Source of the DNA: a virus
Strand: one strand, 5' to 3'
Virus record (IMG/VR): IMGVR_UViG_3300050129_000187
Span: 1 to 39,430 of that record
DNA: 39,430 bases
The notes beneath the pieces were generated by a model. That model ran no database searches, was not told the origin of the DNA, and saw nothing but the letters and a program-made list of their open reading frames with translations. Shown here in pieces: positions 1-39,430 of this stretch; the stretch's first letter is position 1, and each line of letters opens with the position of its first letter. The position numbers were made by a program, and so were the translations under genes.

Positions 1-207
1 TCAAGCGTCGGGGGGATCTGAAAAGATTGGGATCGGGAACTTTTGCCGTAGCTCGTCGATTTTGGCTTTGAGACACGGCTTTTCGATGGTGTTGTGGAAG
101 GTGAATTCAAAGGGCTGCCCAGACTTTTCGAGATGAACGGTCGTGAAGTCATCGGGCAGACACGATTCATAGCAGTAGTCGCAAATGACTGTGCGGCCGA
201 TGACCAT
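1..207 (-). CDS. Small CxxC protein of unknown function
   Basis: A 68-residue protein with cysteines at positions 9, 12, 16 and 45, which could bind one zinc ion. No named family is recognised. The ATG is preceded by GAGGACGC, a usable Shine-Dalgarno site, as for the next three genes upstream. Its TGA stop is the first triplet of the window. If the molecule is circular, the next gene starts immediately after it (TGA-ATG at 39430), so the two would be translationally coupled. Confidence 0.6.
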   Translation of the reverse strand: MVIGRTVICDYCYESCLPDDFTTVHLEKSGQPFEFTFHNTIEKPCLKAKIDELRQKFPIPIFSDPPDA

Positions 208-213
208 GCGTCC

Positions 214-426
214 TCATTTTCTGACCACGATGAGCTGATAGTCGGGGTCGAGGTTATGCCGGTTGATCTCCTCCGCGATCTTCTCTGCGGGGAAATTGGA
301 AAACAAAACGTGCCAAGCTTCATGCTTCTTCGGAGGCAGGCGCGAGATGTTGTTCTTCTCGGCCGTACCTCCGAGCGAGCGGGGCTTCCGGTGATGGCGC
401 GTCAGGCCGCTGGTTGATCGAGGCAT
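214..426 (-). CDS. Small HNH-like protein (HHR...GG...N...H...WH type)
   Basis: A 70-residue protein with an N-terminal HHRKPRS-LGG motif, then NNIS and a KKHEAWH segment. This is the layout of a very short HNH-like family often seen in uncultured bacteria and mobile elements; nuclease activity is not established. I chose the inner ATG at 426 over a longer upstream frame, because the conserved region starts there and GGGGAG precedes it. It overlaps the 3' end of the regulator gene upstream by 25 bases, so the two are probably co-transcribed. Confidence 0.65.
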   Translation of the reverse strand: MPRSTSGLTRHHRKPRSLGGTAEKNNISRLPPKKHEAWHVLFSNFPAEKIAEEINRHNLDPDYQLIVVRK

Positions 427-770
427 GGCGCGCTCCCCGTGATCGGCGCGTGGCAGTTCGGGCATGTGACGCTTTTTTGCGCGATGCCGTACTGCTTTGC
501 TTTCCGATAAGCGCCCGTCCTGCTGATGCCCAAGAGGCGGGCGGCTCCGACGACGCTGCCGGTCTTCTCCGTCGCCTTCGTGAAGGCGATCCGTTCGAGC
601 GCCGACAGGTTCAGGGTGTCGGGATCGGGCATGGCACACCTCATGGCGAGATGGCATGCCATTGATCCCATCGCATAGGCGCGTTCGGCAAGCCGGAGCG
701 CGTCCAAGGTGCCTCCCCGTACGGCGCGGGAGAGCGATTTCAGCGTGTGAAGGTCGGTGTCTGGGATCAT
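402..770 (-). CDS. Fis-type helix-turn-helix regulator with C-terminal zinc knuckle
   Basis: A 122-residue protein. Residues about 58-96 form a Fis-like helix-turn-helix: an SALERIAF helix followed by GAARLLGISRTGAYRK and a YGI end, as in the DNA-binding tails of Fis and sigma54 activators. A short cysteine motif follows (CPNC at 103-106 and a Cys at 116), perhaps a zinc knuckle. The start at 770 is preceded by GAGGG and lies 8 bases after the DUF932 stop. No AAA+ domain is present, so it is probably a small DNA-binding regulator of phage or host genes rather than a sigma54 activator. Confidence 0.65.
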   Translation of the reverse strand: MIPDTDLHTLKSLSRAVRGGTLDALRLAERAYAMGSMACHLAMRCAMPDPDTLNLSALERIAFTKATEKTGSVVGAARLLGISRTGAYRKAKQYGIAQKSVTCPNCHAPITGSAPCLDQPAA

Positions 771-778
771 GGCGGCCC

Positions 779-1495
779 TCAGTTCACCCCGGCGAAGAAC
801 TCGCCGAGATTGGCCGTCGCCCGGAACTGGGGCAGCGGTTCGAGAACCTTGAACGCGGACGTGAAGGCGTTCTGGAGCGACCACACGTTCCGCGGCTCGA
901 AGTCGGGATACTGCGGCTTGAAATACGCAAGATCCACGAGCTTCGCAAGGTGCTTCGGGGCTTCGAGTTTGCCGGCGATGAAAGCGTCGTAGATGATCGC
1001 CTTCGCCCGGTCGTCCGTAAGCTGATCCGCTTTCCAGCGCTCCACCTGTTCGGTGAGAGGCTTAAAATTCCGCTGGATGCGGTCGATGCCCAAGGCGATC
1101 GAGTCCATGATTAAGAGCTTCTTCGTGTGCTTGGCCTGAATGGCGAAGAACTCGCCGTTGAAGGCCATGTTGTCGCACACGAATACCCGGATGCCCGAGA
1201 CCATGCCGAACCGCATGGACTTGTCGTTCGCGTTCCTGATGCCGATCGAGAACCGGAAGTCCTGCGTTGAGGTCGCGAGATCAAGCACGCCGAAGAGCTT
1301 CATGCCGTCTTCCGAGACCGCGTATTCGTCCCGGACGATGGAGAGCTGGCGCCGGGCCAATGCCTCATGGACTTCGTCCACGAGATCGGCATGTTTGATT
1401 GGTTTGAAGGTGTCCGTCGCTTCCGGCGGAAGGATGGTGACAAGTTGATCGCGCGAGAGTTTACTGGCTCCCGCATGGGCGATGAGCTGGTCCAT
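779..1495 (-). CDS. DUF932 family protein
   Basis: A 238-residue protein with the DUF932 hallmarks: a FGVLDL-type strand, an RFG-VSGIRVFVCDNMAF-GEF block around residues 95-115 and an alpha-helical C-terminal half. DUF932 proteins are common in phages and plasmids; their biochemical role is unknown, and this one is slightly shorter than typical members. The ATG at 1495 follows AAGGAGAATTCA, a textbook Shine-Dalgarno site unlike the core phage genes. Its roughly 270-base leader is heavily structured (see 1496-1766), so its expression may be controlled at the RNA level. Confidence 0.8.
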   Translation of the reverse strand: MDQLIAHAGASKLSRDQLVTILPPEATDTFKPIKHADLVDEVHEALARRQLSIVRDEYAVSEDGMKLFGVLDLATSTQDFRFSIGIRNANDKSMRFGMVSGIRVFVCDNMAFNGEFFAIQAKHTKKLLIMDSIALGIDRIQRNFKPLTEQVERWKADQLTDDRAKAIIYDAFIAGKLEAPKHLAKLVDLAYFKPQYPDFEPRNVWSLQNAFTSAFKVLEPLPQFRATANLGEFFAGVN

Positions 1496-1766
1496 TGAAT
1501 TCTCCTTGTTGTGAAAGGGCTAGAAGGGCGCTTGTGCCGTTTAGCAGGGGAATCCTGTCGAGGAGAATTCCTTTTTCAAACGCCCAGCGCTATCAAGAAA
1601 TGTCCATCGCGCGCGCCGGGTCTTCCCAGACCGAGGAACGCTTCCTGATAGCGCTGGAAGTTCAAAACATCCCAAGGACTTTCAAGTGCGGACGTAAGCG
1701 CCCTGCGCTGGATCGGTGCCGGGTCGAAAGCGGCACCTCACCAGCACGGGACGCTCGTCCCGCGTC
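1496..1766 (-). other. Structured noncoding leader (candidate RNA element)
   Basis: A 271-base gap without a convincing gene. In the minus-sense RNA I see in order: CGGGAC(GAGC)GTCCCG at 1762-1747; GGTGCCG/CGGCACC at 1737-1715; AGCGC(AGG)GCGCT just after; a long stem pairing 1657-1642 with 1599-1584 (16 consecutive pairs, one a G-U); inside it GGTCT(GGGA)AGACC with a GNRA tetraloop; and a weaker GGAAT/ATTCC stem near 1580-1550. The wobble pair and the GNRA loop exist only in the minus-sense RNA. It lies directly upstream of the DUF932 gene and downstream of the holin-like gene. There is no U-tract, so it is not a simple terminator. Confidence 0.45.
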
Positions 1767-1970
1767 TTATTGCTGCGCTGCCGGAGGGTTGGGCGCTTTC
1801 GCCGATGCGACGGCGGTGTTCACGTCGTTCACGTGGAACACGATAGAAACGACAGAGAGGATAGTGCCAAGGACTGCGGACACATTCTGGGGTACGACGT
1901 TCAGAATCGCGTTACCGGCAAGGACGACGCACGTCGCGATGAGCGTCCATGTGGTCTTTGAAAGTTTCAT
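1767..1970 (-). CDS. Holin-like small membrane protein
   Basis: A 67-residue protein with two hydrophobic segments (about residues 8-27 and 31-48) and a short polar Pro/Ala/Gln-rich tail, matching the size and shape of a two-helix phage holin. It directly follows the cysteine peptidase gene, which is where a holin would sit in a lysis cassette. No Shine-Dalgarno site is visible. The family cannot be named from sequence alone; a non-lytic small membrane protein is the alternative. Confidence 0.55.
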   Translation of the reverse strand: MKLSKTTWTLIATCVVLAGNAILNVVPQNVSAVLGTILSVVSIVFHVNDVNTAVASAKAPNPPAAQQ

Positions 1971-2002
1971 TGTTGTGAATGGAAAGGTTTCGACCTTTGA
2001 CC

Positions 2003-2902
2003 TTAAAGCTGCCCGACCTCTTTTTGAATGAGGCCCGCAGCTTGCTCAATGTCGTTGATGATCTGCTGGATGATCGAATTCTTCTCGGGCTGCGTAAGCG
2101 TCGGATGGTTCACGACGGCCTGCACCGAAGGCGGCATCTTATAGAGCACGATCGCGTTTTTCACGAACGGAATGTAGTTCTCTTGGAAGTACCCGAACCC
2201 GCTCTCGCCCCACTCGGTGCTCCACGAGTTCGCGAACCAGATGTTCGTCTGGTCGTACCTTCCGCCGATCGCGAAGAAGTGCGCGTCGATGACTTCCTTC
2301 GGCGGCCGGATCGGGAGCACTTTGGCTGCGGCCCACGAGGTCGTTCCGTCCGGGGCGGTGTACCATTCCTCGCCGACTTGGGCTTCCACGATCACGGTCT
2401 TGTATTTCACGATCGCGGACTGTAGGCCGCTCCATGAGAGGTCGGTGAGCATGAGCGGAATCCATCCGGCCCGGGCGAGCGCGTCTTGGATCGCCTGCGG
2501 CGTGGCTTCCGAGTACGGGGTCGCGTTGCCGTCCGGATCGGTTGTCGTATTCCCGTCATCAGGAAAGAGCGTATCGAGGCACGAGCCGGCGTTCTGGGCT
2601 GCCTTCCCGATCGCGGTAATGAACGTCCCTGCCTCGTTTGGAACGCCGTCCACGGTCTTCTCATAGGCGTACGAAAAGCTTCCGGAGAGCTTTTCGTTGA
2701 GGCTCAAGAGATACGCAAGTGCAAAGGCGAGCGAGTATCCTCCGCACTCAGGAGACTGGCTCTGCATAAGGATGGGCGCCGTGAAGAATGCGGGATCTTC
2801 GTAGGTTGCCGGCGGGACAGCAGGGGCAGCCGCGGCGACAAGTTCTTCACCCGTTCTTGTGTAGGGGATCGCTCCTAATTTCTTGAAGCGGAAGGGTTCC
2901 AT
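2003..2902 (-). CDS. Papain-like (C1-type) cysteine peptidase, candidate lysis enzyme
   Basis: A 299-residue protein with the papain-fold signature: an oxyanion glutamine (Gln47) six residues before Cys53 in SPECGGYSLAFA, the catalytic histidine in DAHFFAIGG (His208), and the asparagine in ANSWSTEWGESGFGYF (Asn225) with the usual trailing Trp-Gly. The catalytic set therefore looks complete. There is no signal peptide. The C-terminal 45 residues are helical. It sits between a coiled-coil/membrane-anchor gene and a holin-like gene, and no lysozyme, amidase or transglycosylase was found in the window. This suggests it cleaves cell-envelope peptides at lysis. A virion-associated or host-directed protease is also possible. 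Confidence 0.8.
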   Translation of the reverse strand: MEPFRFKKLGAIPYTRTGEELVAAAAPAVPPATYEDPAFFTAPILMQSQSPECGGYSLAFALAYLLSLNEKLSGSFSYAYEKTVDGVPNEAGTFITAIGKAAQNAGSCLDTLFPDDGNTTTDPDGNATPYSEATPQAIQDALARAGWIPLMLTDLSWSGLQSAIVKYKTVIVEAQVGEEWYTAPDGTTSWAAAKVLPIRPPKEVIDAHFFAIGGRYDQTNIWFANSWSTEWGESGFGYFQENYIPFVKNAIVLYKMPPSVQAVVNHPTLTQPEKNSIIQQIINDIEQAAGLIQKEVGQL

Positions 2903-2948
2903 TGATGTTCAGTGTGAGTGATTGGCGGATTTCCGCAAGTGTGGATAA

Positions 2949-3245
2949 TCAGTGCGGCCCGAAGATGATGGCGAGGATGCCGATCGTGATCGTGATAATC
3001 GCAAGGAACACTTTCGCGGATACGCTGAAGCCCTGACGCGTTCCCGCTTGGAATTTCTCGTCGCCGAGTATCTTCCCGAAAAGGTCGTCGTGCTTTCCCA
3101 CGCGGCCGTTGAGGGTGGCGAGGTGATTGTTGACCGCCTCGAATCCTTTGATCGTGATCCCGCGAAGTTCCGCGATCTGCTGGGCGAGCTCGAAGTCGGT
3201 CTGATGTGGTAATTGCTTTGAAGATGATGTACGTCGCGGCGGCAT
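2949..3245 (-). CDS. Small coiled-coil protein with C-terminal membrane anchor
   Basis: A 98-residue protein: a basic N-terminus, a helical stretch (about 17-65), then a single membrane helix at residues 76-95 ending in GPH. This resembles the haemolysin XhlA-like accessory lysis proteins in overall plan, but no signature motif is recognised. It begins 4 bases after the tail protein stop and precedes the cysteine peptidase, so it may belong to the lysis cassette. Confidence 0.55.
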   Translation of the reverse strand: MPPRRTSSSKQLPHQTDFELAQQIAELRGITIKGFEAVNNHLATLNGRVGKHDDLFGKILGDEKFQAGTRQGFSVSAKVFLAIITITIGILAIIFGPH

Positions 3246-3249
3246 GGAA

Positions 3250-4611
3250 TTAGGAATTTACGGTGAATGCATAAGGAGTCGGGATGTAAATGCCCGCAAC
3301 GCCGAAATGCGTCACCGAAACGTTGTATCCGCCGCCGGTATTCTTGATGTAGAGCTGGACCTCATCGCCGGCTGCGAGCGAGAGTGAGTCAGTGAATGAA
3401 ACTGGGGACGTGCTGCTCGACGAGTGGGTTGTTCCCACCGCGATGCCGTTCTTGTACACGAGAAAATCACCCGTCGCCGATCCTGAAGCTACGTAACCGT
3501 CCGTGATGATGGTATAAGTCCCGGATGGAAGCGACGCGGGGCAGGTGAACTGATGAACCTGCGTGTATGTTGAGCTCGTCGTGTTTGCTGCGCCGCAGTC
3601 GACGATGAGGATATTCCCGCTTGTTGGGTCGTAGATGCCGGCGCCTAGCGTACCGCTTACGGGAATAGTCCATTGAGGGTTCGCGCCTGATCCTTGGGTT
3701 TCAAGGACGTACCCACTCGTGCCGGGCGCGAGGGTCACCCATGAGGATCCGTTGAAATAGAGAAGGTCGCCCTGAGCCGGACTGGACGGCGCAAGAATGT
3801 ATTCCCCGTAAGGGTTCGAGATTGTCGGGCGCACGTCATTGTAGATGTATCCTTCGCCGCTCTGTTGATTCTCATTGTCGTAGAGCGCGGTTTCGCTGAC
3901 GACGTTGTAGAGCTCGCAAATCGGGACGACGCCTGTCGGATAGGCGGGAGCGGAAGGTGACGTGGATTCCGTGCCAGTCGTCCACGCGAGCGTTCCGGAC
4001 GAATTGATCGTGAGGACATCGATGCGCGGATGAGAACTGGGAGCCGTGACCGTCGGTGTCGAGCCGCCGGTAAAAAGATAGCGCGTTCCGCCTATGTAAT
4101 ACGTCCCGTCTTCCACATAGAGCTGCATCGTCTGTGCCGTCCATGAACCGCCCGTGACGGTGGTCGAAGCCGTAAAGCTCGTAAGGGCGCCCGAGATCCC
4201 GTTCACATTCTTGTTGAGCGAAAACGGGACGATGCTCGTGGACGAGCCCGGCAATGCGTACCCGCAATATTGGAGAAGCGTCTGGTTTCCTGCAGAGGCC
4301 GCAACTTGCGTCGCGCTCGTGAGATCGGGACGCCTTAGGAAGTTCACGAGGTTCAGCGCGGTCGCTGCGGCGGACGCGCCGATGAGGACATTGTTCGCGG
4401 TTGACCCGATTGCTGAAACGAAGGTGATCACAATCGCGGTGCCATTGATCGTAAGCGTAAGGGTATGGGTATTCGCGGGATTGGTGGGAAGTGCGATCGC
4501 GCCGAGCTGCTGATGCGCCAAAAGGAATCCGCCGCCGCGCGCGTCGTCGCGCCGGTCATTGTGATGGGAAGCCAAGATGTTCTGGTCGGTGCCGATTGGC
4601 CGGGATTTCAT
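3250..4611 (-). CDS. Tail fibre / baseplate structural protein
   Basis: A 453-residue, beta-rich, Ser/Thr/Gly/Asn-rich protein. The middle (about 155-270) has the style of phage fibre shafts (YVEDGTYYIGG, HPRIDVL), and residues 275-345 read like a tail-fibre linker (GDLLYFNGSSWVTL). The last ~100 residues resemble a small jelly-roll or Ig-like tip domain with YTIITDGYV and GDEVQLYIKNTGGG. It lies downstream of the hub and another tail protein, as expected for the distal tail. Receptor binding is an inference from position. Confidence 0.6.
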   Translation of the reverse strand: MKSRPIGTDQNILASHHNDRRDDARGGGFLLAHQQLGAIALPTNPANTHTLTLTINGTAIVITFVSAIGSTANNVLIGASAAATALNLVNFLRRPDLTSATQVAASAGNQTLLQYCGYALPGSSTSIVPFSLNKNVNGISGALTSFTASTTVTGGSWTAQTMQLYVEDGTYYIGGTRYLFTGGSTPTVTAPSSHPRIDVLTINSSGTLAWTTGTESTSPSAPAYPTGVVPICELYNVVSETALYDNENQQSGEGYIYNDVRPTISNPYGEYILAPSSPAQGDLLYFNGSSWVTLAPGTSGYVLETQGSGANPQWTIPVSGTLGAGIYDPTSGNILIVDCGAANTTSSTYTQVHQFTCPASLPSGTYTIITDGYVASGSATGDFLVYKNGIAVGTTHSSSSTSPVSFTDSLSLAAGDEVQLYIKNTGGGYNVSVTHFGVAGIYIPTPYAFTVNS

Positions 4612-4612
4612 G

Positions 4613-5170
4613 TCAGTTGGAAATAGCTATATCGATTTCCAAAGTCGTATCAACGCCAGCAGACTTTGAATAGCCGGAAGCGAACAGCGCGTGGTTGAAC
4701 ATATTGCCGGAACCGATGCTTGAATCTCCGCCGATAAAACTTCCGCATTCGTAGTAGGTCTCGTTTGCAAGCACCGCATCAGGGAAGAAGAACTGGAGCT
4801 GCGCGGTGTTCAATCCGAAGTCGGCCGCGTAGGAGACGGCCGCGCGGTTCGTTGGGGTTGTAAGGGCGGTGTCGCCGGCCGCGGGCGTAGTGTTGCCCGT
4901 TCCGATCTCGCCCCACGCGATTCCAAGCGGGAAATTGAAGGTGCCCGTATAGCCGCTGATCAGGTACTGCACGAGGATGTCGATACCGTAGTTCGGTGAA
5001 TCGACGATCAGATTCTCCTGTCTCACTTCCTCCTTCCCGTCTTCAAGGAGCTGTCGGGCAAGATCGAGCTTGCCGAGGGACTTGAGCGTTTCGTAGCAAT
5101 GAATGGTCCCCGCCGGGTGTGAGCGGATGATGATGGTGCCTTTGATCTTCAGGCCGTCGGACGATTGCAT
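4613..5170 (-). CDS. Tail-tip structural protein
   Basis: A 185-residue protein that ends 1 base before the fibre gene and follows an HNH gene. Residues 60-185 are beta-rich and contain a NAAVSYAADF-like stretch and YYECGSFIG, similar to the receptor-proximal tail proteins of many siphoviruses whose texts read 'W..IGTG...P..gDTaL'. The leader before ATG is A/C-rich (ACCCGCACCACCC), with no Shine-Dalgarno site. Exact role unknown. Confidence 0.5.
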   Translation of the reverse strand: MQSSDGLKIKGTIIIRSHPAGTIHCYETLKSLGKLDLARQLLEDGKEEVRQENLIVDSPNYGIDILVQYLISGYTGTFNFPLGIAWGEIGTGNTTPAAGDTALTTPTNRAAVSYAADFGLNTAQLQFFFPDAVLANETYYECGSFIGGDSSIGSGNMFNHALFASGYSKSAGVDTTLEIDIAISN

Positions 5171-5184
5171 GGGTGGTGCGGGTT

Positions 5185-5742
5185 TTAATAACTATAGGGT
5201 GCGCCGCCGATTTTTACTATGTGGAGAACTGGTTGTTGTCGATTATTCCCATAGGTTGCGGTCTGCTTGTGACAGTCGCGACAAAGTGTGATGCCGTTCT
5301 CAAGAACCAATCGGAGCCGCGGGTATTTTGCGAACGCGTAGATGTGATGTGCCTCTAAGCGCCCTCCTCGCTCACCACAGTCAAAACAACGATAATCATC
5401 TCGTTTGAAGACTGCCTCTCTCCAATCGCGATAAGCCTTCAATCGTTTGAAGCGTTTAGCGGCTTCCTCTTTGCGACCTTTAAAATCGAAATTCCGCTTT
5501 TGGGCGGCGAGTTTCTTTGCAACCACTTCTGGGCGCTTCATGGAGCTGGGAATATTCGCGAGACTTTGTTTAATGCGAGCACGGTGCTCGGGGCTTAGCT
5601 TTCTGCCCCTTAAGGGGGAAGGACCATAATTGCGATTGTTGTTCCAAATCGCAATTCCGAGCGTGCGACAAGGAATCGAACAAAATCGTTTTTGTCGAAG
5701 ACGTAATGGCTTTCTGCAAATTTCGCAGGGTTTACCTTTCAT
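5185..5742 (-). CDS. HNH homing endonuclease (free-standing)
   Basis: A 185-residue protein with an N-terminal cysteine pair motif (CEIC...FCSIPC), a basic NUMOD3-like segment (SPEHRARIKQSL at about 49-60), and a C-terminal HNH domain: CFDCG, then EAHHIYAF, ENGITLC and DCH. It sits alone between two tail genes on the operon strand, the usual site for a phage homing nuclease. Its DNA is visibly more AT-rich than its neighbours. The domain closely resembles that of the second HNH gene at 12881-13498, so the two are paralogous insertions. Confidence 0.85.
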   Translation of the reverse strand: MKGKPCEICRKPLRLRQKRFCSIPCRTLGIAIWNNNRNYGPSPLRGRKLSPEHRARIKQSLANIPSSMKRPEVVAKKLAAQKRNFDFKGRKEEAAKRFKRLKAYRDWREAVFKRDDYRCFDCGERGGRLEAHHIYAFAKYPRLRLVLENGITLCRDCHKQTATYGNNRQQPVLHIVKIGGAPYSY

Positions 5743-5756
5743 GAGTGTTTTAATCG

Positions 5757-7268
5757 CTACGAATAGGAAGAAAAGCCATAGCGCGCTTGTGGAGAACTCG
5801 GGCCGTAGACGTAGGGTCGCGAAGCTCCGGTGGCAGTCACTGTATCCGCGAGGACGAGTGTTTCGGGCGCGTATTCGAGATTTTCCGTGATCGTGTCGTC
5901 CGAGACGTCCGTCTGGGTCTGCTCCTGCTGAAGGATCGTCGTCATGAGGTCAGTGAAGGTGACATTGTCCGACCCGATGCACTCGACCTGATATTCGAGC
6001 ATTCCGTTGATATTGAGCCCGTCGTCGCCGGGAGCATAGCCCACGGCTTCGATGCGCTTGATCACGAGGTTGTAGTTCGTGATGCCCATGGCCGGGACAT
6101 TGACCTTGATCGTTTGCCCGATCTGGCAGCCGGCGATGAGCGTGTTGAATTTCACATCGTAGACCGGGTGGCCGAACTGGAGGATTTGCGCCGTCGCGCG
6201 GAGCTGCGCCTCGGGAACGGACGTGATCGTGGAGTCCGTGATGACGCCCTGCCGCTCGCCGTAGAGAGCGATGCTCGCATTGTTTGAGGCGTGAGCAACG
6301 ATCGGAACTTGCGCCGTGCCAAAGATCTTCACGACGCCGCCGCCTGACGGAGCGCCGGCGGTGAACTGGATGAACCGTCCGGAGTCGCTATAAAGAACCT
6401 GCACCGTGGAGGGGTCGGTCACTTGGTTCAGCACGCCGACCGTCTGCGGCGTGCCATTCAGTTCGACGACGATCGTGCTTGAGCTATATGCGTAAGCGAC
6501 CGGGAAGGTGTTCGCCGTCCCGTTCGTCGGGTACACGTCGTTCGTTGTGGACGCGGTAAACATGACGGGCAAAGTGCCGCCGATCACGTACACGCTGTTC
6601 TGCATGTTCGTAATCTGGAGATCGATGTCGAGCGAGTTCCACTCGACTTCGCCGGAGGTCGCGTCCACGGTGATCGGAGCGACGCCTCCATCGCCTACCG
6701 CACCGCCGCCGTCGCCGTCGTCCACGTCGCCCAAGAAGAAATACACCGTCTTGTCGGGTCCTATGAACCAGTCCCAGCCGATGAGCTTCGCGAGCGATTG
6801 GAGCGCCTTCGACGGCTGCTGATAATTGAACTTGATGGTCTCGACGAGGAAGTTGCCGCGCTGGACGCCGTCGAGGTTAAATCCTTTGCCTGCACAAAAC
6901 GTATTGATAATGTCGGCGACGATGTCGGCCGGGTCCATCCCGGCGTAGTTCTTTTTCACCAAAGTTCCGTCGAGCAAAAACCCATAATCCGTGGCTGTGA
7001 TCTGCCATGTGATCATGAGCCCCGAGATGATCGGTTCCACTTCGGTACAGGTTCCGCCCCAGATGAGTCCGGTCGAATCGTAGAGCTCGATCGTGTCGCC
7101 GATCGCGGGGATAGTTTTCGCGGGATAGGTCTGGCCGACACCCTGACGGACGTTGAAGGTGAACGTTCCGGTTTCCTTCGTGAGCACGCTCACGGCGTCG
7201 ATCGATTTCCAATCGACGGATTTTGAAATGTCCGTGCTGTTATCGAGGATCTTCACGGGATTCGCCAT
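5757..7268 (-). CDS. Baseplate hub / tail-tip protein
   Basis: A 503-residue protein. The N-terminal 100 residues (short strands with IGDTIELYDSTGLIWGGTCTEVE) and the following YGFLLDGTLV, ADIVADIIN and LQSLAKLIGWDWFIGPDKTVYF blocks are typical of the phage hub family related to gpD/Gp27 and Tal N-termini. The rest is beta-rich and includes a late segment on conversion of coordinates (PVYDVKFNTLIAGCQIGQTIKVNV) common in that family. It starts 1 base after the tape measure stop, the normal gene order. Confidence 0.75.
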   Translation of the reverse strand: MANPVKILDNSTDISKSVDWKSIDAVSVLTKETGTFTFNVRQGVGQTYPAKTIPAIGDTIELYDSTGLIWGGTCTEVEPIISGLMITWQITATDYGFLLDGTLVKKNYAGMDPADIVADIINTFCAGKGFNLDGVQRGNFLVETIKFNYQQPSKALQSLAKLIGWDWFIGPDKTVYFFLGDVDDGDGGGAVGDGGVAPITVDATSGEVEWNSLDIDLQITNMQNSVYVIGGTLPVMFTASTTNDVYPTNGTANTFPVAYAYSSSTIVVELNGTPQTVGVLNQVTDPSTVQVLYSDSGRFIQFTAGAPSGGGVVKIFGTAQVPIVAHASNNASIALYGERQGVITDSTITSVPEAQLRATAQILQFGHPVYDVKFNTLIAGCQIGQTIKVNVPAMGITNYNLVIKRIEAVGYAPGDDGLNINGMLEYQVECIGSDNVTFTDLMTTILQQEQTQTDVSDDTITENLEYAPETLVLADTVTATGASRPYVYGPSSPQARYGFSSYS

Positions 7269-7269
7269 C

Positions 7270-9072
7270 TTACGGGGCGTAGTTCCTTACTCTGAGCTGG
7301 GTGACGATCGATTTCGCCAACAGGTCGCCGATTTGCTTGATCGCGGACTGGTCTGCCGGGAAGATGCCGCCGTTAATATTGATCACAATTTGTTGGCCCC
7401 CACCCGCGGCTCCGCCCATTTGGGAGAGCGGTACGACAGCCTCCGGACCGGCTTCACCGATCAGCGCCAAGGTCGGCTGCGTCACGAAGCCGCCATCCGC
7501 GAGCATGGGAATGTTGGGAATACTGAAGCCGAGATTGACGGCGGGCGTACCTAGCTTGGTGCCGGGGATGGCAATGGAGGGTATTGAAATGTGGAGCGCG
7601 TCGAGCGCATTGATGAAAGCGTTGATTGCACTGATGACGTAATCGACCCCGGTCTTCACTGTGTTTTGGATGGTGGTCCAAATGTTTCCGAGGAATGAGC
7701 CCATATCGGTCCATGCGGATTGCCAAATGGCGCTGACCTCATTGAGTGAGGAAGTAAAAAGGTTTTTAACCGTGTTGAAGGTGGCCGTGAAGAACGTAAC
7801 GATGCCATTCCAGATTGTCGCGGTATCGGTTGCGATGAGATCCCAATTGGAAACGACAACGCCAACAATAACTGCGACAACCGCGGCTATCGCGATCGCG
7901 AGACCGCCAAATGCAGCGCCTATCGCGACGACAGCGATGCCGACGACTGCTAACACAGCCACCAAAGCGACGAAGGCCAAGGTGCCCGCGATAATCGCTT
8001 CGGTGAGTTTAGGGTGCTCTTCCGCCCATGCGGTGATGGCTTGGATGATGGGCTCTAAATCCTTGGCAAGAGCGTCGAGCGCGGGCAAGAGAATATTGCC
8101 GATGGTGGTGCCGGTTGCCACGAGTTGATTTTCAAGTTGCGTGAGCGGTCCGCCCTCGGCAGTCGCAGCCGTCTGGGCCAAGCCTCCGACTTGGGCATTG
8201 AGCGCCTGCAATATAACGGCGTCGGCCTGAGAAGTATCGCCCACCGTGGCGAGATTCTTGATCATTGTCACAGTCGCTGCGGGAATATCGACGCCCGCTT
8301 GTCGTTGGAGCTGCTGCAATCCTGCGACGGGGTCGTTGAGCGCATTCGTGAGGATCTTCATCGCGTTCGGCATATCCGCCGTGGCCGATCCGGTGAACTG
8401 CTGCATCTTCGTCGCGAGGTCTGCGGACAGGATTGTCAACTGCTCGTAGTTCGGCGCGAGATTCTGGAACCCTAAGACTACCGCTTCGGAGGAAAGTGCT
8501 TGCTGCTGGCTGAACAGTGTCGTGGACTGGATCTGCTGCGCATAATCCTGAACCTGCGAAAGGGGAACGGACGAGCCGATATTTTTGAGTTCCTGCGAGA
8601 TGACCGCGGAGGTCTCGTCCCACTGCTGGGCGGACGCCACCGCGTCGCTCACGGCGCTCTCTATCGCGTAAAATGCGATGCCAGCGGCCGCGCCGACCGC
8701 CGCGAAGCCGCCGGCAGACGTAGTCGCTGTTTCTTCCGAAGACGCAGCAATTTCAGCATTGGCCTCCTCGATGACGGCGGAGGCTTCCTGAAACGAAATA
8801 CCTTCGGAGATGATAAGCTCCTGAATCTCCGCAACGTCGGTCTGCATGACCTCGGCGAGAAGGTCGACGGACTGCTGTTGGGAGAGCATCGCGTTCTGAA
8901 TCTCGCCGGTAACCTCATTGATCGTGAGGCCAACAGATTCGAATGAGTCGTCCGTAGCGGCGGCCGATGCCTCTGCGGCTTCGGACATCTGCGCCATGGA
9001 TTCGCTCACCTCATCAAAAGAAGCTGATGCCTCATCGATGGCAGAGATTACGATTTCGAGGTCGGATTCCAT
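7270..9072 (-). CDS. Tape measure protein
   Basis: A 600-residue protein, Ala/Gln/Ser-rich and helical at the N-terminus (1-340), with a long hydrophobic stretch at about 357-408 and the end motif IGEAGPEAVVPLSQMGG typical of tape measures. It sits after the G/GT chaperone genes and before the hub. By the usual ~1.5 angstrom per residue rule, the tail would be about 90 nm, which is short to medium for a siphovirus. Confidence 0.9.
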   Translation of the reverse strand: MESDLEIVISAIDEASASFDEVSESMAQMSEAAEASAAATDDSFESVGLTINEVTGEIQNAMLSQQQSVDLLAEVMQTDVAEIQELIISEGISFQEASAVIEEANAEIAASSEETATTSAGGFAAVGAAAGIAFYAIESAVSDAVASAQQWDETSAVISQELKNIGSSVPLSQVQDYAQQIQSTTLFSQQQALSSEAVVLGFQNLAPNYEQLTILSADLATKMQQFTGSATADMPNAMKILTNALNDPVAGLQQLQRQAGVDIPAATVTMIKNLATVGDTSQADAVILQALNAQVGGLAQTAATAEGGPLTQLENQLVATGTTIGNILLPALDALAKDLEPIIQAITAWAEEHPKLTEAIIAGTLAFVALVAVLAVVGIAVVAIGAAFGGLAIAIAAVVAVIVGVVVSNWDLIATDTATIWNGIVTFFTATFNTVKNLFTSSLNEVSAIWQSAWTDMGSFLGNIWTTIQNTVKTGVDYVISAINAFINALDALHISIPSIAIPGTKLGTPAVNLGFSIPNIPMLADGGFVTQPTLALIGEAGPEAVVPLSQMGGAAGGGQQIVININGGIFPADQSAIKQIGDLLAKSIVTQLRVRNYAP

Positions 9073-9078
9073 GAACGA

Positions 9079-9216
9079 TTAGGACTGGAGATACTTTTGT
9101 GCGGCATCGTAGACCGCTTTGCGTTGCTTGGCGCGATTATGTACGGCAATCCCCAACAACGCGGCGAACCCGATTGGGCCGCCTACAAATACGAGCAGAA
9201 TAAGAAATGTTTCCAT
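9079..9216 (-). CDS. Short single-membrane-helix protein
   Basis: A 45-residue open frame: METFLILLVFVGGPIGF begins a membrane helix (residues 3-25), followed by a basic tail (NRAKQRKAVYDAAQKY). It fits cleanly between the chaperone extension and the tape measure, ending 6 bases before the latter starts. The leader has CAATCATTTGCA before ATG, of the A/C-rich non-Shine-Dalgarno kind used by neighbouring genes. No homologue is recalled. It could be spurious, but its spacing and composition look genuine. Confidence 0.5.
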   Translation of the reverse strand: METFLILLVFVGGPIGFAALLGIAVHNRAKQRKAVYDAAQKYLQS

Positions 9217-9284
9217 TGCAAATGATTGATTCTTCGACCTTGCGACGCCTTCACTAAGCCATAGCTACGAAGAAAAAGCAAGGA

Positions 9285-9509
9285 TCACCCCTTGGCCTTT
9301 CGGTTCGTCTCCTCCGCTTCGCTTTGAAACATTCGCAAGAGATTCGTGACAAACCATTGCGGTTGGGATCGGTATTGCTGCCAATCCCAGCCCATGCGCG
9401 AACAAAGGAGGACGGCTTTAAGCTCAATCGGAAGGTAAGCACGCCCGAGAGCGAAGAAATCGTGCCAGATCAGCTCTGAGCTTGATCCTTCGCCTCCGTA
9501 AAATCCCCG
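9285..9509 (-). CDS. Tail assembly chaperone C-terminal extension (gpT part of GT), read by -1 frameshift
   Basis: The minus-strand frame -1 relative to gene 9470-9772 is open from 9509 to a TGA at 9287-9285, about 74 codons. It reads like real protein: ELIWHDFFALGRAYLP, then GWDWQQYRSQPQWFV and LLRMFQSEAEE, the pattern of gpT-like extensions in other siphoviruses. It has no ATG before residue ~40 and no ribosome site, so translation probably continues from the upstream gene by a -1 slip, plausibly at TTTT (9503-9500) where Phe can re-pair. The slip must lie between the frame's TGA at 9512-9510 and the upstream stop at 9472. Confidence 0.65.
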   Translation of the reverse strand, partial: RGFYGGEGSSSELIWHDFFALGRAYLPIELKAVLLCSRMGWDWQQYRSQPQWFVTNLLRMFQSEAEETNRKAKG

Positions 9510-9772
9510 TCAATGAGCTTCTTAATTTCCCTCTGAAGGAATGTGTAATCAGCGATGGGGAGTTCCCTGAGCTTTGCGGAGATGTTCTCTTTCGCGCCAT
9601 CGATAGAGACGATCGCGATTTCAGAGATTTTGGTTGCGAGCGCGGTCTTCGAAAGGCCGTTTTTCTCGCTGTCTTCGTTAAGGTCGAGGAATTCGCCGGC
9701 GGTGATGTACTCCTTCAATTCAACTGCGACGCCGGAAGGCGTGGTGACTGTTTTTGTTTTGCTTTCTGACAT
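9470..9772 (-). CDS. Tail assembly chaperone (gpG-like)
   Basis: A 100-residue acidic protein with YITAGEFLDLN near the N-terminus and ADYTFLQREIKKL near the end, as in many phage tail assembly chaperones that bind the tape measure during tail assembly. Position (between tail tube and tape measure) and the overlapping -1 frame with a gpT-like sequence support this strongly. The leader contains AAATCAACCAAAATCC, almost the same as that of the nested start at 16214. Confidence 0.8.
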   Translation of the reverse strand: MSESKTKTVTTPSGVAVELKEYITAGEFLDLNEDSEKNGLSKTALATKISEIAIVSIDGAKENISAKLRELPIADYTFLQREIKKLIDGDFTEAKDQAQS

Positions 9773-9801
9773 TATGGTGAGGATTTTGGTTGATTTTCGA
9801 C

Positions 9802-10806
9802 CTACGCGCTCGTCGCGGCGGTGTTTGTGGTCACGATATTCAACATCTCACTGTTGGCCGTAGAATACGTACCCTTCCACTTAATGGTTTGGTATACGAG
9901 ATCTTTGACCTTGATCGGCCGAGAGATGTCCGTGAAGTAGACCTGATCGAGCGTGATGTTCACGGTCGGATGCGACGGTACGACGCCGATACTGACATCC
10001 GTGTTCTGCAACACGATCGAGAGCGCCTGCGGCACGTTCGGCGTGGCGAGCGCGACCGTTTTGAAGTCGGCCTCGTTCTGCCAGATGGCCTCAAGCTGCC
10101 CCGTGACCGCGAATTCCTTGTTGAGGTAGTCGATCGGGGCGATACTGCCGAGCACGTCGTCATCTTCGATATTCGCGTTGATGGAGAGCTTGGCCGATTT
10201 GAGCGCAATCGCGGTCGCGCCGGAGAGTCCGGAGACCGAGGTCGCATACTTGAACGTCATGTACTGCGGGAGGAAGCGGTTCTCCGCAGCGATTGAAGGG
10301 CTGAAGGAGGACTGGGAGGCGCCTTTTTGCGCCTTTACGGAGAGAGAAAGCTCCGCGAACTTCTTGAGCTCCACGTCGAGGTCCATCTTGTGGATGACAC
10401 CCAGCGCGTGGGAATAATCGACGCCCGAAAGCGGATCGTGGATGAAGAGCGTGAGTGACTGATGCTGCGCCGATTCGGCGACCGTTGCCTTGTGGTCGTA
10501 TACGGTGGTCTCACCGGAGTGCGTGCTGTCTGCGCTCGCGCCGAACATCGAATACAGAATGAGCGGCAAGCTGAGATCGGTCATCGGGACTTTCAGCGTG
10601 CCTTCCGCCCAGTTCTTCGTGCGGAACTGGCCTACGGAATCTTCGATGATGCCGAATGCCTCGTCCTGCGTGACGTTCTCGTACTTTTCATCGAGAGATG
10701 CATCACTGAAGGGAAGCCAATGGTTGGCGGACGATATAGCCGTGCCACGCGTCACTTCTTTCGCGATGCCGATACTGAACCGTCGCCCTATGCCTTTTGC
10801 TGCCAT
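9802..10806 (-). CDS. Major tail tube protein
   Basis: A 334-residue beta-rich protein. It opens with GIGRRFSIGIAKEVTRGT, the start typical of phage tail tube proteins of this length, and ends with TIKWKGTYSTANSEML. It is followed by the chaperones and tape measure and preceded by connector genes. Only one tube-like gene and no sheath gene are seen, which argues for a long non-contractile tail. Confidence 0.85.
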   Translation of the reverse strand: MAAKGIGRRFSIGIAKEVTRGTAISSANHWLPFSDASLDEKYENVTQDEAFGIIEDSVGQFRTKNWAEGTLKVPMTDLSLPLILYSMFGASADSTHSGETTVYDHKATVAESAQHQSLTLFIHDPLSGVDYSHALGVIHKMDLDVELKKFAELSLSVKAQKGASQSSFSPSIAAENRFLPQYMTFKYATSVSGLSGATAIALKSAKLSINANIEDDDVLGSIAPIDYLNKEFAVTGQLEAIWQNEADFKTVALATPNVPQALSIVLQNTDVSIGVVPSHPTVNITLDQVYFTDISRPIKVKDLVYQTIKWKGTYSTANSEMLNIVTTNTAATSA

Positions 10807-10808
10807 AG

Positions 10809-11057
10809 TTAATCGTTCTTGGTTTCTGATTCATCGACCTTTTCCTCCGGATTCACCGGCTTCCGCTTTGCGAGATAGATTGCGTGCGCGTCCTCGCGCG
10901 TCGCCGCGCGGATCGTGATCGCCTGATACCCGTTCGCTTCGGGATAGAAATAGTCGTTCTCAAGAACTGACGCAGCGCGGGAATATGACGGCTGCACGTC
11001 CTTGTTGGCCGTCTCTGAACCGTCTATTTGTTTATTGGTTTTGTTGGGAATATCCAC
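10809..11057 (-). CDS. Hypothetical protein in the head-tail joining module
   Basis: An 82-residue hydrophilic protein starting at GTG (11057). Residues 34-70 (NDYFYPEANGYQAITIRAATREDAHAIYL) form the only region that looks folded; both ends are charged and probably disordered. It ends 2 bases before the tail tube start, so it is likely co-translated with it. Function unknown. Confidence 0.6.
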   Translation of the reverse strand: MDIPNKTNKQIDGSETANKDVQPSYSRAASVLENDYFYPEANGYQAITIRAATREDAHAIYLAKRKPVNPEEKVDESETKND

Positions 11058-11074
11058 GAATGTGGTGATGAGAT

Positions 11075-11539
11075 TTATTGCACTGCGGCCGGTACGAGGG
11101 CCTTTGCCTTAAGCGTAACGTACGCTGTTACATATGTCACGTTGTTGCTACTCACAGGTCCGGGAGGATCAAGAATCGCGGGATTCACGCCTCCCACGGC
11201 CATTCCTTGAAGCGTCACGTCGTTATCGAACACCTGAAGAACATTGTCGATGAGACCCTCTAAATAGGTCGGATCGGTCTTCGGGAGGTTATCAGGGGTC
11301 GTGACGACCATGATGTACCACGTATATTGGCGAAGGTTAGTTGCGACATCCTCGTATTCCGACGCGGCGACGGTGGGCGGGATAACGAGCGCTGCGGGGA
11401 ATTTTCCCCACGTGCGGTCGAGCGGATTGAGCTTTGTGAAATCGTCCGCTGCGACGGACCCGAGCGCCCCTGAAGCAACGAGCGACTGAAGATCATCGAT
11501 TATCGCCTGCTTGAGATTTTGAGCGAAGGTTTTATCCAT
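11075..11539 (-). CDS. Tail terminator / completion-like protein
   Basis: A 154-residue protein in the place where siphoviruses encode the tail terminator: after the HK97 gp10-like gene and before the tail tube. It opens with a helix (QNLKQAIIDDLQSLV) and has beta strands ending in VTYVTAYVTLKAKALV, in keeping with the terminator fold. It overlaps the preceding gene by 8 bases. Assignment rests mainly on position and size. Confidence 0.55.
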   Translation of the reverse strand: MDKTFAQNLKQAIIDDLQSLVASGALGSVAADDFTKLNPLDRTWGKFPAALVIPPTVAASEYEDVATNLRQYTWYIMVVTTPDNLPKTDPTYLEGLIDNVLQVFDNDVTLQGMAVGGVNPAILDPPGPVSSNNVTYVTAYVTLKAKALVPAAVQ

Positions 11540-12002
11540 TGGCTTGTGCGGCGATGGCCTCGTTTACCTGATTGAGCGCTTGGACGAAAAGCGTCTCGAT
11601 GTCCGGCTGCGCGGCGGCGACGATCCGCTCCATGAACGGATTTGCTTTTGTTCCGGGGTGATGAACGAGGGGACCGAAGACTTGCCCGGTAGCCGTGTTC
11701 GCAAGGACGCGTTTATTTACGGCCTTAATCTCGTGCGGACCCGTCCCAAACTCTACATACGGGGCGTAGCTCGCGCGCGGATACCAACGGGCCATGAGAT
11801 TCCCCACTTCGAACGCCCAGTTCTGCACAAGGTATCCGGTCCTTACGGGAACAGTGGCCGCGGTCGTGAACTTGGCGAGGACCGCCTGAGCCGCAACCAC
11901 GGCGCGCTGGATGATCGGCGTCGAAATCGCAGGATATTGTGCGAGCGCCTCTTGGAGCTGCGGAAGCTGGGGTATGGATACTTGGAAGGTTGCTCCGGGC
12001 AT
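11532..12002 (-). CDS. HK97 gp10-like head-tail joining protein
   Basis: A 156-residue protein with the HK97-gp10 pattern: a first helix ALAQYPAISTPIIQRAV, a central basic VPVRTGYLVQNW, YAPYVEFGTGPHEI (the hallmark YAxYVEFGT), and a final PFMERIVAAAQPDIETLF helix. Such proteins complete the neck to which the tail binds. It starts 4 bases after the connector gene stop, with leader TTTTCTAAACCC. Confidence 0.8.
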   Translation of the reverse strand: MPGATFQVSIPQLPQLQEALAQYPAISTPIIQRAVVAAQAVLAKFTTAATVPVRTGYLVQNWAFEVGNLMARWYPRASYAPYVEFGTGPHEIKAVNKRVLANTATGQVFGPLVHHPGTKANPFMERIVAAAQPDIETLFVQALNQVNEAIAAQANG

Positions 12003-12006
12003 GGGT

Positions 12007-12879
12007 TTAGAAAATATTGCCGACGCGACGGTAATTGTTAATGACGTTCAAATCGAATGCGTCGAGGCTGTCCTTCCACGAACTCGTCGCGCCCTGAATC
12101 GCTTCGCTGAGTTGCCCAGCGCTCTTTTTGCGTTTGAAGATTCTGACGACGAGGTTTTCGCACAGGTTCGTGAGATCGGCGGGAAGCTGGTGCGTCGCTC
12201 CGTCGCCGGCGTTCTGCCAGTTCACGGGGTATCCAGCGACATATGTCGCGCGGATCATGTTGTTGTAAAGCCCCGGAATCGAGCCGTAGACGCGGATGAT
12301 GCCCGCCCTCCCCATCTGGTCGAGCTCATATTGATCCTGAATGAAGCTCGTCCAGTTCGGCATGCTAGGGGTCCCGGAACGCCACTGGAAAGAAATGAGG
12401 CCGGAGATCTCGAACACTGCGCCGCTTTGCGTAACGCTCGCAGGTTGGCTCATCGTGAGCGCACCGTTGCTGCCGACGGTCGCGACGGTCGTCCCTTGAG
12501 GGAACAGTCCCTGAATGTTGTAGAGCGGCATTCCGGCGACGATGCCGGTGTAGGGTGCAACGGTCACGTTAGTTGATCCCTGCGTGAGATTGCCCGTGAC
12601 GATCAAATAGGTGACCGGGGAGTTTCTTAACACGAGCCGCTCCTGTTTTCTTCCTTGAGCGGTGTAGACCTCGTTCGTGTACGTCTTCTGCGCGAAGTGG
12701 CCGTCATTCGGATAAGACTCAAGGCCGGTCTTGCCGCACTCACGCTCGATGAAGTCCGTGGCGCCGTTAATCATGCGCATCAAAGCCGCATCGTTGTCCG
12801 GGATGATAATGTCGAGACGATCCTTTACACGCTGAAGAACTGTAAGCGCCCAAGGATAGACTTTTTCTTGAGTACTCAT
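12007..12879 (-). CDS. Head-tail connector (adaptor) protein
   Basis: A 290-residue protein. The N-terminal helix bundle (YPWALTVLQRVKDRLDII, DNDAALMRMINGATDFIERECG) and the C-terminal LCENLVVRIFKRKKSAGQLSEA helix are those of gp6/gp15-type connectors. They are separated by a beta-rich insert (residues 85-180) of a type that often decorates such proteins. Immediately followed by the gp10-like gene, as expected. Confidence 0.7.
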   Translation of the reverse strand: MSTQEKVYPWALTVLQRVKDRLDIIIPDNDAALMRMINGATDFIERECGKTGLESYPNDGHFAQKTYTNEVYTAQGRKQERLVLRNSPVTYLIVTGNLTQGSTNVTVAPYTGIVAGMPLYNIQGLFPQGTTVATVGSNGALTMSQPASVTQSGAVFEISGLISFQWRSGTPSMPNWTSFIQDQYELDQMGRAGIIRVYGSIPGLYNNMIRATYVAGYPVNWQNAGDGATHQLPADLTNLCENLVVRIFKRKKSAGQLSEAIQGATSSWKDSLDAFDLNVINNYRRVGNIF

Positions 12880-12880
12880 G

Positions 12881-13498
12881 CTAGTAATTAAGAATGAAGC
12901 CAGCCGGAGCGACGATGTTATCCGGCCTGCCTAGCGTGCGAGGAATTAGGTCGTGGCAGAATACGCAAAGCGTGATGCCGTTCTCAATGACAAATCGAAG
13001 GCGTGGAAAGTGAGCCCATGGGTAAATATGATGACCATTGAATGGGCCTGATTGTGTACCGCATCCAAAACAGCGGTACCCATCGCGCGTAAAAACCGCT
13101 TTACGCCATTCACGAGCCTCAATTCCTTTACGCACGAGTCTATTGATGGTTGTCTTTCCACCTTGCCAGAGATAACTTTTCGCACCACGTTGGGCGTCAC
13201 CGATTGTTCGCTTTTGTTCTGGTGAGTATGTATGCCCGAGCAATGCACAATGCCTGCTACAAAATAATTGCTCTGGATGAGCCGTCGTCTTCTGTTTCCC
13301 ACATCGTTTGCAGGTAATGATTACCGGGTGTTTGGGTTTAACACCTTTCATTGCAATGCTTATCTTTTTGCGTGTCTCCTCGGTGTGAGGACGACTCTTT
13401 CCCATACCAGCGCAATGGAGGCTGCAATACCGCCCGCGAGTGTGACCGGTTGTAAATGGCTCTCGGCAGTATTGGCAGAGCTTGTGATAATTCGTCAT
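12881..13498 (-). CDS. HNH homing endonuclease with NUMOD-like linker
   Basis: A 205-residue protein: two zinc-finger-like segments (CQYCREPFTTG...CSLHC and CKRCGKQ...CSRHC), repeated basic NUMOD3-like motifs (TEETRKKISIAMKG and SPEQKRTIGDAQRG) that would contact DNA, and an HNH domain (CFGCG, GHHIYPW, ENGITLC, FCH). It interrupts the head genes between the decoration-like protein and the connector. Like its paralogue at 5185-5742 it is AT-rich relative to its neighbours. Two hairpins sit just upstream of its start. Confidence 0.85.
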   Translation of the reverse strand: MTNYHKLCQYCREPFTTGHTRGRYCSLHCAGMGKSRPHTEETRKKISIAMKGVKPKHPVIITCKRCGKQKTTAHPEQLFCSRHCALLGHTYSPEQKRTIGDAQRGAKSYLWQGGKTTINRLVRKGIEAREWRKAVFTRDGYRCFGCGTQSGPFNGHHIYPWAHFPRLRFVIENGITLCVFCHDLIPRTLGRPDNIVAPAGFILNY

Positions 13499-13503
13499 TG
13501 ATT

Positions 13504-13553
13504 CGAGGGATCTTCCCTCGTGTCGTGGCCCTTACCTCACCGGAAGGGCCACG
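13504..13553 (-). promoter_or_regulatory. Tandem hairpins before an HNH gene
   Basis: In the minus-sense RNA a 10-bp stem (CGTGGCCCTT with AAGGGCCACG, 13524-13553) is followed by a 7-bp stem with a 3-base loop (13504-13520). The second ends 5 bases before the HNH start codon. No U-tract follows the first, so it is not an obvious terminator. Hairpins that hide the ribosome site are known to silence homing nuclease genes in T4; a similar role here is an inference. Confidence 0.5.
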
Positions 13554-13569
13554 GGAACGAAGGTTCGAA

Positions 13570-14025
13570 CTAGGTGTTCGAAACGTTCGAATCGACCGGC
13601 AATTGGCCGTTGTTGCCGAGAACAATCTGGGCAAAGCCGAGGATCGCCGGGGACGTGCCGCCGGTGAACGCCGGGGTGATAACCGTCCGAAGGTACTGCT
13701 TCCGATTAAGGTTGAGGCCTTCGATGCGGGCGACATTCTCCGCCGCCGCGCTTTCGCAGTTCAGCGTGAAGCCGATCACCGTTCCGGTGTTGTCGAGCGC
13801 ATTCGCATAGGTGCCGCCGCTCGTCGCGCACTCTTGGAGCGTCACCACGAGGGCCGCCGCCGAAGGAGAGCCCGACGTTACCGCGCCATAAGCGTAGATC
13901 ACGGCATTGTCCGCGCCCTCGGTGTTGACGGCGCTCCCGTCAACGGCGGTTGAGCCGCTGAAGGATTGCGGTGCGAGAGACGTACCGCCGACGATCTTGG
14001 TGTCGTCGTAAGGATTGTTGCGCAT
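13570..14025 (-). CDS. Capsid-associated (possible decoration) protein
   Basis: A 151-residue beta-rich protein following the major capsid gene. It has AVIYAYGAVTSGSPSAAALVVTLQE, then NRKQYLRTVITPAFTGGTSPAILGFAQIVLG, a pattern of small phage capsid decoration proteins. Leader CCAACAACACAATTGCA has no Shine-Dalgarno site. Decoration is inferred from position and composition. Confidence 0.6.
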   Translation of the reverse strand: MRNNPYDDTKIVGGTSLAPQSFSGSTAVDGSAVNTEGADNAVIYAYGAVTSGSPSAAALVVTLQECATSGGTYANALDNTGTVIGFTLNCESAAAENVARIEGLNLNRKQYLRTVITPAFTGGTSPAILGFAQIVLGNNGQLPVDSNVSNT

Positions 14026-14048
14026 TGCAATTGTGTTGTTGGCCCCTG

Positions 14049-14129
14049 CCTTCCCTCGACTTTAATCGGAAGGGACGAAACGCTGGCGCGCTTCGACGGG
14101 CGGTTTATTTTTCCATCCCCGCCCGGTCG
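14049..14129 (-). other. Hairpins between capsid gene and decoration-like gene
   Basis: The 146-base gap downstream of the capsid gene holds a bulged 10-bp stem (14094-14103 with 14119-14129) with an A-rich loop, and a 6-bp stem (CCTTCC 14049-14054 with GGAAGG 14068-14073). Neither has a U-tract. They might lower or stabilise downstream message so that the capsid is made in excess; otherwise nothing coding is seen. Confidence 0.35.
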
Positions 14130-14171
14130 CGCCGAGGAAATGGGCGCAGACCGGGAAGGGGGTTCACGAAA

Positions 14172-15401
14172 CTACGAAGCCGCCGTGTAGATGACGGTGA
14201 ACGCTTTGGGGAGCACGACCACGAATGCGTGGCGGTGCTTGTAGACGATGCCGCGCTGGTCGGCCAATGCGATCTCCTTGCCGCCGAACGTGCCTGACTC
14301 GAACTGCGCGACGCGGAGGTCGCCCTTGTCGCCGAAGGCGCACGCCTTGAGGTTGCCGAAGATGCCGAACGCGGTGTCCGCCTGAGAGCCGACGGTCGTC
14401 GCCGGGAGCCAGCGGTTCGTGAAGACCGGATAACCGGCCATCTCGCCCGCGGGCTTGATCGGGCCGCCGCCCGCTTCATCCTTCAGATTGCTGCCTGCGC
14501 CTGAAAGGAAGAGGAACGGAATGCCGGAACTCGAAGCGAGTTCTGATCGGACCGCTGCCCAGACAGTGCGGTGGAAGTACCACGCGGCGCCGTCCAAGAT
14601 CGATTCCTCCAAGGTCGCGATGACGTTCGCGGCATCCGTGACCGGATTGAACTTCGCATACGTCGTGTTGCCCGAAGACAACGTGTACGTATTGACGTTC
14701 GCCGTGTTCATGATGCCGACGAAGGGACCGGTATAGGCCGTGCCTGCGACGGTGCCGCCGCCGACGAAGCCTTGCTGGTCGATCATGTTCGCGAGCGCCT
14801 CGCCTGCCATCGCCATGAGCCAGTCCGCGAGCTGCACCGAGGCATCGGCCAAAAGGTCGTTGCCGACGGTGAATGCGAGCTGCCACTTGCGGGCGATGAG
14901 GACCGCCTGACCGAACGTGAGTCCGGTGACGGTTCCCGGAAGATCGACGCCGACATACGAACCGGTAAGGAAGGAGCCGGTGTAGTTGGGGATGCCCAAC
15001 TCATCGGTCTTCATCGGCCACTTCTGCGCTTGCTTCAGGATCGTACCGACCGAAGCGGCGATACGAAGGATCGCTGCCGCAACTTCCGGTTCGACCAAGT
15101 AGCCGCCGCGGTTGTCCTGTTCCTCGATGAGCGCTTCGTTGGCTTTCACCTTCAAAGCACCCTCGCGGTTGCCGCGGAAGACTGCCTGCACCTGCTTGGC
15201 GAAGGCCATCTTCTGGTCGGTCGTGAGGCCCGTGATGTCGAAGCCCTTGACGGAGCGTTCGGCCATCGCGGCTTCTACGACCTGACGTGCATTCTTGATG
15301 GAGATTTCATCCATCGCCGGGGCCAGCTTCTTCTCAAAGAAGTCGTTGAACCCCTCGGAGACGGTTTTTGAGACCACCTCTACGATTTGTTCTTTTTCCA
15401 C
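14172..15401 (-). CDS. Major capsid protein (HK97 fold)
   Basis: A 409-residue protein starting at GTG. An N-terminal helical delta-like region (about 1-100) precedes the HK97-type core: DNRGGYLVEPEVAAAIL, KWQLAFTVGNDLLADAS, ADWLMAMAGEALANMIDQQGFVGG, GAAWYFHRTVW, PVFTNRWLP and FGNLKACAFGDKGDLRV. These match phage capsids processed by a prohead protease, whose gene lies just upstream. Leader CCCACACCAATCAA, no Shine-Dalgarno site. Confidence 0.92.
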   Translation of the reverse strand: MEKEQIVEVVSKTVSEGFNDFFEKKLAPAMDEISIKNARQVVEAAMAERSVKGFDITGLTTDQKMAFAKQVQAVFRGNREGALKVKANEALIEEQDNRGGYLVEPEVAAAILRIAASVGTILKQAQKWPMKTDELGIPNYTGSFLTGSYVGVDLPGTVTGLTFGQAVLIARKWQLAFTVGNDLLADASVQLADWLMAMAGEALANMIDQQGFVGGGTVAGTAYTGPFVGIMNTANVNTYTLSSGNTTYAKFNPVTDAANVIATLEESILDGAAWYFHRTVWAAVRSELASSSGIPFLFLSGAGSNLKDEAGGGPIKPAGEMAGYPVFTNRWLPATTVGSQADTAFGIFGNLKACAFGDKGDLRVAQFESGTFGGKEIALADQRGIVYKHRHAFVVVLPKAFTVIYTAAS

Positions 15402-15422
15402 TTGATTGGTGTGGGAATAGGT

Positions 15423-16214
15423 CTATCTGCCTGAGGTACGCGCCTCCCTGATCTTTTCTTTGAACTGGCGAAGAGCATCCTCCGTGGCAGATTTGACCTG
15501 CCTCGCGAGTCGCTGCCCGAGTAGATATGCATCCAATTCGGCGCTTGCTCCCGAGGTGCTCGACCTTGAGTTCAGGGCCTTCTCGTCGCCTTCGGACTCA
15601 TCGTCCTTCGGCTTCGGGGAAGGTTCCTCCCCTCCGTCGCCGTCTTCGGAGCCGATAAGCTCCTTGAGGGCCGCGGTGACATCGTTGTGGTGGGAATCCA
15701 TCTTTTCCAAGACGGCTTTCAATTTCTCTTTGTTCTTGGCGGAAATGGCTCGTCCGGACTTTTCGGTCGCCTCTACGACGGCCTTCTTTTCATCGTCCTC
15801 GCCTTCGCCGAACTCCGCATCGCACATGGCCTTGTGGGCTTTCTCGTGGCGGTCAAGTTCGTCGCCTACCGCTTTCGTGAACTCCTCGATGGCCTTCGTC
15901 TTCCCGTCGTCTCCGTCGGCCGCTTCGTGTGCGGACTTGAACTCATCGATCGATTTGTCGATCGCCTTCACATGCTTCAAATGCTCGGCTTTCATCTCCG
16001 ACTTGAACTCATCGATAGACTTTTTCGGCGCCTGATCTTCGAGCGCATAGCTCTCGTCGATGGCCTTCATCGTGTTCTCTAGGTGTTCGTCCTGCTCGGA
16101 ATCCACCGCTTTCGTGAACCCGTCGATCGACTTGAATTCATCGATGGCCTTCGCAAAGGACTTTCCGTGCCGTTCGTGCTCTGCTTTGAATTTCTTTTCG
16201 AGTTCGTTGTTCAT
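15423..16214 (-). CDS. Probable nested scaffolding protein (in-frame internal start)
   Basis: An in-frame ATG at 16214 (residue 338 of the protease fusion) would make a 263-residue scaffold alone. It is preceded by AAATCAACCAAATCCGAATCA, which contains the AAATCAACCAAA string of the chaperone gene leader at 9772 and fits the A/C-rich leaders of this phage. It begins at the border between the low-complexity linker and the helical KAEH..H...IDEFKS repeats. Phage lambda makes scaffold Nu3 the same way from within the C protease gene. Confidence 0.5.
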   Translation of the reverse strand: MNNELEKKFKAEHERHGKSFAKAIDEFKSIDGFTKAVDSEQDEHLENTMKAIDESYALEDQAPKKSIDEFKSEMKAEHLKHVKAIDKSIDEFKSAHEAADGDDGKTKAIEEFTKAVGDELDRHEKAHKAMCDAEFGEGEDDEKKAVVEATEKSGRAISAKNKEKLKAVLEKMDSHHNDVTAALKELIGSEDGDGGEEPSPKPKDDESEGDEKALNSRSSTSGASAELDAYLLGQRLARQVKSATEDALRQFKEKIREARTSGR

Positions 16215-17225
16215 TGATTCGGATTTGGTTGATTTCGCGGGAACGCATACGAGGTGACCGGGATTCTTGTCGTCATCTGCGAGAACTCCCGGATCGCCGC
16301 TTTCCAGCTCGCAGGAATCGCCGAGTTGCGGCGACTTCTCCTCCGCCTTCTTTTCCCACGGCGGCGTTTCACCGAACTCCTCGTAATGTTTCGCGATATG
16401 GGCTTTGACGGCAGCAAGGTCACCGGAGGGAATTGCAACTCCCCCTCGGCCACCTTGTAAGGCAGCGGCCGCTGCTTTAACGCCGTTCCACACAGCTTTC
16501 TGATCGGACGCGCGGTGATGGGGGAGCTTGTAGGAGGACTTCACGTCCGTGTTTTCGGAATCGAACCATGCGCAAATGGACTTCAGTTTCTCGATGTCGT
16601 CGCCGCACGCTTTCACCTCCGCCGGGCCGTCCCATGACGTGTCCTGATCGGCGATGCCGTGGCTCTTGAAGGGGACCGCGCCTTTCGCGTCATAGAAAAA
16701 GCCCTTCGTCACGAGGTCGCCCGTCGATACGCCGAGTTCGCTCACCTGCCGCAAGGAAAGCGCGTATCGGCCGGCGGGCACCGGGCAGAAGGAAAGCTCC
16801 AAGAGCTCGCGCGTCCCGTCGTCGTTTTGGATGTAGCCGGGAGACACGGCGCGGATGACCTTCTGCTGATAGAGCGCGCAGACCATGTCGGCCGTCGGAT
16901 TCACGCCGGCGGGAGCGAATTTGCCGGTAGCGACCGCCTTGTCGCCCTGAATCTCGATGTCGGTCACGATGCCGATCGGGATCGACGAATAATCATGCGC
17001 CCAGAGGACGACGGGGTTCATCGTGTAGTACTTGAGATCCCATCGGGACTGGTCGAGCTCGTCGCCCTGACGGTCCTCGTCGGACGTGCTCATCACAACC
17101 TCAAAGCTCCGGTCGTCGCCGGAGGCTTTGGTCGCTTTCACGAAGTCTTCAACGGAAGCGGAAGCGAGAGCCGCTTTGAGTTTGTCTGCGAGGTCTTTGG
17201 GGAATGTCTTCAGCGATTCGGGCAC
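15423..17225 (-). CDS. Prohead protease fused to scaffold
   Basis: A 600-residue protein starting at GTG. Residues 40-165 form the HK97-family prohead protease: His77 in WAHDYSSIPIG and Ser128 in AVSPGYI are the catalytic candidates, with ELLELSFCPVPAGRYAL next. Residues about 190-305 are a conserved accessory domain (SWDGPAEVKA, YKLPHHRAS, VAIPSGDLAAVKAHIAKHYEEFGETPPW) found in such fusions. Residues 338-600 are highly charged and helical with repeats of the type KAIDEFKS, a scaffold-like region. Maturation protease and scaffold would thus be delivered as one chain that cleaves itself. Confidence 0.9.
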   Translation of the reverse strand: MPESLKTFPKDLADKLKAALASASVEDFVKATKASGDDRSFEVVMSTSDEDRQGDELDQSRWDLKYYTMNPVVLWAHDYSSIPIGIVTDIEIQGDKAVATGKFAPAGVNPTADMVCALYQQKVIRAVSPGYIQNDDGTRELLELSFCPVPAGRYALSLRQVSELGVSTGDLVTKGFFYDAKGAVPFKSHGIADQDTSWDGPAEVKACGDDIEKLKSICAWFDSENTDVKSSYKLPHHRASDQKAVWNGVKAAAAALQGGRGGVAIPSGDLAAVKAHIAKHYEEFGETPPWEKKAEEKSPQLGDSCELESGDPGVLADDDKNPGHLVCVPAKSTKSESMNNELEKKFKAEHERHGKSFAKAIDEFKSIDGFTKAVDSEQDEHLENTMKAIDESYALEDQAPKKSIDEFKSEMKAEHLKHVKAIDKSIDEFKSAHEAADGDDGKTKAIEEFTKAVGDELDRHEKAHKAMCDAEFGEGEDDEKKAVVEATEKSGRAISAKNKEKLKAVLEKMDSHHNDVTAALKELIGSEDGDGGEEPSPKPKDDESEGDEKALNSRSSTSGASAELDAYLLGQRLARQVKSATEDALRQFKEKIREARTSGR

Positions 17226-17243
17226 TGAACAGGGTGGATAGGG

Positions 17244-17804
17244 TTAATAGGGGAGTTGGTCGAAGGAAATCCGGAATACCGTGGAGGTGGGAACTGAGAG
17301 CGACGACGGCGTGCCGTTCGAGTAGTACACCTGCGCGGTGCCGGTGACACCGTTCGTCGAGGTCAGGATGCATCCCGACACAAACACGGTCGTCGTGGCC
17401 GCATTGCCGCTGCAGATCGCGTTCACCGAGAGCCCGGCCGTCTCCGGGATGGTGATCGTGGTCGATGCCGAGGAGGTCGTCGCGCCGAAGGCGCCGAGGG
17501 TCGCGACCGAGGTCGGAGTGCCGGACGCCGTCACGTATGCCGTGAGGCCGTGATACTGATCCGTGCCGCCGATCGTGAGACCGTTGACGGCCGCCGAGGA
17601 AAGCGAGCCAATTGGAGCAACATAGCCGTTGCCAGTCAAGCCACCCGAGGCGCTCGCGGTAACGAGCGAGGACGGGGTAATCCCGCCCGCGAAGTCGCCT
17701 CCGACGAGAGGCGCGGCTCCGAGTTTATTTACCACATAGCCGCCGACAACACCCGCGAGGAGTGCCACTACGGCGACCAACCCGACGAGCTTGGTGTTGT
17801 TCAT
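17244..17804 (-). CDS. Signal-anchored Ser/Thr/Gly-rich protein
   Basis: A 186-residue protein. Residues 5-28 (KLVGLVAVVALLAGVVGGYVV) form a membrane or signal segment after MNNT; the rest is Ala/Gly/Ser/Thr/Val-rich beta sequence with VFVSGCILTS near the end. It is one of three proteins with export signals in the head operon between portal and protease. It resembles secreted proteins of Patescibacteria in style, but no family is recognised. Confidence 0.65.
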   Translation of the reverse strand: MNNTKLVGLVAVVALLAGVVGGYVVNKLGAAPLVGGDFAGGITPSSLVTASASGGLTGNGYVAPIGSLSSAAVNGLTIGGTDQYHGLTAYVTASGTPTSVATLGAFGATTSSASTTITIPETAGLSVNAICSGNAATTTVFVSGCILTSTNGVTGTAQVYYSNGTPSSLSVPTSTVFRISFDQLPY

Positions 17805-17822
17805 ACCTTAATCGTATGAACG

Positions 17823-17990
17823 TCAAGCCCTTTTGGATATGTGCATAACTTTACGCAGTCGCTCGCGCTGCTTCTTCTCTTTGCAGGCAAGACAGACCGG
17901 ATGCGAGACAACCCGTGAACGCCGCAACGGAGCGCCGCATTTCGTACATTTCGTATCGACGTAGTTCGTGCTGCGTTCGCCATAGGCCAT
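17823..17990 (-). CDS. Small zinc-finger protein
   Basis: A 55-residue protein with two CxxC pairs (CTKC at 15-18 and CLAC at 33-36) and a basic tail (KEKKQRERLRK). This is a simple zinc-ribbon pattern suitable for binding nucleic acid. It begins right after the TGA of the preceding gene, so it is probably translated by coupling. Function unknown. Confidence 0.6.
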   Translation of the reverse strand: MAYGERSTNYVDTKCTKCGAPLRRSRVVSHPVCLACKEKKQRERLRKVMHISKRA

Positions 17991-17991
17991 T

Positions 17992-18333
17992 TCAGTTGTT
18001 CGTCTTGGGGAGTTTCGGTTCGACGATGATCGTGATGCCCGACCACGTGAGCACTTCGGTCGATGACCATGTGGCCGTCACCTGCGCGAGGAACGTGCCG
18101 GGGTTGGGGAAATTGCCCGAGGCCACCGTGTAGTGGCATGTTCCGGCGGGTCCACTGTCCACGGTCATAGAACCCGTGAAAAGCGCCTCGCCGCTCGGGT
18201 CTTGGGCGTCCTGCACCGTGATCGTGAGCGATGCGTCCGTAATATTCACCGCGTCGCCATTGCCGTCGAGGAGCGTAAAGGGAAGCTCGTAGCCATAGTC
18301 GTTCTGCCCGACGATCTGGGGTTGGAGGATCAC
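17992..18333 (-). CDS. Ig-like / BppU-N-like virion protein
   Basis: A 113-residue protein starting at GTG. It reads LPFTLLDGNGDAVNITDASLTITVQDA and GTFLAQVTATWSS near the C-terminal half: the strand pattern of the BppU N-terminal or phage Ig-like domain, often a virion attachment module. It overlaps the small gene before it by 4 bases. Where it sits on the virion is not known. Confidence 0.6.
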   Translation of the reverse strand: MILQPQIVGQNDYGYELPFTLLDGNGDAVNITDASLTITVQDAQDPSGEALFTGSMTVDSGPAGTCHYTVASGNFPNPGTFLAQVTATWSSTEVLTWSGITIIVEPKLPKTNN

Positions 18334-18518
18334 AGTTCAAGCGTCTGTTGGTTTTGCGACGGGTTCGAGAGCGTGAGATTACGGAAGCGGAGCATGAGGG
18401 TGAGTACGACGTTGTAGGCGTTCGCGGCGGTTCGCATGGCGAGCCTCACGACGGGCGCGAGGAGCGTCTGCCGTTCCGATCCGTATGCGTTTGTGCCGTA
18501 GCCAGAAAATCCGTACAT
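18330..18518 (-). CDS. Small Tyr/Gly-start protein of unknown function
   Basis: A 62-residue protein with MYGFSGYGTNAYGSERQ at its start and a helical segment (RLAMRTAANAYNVVLTLML) after it. It overlaps the next gene by four bases and ends the block of adhesin-like genes. No known family is recalled. Confidence 0.55.
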   Translation of the reverse strand: MYGFSGYGTNAYGSERQTLLAPVVRLAMRTAANAYNVVLTLMLRFRNLTLSNPSQNQQTLEL

Positions 18519-18520
18519 CG

Positions 18521-20332
18521 CTATTGGCAGAAAGATGGTTTTGTGGTGGTAACGACCTGAACCGCGCTTGAATTGATATAAACGTAGGCGAGCGTCGAGG
18601 TCGCGCCTTGCTCATAATATTCGGTGCATCCCGGCGTTGCACCAGATACGCCAAATCGTGTGCTCGATGCAATTTGAAGCATCGCGCTTGTCGTTGCCGT
18701 CTGGGAACCAATGTAGGTGCTGCCACCGACGTTCAGATAGTCCGACCCGGCGTTCCCGTGGCCAACAATAAGGGCTGCCACGTTTCCGTTCGGACTTGCA
18801 CCCTGCCCAATCCCGGCAGCGGTATCGGTGAGGGCGCCATATTGGTTGATGCTGAACGTGTCGCCTTCGGGGTCGCTCGCATAAATCCAATTTCCGAGTT
18901 GCGGGCCTGCATTGATATAGAGAGCCGTTGTGCTGCCTATCTGATTGATGGTGAGGGTATTTGTCGTTGAGGCCGTGGTGCTTCCGACGCCCAAAATCCC
19001 GGTTATCGATTCGTTGCCAAAGCTCGCAAAGGGACCGTAATAGCCCGTCGTGGTCGAGGCGTTTCCAGAGTAGAAATTATTAACTGCCGACGCATTATAA
19101 AGGCCATCAATGGTGAGATTGCCTCCACCGCTCGCAAAGAATGGTGTATCGGTCGCATTCGCATATTTGTAAATAATGCCGCCGGTATAATGGCACACCG
19201 CGCCCGCACCGCACGAAATCACTTCATTCATCGGCGACGAGGATGTCGGTGTCACGAGTTCGAAGTTGCCGCCGATCTCATCGAAGGATGTGTGCGTGTC
19301 GGAATCGATCACCTCGTAGTCATAATTCCCATAGGTCGCATAGGTCGGTTCCTCGTGATTCACGCCCAGGAGCGTCACATTCTGGTTGAACGTACCGACG
19401 TGGAGTTGGCAGTTATCGATCGATCCGCCTTCCCACGTGAGATTCTCGATGGAGCCGTTCTTGAACCACACGCAGTTTGATGACGATGAGTTCGCGGGAT
19501 CGACCGCGAAGACGCGCTGGAAATTGTCTGATTCTCCCGAATTGTTGGACTGTTCGATCTCGATGTCGCGGCCGTTACCCCGGAGTACGGTATCCTGCAA
19601 CCCCGTGTCATAGGTGTTGGCACCCATATCAAGGCCGATGCCGAATCCCGAGATGGTGAGGCCGCTATTGATCGAGTGGGCCGCGCCGCTCGTGCCCCCG
19701 AGATAGAGACCAACGATGGCATTCGTCGTCGTTGCAGACCCCGATGAATCGAGCCACAAATTATTGACGCCACCCCCCGAAAGGTGGGGGTTTGAATCGC
19801 CAAAGTTTTCAATCGTCGAGGTAGTGCCAGCCGCCCCTGTCCAAGTGAGATGCGTTCCGGGGCCGACGCCGTAGACGTTGCACCGTTGCGTGAGATTGAT
19901 TGCGGTCGAAAACGTGGAACTCATAGCCGGAAGATAAATGTTCAGCGATGAGGTAGCTTGTGGGGCGTAGGTATTGCAAAGAGAGTTTATGAACGTTCCG
20001 GGGTCGCCTGTTATCGTGCCGACGTATATGTTGGACGCATTGCCAAGGAGTGTGCTTGAAGCGAAGGTTTGATTCGCCGTCCATGTATTCGCCGTCGTTG
20101 TTGAAGCTCCCCCACCACCTCCACCTCCCGTCGAGGTCGAGACCACAACCCCGTACACCGAGAGCGTTCCCGATACGTTCACGTTGCCCGACAGGGTGCT
20201 TGTGGGGCCGATAACGACGTTCCCCGAACCGTCCACGGGAAGGTTCGTCCATGTAGAAGCCGATGCAAGCCCAATAGCCGAGAAGGCGCCGACGATGATT
20301 GCGGCCGAAACGAGGATACGTTTTATTGACAT
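18521..20332 (-). CDS. Exported beta-helix protein (tailspike/adhesin-like)
   Basis: A 603-residue protein. I chose the ATG at 20332 because it begins a classic signal peptide: MSIKR, hydrophobic core, then LASA before STWT. The middle (about residues 120-370) has the look of a right-handed beta-helix: INSGLTISGFGIGLDMG, GLQDTVLRGNGRDIEI, NLTWEGGSIDN. The end is rich in TTAS/TST and closes with TPGCTEYYEQGATSTLAYV. Beta-helices are common in tailspikes that bind or cut surface glycans, but a secretion signal is not usual for a tail protein. It overlaps the preceding gene by 10 bases. Confidence 0.7.
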   Translation of the reverse strand: MSIKRILVSAAIIVGAFSAIGLASASTWTNLPVDGSGNVVIGPTSTLSGNVNVSGTLSVYGVVVSTSTGGGGGGGASTTTANTWTANQTFASSTLLGNASNIYVGTITGDPGTFINSLCNTYAPQATSSLNIYLPAMSSTFSTAINLTQRCNVYGVGPGTHLTWTGAAGTTSTIENFGDSNPHLSGGGVNNLWLDSSGSATTTNAIVGLYLGGTSGAAHSINSGLTISGFGIGLDMGANTYDTGLQDTVLRGNGRDIEIEQSNNSGESDNFQRVFAVDPANSSSSNCVWFKNGSIENLTWEGGSIDNCQLHVGTFNQNVTLLGVNHEEPTYATYGNYDYEVIDSDTHTSFDEIGGNFELVTPTSSSPMNEVISCGAGAVCHYTGGIIYKYANATDTPFFASGGGNLTIDGLYNASAVNNFYSGNASTTTGYYGPFASFGNESITGILGVGSTTASTTNTLTINQIGSTTALYINAGPQLGNWIYASDPEGDTFSINQYGALTDTAAGIGQGASPNGNVAALIVGHGNAGSDYLNVGGSTYIGSQTATTSAMLQIASSTRFGVSGATPGCTEYYEQGATSTLAYVYINSSAVQVVTTTKPSFCQ

Positions 20333-23061
20333 GATGAGTTTGAAATTAGTTCTTGACCCGACGCTTTGTAATCCACATATACGGCTGTCCCCGACGCGGT
20401 GTACATGGTGTTGCACACGGAGGACGATGCCGTGCCTTCAATGATGGTGGTGGTTGCGGTTCCTGTGGCGACAAAAGAAGCAGTGGTACTTGCTGACGAA
20501 ACGACATTCAGTTGCGCCGTGCTGGTGGTTCCAGTCCCGACGGCGAGGTTTCCCCATACATCGGCCGAGCCGTTGACATCGAGCTTATTAACGGGAGCCG
20601 ATGCGCCACCGAGGTAAAGGCCGCCGCTTGTAATCTCACCGATGGTCGCGTTTTGAATCCGCAGGTATGTGGTCGTAGCGGCGTTCAGGTAGGTGCTTCC
20701 ACCATCCCCCAAGAATGAGTAGTTAGCGCAAGTCGGGGTGGATGCAAAGTTGATATAGGCGTACCCCGCAACACATCCCGCCGAGCCGAGCGTGATATTG
20801 ATGCCATTCGCGACGACGGTCGATGTTCCGGTCACATTCGCCGTTCCCGCGACATTCAGCGTCGCTGTGTTTGTCGTAGTCGTACCGACGGCAAGGACGG
20901 TCGCAGTCGTCGTTGCAAGGGTGGAGGTCTGGGATACATTCGCCGTTCCTACCACGTTCAAAGTTCCTTTTTGGGTTGAGGTTCCCACGGAGAGCGACGT
21001 TGCAAAATCACCGGTGCCGTTCACATGGAGGGTGTTGGCGTTCGGGAAGTCCTTTATCGCAACCGTCGAGGAATTGGCGATGACGGTCGCCCCTGAAAGG
21101 TTCGTTTCACTCACATTGCCGCCAAATCCGACCGCTCCATTGATTCCGTCCGTGATGGTGAAGGGGTCTGTCCATGCGCCATTGAAATAGTTGTAGAAGG
21201 CGAAGGACACATTGCCCCGCTGGGAAAACTGCCACTTGGTTTGGGTGGACGTACCCGATTCAAGCTGGAAGCTGACGTGGTTGCCTTGAACATCACTATG
21301 GATATTGATTCCTACGTCGCCGGGGAATGTGGCGGGAGTATATGCTTCAATCGCTCCCTCCGACGGCGCAGTCGTCGTGCCAAACACGCCTGTCCCAGAG
21401 AACGCTCCATTTGCGGCCGAAAGATTATAGGAGCCGATGTTGATATTCTGGTTCGCGTTCGAGCCGCTCAAGTTGAGATAGGTGGTCGCGGCAGTGGATG
21501 TCGAGAGGCACGTTGCGGTGAATTGCCCCGTGGACGTGGAATAGGTGAGGCATCCTGCGGCGGAAAGGGAATTGAGAACGCTTTGGATGGTGGTGGATGT
21601 GAAGCCCGAAGGATTGCCCGTGAGGGGATAGAACTCTGCCGTTCCCGAAGCCGTGGTTACAAAAACTCCGGGAACGACGGAATACGTTGTGCTTGCGCCA
21701 GACGTTGTTGATGTGATGGTCGAGCCATCGCCAAGAGCGGTGAAGGCAAGCGCGGGAGTGCCGTTGAGCGTCGTCGTCGTGAACGTGCCGCTCGGAATGG
21801 CGCAGGTGATGGTACCGGTCGCGGAGATCGTCTGGACGAAGTTGCCGCCGGTACAGCCCGCGCTCAGATTGAGGCTCAAGGTCGTCGTGGTACCGCTTAT
21901 GGAGGACGAAAGCCCCGAGCCTGCGACGATGCTGAAGCTCGTGCCGGACTGCCCGTTCACCGCGACCCCCGTGATGTAGTTCAGCGAGTTCGTCCAGCCG
22001 ATCGCGCCTGTCGATGCGTTGAAGGTGATGGGGCCAGTCCCGGAAAAGAGCGCGTAGAGCGTGCTCGTCGCGTAGGCGGTCGCGATGGATGTCGTCCCGG
22101 ATCCTGTTACCGCGCCCGTGAGCGTGATCGTCTGGTTTCCCGTAAGGCAGGTCGCACAGGTGAGGGTGAGGCCGGCGGTCGTAAGCGGTCCGCCGCCGCC
22201 GAGCGGGCCTGTCGTCGTCACGTTAATCCCCGACGGGAGATACGTATTGCCGTCGAACGTCCACGCGCCGCCGCTGTATTTCAGCGTTCCCGTGGCGAGG
22301 GCGGGGAGCGCTTTGCCCTCTAAGCCCGTGACCGTCATCGTATCGCTGATCATGGTCGTGCCGGTCGCGGTCCCCGTCGCGTCGCCCGCTGCGACGAACG
22401 TGATCGTCTGGTTGCCGGAGATATAGCCGCTCGGGTTCGACGCCTTGTAGAACGTCGAGCTGTTTACGCCTTGCCATGTTCCCTGCCAGTTGCCGGTGGT
22501 GACGATAGAGAACGTGGTGGTGGCTCCATTCACCGTGCTCGTGACGGTCGTGCCATCGCCAATGAGGTGGAAGACCGTTGCCTGCGTGCCGTTCACGGTC
22601 GTCGTCGCAGGGATCCCGATCGTGACGGCGCCGCTTTGGCCGTTCACGGTTGCGACGTAGGTTGTGCTCGAAGGAAGGAACTGGCCCGATGCCACGACAT
22701 CGGCGATCACGGTTGAAGTATTGACCGCGATCGTGCCGCTTGAAGTGATCGACGCCGGGCTGAGGGAGATCCCGTGTCCCGCCTGCAAGAGATACACGGT
22801 GCCGGTCGCGGTGCCGGTAACGCCGATCGTCACGCTCCCGCTTGCGTTCGTGATGACGATGTTGGCACCGGGAGTGAGGGTCGCGGGGGTATAGCTTCCC
22901 GAACCGTTGCCGATGGGAAGTTCGCCAGTGCTCGGAACGGTGCATGTCCCGGTCCCGCCGAGTGCCGCGGGGTTGCACCCTGCGCCGACGGCCCTGTCAA
23001 CTCCCCAAATCAAAAACAGAATGACGATGATGCTGAGGAGGATGAGTACAACGCGTTTCAT
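20323..23061 (-). CDS. Giant exported repeat protein (fibre/adhesin-like)
   Basis: A 912-residue protein. MKRVVLILLSIIVILFLIWGV is a signal or anchor helix; then come hundreds of residues of Thr/Gly/Ser/Ala-rich beta sequence with repeating units (NGQSG, TTTLNGT/TVNGT, GDGST, GNQTIT, TTTGPLGGGG). Near the C-terminus, KLDVNGSADVWGNLAVG resembles fibre ends that read 'NKLDVNG'. The sequence style recurs in phage fibres and in secreted proteins of Patescibacteria. Its ATG overlaps the upstream stop as ATGA, which suggests coupling. Confidence 0.65.
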   Translation of the reverse strand: MKRVVLILLSIIVILFLIWGVDRAVGAGCNPAALGGTGTCTVPSTGELPIGNGSGSYTPATLTPGANIVITNASGSVTIGVTGTATGTVYLLQAGHGISLSPASITSSGTIAVNTSTVIADVVASGQFLPSSTTYVATVNGQSGAVTIGIPATTTVNGTQATVFHLIGDGTTVTSTVNGATTTFSIVTTGNWQGTWQGVNSSTFYKASNPSGYISGNQTITFVAAGDATGTATGTTMISDTMTVTGLEGKALPALATGTLKYSGGAWTFDGNTYLPSGINVTTTGPLGGGGPLTTAGLTLTCATCLTGNQTITLTGAVTGSGTTSIATAYATSTLYALFSGTGPITFNASTGAIGWTNSLNYITGVAVNGQSGTSFSIVAGSGLSSSISGTTTTLSLNLSAGCTGGNFVQTISATGTITCAIPSGTFTTTTLNGTPALAFTALGDGSTITSTTSGASTTYSVVPGVFVTTASGTAEFYPLTGNPSGFTSTTIQSVLNSLSAAGCLTYSTSTGQFTATCLSTSTAATTYLNLSGSNANQNINIGSYNLSAANGAFSGTGVFGTTTAPSEGAIEAYTPATFPGDVGINIHSDVQGNHVSFQLESGTSTQTKWQFSQRGNVSFAFYNYFNGAWTDPFTITDGINGAVGFGGNVSETNLSGATVIANSSTVAIKDFPNANTLHVNGTGDFATSLSVGTSTQKGTLNVVGTANVSQTSTLATTTATVLAVGTTTTNTATLNVAGTANVTGTSTVVANGINITLGSAGCVAGYAYINFASTPTCANYSFLGDGGSTYLNAATTTYLRIQNATIGEITSGGLYLGGASAPVNKLDVNGSADVWGNLAVGTGTTSTAQLNVVSSASTTASFVATGTATTTIIEGTASSSVCNTMYTASGTAVYVDYKASGQELISNSSCQ

Positions 23062-23618
23062 TGGTACTGCGCGACATGCGGGTTTCCGGCCAAACTCGCG
23101 TCGGGTGGGGTTATATAGCTAATCGTAGTGCCGCTAATCGTGTAGTCAACCCCCTGAAGCTGCGGCTGGCGCGCCAAGGTGATCTGCATGGAATTGGAAT
23201 CGAACGGCGTGATGCTTCCATGAAGCGTGAACACGGTGTTCGTGCCGTCGATCACGCCGTCCACATCCACGTATTTCCACGGCTGCTGAAGGTTCGACCC
23301 GATGTCCGTGATCATCTTCGCCGTGATCCCGAGGATGAGTTTGTAGGTCTTTCCGGCGGCATTCTTGGTCGATGCTGCCGTGCCTTCCTGCGCGCGAGTG
23401 ATTGTGAGTGTATTGCCGGAAACGCCGGTCACGCGAACGATCTCGGCGTTCGGATCATCGGAAGGATCGGGGTAATCCGTGGCATTCCACCACGTACCGT
23501 TGAACGATGGCGAGGGAAGCGATGATCCGCCCGATGAAAGGACGATGGTTGTGTCGCTCGCGCCGTAGCCGGTGCTTACGGTGAGTTTAATAAAATTCTG
23601 TACTGCGTCGAGCGTCAT
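23058..23618 (-). CDS. Beta-rich virion protein next to portal
   Basis: A 186-residue protein with TVSTGYGASDTTIVLSSGG, NAEIVRVTGVSGNTLTITRAQEGTAA and VFTLHGSITPF. The 'ITRAQEGT' phrase is a common feature of phage structural proteins, usually of the tail or neck. It lies between the portal fusion and the exported proteins. Leader CTAACCACCGCCG. Confidence 0.55.
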   Translation of the reverse strand: MTLDAVQNFIKLTVSTGYGASDTTIVLSSGGSSLPSPSFNGTWWNATDYPDPSDDPNAEIVRVTGVSGNTLTITRAQEGTAASTKNAAGKTYKLILGITAKMITDIGSNLQQPWKYVDVDGVIDGTNTVFTLHGSITPFDSNSMQITLARQPQLQGVDYTISGTTISYITPPDASLAGNPHVAQYQ

Positions 23619-23627
23619 CGGCGGTGG

Positions 23628-25973
23628 TTAGATCGACACGGTGTCGGGCCGTATGAAGCAAGCGCAGAGCGGGTGAAGGGGTGGCGCGCTCACATCGCCG
23701 TAGTCGAGCGTCATGCTTTGCTCGCTGCCGTTCACGTCGGCCGTGACGCTGTCGCCGTTCTTGAAGAAATTGTCGTCAATGCCTACCACTTTGCCGTCCA
23801 TGGACTGGCAAAAGCCGCAGACGTTCGCAAGCTCGCTCGTGTACCAGCGGACGGTCTTTACGACGCCGGACTGCTTCCATGTGTCCTTGAGCGCGGCGTT
23901 TGCGGTCCTGAAGGATTCCGTTTTCGCGACCATCGCTGCGCGCTTCGCGTCCGACCACTCATAGATCTCCTCAACCGTCTTCGTGATGTCGGCAAGCGGC
24001 GCGCCTGATTGCAGGCCGTCATTAATCTTCGTCTCAAGGACCTCAAGCGTCGTCTGCTGGTAGCTCTCGGACATCTTCTGGACGCCCGCCTTCACGCCCG
24101 CGCGCGTCGTGTCGTTGAAGGGATTGAGCTCGGGCTTGCCGATGTCGGCCGCCGCGCTCCGCGCCTGATGCTCGAAGAGCGTTTCCATGATCGGCGTCAC
24201 GGCGTCCGTCGTGATCGAGATCCATTTGTCGATGCTGAAAAGGTCCTTGGGATTTACGCCCTTGCCGATCGCCGTGGGAAGGTTCGCGATAACTTCCGCC
24301 TTCTGCTCGCCGTTGATCTTGCGCATCGTCTCCGCGATGTCACGCTCGGCTTGCTCGGTATACTCGCTGAACTCTTTCCAGCGTGTCTCATCCTGTTCTT
24401 TTGTCGATTCAAACTTCTTGCCGGCGAGGTTCTTTGTGAGCGCCTCGGTGATGCTCTTTGTAAGCTCGTCCGCCATTGTCTGGCGTGCCTTTGCCCTGCT
24501 TGCGAGCTTCGTGCGCGCAGGTCTGAAAGCCACCCGCTGGCCGTTCGCGGCTTTCTGAATCTTGGCTTTGATCGCTTTCCGAAGCATCTTGCCCGCATCG
24601 CTCCCTCCGGCTGCTTCCGGCGCAACATCGCCGTCACCTTGGGGCTCTCCGACCGGACCCATCGTGCTCGGGGCCATGAGCACATCACCGCCTTCGACCG
24701 GCCCCAAGCCCATGAACTCGTCGCGCGCTTCGTTGATCGTGAGAATCGGCTGGCTCCCGACGGCCGCTTGCATCTCGGTCGTGCGCGCTCCGCGGTCCTC
24801 AGGCACGGGATCGATGAAACTGATGTAGAGGTTGTCGCCGTACTGCGGGACGAGCTTCTCGTTCAGGAAATCGCAGATGCGCTGCATGTGCGGCTTTATG
24901 ACGCGCTTCGAAAAGACATAGTCCGCCGTCTCCGCCGTCGCGCGGTTTGTGTCCGATTCGGCCGTGCCGAGGATCGTCTTCGACACACCGAACAAGGCGA
25001 GGATGCGGTCGCGCATATCCTCGGACAGGTTCTTGAAGTCCATGTCTTTCGGGCTCGAACCGGCGGGCGTCCATTTCACGCCCTTCGGAAGGACGCCGAT
25101 GCGCTGCATGTTGTCGATGCCGCCGTGGACGTCCATGAAGCCGATCTTGAGGGACTCCACCTGCGTCTCCGACACCATCTCCGTTTCGAGGAAGCCCGCC
25201 GGCCGGGCGCCGTTCACGAAGAACTTGCGGTTGAACTCCATCGCATAGTTGTCGTTGTCGATGAACTCCGCGCCCGCCTGCACAATGCCGCGGCCCTCGA
25301 AGAAATTCATCGGGTCCGGGGAGCGGAAGTGGATGATGCACGCGGGGTCGAACATGACGTTACGCGTTTCGAGCTTCATCTTGTAGCCAACGATGCGGTA
25401 CGGGAAGTGAACCTTGTCGATCACGGGATTAACCTTCGAAGGGTCGAGAAGGTAGATCGCGTCGGGCTTCGCGAGATCATCCTTCACCGGATTGCCCTTC
25501 GTATCGGTGAGGAGCCAATAGCACTTTCCCACGAGGTCGAGATGCGATGAGACGAGGTACTTGAGCTCTGACCCGATCATGTCCGGGTTCACGCCGTCCA
25601 AGAGATCGAGCAACGGATGCTGTTCCTTCTCGCGGTGGTCCTCGCCATCCACCTCGAAAAGACGAAAGTCGATGTTCTGCACTTCACGCGCTTTCGCGTT
25701 CACCGCCGCGTAGACGTAGCCGCGGTTGTTCGCGAGCGCTTTCTCGGGGTCGATGTGATGTCCGCCGCCCGGCCGCTCGATCGCGAACTGGTTGCCGCCC
25801 GTGTCGATGTCGCCGAACTTGCCGCCTACGGCTTTCGTGAGTCCGTAGCGGTTGAACGTCAATCCGCCCTGCGGCTGCTCATAGAGCTCGGGGTCGATGC
25901 GCGAAGCAATGCCGCGCATGAGGCGCGGGAACCAGCCGGGCTTGCCTTTGGAGTTGAGTGAGGGTGAAGCCAC
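23628..25973 (-). CDS. Portal protein fused to MuF-like minor head protein
   Basis: A 781-residue protein starting at GTG directly after an upstream TAA. Residues about 60-440 are the portal (AYVYAAVNAKAREV-like start, ACIIHFRSPDPMNFFEGRGIVQAG, NYAMEFNRKFFVNGARPAGFL and GVSKTILGTAES). Residues about 600-781 are MuF-like: a helix EIYEWSDAKRAAMVAKTESFRTANAA, then CGFCQSMDGKVV and PPLHPLCACFIRPD. This fusion of portal and MuF is known in some phages; MuF proteins are thought to enter the capsid through the portal. Confidence 0.9.
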   Translation of the reverse strand: MASPSLNSKGKPGWFPRLMRGIASRIDPELYEQPQGGLTFNRYGLTKAVGGKFGDIDTGGNQFAIERPGGGHHIDPEKALANNRGYVYAAVNAKAREVQNIDFRLFEVDGEDHREKEQHPLLDLLDGVNPDMIGSELKYLVSSHLDLVGKCYWLLTDTKGNPVKDDLAKPDAIYLLDPSKVNPVIDKVHFPYRIVGYKMKLETRNVMFDPACIIHFRSPDPMNFFEGRGIVQAGAEFIDNDNYAMEFNRKFFVNGARPAGFLETEMVSETQVESLKIGFMDVHGGIDNMQRIGVLPKGVKWTPAGSSPKDMDFKNLSEDMRDRILALFGVSKTILGTAESDTNRATAETADYVFSKRVIKPHMQRICDFLNEKLVPQYGDNLYISFIDPVPEDRGARTTEMQAAVGSQPILTINEARDEFMGLGPVEGGDVLMAPSTMGPVGEPQGDGDVAPEAAGGSDAGKMLRKAIKAKIQKAANGQRVAFRPARTKLASRAKARQTMADELTKSITEALTKNLAGKKFESTKEQDETRWKEFSEYTEQAERDIAETMRKINGEQKAEVIANLPTAIGKGVNPKDLFSIDKWISITTDAVTPIMETLFEHQARSAAADIGKPELNPFNDTTRAGVKAGVQKMSESYQQTTLEVLETKINDGLQSGAPLADITKTVEEIYEWSDAKRAAMVAKTESFRTANAALKDTWKQSGVVKTVRWYTSELANVCGFCQSMDGKVVGIDDNFFKNGDSVTADVNGSEQSMTLDYGDVSAPPLHPLCACFIRPDTVSI

Positions 25974-26366
25974 TTACGCGGTCATGATTGTTCCTTCGAC
26001 GACCTTGAACGAATGCGGCGCATCCGGCGCATAAGGGCACGTGATCTCACGGGAGATCGTGAGCGGCGCGCGGTGTTCGATCGGGTGGCCGGTCGTCGTC
26101 ATGATCGGCGTCGAGCAATAGGGACAGGCCATCACGACCGTCTGCACGATTTTGAACTCGTTGACCGGTTTCTTGCCGAGAAGCTTCTTGAACCAGCCCG
26201 GAGTCGTCGTCACGGGAACCAAGGTCGGCCGGAAATAGAACTCGCCCGGCTCCATCGCCTGCTTGCCGGTCTGCCTAAGGACGCGGCCTTCGAACACGAG
26301 CGTTTCGGCTTCGGTGATGTCTGCCTTATTAATCTCGCGGGCCATAGTGGCCTTGAGGGCTTGCAT
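25974..26366 (-). CDS. Small zinc-ribbon protein upstream of portal
   Basis: A 130-residue protein. The C-terminal half has CPYCSTPIMTTTGHPIEHRAPLTI and EITCPYAPDAPHSF, a possible zinc ribbon. The N-terminal half has a helix and FYFRPTLVPVTTTPGWFKKLLGKK. It is transcribed into the portal gene (TAA-GTG). The ATG at 26366 has an A/C-rich leader, so I chose it over the inner ATG. Function unknown. Confidence 0.6.
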   Translation of the reverse strand: MQALKATMAREINKADITEAETLVFEGRVLRQTGKQAMEPGEFYFRPTLVPVTTTPGWFKKLLGKKPVNEFKIVQTVVMACPYCSTPIMTTTGHPIEHRAPLTISREITCPYAPDAPHSFKVVEGTIMTA

Positions 26367-26401
26367 GTGGAGGGATTAGCTTCACAGTAGCAAACTGGTT
26401 A

Positions 26402-26433
26402 CTTTCGGCAAGGGGATAGCTACCCCTCGAAAG
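26402..26433. promoter_or_regulatory. Hairpin in the divergent control region
   Basis: An inverted repeat with outer arms CTTTCG and CGAAAG, a 3-base bulge and inner arms AGGGG and CCCCT. It sits in the 161-base gap between the minus-strand gene starting at 26366 and the plus-strand gene starting at 26528, so it could be an operator or a leader structure. A good -10/-35 pair was not seen; TACAAT near 26474 is a weak plus-strand candidate. Confidence 0.35.
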
Positions 26434-26527
26434 ATAGGTGCCTTCAACGATGGCGCATAGCAAAGGGACACGAGTACAATCCACGCACTCTAAGAAGTTT
26501 GCTAACCCACACTTGAAAGGAAACCCC

Positions 26528-26728
26528 ATGGCTGACAAGAAAATCACTTCCGTAACGTCTGTTGATTTTGGCAAAAAGACCTCGGCAATAGGCATCCCTG
26601 AAGCAAAGGGCACGGACAATATTTGTTATCTTGGCGGCGTGCCCTATCCAGACGGCTCAGTTGTTTGTATGAATCACGTAAAGCTTATGTGCACTGCGGG
26701 TACTTGGACGCCCGAAGGTTCGTGCTGA
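26528..26728 (+). CDS. Small Cys-rich protein (DUF1496-like)
   Basis: A 66-residue plus-strand protein. Its core reads ICYLGGVPYPDGSVVCMNHVKLMC followed by GTWTPEGSC, the cysteine spacing of small DUF1496-like proteins (CY-GG-xYxxGxVV). There is no signal peptide. AAAGGAAACCCC before the ATG provides a Shine-Dalgarno site. Lying against the main transcription direction, it looks like cargo. Function unknown. Confidence 0.55.
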   Translation: MADKKITSVTSVDFGKKTSAIGIPEAKGTDNICYLGGVPYPDGSVVCMNHVKLMCTAGTWTPEGSC

Positions 26729-26767
26729 GCCTCAATCCACTGATTCTTCGGCGACTTTAGCCCTTTG
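26729..26767 (-). pseudogene. Diverged remnant copy of the terminase 3' end
   Basis: Read on the minus strand, this stretch encodes KGLKSPKNQWIEA, matching the real terminase end QGLELPKIHWIEA (residues before its stop at 27020) at 8 of 13 positions; about 69% of 39 bases are identical, and many of the differences are transitions. The copy is separated from the true end by the 68-residue gene at 26793-26999. It looks like a leftover of an allelic exchange or of the insertion that brought in that gene. Confidence 0.45.
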
Positions 26768-26792
26768 TCTTTCAGAGATCGGGGCGTGCCCC

Positions 26793-26999
26793 TTACTTCG
26801 CCGCCCTCTTCTGCTTCGCCCACCGCTTCCGCTGCGCTGCGGCGATCTTCTCGCGCGCTTCGGCGCTCATAGTCCACGTTCGCTTCTTCGCGGGATGGGC
26901 CGCGCGGTGTGTGCCGTTGCTGGTGCCGGTGAGTAGTGCGCGGGCTTCCTTAAGTACGCTGATCTCGGCGTCAATTGAAGCAAGGATTTCATTTGTCAT
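26793..26999 (-). CDS. Small basic protein with MSAEAREKIAAAQRKRWAKQK tail
   Basis: A 68-residue protein: an N-terminal helix (ASIDAEISVLKEARALL), a disordered linker with HPAKKR, and a basic end of the common type 'MSxEARxKIxxAQxxRWAKxK' seen in many bacterial and phage proteins. The start is ATG 26999. It may bind nucleic acid. It lies between the terminase end and a diverged copy of that end. Confidence 0.6.
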   Translation of the reverse strand: MTNEILASIDAEISVLKEARALLTGTSNGTHRAAHPAKKRTWTMSAEAREKIAAAQRKRWAKQKRAAK

Positions 27000-27019
27000 A
27001 GGACTAGTGTAAACCGTCG

Positions 27020-28458
27020 CTAGGCCTCGATCCAATGGATCTTCGGCAGTTCCAACCCTTGACTCACCAGCCCCTGAAGCAAGTAAACTAAGGCGTCGTT
27101 AAGGTCATCATGGCTCTCGACGCCGAGATTGAAAATCTGCCCCAGCAGTTCCTCGCATCCGGCGCGTGGGAATAGTACCGTGCCGTTCTTGATATAGGGC
27201 GCGACCACCTGCAGCCGGGCGCGCTTGTCGCCCTGCGGCTTCATCGGGACCACGGGTAATAGCGCGCGTTCCATCTCCTGAATCGCGGCCTTTTGGTATG
27301 CCACGTCCTCCACGAAAAACAAGTTCGCGCCGCCGAGCTCGCCGGGGATGTTCCTGACCTTCTGAAGAAAATTGAAGAATGTGACGTGCTCGTTGTAGGG
27401 GTTCGGTCTGATGAAGATCTTCGGCGCGTTCTCGACGTAGAACACCTCGCCGCTCACGATCGCCGTGAAGTCTGCGCCTTCCTTCTGGCTGATCGCAAGG
27501 TCGATGCCGTGGCCCTTGATCGCCGCGATGCCTTTCGGGAACTCGTCGTAGTAATGGATGTCCTCGGGCTTGATGATCGCCTCGTCGTCCGAGACGATCT
27601 TCAGGAGCATTTCCCGCTGCCACGGGATCGCACCCATGTCGCGCTCTTTGTCCTTGAGGCTTTGCTCCGTGGGATACATCGCGGCCATGTGCAAATGCCC
27701 TTCTCGTCGATGAGCGGGAATTCGAGGCACTTGAAGCCGGTGCCCGGCGCCCGGAGGCGCGACAAGAGCGCGTCCATGTGGAGCAGGTTCCCGATGACGA
27801 CAAGCTTTCCCTTGCGGGCGTCCAAGCCCGGCATGATCTCGCTATGGAGCCAGCGGTCCGTCTTATCGCGGTTCTCCTTCGTGCGCACCCATTCGCCGTC
27901 CTCCGGGTCGTCCACGACGATGAGCTTCGGCCGGTGCTGGAGATGGCGTAGTCCGCGAACCTTCTGGCCGCGCGACCGGGCGAGGATGCGGACGCCGTTC
28001 GAGAGGACGATGTTCTGCTTCTGCCACTCCTCGCCTTCGCCCTGAAGCGTGAAGTCCTCGATGACGTTCCCTTTGATCTCGCCGTAGTCCTGCTTGATGA
28101 GGGTGTTCGTCTCAAGCTCGTGCTTGATCGCGCTGATATTGAGCGTCGCTTGACGTGACGAATCGGCGATAAGGATGATGAAGGGATATTTCTCGGGGTA
28201 TTCGAGCGCGGCCCATAAGGGAAGTGCCAATGAGCCGAACGTACTTTTGCCCGAGCCGCGGAAGCCGAGGATGAGGACGCGGCGCTCATGCTCGTCTTCA
28301 AGTGTGTGGACAAGCTGTGCATGGAACGTGGCGGGCGCGTCGGTGAAATAGCCGGTGAGATAGATCAACGAAAAGCCGAGCAGGTGTTTCCTGCTCTCTT
28401 TGCGGGCCTCGAAGTTATCGAAAGGGTCAAGCTGTTGGAGTGTTTGCGGGTGGGACAT
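27020..28458 (-). CDS. Large terminase subunit (interrupted by a frameshift near 27700)
   Basis: Two overlapping minus-strand frames together make a full-length enzyme of about 479 residues. The first (28458 to ~27700) has the ATPase: Walker A GFRGSGKST at 65-73, Walker B LIVVDDPED at 179-187. The second (~27700 to 27020) has the nuclease: GIDLAISQKEGADFTAIV, FFVEDVAYQ and SHDDLNDALVYL, with acidic residues for metals. The reading frame must shift -1 after DEK (27702-27700), where GGG follows; one extra G would repair it. No canonical slippery heptamer is present. It overlaps the small subunit gene by 32 bases. Confidence 0.85.
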
Positions 28459-28948
28459 CCTCCTTCGGGGCTTCTAAGAGGCCCCAGTTCTCAAAAGCGA
28501 CGCGGATCGCCTGCTTTCGTTCCTCGGGAAGGGGCGTATTGCGGATCGTGGCGTCGAGGGTGCCGAGCTTGCGCTCGAAGACACCGGCGTCGAAGAGCTT
28601 CTCGAAGACGGCGCTATGGGCCTCGCGGATCTCACGGAGCGCCATGACGCGGTCCTGCTTCCGGGCAAACTGGTCGTTCGCGATCTCCCATGCCACGCGG
28701 ACCACCTGCGTCATGGTGTCCTCGAACGCGGCGAGGGCATGGTTGAGCGTCTGGCGATCTGCGCGCTTGACGCGTTCGGCGTAGATTTTCTTTACGAGGG
28801 TTGAGAGGTAATGCCGCTCGATCTTGATGCCATACTCGCGGTCGAGCCGGTCAGCGAGGTCGTCAAGGGGAATCTGGTGGTCCTGCGCGATGACCGAACG
28901 CACCCGTGCGACGAGGTACTGCTTCTTGTCCTTGACGATAAGGGGCAT
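28427..28948 (-). CDS. Small terminase subunit (probable)
   Basis: A 173-residue helical protein upstream of, and overlapping, the large terminase gene. N-terminal residues (about 10-55) look like a helix-turn-helix DNA-binding region; the middle LNHALAAFEDTMTQVVRVAWEIA and KQDRVMALREIREAHSAVFEKL are oligomer-like helices; the C-terminus is acidic and flexible. Called from position and architecture, not from a motif. Confidence 0.6.
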   Translation of the reverse strand: MPLIVKDKKQYLVARVRSVIAQDHQIPLDDLADRLDREYGIKIERHYLSTLVKKIYAERVKRADRQTLNHALAAFEDTMTQVVRVAWEIANDQFARKQDRVMALREIREAHSAVFEKLFDAGVFERKLGTLDATIRNTPLPEERKQAIRVAFENWGLLEAPKEDVPPANTPTA

Positions 28949-29017
28949 GGAAGGATTGGGAGGGGTTTACTTAAATAGTAATACGTCGGCGGCAAAAAGC
29001 TACATCTTCGAAATATC

Positions 29018-29047
29018 TTGCAAATGAAGACCGGCGGCGGCTATAAG
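29018..29047 (+). promoter_or_regulatory. Predicted sigma70-type promoter
   Basis: TTGCAA at 29018-29023, an 18-base spacer, then TATAAG at 29042-29047. It points into the plus-strand gene at 29070, giving a leader of about 16 bases that contains GAGGAG. Confidence 0.5.
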
Positions 29048-29069
29048 TCTTGTCATTGAGGAGTCAACC

Positions 29070-29396
29070 ATGACTGAACGTGAAGACCCGGAAGAGGAAT
29101 CCACCACTCTTGATGTGATACTCGCCCATGAAGCAGTTTGCACGGATAAGTGCACCACATACGAATCCGATCATCCGGTAAAGGGAAAGACATACCTTTC
29201 GTTTGACACGGAAGACCTATTGGCTCTTGTAGCCGTCATTCTTGCGGTTGGAGCTTTACTGGTTGCGATCATCGTCGCCATTGCCCTCGCGATGGGACAC
29301 ATAAACGGAGAGCGCGCGACGGCAATCATCCTCGGATGCGTGGGCGGAAGTGCGATCGCTGGAGTCTCTGCAAGGGTTATTCCACGGAAGAAATAA
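29070..29396 (+). CDS. Two-helix membrane protein (moron)
   Basis: A 108-residue protein: acidic N-terminal half with two cysteines (CTDKC at about 24-28), then two membrane helices (ALVAVILAVGALLVAIIVAIALA and TAIILGCVGGSAIAGV) and a basic end. It has its own promoter and a GAGGAG site, and runs opposite to the main operons. This is how phage morons that alter the host envelope or exclude other phages are laid out. No specific role can be assigned. Confidence 0.65.
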   Translation: MTEREDPEEESTTLDVILAHEAVCTDKCTTYESDHPVKGKTYLSFDTEDLLALVAVILAVGALLVAIIVAIALAMGHINGERATAIILGCVGGSAIAGVSARVIPRKK

Positions 29397-29586
29397 CATC
29401 TTTGCGAATATGTTTTACGAATTCGTCGATGATTCTCATCTCTCTGTAATCACAGACAAGTTCAATGCGAACCCTGAGCATATGCAAGTTGGGAATTTGC
29501 GGAGAGTCCTTCCCGTCATTCAGCGCCTTCTCAAGCTCCTTCTGACTCACTGCCGGGCCGAATTTTATGGTGTAGCGTTCGATCAT
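29377..29586 (-). CDS. Small hypothetical protein
   Basis: A 69-residue protein starting MIERYTIKFGPAVSQKELEKAL and containing NLHMLRVRIELVCDYREMRIIDEF. The start overlaps the stop of the preceding membrane protein as ATGA, so the pair is likely translated together. It converges on, and overlaps by 20 bases, the plus-strand gene at 29070. No known family is recalled. Confidence 0.55.
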   Translation of the reverse strand: MIERYTIKFGPAVSQKELEKALNDGKDSPQIPNLHMLRVRIELVCDYREMRIIDEFVKHIRKDVISSVE

Positions 29587-29717
29587 GATCTTGTAAGGAC
29601 CAGCGCGCCGGCTGCAAGGCACACGATTCCCGCCCATAAAACTCCTCCAAGAAAAGCCATCACGGCCGCACCCCAAAGGCATCCGGCTATGAATAATGGG
29701 TAAGAGTGGTCAGTCAT
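29583..29717 (-). CDS. Small membrane protein
   Basis: A 44-residue protein, nearly all of it hydrophobic: two helices (LFIAGCLWGAAVMAFLGG and LWAGIVCLAAGALVL). I used the ATG at 29717; its leader CTGAACCATTTTCC is of the A/C-rich kind. Together with the overlapping next gene it forms a two-gene unit. Role unknown. Confidence 0.55.
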   Translation of the reverse strand: MTDHSYPLFIAGCLWGAAVMAFLGGVLWAGIVCLAAGALVLTRS

Positions 29718-29751
29718 GGAAAATGGTTCAGCAGCAGACAAGGAGAAGTCT

Positions 29752-29907
29752 ATGCAGTGGCAGAAAATTGAAGGTGATGGTGTAGAGGAGATCTTTCGAG
29801 CACGGGTTCCGGGTGGCTGGCTCATCAAAATAATCCACTCATTTGTCGAAACGTCCGTTGCTCTGACTTTCTATCCTGATCCCAGCCATGTTTGGGACGG
29901 CAGGTAG
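29752..29907 (+). CDS. Small conserved-looking hypothetical protein
   Basis: A 51-residue protein: MQWQKIEGDGVEEIFRARVPGGWLIKI, then SVALTFYPDPSHVW. The pattern 'W..i.....iyR..vPGGWLv' is shared by many small bacterial proteins of unknown function. AAGGAG precedes the start. It lies opposite to the main direction, as cargo. Confidence 0.55.
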   Translation: MQWQKIEGDGVEEIFRARVPGGWLIKIIHSFVETSVALTFYPDPSHVWDGR

Positions 29908-29912
29908 AACTT

Positions 29913-30045
29913 GGCCGGGAAGCCCCTTTGCCCGACGGATGGGGCGGGTTGCGCAGGTATGGTCGCCTTGTTCCGGCAAAATACCGTCTAGATCGGTTGC
30001 CGCCGATTAGTCCTGCCGCGTCCTTGCGGATACGCGTTCCCGGCC
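29913..30045 (-). other. Multi-branched structured noncoding element (candidate RNA)
   Basis: The 144-base gap between two convergent genes is closed by a perfect 9-bp stem (GGCCGGGAA 29913-29921 with TTCCCGGCC 30037-30045). Four hairpins lie inside: 30017-30036 (CGCGT...CC, loop GCAA on the minus strand, GG...ACGCG), 29992-30007 (ATCGG/CCGAT), 29956-29985 (GGTAT/ATACC) and 29922-29945 (GCCCC/GGGGC). The GNRA loop appears only in the minus-sense RNA, downstream of the acidic protein gene. No open frame or U-tract is present, so a simple terminator is unlikely. Confidence 0.45.
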
Positions 30046-30051
30046 TGATCG

Positions 30052-30312
30052 CTATTCCGATTTCTCTTCGCCGTCCGATTCCTCGCCCTCTTCGGATTTC
30101 TCCGTGTCGGACGATTCCTCGCTGGCCTCCGAATCTTCGGAGGCGTTGTCGCCGCCGGCGTTCTCCGCTTCGGAACTTTCTGCCGCGCCTTCCTGACCTT
30201 CCTCGGTCTTCTGCACTTCTTCGGCCTGAGCTGCCGTTGCGGACTGTTCCGCCGGCGCTGCGGTTCCCTTCTCCTTAATGCCGCCTTCGGCTGCTGCTTC
30301 GTAATCTGCCAT
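30052..30312 (-). CDS. Highly acidic low-complexity protein
   Basis: An 86-residue protein made almost entirely of Glu, Ser, Ala, Asp and Gly, disordered by composition. Such proteins may mimic DNA or buffer basic partners, but no specific function is supported. Leader AATCCAATCATCACGACA, without a Shine-Dalgarno site. Confidence 0.6.
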   Translation of the reverse strand: MADYEAAAEGGIKEKGTAAPAEQSATAAQAEEVQKTEEGQEGAAESSEAENAGGDNASEDSEASEESSDTEKSEEGEESDGEEKSE

Positions 30313-30340
30313 TGTCGTGATGATTGGATTTCTCGACCTT

Positions 30341-30856
30341 TTAAAGTTTCCTGATCTTTTCAGCCGTGTTGCGGGTATTTGTGGCGAGCGCTTGGAAATA
30401 CTTCGCGGCCTTTTCGCTCTGCGCCGCGTTCTCTTCCTCGGCCTTCGCCTGATCGCGTTTGGCCTTCGAAAGATCCTCGGCGTCCTTGCGCTCGCGATCG
30501 GACTCGTACTTCTCCTGCCCGGTCATCTGGTCGCGGCGGATATGCTTAGTGGGCTTCGAGCAGCCATCGTGGGTACAAGTGTCCGTTTCGACGCCGTTAA
30601 CCGTTCTGAATACTGACCCGCCGACTGTCTCGTGCCCGTTCTCACAGAGCCAATAGCCCTTTTCCTCCATCTCGCTCACTTCCTTGATCCGGGCGTCCAT
30701 CTGGTCGGCCTGTTCAGTGAGCTGGGCGGCGAGCTTATGTTTCTCTGCGGCCGTCCGGAGCGCGAGGCCGGCGTTCAGGTCGTTCGTGGCCGCTTCTACT
30801 TCTTGCCTGAACCGGTACTGGGCCTTCGCATATCGCTTTGCAATGAATCTGAGCAT
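30341..30856 (-). CDS. Coiled-coil protein with internal zinc-ribbon-like module
   Basis: A 171-residue protein: helical residues 8-65, a middle segment with WLCENGHE and TCTHDGC (possible zinc site from Cys and His residues), then a long charged helix (QEKYESDRERKDAEDLSKAKRDQAKAEEENA). The zinc module sits at what would be the bend of a helical hairpin. No named family is recognised. Confidence 0.5.
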   Translation of the reverse strand: MLRFIAKRYAKAQYRFRQEVEAATNDLNAGLALRTAAEKHKLAAQLTEQADQMDARIKEVSEMEEKGYWLCENGHETVGGSVFRTVNGVETDTCTHDGCSKPTKHIRRDQMTGQEKYESDRERKDAEDLSKAKRDQAKAEEENAAQSEKAAKYFQALATNTRNTAEKIRKL

Positions 30857-30859
30857 GGT

Positions 30860-30967
30860 TTATTTGGCGGCGTATCTGATGATCTCGACGATGATCGTTG
30901 CCGCGATAACGGTGAGCACAAGGATGGCGAGGAGACGCAGGGATGCCTTGAACTTCTTGGCGCTCAT
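30860..30967 (-). CDS. 35-residue membrane peptide
   Basis: MSAKKFKASLRLLA leads into a single membrane helix (ILVLTVIAATIIVEIIRYA). Leader GTATCCCACCCATCCC is A/C-rich and lacks a Shine-Dalgarno site, like most core genes. It ends 3 bases before the following minus-strand gene begins. A small regulatory membrane peptide is possible. Confidence 0.5.
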   Translation of the reverse strand: MSAKKFKASLRLLAILVLTVIAATIIVEIIRYAAK

Positions 30968-31030
30968 GGGATGGGTGGGATACCTTCAGCGTACAATATC
31001 GGGAATATTCGTCAATCCACAAGGGACACT

Positions 31031-31474
31031 ATGCAAGCGTCTGATCCTCATCCACATCTGACGATATTCTTTGGAATCTGGGCCGCGATCGGCCCGCTCG
31101 GCGGTATCGGGATCGGCCATTACTTAACAACTTCATGGCAAAACAAGAGATGGCTCCTAGATCGTCGCCGAGAAGAGTTCAAGGAGGTGGCGACGGCGAT
31201 CACGCGCGTCGTTATTGAACATTTGGTTCATGTCGCCTCGGAAGGCTCGCCTTTGCCTCAGTCCAAACAGGGCTATCTGGACTTAATGAAAGCCGCGTAC
31301 GTAGTGCTTATTGACCGGATCTATATTGAGCCCGATCTAGATAAGGCAAATATTGGGGATCGCTTTCTCAAAATTATGGATCAACTCCGGGAAAGCGGAG
31401 AGGATTTCGATAAGCCTGCCGATGAGATGACGAAACTTCTAAAGGAGGTCGTGGCGATGGCAAGGAAGGGATGA
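31031..31474 (+). CDS. Membrane-anchored cytoplasmic protein (moron)
   Basis: A 147-residue plus-strand protein. The inner ATG at 31031 has AAGGGA upstream. Residues 8-30 (HLTIFFGIWAAIGPLGGIGIG) form one membrane helix; the rest is helical and charged, with YLDLMKAAYVVLIDRIYI. Upstream, TACAAT and the palindrome-like AATATCGGGAATATT (about 30994-31008) may be a -10 box and an operator, but no good -35 is visible. Placed against the direction of its neighbours; function unknown. Confidence 0.6.
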   Translation: MQASDPHPHLTIFFGIWAAIGPLGGIGIGHYLTTSWQNKRWLLDRRREEFKEVATAITRVVIEHLVHVASEGSPLPQSKQGYLDLMKAAYVVLIDRIYIEPDLDKANIGDRFLKIMDQLRESGEDFDKPADEMTKLLKEVVAMARKG

Positions 31475-31479
31475 GCACG

Positions 31480-31941
31480 TCACTTAGCGACCGTGTAGAC
31501 ATAATCGAGATGCTCCGGAAGCCATAGCTCCTCGATCAGCTTCTTCGTGATCCTCCAGTCGCGCGTTTCGAATCCCTTGCACTCCAAGAGTTCGAAGCTC
31601 CCGTCATTGTGCTCGATCCGGAAGTCCACCTTGTGCCGGAGGATGAGGTCGCCGCTGTAGGGCTTCATGGCCGGCGCCCGGATCTCGATCATGAACTGCC
31701 GCGCCCATCCCTTGATCTCTTTCGCCTTCAGGCGCCAGTCCAACGACATCGCGGTCTGCGCTTCGAACTTCGAATCGTAGTAGACGCCGTTGTATTCGGT
31801 CCGGAGCGCATGATATTTGCCCGGCGCGGCCTTTGTCGATCCCCTGACCTTTCCGCACAAACACACTGCGTCGTTCGTTTCGGTGTCCACGAAATACCGA
31901 TGCTGATGGCCCTTGGGAAACCGGTGCTGGAGATACGTCAT
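31480..31941 (-). CDS. PD-(D/E)XK nuclease (DUF1064-like)
   Basis: A 153-residue protein with GKYHALRTEYNGVYYDSKFEAQ, the conserved start of DUF1064 phage proteins. Glu60, Asp106 (HKVDFRI) and Glu120-x-Lys122 (ELLECKGF) make the PD-(D/E)XK active site. Such proteins resemble small phage Holliday junction or structure-specific nucleases. Its ATG overlaps the preceding stop (ATGA), so it is coupled to the Cys-rich protein before it. Confidence 0.75.
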   Translation of the reverse strand: MTYLQHRFPKGHQHRYFVDTETNDAVCLCGKVRGSTKAAPGKYHALRTEYNGVYYDSKFEAQTAMSLDWRLKAKEIKGWARQFMIEIRAPAMKPYSGDLILRHKVDFRIEHNDGSFELLECKGFETRDWRITKKLIEELWLPEHLDYVYTVAK

Positions 31942-32156
31942 TCACGCGTAAATCGTTGTTCTTTCCTCTGCCGCTCCTTTCTCAGGCGCTCGACCGGCGT
32001 GAGATGGCAATCGCAACTGCAGTTCTTACGCTTCGCCGGCCACGCGGTGGGGTCACCCACGATCACTTCACCGTCGCACTCCTCATGCCGCTTCTCCCTA
32101 CACGCGAGGGATTTATGGCGTTCTCTGAATTCTTTGAAGAATGAGTTGCGGGGCAT
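31938..32156 (-). CDS. Small Cys-rich basic protein
   Basis: A 72-residue protein rich in Arg and Lys with CREKRHEEC near residue 19 and CSCDCH near 47, suggesting a zinc site. It is coupled to the PD-(D/E)XK nuclease gene by an ATGA overlap, so the two may work together. Function unknown. Confidence 0.5.
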   Translation of the reverse strand: MPRNSFFKEFRERHKSLACREKRHEECDGEVIVGDPTAWPAKRKNCSCDCHLTPVERLRKERQRKEQRFTRE

Positions 32157-32175
32157 ATAACGATGGCTTTATGAT
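32146..32175 (+). promoter_or_regulatory. Predicted sigma70-type promoter
   Basis: TTGCGG at 32146-32151, an 18-base spacer, then TATGAT at 32170-32175. It drives the plus-strand membrane gene at 32212 and overlaps the start of the minus-strand gene at 32156, so the two may interfere. Confidence 0.45.
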
Positions 32176-32211
32176 TTCGCTTTCCCCAATAATATGTGTC
32201 CGGAGAGGCCT

Positions 32212-32679
32212 ATGACGCCACTGGGTGATGAGAACGAACTTGCACGATTTCAGTTTCTTCATGATCGAAGGATGACGCTCTTCAACACCCGACGTGACCA
32301 CGAATGGAAGATATTCTTCGGAATGATCGGCCTTTTCTTGGCGGCGGATGCGGTACTGATCGCATATGGCGTTTCTATTGTGGGGTTGTCAAGGTGGATA
32401 TGGGCTGGCGCGATTGGCGTATTGACTGCGTGCTGTATTCGATGGTTGCTCGCCCTACAGTCTCGGAATTCTCTTGACCGCAACGCATTGAATACAATCA
32501 ACAACGTGGTCTGCCGATCTCTTAGTCTGGACGAGAAAAGCCCAATCTGGGAGCATGCAGTGGATGGTCGATGGGGATGGTGGACTCTTCTACCTCAGTT
32601 AGTATCCCTGCTGGTCGTGGCGAGCCTATCGGCGTTCCTTCCCCACCTCGGGATTATTGCAACCTGCAAGCATTCCTAG
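32212..32679 (+). CDS. Multi-helix membrane protein (moron)
   Basis: A 155-residue protein with two strong membrane helices (IFFGMIGLFLAADAVLIAYG and IWAGAIGVLTACCIRWLL) and one near the C-terminus (VSLLVVASLSAFLPHLGIIA). The ATG at 32212 follows GGAGAGG. It has its own promoter and opposes its neighbours. Similar helix plans occur in bacterial small membrane proteins of unknown role; superinfection exclusion is only a guess. Confidence 0.6.
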   Translation: MTPLGDENELARFQFLHDRRMTLFNTRRDHEWKIFFGMIGLFLAADAVLIAYGVSIVGLSRWIWAGAIGVLTACCIRWLLALQSRNSLDRNALNTINNVVCRSLSLDEKSPIWEHAVDGRWGWWTLLPQLVSLLVVASLSAFLPHLGIIATCKHS

Positions 32680-32987
32680 AAAAGACCACTTTGACCCGGC
32701 TCCGATCTAGGAAACGCCTCCGGCAACACCGGATGTTTCGCTTTCCACGCGTGCGCCGTCGATCCCGTGATCTTGCACGTCCGCCTGCCGGCGTCCTGCA
32801 CGAGCTCCATTTTTCGCAGCTCAAGAATCCGCGGCGTGATCCTGTTCACCGGCCAGTCCATCCGCGCCGCGATCTCCGCGTTCGTCGCGTCGGGGAAGTA
32901 CCGGAGCGTGTCGAGCACTTCCCTCTGCTTCTTGCCGAGGTTTTGCGTGGCGAGGTTGTAGGCCCAAAGGGAGGTTTCTTGGATCAT
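32676..32987 (-). CDS. Winged-helix DNA-binding protein
   Basis: A 103-residue protein. Residues ~14-80 (KKQREVLDTLRYFPDATNAEIAARMDWPVNRITPRILELRKMELVQ) form a winged helix, as in many small phage regulators. I chose the ATG at 32987, with an A/C-rich leader (CTCTAACGAACCC). It may regulate the nearby early genes. It overlaps the plus-strand gene stop by four bases. Confidence 0.65.
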   Translation of the reverse strand: MIQETSLWAYNLATQNLGKKQREVLDTLRYFPDATNAEIAARMDWPVNRITPRILELRKMELVQDAGRRTCKITGSTAHAWKAKHPVLPEAFPRSEPGQSGLF

Positions 32988-33034
32988 GGGTTCGTTAGAG
33001 TTACGGCGGTGCGTTTTCTCACCCAAAAGAGTGA

Positions 33035-33063
33035 TTGGCGATACACAGTTCGGGGGATACAAA
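33035..33063 (+). promoter_or_regulatory. Predicted sigma70-type promoter
   Basis: TTGGCG at 33035-33040, a 17-base spacer and TACAAA at 33058-33063, upstream of the plus-strand gene at 33124, with a roughly 55-base leader. Confidence 0.4.
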
Positions 33064-33123
33064 ATAAATAGTATTCATGAGTAGCGGCTCTCGTATGGAT
33101 GAGCCATTGAACTGAGGAGAAGC

Positions 33124-33306
33124 ATGGCGGCCCGATTCGACCACTTGCAAGATTTCGCTCTGGTGAAACTGTACGCGGTCGAAATCTGCACGACCGCAGT
33201 GTTCATCGTATTTGTCGGTGTCGAGGCCTTCAGGGCAATACGACACCTGCTGGAACTCGCTCGCGAGCCAACTGAGAGACGCCAACCGCGGGGAGGGACG
33301 CCATGA
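33124..33306 (+). CDS. Small single-helix membrane protein (moron)
   Basis: A 60-residue protein: a short amphipathic N-terminus, one membrane helix (about 21-42, ICTTAVFIVFVGVEAF), and an Arg-rich tail ending in RRQPRGG. GAGGAG before the start gives a clear ribosome site, and a promoter lies at 33035. Small membrane morons with basic tails are frequent; role unknown. Confidence 0.5.
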   Translation: MAARFDHLQDFALVKLYAVEICTTAVFIVFVGVEAFRAIRHLLELAREPTERRQPRGGTP

Positions 33307-33307
33307 A

Positions 33308-33330
33308 AGCCTGAACTAACCAAACAGGCT
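33308..33330. terminator. Weak hairpin at the ends of convergent genes
   Basis: AGCCTG and CAGGCT arms (6 bp, loop of 11) lie just after the stop of the plus-strand gene at 33306 and after that of the HNH gene on the minus strand. Only a short TTTC follows on the minus strand, so termination would be weak. Confidence 0.3.
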
Positions 33331-33355
33331 CCGCGCTATTACCCCGCTACGCTAT

Positions 33356-33871
33356 TCACGCGGCGTCCCCTGATGTTTCATTTGTGACTTCTGGTAGCCA
33401 TGTTACGTGATAGCAGATTCGGCCCTTCCGCAACCTCGCGTAATGCGCGATGTTGCACACTTTGCATGCTATCTCCAAATCCTCATGACCTCTCTTCCCA
33501 TTCACGATGTCGCTGTAAAACCCTATCGTGCCACGCGTTTGGTAGTACCGACGCGCTTCCTGATTTCCCCCTCCATTCTTATGGTTGATCTCAAGCAGAT
33601 CTGGATCTGCGCACCCGCAATAGGAACACTGGACTGGACCGGACTCCGCGATGACCTGCAGAGCACGCATGCGGAGGATACGAGTTTGCCGCTTAATGCG
33701 TTCTTTTGTCGCAATGACTCTCTCACACGGAAGGTGCAGATATTTTCCTTGGCGATGAAAATCGCAGCAATCAACTCGCTCTCCAGCAACTACGCACCCT
33801 TCTGACTGATACTTCCCCTCACGATGAAGCCGGCAACACCGAGTCCGTATTTGTTTTCTCGGGCGTCCCAT
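33356..33871 (-). CDS. HNH family endonuclease
   Basis: A 171-residue protein rich in Cys: two N-terminal cysteine segments, then CSYCGCADPDLLEINHKNGGG and KRGHEDLEIACKVCNIAHY, an HNH domain of the 'LEINHxxGGG...C..CN' type. It follows SSB in the early block and is unlike the two other HNH genes. It could be a homing nuclease or a DNA-repair nuclease. Confidence 0.75.
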   Translation of the reverse strand: MGRPRKQIRTRCCRLHREGKYQSEGCVVAGERVDCCDFHRQGKYLHLPCERVIATKERIKRQTRILRMRALQVIAESGPVQCSYCGCADPDLLEINHKNGGGNQEARRYYQTRGTIGFYSDIVNGKRGHEDLEIACKVCNIAHYARLRKGRICYHVTWLPEVTNETSGDAA

Positions 33872-33876
33872 GTCCG

Positions 33877-34374
33877 CTAGAACGGAACGTCTTCGTCTTC
33901 GACCTTTTCTTCTCCGAACGCTGGCGTGAACGATCGGCCGGTGTCCTCCTCGTCGCCGTCGAGGTTAATGACCGGCAGGTCCTCCGCCACAGCCTCGGCG
34001 AGATGCTTCGGTGCGGACGGCTTCTCCGGGGTGGAAACGCTGGTAGCCGGCCGGGCGCCAAACTGGATGTTCTCGGCGATGATCTCGGTGACCTTCCGGG
34101 TGTTGCCGTCCTTATCCTCCCAGCTCCGCGTTTCGATCCGCCCTTCGACGAGGACCGTCGTGCCCTTCGTGAGGAACGCCGCCGACGTTTCGGCGAGTTT
34201 GCCCCAGATGACGACGGTGTGGAATTGCGCTTCCTCGTGCTTCGTTCCGTCATGGTCTACCCAGATACGGTTGGTCGCGACGCCCATCGTAGCGACGGAC
34301 TGGCCGCTCGATGTACTGCGGAGATCGGGGGCCTGTGAGACGCGGCCGACAATGACTGCTTTGTTGTAGTTCAC
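33877..34374 (-). CDS. ssb: Single-stranded DNA-binding protein
   Basis: A 165-residue protein starting at GTG. The OB fold is clear: NKAVIVGRVSQAPDLR, GVATNRIW, FHTVVIWGKLAE, GTTVLVEGRIETRSWEDK and ITEIIAENIQF. The C-terminus is acidic and ends DEDVPF, the tip that recruits partner proteins. It lies downstream of the recombinase-type ATPase, so it probably serves replication and recombination. Leader AATAACCACCACAACC. Confidence 0.92.
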   Translation of the reverse strand: MNYNKAVIVGRVSQAPDLRSTSSGQSVATMGVATNRIWVDHDGTKHEEAQFHTVVIWGKLAETSAAFLTKGTTVLVEGRIETRSWEDKDGNTRKVTEIIAENIQFGARPATSVSTPEKPSAPKHLAEAVAEDLPVINLDGDEEDTGRSFTPAFGEEKVEDEDVPF

Positions 34375-34385
34375 GGTTGTGGTGG

Positions 34386-35183
34386 TTATTTGATCTTGAG
34401 AGTGCCGACGAGCTTGTAGAGCTTCATCTCTGTCTCCGACCGTTCAATGCGGAAGCTACCTGCGGTTTCCGGCGTGTAGCCATATGCCGCGAGGAAGTCC
34501 TGATAGTGTGCCTCCTTTTCGAGACGCTCTGTTTCTTCGCGTTCCTGACGCTCCCGATCTTCCCGCTCGCGCTGCTCGCGTTCAGCCTTTTCCTTCTGCT
34601 CACGATCAAGGCGTATACGTTCCTCCTGTCGCCCGCGTTCTTCGCGGTCCCGAAGCTCCTTCTCACGCTGTTGTTTGGCCTCCTCCTCGCGAAGTGCCGC
34701 GGCCCGCGCGTCCAAAGCTTTCTGGTCGGCCGCGTTCTTATCCGCTTGGCGCTGATTGAGGTAGCCCTCGAATTCGGGGCCGTCCATATCGAGGAGTACA
34801 TCGTCGGCAACCTCGATGCCGTCGCCGATGGCCGTGAGACGTTCATGCCGATGCGGCAGAAGCTCCACTCGCTCATTGCGCAGCATTTCCTCTTCTGCCT
34901 TTTCCTCAATCGCGGCGAGGCGCTCCTCCTCCGGCTCGATGATCGCAACAAACTCATTCTCTAGGGCGATGACGGCATTCCGGAACTTGTTCGCGTCATC
35001 GCGCATGGCCTTACCGGTCTTCTCGATCTTCACGCGCATGTTTTTCAGATCGATGCGCGCCCGTGTGATTTTTGCAAGCTGCGCCCTGTCGGCGAGGTCC
35101 GAAAGCGTGAGGCCCTTCGTTTCCTCAACCATCCTGACAAGCTCCGCCTTCGTCGGGCTGAATTTCTCAAGCTGCAATTCCAT
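34386..35183 (-). CDS. Long coiled-coil protein in the recombination operon
   Basis: A 265-residue protein, nearly all helical. It starts MELQLEKFSPTKAELVRMV, passes through IDLKNMRVKIEKTGKAMRDDANKF, and has a strongly charged stretch (about 140-230) of Arg/Glu/Gln/Lys, then ends with ERSETEMKLYKLVGTLKIK. This plan resembles phage proteins often found next to recombinases (DUF1351-like). I chose the ATG at 35183; its leader CTCACCCACCGAATCGC is A/C-rich. It overlaps the ATPase gene by 17 bases. Confidence 0.65.
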   Translation of the reverse strand: MELQLEKFSPTKAELVRMVEETKGLTLSDLADRAQLAKITRARIDLKNMRVKIEKTGKAMRDDANKFRNAVIALENEFVAIIEPEEERLAAIEEKAEEEMLRNERVELLPHRHERLTAIGDGIEVADDVLLDMDGPEFEGYLNQRQADKNAADQKALDARAAALREEEAKQQREKELRDREERGRQEERIRLDREQKEKAEREQREREDRERQEREETERLEKEAHYQDFLAAYGYTPETAGSFRIERSETEMKLYKLVGTLKIK

Positions 35184-36120
35184 GCGATTCGGTGGGTGAG
35201 TCTTTACCGACCTTTTCCGTCCCCTCGAACACGGTCTTGTACGCCGTCTTCTTGTCCTCGATCGCGACGAGGGCATCCACGATCGCCTGCAGCTTATCGT
35301 CCGCAAGCTCGATGCCGGTGAGCTTCTTGACCGCGATCGAAAGGAACTGCCGCGTCTCAACCTTGTCGGCGGGGACGGGGATCTCAAGCCGCTCGAACTG
35401 GCCCATGATCTCGCGCTTCAAGGCGCCGGTGTCCGCCCGGCCTTCCTCAAGCCACTTCGACAAGCGGGCGCCCGTCTGCTCGTCCATGATGAACACCTCG
35501 TCCTTGAACATGTTCGTGCGGTCCTTCGTCGCCTTCGCATAGTGGTCCTGCGAAACGTCGAAGAACACCGTGAACTCGTACTCCATCCCCTCGCGCTGGA
35601 CCGGCGCAAGGCCGAGCTTTTTCACGCTCGCTTTGCCCTTGTCGTCGGTCTCCATCGCGTATTCCTGTTTGCTGCGCATGGTGCCGATGATGTGCCGCGG
35701 GCTGTTCAAGAGCGCGTTCACGAGCCGGCGATGCTGCGGGGTGAGGTCGGCCCAGAGGGTGAACCGGTTCTTGCCGCTGTTCTGCATCTTGTCCGCCTGA
35801 TCGAGGATGCCGCCCTCGTCGCTCCAGAAATGCGAGAGGGAATCGATGATGATGACGCTGAAGTTTGCCTTCTCCGCCGCGTGGATCGCGTCGATGAGAA
35901 GGTCCGGCTTGAACGGTGGCTCAAGGCTGATGACGCTGTAGTCGTAGAGATTGGCGTAAAGATCGCCCGAACCGCGCTCCGTGTCGATGAGGCATACGGT
36001 GCCGCCGATCCCCTTTGCGACCTTCAATGCGCTCATCGTCTTTCCTGACCCTGACGGACCCGCCAGACCCAAGCGCAGTTTTGACTTCACGCGCTCGGCT
36101 TTCCTGATTTCAATTGCCAT
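35167..36120 (-). CDS. Sak4-like RecA-type ATPase (recombinase)
   Basis: A 317-residue protein: Walker A GPSGSGKT at 21-28, a DTERG motif at 46-50, Walker B VIIIDSLSH ending with Asp93, and helical C-terminal regions. This is the AAA_24/Sak4 pattern, ATPases that act with SSB in phage single-strand annealing. The gene order ATPase, coiled coil, SSB agrees. Leader AACAACCAACACA. Confidence 0.85.
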   Translation of the reverse strand: MAIEIRKAERVKSKLRLGLAGPSGSGKTMSALKVAKGIGGTVCLIDTERGSGDLYANLYDYSVISLEPPFKPDLLIDAIHAAEKANFSVIIIDSLSHFWSDEGGILDQADKMQNSGKNRFTLWADLTPQHRRLVNALLNSPRHIIGTMRSKQEYAMETDDKGKASVKKLGLAPVQREGMEYEFTVFFDVSQDHYAKATKDRTNMFKDEVFIMDEQTGARLSKWLEEGRADTGALKREIMGQFERLEIPVPADKVETRQFLSIAVKKLTGIELADDKLQAIVDALVAIEDKKTAYKTVFEGTEKVGKDSPTESHGIAA

Positions 36121-36331
36121 TGTGTTGGTTGTTATAGTTTGTTTCGTACTCCTTAGCTATCTGATCGATGTCTGGTTTCTGGGGCGGGACGCAGTTAGGA
36201 TGCCGTACCACCCACCGTGTTTCGCCCCATCCGGGATCTCCGGGATGGCGGGCGACCTTTTCCGCAAGCCCCTTTTCTTCTTCCACGAGCAGACCGCAGA
36301 CGTAGCACCAGTCTTCATACTTGTTCTTCAT
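36110..36331 (-). CDS. Small zinc-binding protein
   Basis: A 73-residue protein with CYVCG near the start (positions 8-12) and HPNC at about 46-49, a C-x2-C...H-x2-C arrangement. The rest is hydrophilic. I used the ATG at 36331 (leader CATAACCATCATTACATCC) rather than a longer frame. It overlaps the ATPase start by 11 bases, so coupling is likely. Confidence 0.6.
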   Translation of the reverse strand: MKNKYEDWCYVCGLLVEEEKGLAEKVARHPGDPGWGETRWVVRHPNCVPPQKPDIDQIAKEYETNYNNQHNGN

Positions 36332-36345
36332 GGATGTAATGATGG

Positions 36346-36501
36346 TTATGCGTACCACTTCGGAACATGATCGTATGCGGCGCGAATCGCCTGATCGTTG
36401 ATTACTTCCAAAAGGATTTCATCGGCCTTAGCATGCGCATATTCTGGATCGCCATTTCCCTTCAGCGCGTTTAATTCTTCAATTGCTTTCTCCTTATTCA
36501 T
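36346..36501 (-). CDS. Small hypothetical protein
   Basis: A 51-residue protein, MNKEKAIEELNALKGNGDPEYAHAKADEILLEVI and onward to a YDHVPKWYA end. Short acidic helices with a tail of this kind are found in many phage and bacterial small proteins. Leader contains AAACAAACCTAAG and ATCC. Downstream of the structured gap at 36532-36637. Confidence 0.6.
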   Translation of the reverse strand: MNKEKAIEELNALKGNGDPEYAHAKADEILLEVINDQAIRAAYDHVPKWYA

Positions 36502-36531
36502 GGATTTAATTGCTTAGGTTTGTTTGCTGAG

Positions 36532-36637
36532 ATTCGGGATGGTGCGAGCGAAACCTGTGCGATCTACGCTCGCTTGGCTGCGGAGTGGCTCATCATTATG
36601 CCGAATTCCACGGCGGCCACAGTCGCCCATCCCGAAT
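36532..36637 (-). other. Multi-stem noncoding element between early genes
   Basis: A 144-base gap is spanned by a perfect 11-bp inverted repeat (ATTCGGGATGG 36532-36542 with CCATCCCGAAT 36627-36637), 84 bases apart. Inside is a perfect 7-bp stem (GCGAGCG 36544-36550 with CGCTCGC 36567-36573) and a GTGGC/GCCAC stem around 36584-36620. This forms a three-way junction in the transcript from the promoter at 36990-37017. No open frame is present. A leader RNA, riboswitch-like control, or an origin are possible. Confidence 0.4.
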
Positions 36638-36645
36638 GCACGGGT

Positions 36646-36819
36646 TTATCTGCTGCTGATCTGAAATGCTGCTGCGGCCGAGAGGATGAGCCACGCTATG
36701 CCCAAGGAGACGATCACCCCGCCGATCGTCACGACCGCCGCGCCGAATGTCGTGAGTTCGCGCTTCGGCTTACCCTGAAGGGAGTCATAGTCCCAATAGG
36801 AGAAGATATTGTCTTGCAT
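36646..36819 (-). CDS. Small membrane protein
   Basis: A 57-residue protein: MQDNIFSYWDYDSLQ, then one or two membrane helices (GAAVVTIGGVIVSLGIAWLILSAAAAF). It is the first gene behind a strong promoter. Leader AACTAACCAATC...ATCACAATCC is the fullest example of the A/C-rich leaders. Role unknown. Confidence 0.6.
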   Translation of the reverse strand: MQDNIFSYWDYDSLQGKPKRELTTFGAAVVTIGGVIVSLGIAWLILSAAAAFQISSR

Positions 36820-36989
36820 GGATTGTGATGAGATTGGTTAGTTACGACCTTTGAGATGATTCGCTGGTGGGGAAATGCGGCATTTCAGTCAGAGACTCCG
36901 AAACGTGTGTACCTCACGCGCCGCCAATCAACCCTGTGATTCCCCCATCAGCGAACCATTTAGGAATACCCTGACCGGATTCCCATCTA

Positions 36990-37017
36990 ACTATAGCGCA
37001 CACAATAACCTTGTCAA
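36990..37017 (-). promoter_or_regulatory. Strong sigma70-type promoter
   Basis: On the minus strand: TTGACA (37017-37012, a perfect -35), a 16-base spacer and TATAGT (36995-36990). It sits 160 bases before the early genes starting at 36819, which lead into the recombination genes. It is the best consensus promoter seen here. Confidence 0.7.
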
Positions 37018-37021
37018 TAAC

Positions 37022-37174
37022 CTAGCTGGGGATAACTTGCCGGCGCTTGTACGCCCTGTTATACGCGCGGATTTTGGCCCTATTCTTGGCCCGATATGCC
37101 CGATGGAAGGCGTTGTATGCTTTGCGTCCGGCGCGTTTGCCGAGTTTATTCGTAAACGTGGAGAGGTTAGGCAT
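37022..37174 (-). CDS. Small basic DNA-binding-like protein
   Basis: A 50-residue protein, MPNLSTFTNKLGKRAGRKAYNAFHRAYRAKNRAKIRAY and so on: very rich in Lys, Arg and Tyr. Its ATG overlaps the methyltransferase stop as TGATG, a classic coupling. Short basic proteins of the 'RAYRxKNRxKIRAYNRAYKRR' type are frequent in phages and might pack or bind nucleic acid. Confidence 0.6.
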   Translation of the reverse strand: MPNLSTFTNKLGKRAGRKAYNAFHRAYRAKNRAKIRAYNRAYKRRQVIPS

Positions 37175-38325
37175 CAGAGATGTTCTATCGTTTTGATTGC
37201 TTCAAAGATTTGTTCTGCGACTTGCGGAACCCATGCGTTGCCCGCGCCCTTGAGGGCGGCATTTCTCCAGCCTCTAGGTCGAGCCAGTCCTCCGGGTAGC
37301 CCATCATCCACAACGCAAAGCCGGGTTGCAGCCGTAAGCCAACTTTCGCTCCATGCTCCATGAGTGAACCGAGTGATCGGTCCGACTGGTTCTTTGCTTT
37401 GGGATCGAACTTTTTTCCATGGCCCCGTTTCGTTATCGTGGCATCTGGTGTTGGGAGAAGCGCTATCCTCGCCGACAAGTGAAGCGATCCCGTACCGTCG
37501 CGAGAGTTCGGCCCTCCCTTCTGCCCTTCGCTTGCTCTCGGAGTGGGAAGCATGTTTCCGTATACCAGTCGCGTTGCGAGATGAGTGCTCTTGTGAGGGG
37601 GGCGTCCCGTCGTTCTCGGAAGTCCCATCATTCCGTCCGTCGCTTTTGGCGTGGGAAGAAGTGTTTGAACCTTCACTGCGAGGGAAGTGATTGTTTTGCG
37701 CGGCCCTCCTTTCATGCGTGCCTTCATCGCGAGATGCGCTTCCGGTGTTTTCCCGTCGTCGCGCGCTACGACGGTTGGCAACAATCCAGACCCTATCCCT
37801 TCGGTGGGGCGCATTGACGGCGACAGCTGGAATAATGAACGGCCGTACTTCGTAACCTTCCGCTTCCAAGTCAGCGCACACTTGTTCGAGTACCATGCCT
37901 TCGTTCCAAGTAACAAAGCCGCCAACATTTTCACCGACGATCCATCGCGGCCGGAACTCTCGAATAACCCTAAACATTTCAGGCCAGAGGTAGCGGTCGT
38001 CCGCCGTTCCCTTTCTTCGTCCGGCTTGGCTGAAGGGCTGGCACGGGAATCCGCCCGTAAGGATAAATATGCCACTCTCGCGGGTAGGCCGTTGCGGGGA
38101 TCGTTTGCTATGTTCCCGCGTTTCTCGGCATCGTTTGCTCGCGGCGTCGGAAGTAAAGGTTCGTATGTCGCCATGGATTTGTGCGTGAGGCCAATGTTTC
38201 TTGAGGACGGCTTGGCAGAAGGGGTCTATCTCGCAAAATGTGTGATTGAAGGTGTCTTTTCCGAATACGTTGTCGAGTGCATAACTCGATCCTCCGATGC
38301 CGGAGAACAGGTCTAAGTGTTCCAT
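37174..38325 (-). CDS. C5 cytosine DNA methyltransferase
   Basis: A 383-residue enzyme: motif I DLFSGIGG at 5-12, catalytic Cys95 in GGFPCQPFS, ENV at 132-134, PHRRDRVW at 173-180 and GNAWVPQVA near the end. Together they transfer methyl from S-adenosylmethionine to cytosine C5. It could protect phage DNA from host restriction; no partner endonuclease was seen. Residues about 184-325, where a target-recognition domain should be, are rich in Ser, Arg, Asn, Asp and look disordered. The same DNA is open in a second frame. Confidence 0.9.
   Translation of the reverse strand: MEHLDLFSGIGGSSYALDNVFGKDTFNHTFCEIDPFCQAVLKKHWPHAQIHGDIRTFTSDAASKRCRETREHSKRSPQRPTRESGIFILTGGFPCQPFSQAGRRKGTADDRYLWPEMFRVIREFRPRWIVGENVGGFVTWNEGMVLEQVCADLEAEGYEVRPFIIPAVAVNAPHRRDRVWIVANRRSARRRENTGSASRDEGTHERRAAQNNHFPRSEGSNTSSHAKSDGRNDGTSENDGTPPSQEHSSRNATGIRKHASHSESKRRAEGRAELSRRYGIASLVGEDSASPNTRCHDNETGPWKKVRSQSKEPVGPITRFTHGAWSESWLTAATRLCVVDDGLPGGLARPRGWRNAALKGAGNAWVPQVAEQIFEAIKTIEHL
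37185..38174 (-). CDS. Overlapping LPTP-type protein in the +1 frame of the methyltransferase
   Basis: A 329-residue frame, entirely inside the methyltransferase gene. It carries repeated LLPTP-type motifs (residues 7, 131, 172, 208, 239) and the stretches SGLKCLGLFESSGRDGSS, CALTWKRKVTKYGRSLFQL and LQPGFALWMMGYPEDW. I recall these from phage proteins annotated as methyltransferases or hypotheticals, but have not checked. Its ATG has an AAATCC leader like the core genes. It may be a real dual-coded protein, or it may look conserved only because the methyltransferase motifs in the other frame constrain it. Confidence 0.4.
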   Translation of the reverse strand: MATYEPLLPTPRANDAEKRGNIANDPRNGLPARVAYLSLRADSRASPSAKPDEERERRTTATSGLKCLGLFESSGRDGSSVKMLAALLLGTKAWYSNKCALTWKRKVTKYGRSLFQLSPSMRPTEGIGSGLLPTVVARDDGKTPEAHLAMKARMKGGPRKTITSLAVKVQTLLPTPKATDGMMGLPRTTGRPPHKSTHLATRLVYGNMLPTPRASEGQKGGPNSRDGTGSLHLSARIALLPTPDATITKRGHGKKFDPKAKNQSDRSLGSLMEHGAKVGLRLQPGFALWMMGYPEDWLDLEAGEMPPSRARATHGFRKSQNKSLKQSKR

Positions 38326-38363
38326 CCCTGTGTTATGTCATTGGTTGGTCTCCTTCCTAGAAA

Positions 38364-38379
38364 GGGCACAACGGTGCCC
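38364..38379 (-). promoter_or_regulatory. Hairpin in the methyltransferase leader
   Basis: Perfect stem GGGCAC/GTGCCC with a 4-base loop. Only TTTCT follows on the minus strand, so this is a weak terminator or attenuator for the methyltransferase transcript. The gap 38326-38504 also holds two stems (TGCAAG/CTTGCA and GGTTATT/AATAACC, minus strand, about 38422-38460) that compete with each other, which would suit a switch. Nothing coding seen in the gap. Confidence 0.4.
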
Positions 38380-38504
38380 AAAACTAACATTACCCTCTAA
38401 TCAAAGCATGGTGGCAGGTTATTGCAAGTACGGGCTGGGGATAAATAACCTTGCACTTTACCGTGGATGCGCTTTAGTTATGGAAGTCCTTTGGAGGGAC
38501 GAAT

Positions 38505-38681
38505 ATGGATAAACCGCTCAAGGTCTATGCCATTGAAGACAATGGTGGCGACCGCAAATACTGGCACGAGGTTGGCGTGGCTTTCAAGAATAATGACGGC
38601 TCGCTCAATCTGAAGCTCTACATGCTTCCGCTTCTCAAGCTCAACGTCCGCGAACAAGGGGAACCAAAAGAACCTCGATAG
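38505..38681 (+). CDS. Small conserved protein of mobile elements
   Basis: A 58-residue plus-strand protein: KYWHEVGVAFKNNDGSLNLKLYMLPL is its core. Proteins of this small type ('xFWxxiGxAFxNxDGSxNvxLxxLP') are widespread in plasmids and phages, function unknown. GGAGGG lies upstream of the ATG. It is the first gene of a two-gene operon, 10 bases before the primase-like gene, that ends in a terminator. Confidence 0.65.
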   Translation: MDKPLKVYAIEDNGGDRKYWHEVGVAFKNNDGSLNLKLYMLPLLKLNVREQGEPKEPR

Positions 38682-38691
38682 GAGGTGTACC

Positions 38692-39285
38692 ATGTTGGAC
38701 TTTCAAGCGATCAAGGCGATCCCATTGACCCAAGTGCTTCAGAAATATGGGATCGCCCTTACCTTCGGTGGGAAGTACGCCAAGGCGAAATGTCCGCTCC
38801 CGACCCATAAGGACGGAGACAGGGACAAGAACTTCAACATCAACCTCGAAGGCAATTTCTGGAAGTGTTGGTCTGGCTCTTGCAATGAGAAGGCCGGCGC
38901 CAAAGGCGGGGACACGATCAATTTTGTCGCCCTCATGGAAAACTGCCCACAGCACGAGGCCGCGAAGAAATTGGCGGAATGGTTCCACGTCCCCGAGACG
39001 CAAAAGCCCGGCACTCCTATCGAGCACCGGGCATCTGAGAAGTCCCGCATAGGGAAATTCCAAAAGGACTCTTCAGACCATACCAGTCCGAGCGGTAGCG
39101 TCAAGGTGGACACAAAGGGCTACATGCAGGACGTGGACCGCTGGTTCGATGAAATGATCGCGCGCGGGGATCAGGAGGATGATGAACAATACCTTCACCG
39201 CATCCGCAATGCGGTCAAATCGAGACTTGTTCAGAGCTTTCGGAATGGGAAGAGGGTCGCTCAAGGGCTTCTTCCCGAATCTTAG
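38692..39285 (+). CDS. Primase-type CHC2 zinc-finger protein (lacks catalytic domain)
   Basis: A 197-residue protein. The first 100 residues are a CHC2 primase zinc domain: VLQKYGIALTFGG, CPLPTH (Cys34, His39), FWKCWSGSC (Cys59, Cys64) and GGDTINFVALMENCPQHEAAKKLAEWF. No TOPRIM or helicase domain follows; the rest is hydrophilic and helical. It could recognise DNA or act with a host primase or helicase. AGGAGGT before the ATG is a perfect ribosome site. Confidence 0.8.
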   Translation: MLDFQAIKAIPLTQVLQKYGIALTFGGKYAKAKCPLPTHKDGDRDKNFNINLEGNFWKCWSGSCNEKAGAKGGDTINFVALMENCPQHEAAKKLAEWFHVPETQKPGTPIEHRASEKSRIGKFQKDSSDHTSPSGSVKVDTKGYMQDVDRWFDEMIARGDQEDDEQYLHRIRNAVKSRLVQSFRNGKRVAQGLLPES

Positions 39286-39430
39286 GTTTTCTTCCCCGCT
39301 TTTTACTGAGCGGGGCTTTTTCTTGCCCGTAGCCGAGGGTTGTGAGCTGGGCGTCGATGCGGCCGCGCTCGTCGAGAAGAAGGGCAATGGCCTGTTGTCT
39401 GAGGTCTTCGGCTTGTTCGATTGCCGTCAT
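39215..39430 (-). CDS. Small protein with AT-hook-like motif
   Basis: A 71-residue protein: a helix (AEDLRQQAIALLLDERGRIDAQLTTLGYG), then KKRGRKPKIREE, an AT-hook-like motif, and a polar tail. Small proteins of this layout occur widely in uncultured bacteria. It begins at the last base of the window; in a circular molecule its ATG follows the TGA at base 1 directly. Its tail overlaps the primase-like gene and the terminator on the other strand. Confidence 0.6.
   Translation of the reverse strand: MTAIEQAEDLRQQAIALLLDERGRIDAQLTTLGYGQEKAPLSKKRGRKPKIREEALERPSSHSESSEQVSI
39294..39324 (+). terminator. Rho-independent terminator
   Basis: CCCCGCT (39294-39300), an 8-base loop, AGCGGGG (39309-39315), then CTTTTTCTT. 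It ends the plus-strand operon 38505-39285 and lies within the coding frame of the convergent gene 39215-39430. Confidence 0.85.

Follow-up and report, generated by a model that had tools for sequence, protein, structure and literature searches.

A phage C5 cytosine methyltransferase probably encoded across two overlapping reading frames

The methyltransferase locus and its two open frames

The window analysed here is the whole 39,430 nucleotide stretch of a viral record (IMG/VR IMGVR_UViG_3300050129_000187), which is otherwise tailed-phage-like, with portal, tape measure and tail proteins. On its minus strand, a C5-methyltransferase gene (ORF A, or alpha) wholly contains a second open frame (ORF B, or beta) in its +1 frame. 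The features of both frames are given below.

37174..38325, minus strand: ORF A (alpha), 383 aa, C5-methyltransferase carrying motifs I-VIII and X but not IX
37185..38174, minus strand: ORF B (beta), 329 aa, +1 frame of A, LPTP repeats and motif IX
38290..38316, minus strand: motif I (LDLFSGIGG), frame A, read from the translation
38075..38156, minus strand: LPTP module at the N-terminus of B (LLPTPRANDAEKRGN...GLP), facing the enlarged loop that separates motifs I and IV of A
38029..38055, minus strand: motif IV (GGFPCQPFS, catalytic Cys95), frame A, from the M.HhaI alignment
37800..37997, minus strand: conserved N-terminal domain of B (TTATSGLKCLGLF...WYSNKCALTWKRKVTK..LFQL), opposite motifs IV-VIII of A, predicted beta hairpin
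37792..37812, minus strand: motif VIII (APHRRDR), frame A, beyond which selection goes to frame B
37340..37786, minus strand: four further LPTP modules, frame B, putative target-recognition region, opposite an unconstrained linker of A
37281..37331, minus strand: motif IX (LQPGFALWMMGYPEDW), frame B, from a B-derived matrix compared with canonical methyltransferases
37204..37242, minus strand: motif X (GNAWVPQVAEQIF), frame A, homologous segment in frame B of split relatives

ORF A carries motifs I, IV, VI, VIII and X in one chain and matches phrog_363 (9e-66), together with Pfam PF00145 (2.3e-39) over residues 1-237 only. Its best PDB match, M.HhaI, covers only residues 88-186, in an alignment spanning motifs IV-VIII. 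Since the Pfam match stops at residue 237 and the PDB match is confined to residues 88-186, the later part of A looks non-canonical, in agreement with a preceding sequence-only reading that had described the target-recognition region of this methyltransferase as looking disordered. The same reading had reported a 329-codon +1 frame open inside the gene, carrying five LLPTP-type repeats and Trp/Cys-rich blocks, and these elements have been recovered: ORF B (37185-38174, minus strand) is open over its 329 residues, the five repeats lie at approximately residues 7, 131, 172, 209 and 239, and a W/C-containing block is present (KAWYSNKCALTWK). It had further attributed to the ATG of B a leader like that of other genes, which could not be upheld, as no Shine-Dalgarno-like leader occurs there (ggcctcacgcacaaatccATG).

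The +1 frame runs for 346 codons without a stop inside A, a length that 5000 synonymous-codon shuffles of A attained only twice (mean 142); the longest run in the +2 frame is 71 codons and is ordinary (1915 of 5000 shuffles). When searched against profiles, B matches phrog_1008, a family labelled 'DNA methyltransferase' (1.3e-32; residues 39-302 against 40-283 of 329), with no match in Pfam or NCBIfam.

The gene is neighboured by a phrog_1366 / Sak4-like ATPase (35167-36120, minus strand) and a small primase-like zinc-finger protein (38692-39285, plus strand). Elsewhere in the window, the portal protein gene (23628-25973, minus strand) is faced on the opposite strand by a 513-codon open frame (24009-25550, plus strand), possibly driven by codon usage, and three large minus-strand ORFs have no PHROG match (15423-17225, 600 aa; 20323-23061, 912 aa; 3250-4611, 453 aa).

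Distribution among relatives and selection in both frames

Relatives were sought in two scans of IMG/VR, one of them using A alone as the query, and B was located in the +1 frame of A in 159 of 159 loci. Further scans were carried out with a fused query, with a split query and on bacterial genomes, the loci being classified by matrices for motifs IX and X. Motif IX lies in +1 and motif X in A in 146 of the 157 IMG/VR viral loci and in 75 of the 80 bacterial loci (Bacteroidota, Bacillota, Patescibacteria and others). Split loci, in which A ends right after motif VIII (for example L001, L021, L057 and L058), hold IX and X both in B. In a third, actinobacteriophage-rich set, frame A holds both IX and X in 36 of 62 loci, where +1 retains the B domain and the LPTP modules, and in other phages motif X, or IX and X along with the LPTP repeats, has been found in the opposite frame. 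At least 17 changes on the tree of A are needed to account for the three arrangements, and parts of the enzyme shift between frames during evolution in these loci. Hundreds of sequences from phages and bacteria show the two-frame layout. Three fused loci from actinobacterial prophage methyltransferases (L206, L208 and L209) had been taken to lack B; this was rejected, motif VIII having been misplaced and B being present. In the same three genes, roughly 80 residues (SRWNRICALIDSKIERAK..WWHGQYRTRKQFE) are inserted in frame A between motif VI and motif VIII.

For the 69 relatives whose GC content is under 42%, the median open stretch at motif VIII is 295 codons in +1 (minimum 163) and 44 in +2, and canonical AT-rich controls have 22 open +1 codons at that point. 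Among nested loci, 217 of 262 exceed all 100 synonymous shuffles for the open +1 frame. In one canonical monomeric C5-methyltransferase, from the Clostridioides difficile plasmid pJ21_1 (L176, 1453-2601, 30% GC), 155 codons of the +1 frame (1610-2074) are free of stops and match the B-domain profile weakly, which may be either a ghost of the conserved motifs or a relic of a two-frame state.

Traces of the second frame also occur in deposited annotations. In the Paenibacillus phage Diva, the B homologue g50 lies inside g49, the DNA-cytosine methyltransferase, and bears the entry 'g49 internal gene'; in the Gordonia phage Float294 and in Jarcob the homologue is the second of two 'DNA methylase' genes, and in KBurrousTX its product is a 'hypothetical protein'. 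Other entries misplace or omit B (L168 gene 80, L169 and L170): the start of KBurrousTX gene 80 (L168) seems too late, B of Gudmit has been left unannotated, and Jarcob genes 69/70 cut the overlap. No published description of the phage family was found in a partial literature search.

Nei-Gojobori rates were obtained for 43 disjoint pairs of relatives, 10 of them with bacterial loci, with bootstrapping over pairs. The closest matches to A of the window reach about 46% at best over the full length and no close relative of the window was in hand, so that selection was measured in the family and not in the window sequence itself. Because the Nei-Gojobori method disregards overlap, rates inside the overlap are only descriptive, and it is the contrast between regions that constitutes the evidence. 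Past motif VIII, dN/dS is 0.22 (0.17-0.27) for B and 1.30 (1.16-1.46) for A, the latter being 0.12 in the A-only N-terminal part, 0.22 in the 70 codons preceding motif VIII and 0.15 after the B stop. The dS of A is 0.96 upstream of those 70 codons, 0.33 within them and 1.30 beyond the B stop, which places their value 2.9-fold (2.2-3.8) below the N-terminal A-only part and 3.9-fold below the part after the B stop. Frame B is under weaker constraint before motif VIII than later, with a dN/dS of only 0.73. Among four-fold sites of A, the fraction that differs is 0.50 for the AT-rich set in the A-only N-terminal part and 0.54 for the GC-richer set in the A-only tail, and in the LPTP region it falls to 0.06-0.08 in both sets alike. 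Canonical control pairs, although few (n=3), have no fall in dS before motif VIII (0.34 versus 0.38) and an A-frame dN/dS of 0.14 after it. In 18 pairs of fused forms, dN/dS goes at the B stop from 1.39 to 0.27 in A and from 0.34 to 1.56 in B.

Over the catalytic motifs ahead of that switch after motif VIII, both A and B are constrained in relatives, and in the fused forms the selected frame switches at the B stop. To our knowledge, long same-strand overlaps that are conserved in several bacterial phyla and in phages, with selection demonstrable in both frames, have rarely been documented in prokaryotes.

Complementary motifs and interpretation of the locus

The C-terminal motif of B, L.P.[FW]VEW[LM]MG[FY]P..W, matches motif IX, and with a matrix derived from B the known motif IX comes out at rank one or two of all sequence windows in 7 of 8 canonical methyltransferases. 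A matrix scan of the A frames of nested relatives found no motif-IX-like site. For the motif X segment, nested Diva A and the split B of L021 are homologous (59% over 58 aa, 2e-21), and a second comparison of Diva A with the C-terminus of a split B protein gave 48% over 82 aa (1e-20); split B tails obtained no score in Pfam, motifs IX-X being too short. In prophi104-2, gene 17 holds motifs I-VIII, LPTP modules, IX and X in one chain, which matches both phrog_363 (3.3e-78) and phrog_1008 (1.4e-62). With motif IX in B, motifs I-VIII and X in A, and a one-frame form in prophi104-2, A and B are read as complementary parts of one enzyme.

The sequence-only reading had offered two alternatives, a dual-coding gene or a database family arising from the alternative frame of methyltransferase genes, and both hold: B is conserved and selected, and the phrog_1008 'LPTP' proteins overlap a C5-methyltransferase in essentially every classified locus. 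PHROG_1008 'DNA methyltransferase' is an internal protein family in the second frame of C5-methyltransferase genes. Stops in close relatives, or a lack of purifying selection beyond what A imposes, would have counted against B; the +1 frame stays open in the AT-rich relatives, and after motif VIII it is B that is constrained and not A. What escaped that reading, judging from the sequence comparisons, is that B bears motif IX, that motif X shifts between frames and that A and B are complementary halves rather than unrelated proteins.

A monomeric C5-methyltransferase would have motif IX and the target-recognition domain in the same chain, a condition that A of the window fails, and an M.AquI-type enzyme would have IX and X both in the second chain, which is excluded here by motif X lying in A. 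The window and 146 of the 157 viral loci satisfy the definition of the M.EcoHK31I type, with a large chain carrying I-VIII and X and a small chain carrying IX. It is very likely that the locus encodes one C5 cytosine methyltransferase across two overlapping frames, probably as two polypeptides that assemble as one enzyme. It is best read as a two-subunit methyltransferase of the M.EcoHK31I type (alpha I-VIII and X, beta IX), the activity of the heterodimer being inferred. As far as can be told without expression, proteomic or biochemical data, both frames are conserved, their motifs are complementary and selection passes from one frame to the other; that B is translated from a start of its own and forms a heterodimer with A is inferred, as are the role of the LPTP repeats and the biological role.

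According to this two-polypeptide model, alpha would bring motifs I-VIII, for SAM binding and catalysis, together with the motif X helix at its C-terminus, while beta, from its own start inside alpha, would supply the small domain, comprising a conserved N-terminal W/C-containing domain, LPTP modules likely contacting the DNA target, and motif IX. Past motif VIII, frame A would be a mere linker carrying motif X, and two chains would therefore have to assemble for an active enzyme. The phage would use the enzyme to methylate its own DNA against host restriction. Frame A cloned alone would probably yield a dead enzyme. In annotation pipelines, only one of the frames is kept, the start of B is misplaced, or both frames receive the name 'DNA methyltransferase'.

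The start codon of B remains unproven: an ATG stands at the start of the B domain in 57 of 95 loci, but it is partly forced by the conserved Asp-Asp of A, and an upstream ATG is not more frequent in loci with an upstream module. A programmed +1 ribosomal frameshift near motif VIII, joining motifs I-VIII of A to the LPTP region and motif IX in the B frame without any separate B, would suit the passage of selection from A to B near that motif and the existence of relatives with everything in one frame. Nonetheless, frame B is constrained well ahead of motif VIII and its LPTP modules occur even before motif IV, and separate initiation of B is favoured for these reasons; moreover, in nested forms a frameshifted product would be without motif X, and fused forms retain the B domain in +1. 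Frameshifting is accordingly considered unlikely.

Still less probable is that B is a separate protein with another function, such as a regulator, an inhibitor or a DNA-binding partner, that merely overlaps the methyltransferase. Besides the lack of a Pfam match, this idea can draw on the absence of a confident fold. AlphaFold2 gave no confident global fold for B of the window alone (pLDDT 58) or for a short relative (pLDDT 65), with a pTM of 0.28 for the models of B alone, and predicted a beta hairpin in the conserved N-terminal domain. Foldseek matched the window B model to nothing in the PDB, and PDB sequences gave no match to the B alignment (HMM search) nor to the motif IX segment or a split B tail (phmmer). 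The missing fold in these models would be consistent with B folding together with A, without being proof of it. B bears, however, a motif IX that is absent from A, and in relatives motif X as well, and segments of A and B occur in one chain in prophi104-2.

It is highly improbable that B is a non-coding frame that appears conserved only through the conservation of A. The weak +1 match of the canonical L176 gene indicates that profile matches over motifs IV-VIII can be such ghosts, and B-domain profile matches were for this reason not used as proof; yet past motif VIII it is A that is not conserved (1.30) and B that is (0.22), synonymous sites of A are suppressed, and +1 frames remain open in AT-rich genomes. 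A selfish out-of-frame insertion, for which the hidden HNH endonuclease reported in the ShiLan phage methylase provides a precedent of overlapping frames (PMC11855218), can be practically dismissed, as no HNH endonuclease family was matched in the alternative frame in Pfam, PHROGs or NCBIfam, and B overlaps conserved motifs instead of forming an insertion, occurs in nearly all members without presence/absence polymorphism in the loci seen, and holds an enzyme motif.

Within the two-subunit enzyme, the LPTP modules follow motif VIII and precede motif IX, where canonical enzymes have their target-recognition domain, and from this position alone it is inferred that the repeats are likely the target-recognition region, reading DNA. 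The same modules recur at differing ordinal positions across many loci, the TPEAHLAMKARMKGG module being present in 24. In 25 loci including the window, a module lies ahead of the B domain, opposite an enlarged A loop before motif IV; in A of the window the spacing from motif I to motif IV is 81 residues, compared with a median of 61. More speculatively, and without our considering it the probable case, these loci may form a relay-coded enzyme family in which recognition modules and motifs IX and X move freely between two overlapping frames. The LPTP modules would then be mobile target-recognition units, roughly one for each target sequence, open to exchange and to insertion into either frame, including the stretch opposite the catalytic domain, and the result would be multispecific phage methyltransferases. 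If the modules do set specificity, the loci would constitute a ready library on how phages gain and swap methylation targets.

Comparison with known systems

The ShiLan methylase, with its out-of-frame HNH insertion (PMC11855218), represents a different phenomenon from the window locus. Diva g49/g50 resembles the window locus in layout, an internal gene homologous to B lying in a methyltransferase gene, but its annotation provides no function or selection analysis and names the product 'hypothetical protein'. PHROG_1008 includes B by its match to residues 39-302, although the family label is silent on its members overlapping C5-methyltransferase genes in another frame.

M.AquI is a split C5-methyltransferase with motifs I-VIII apart from IX-X (PMC3404938). 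The split relatives Float294, KBurrousTX, L021 and L057 are similar, with one chain for I-VIII and a second for IX-X. The window differs in keeping motif X in alpha, and here the N-terminal domain of beta overlaps motifs IV-VIII of alpha in another frame.

In M.EcoHK31I, the small chain is coded in another frame inside the large chain (309 and 176 aa). In this natural two-polypeptide C5-methyltransferase, the large chain contributes motifs I-VIII and X and the small chain motif IX, the target-recognition domain having been assigned to the large chain (PMC3404938). The window shares this division of motifs, a likeness in motif division only, with no data on homology. When compared to M.EcoHK31I, the position of the recognition region appears to differ, since at the place of target recognition the stretch of A is unconstrained (1.30) and it is the LPTP region of B (0.22) that sits there, as judged by position only.
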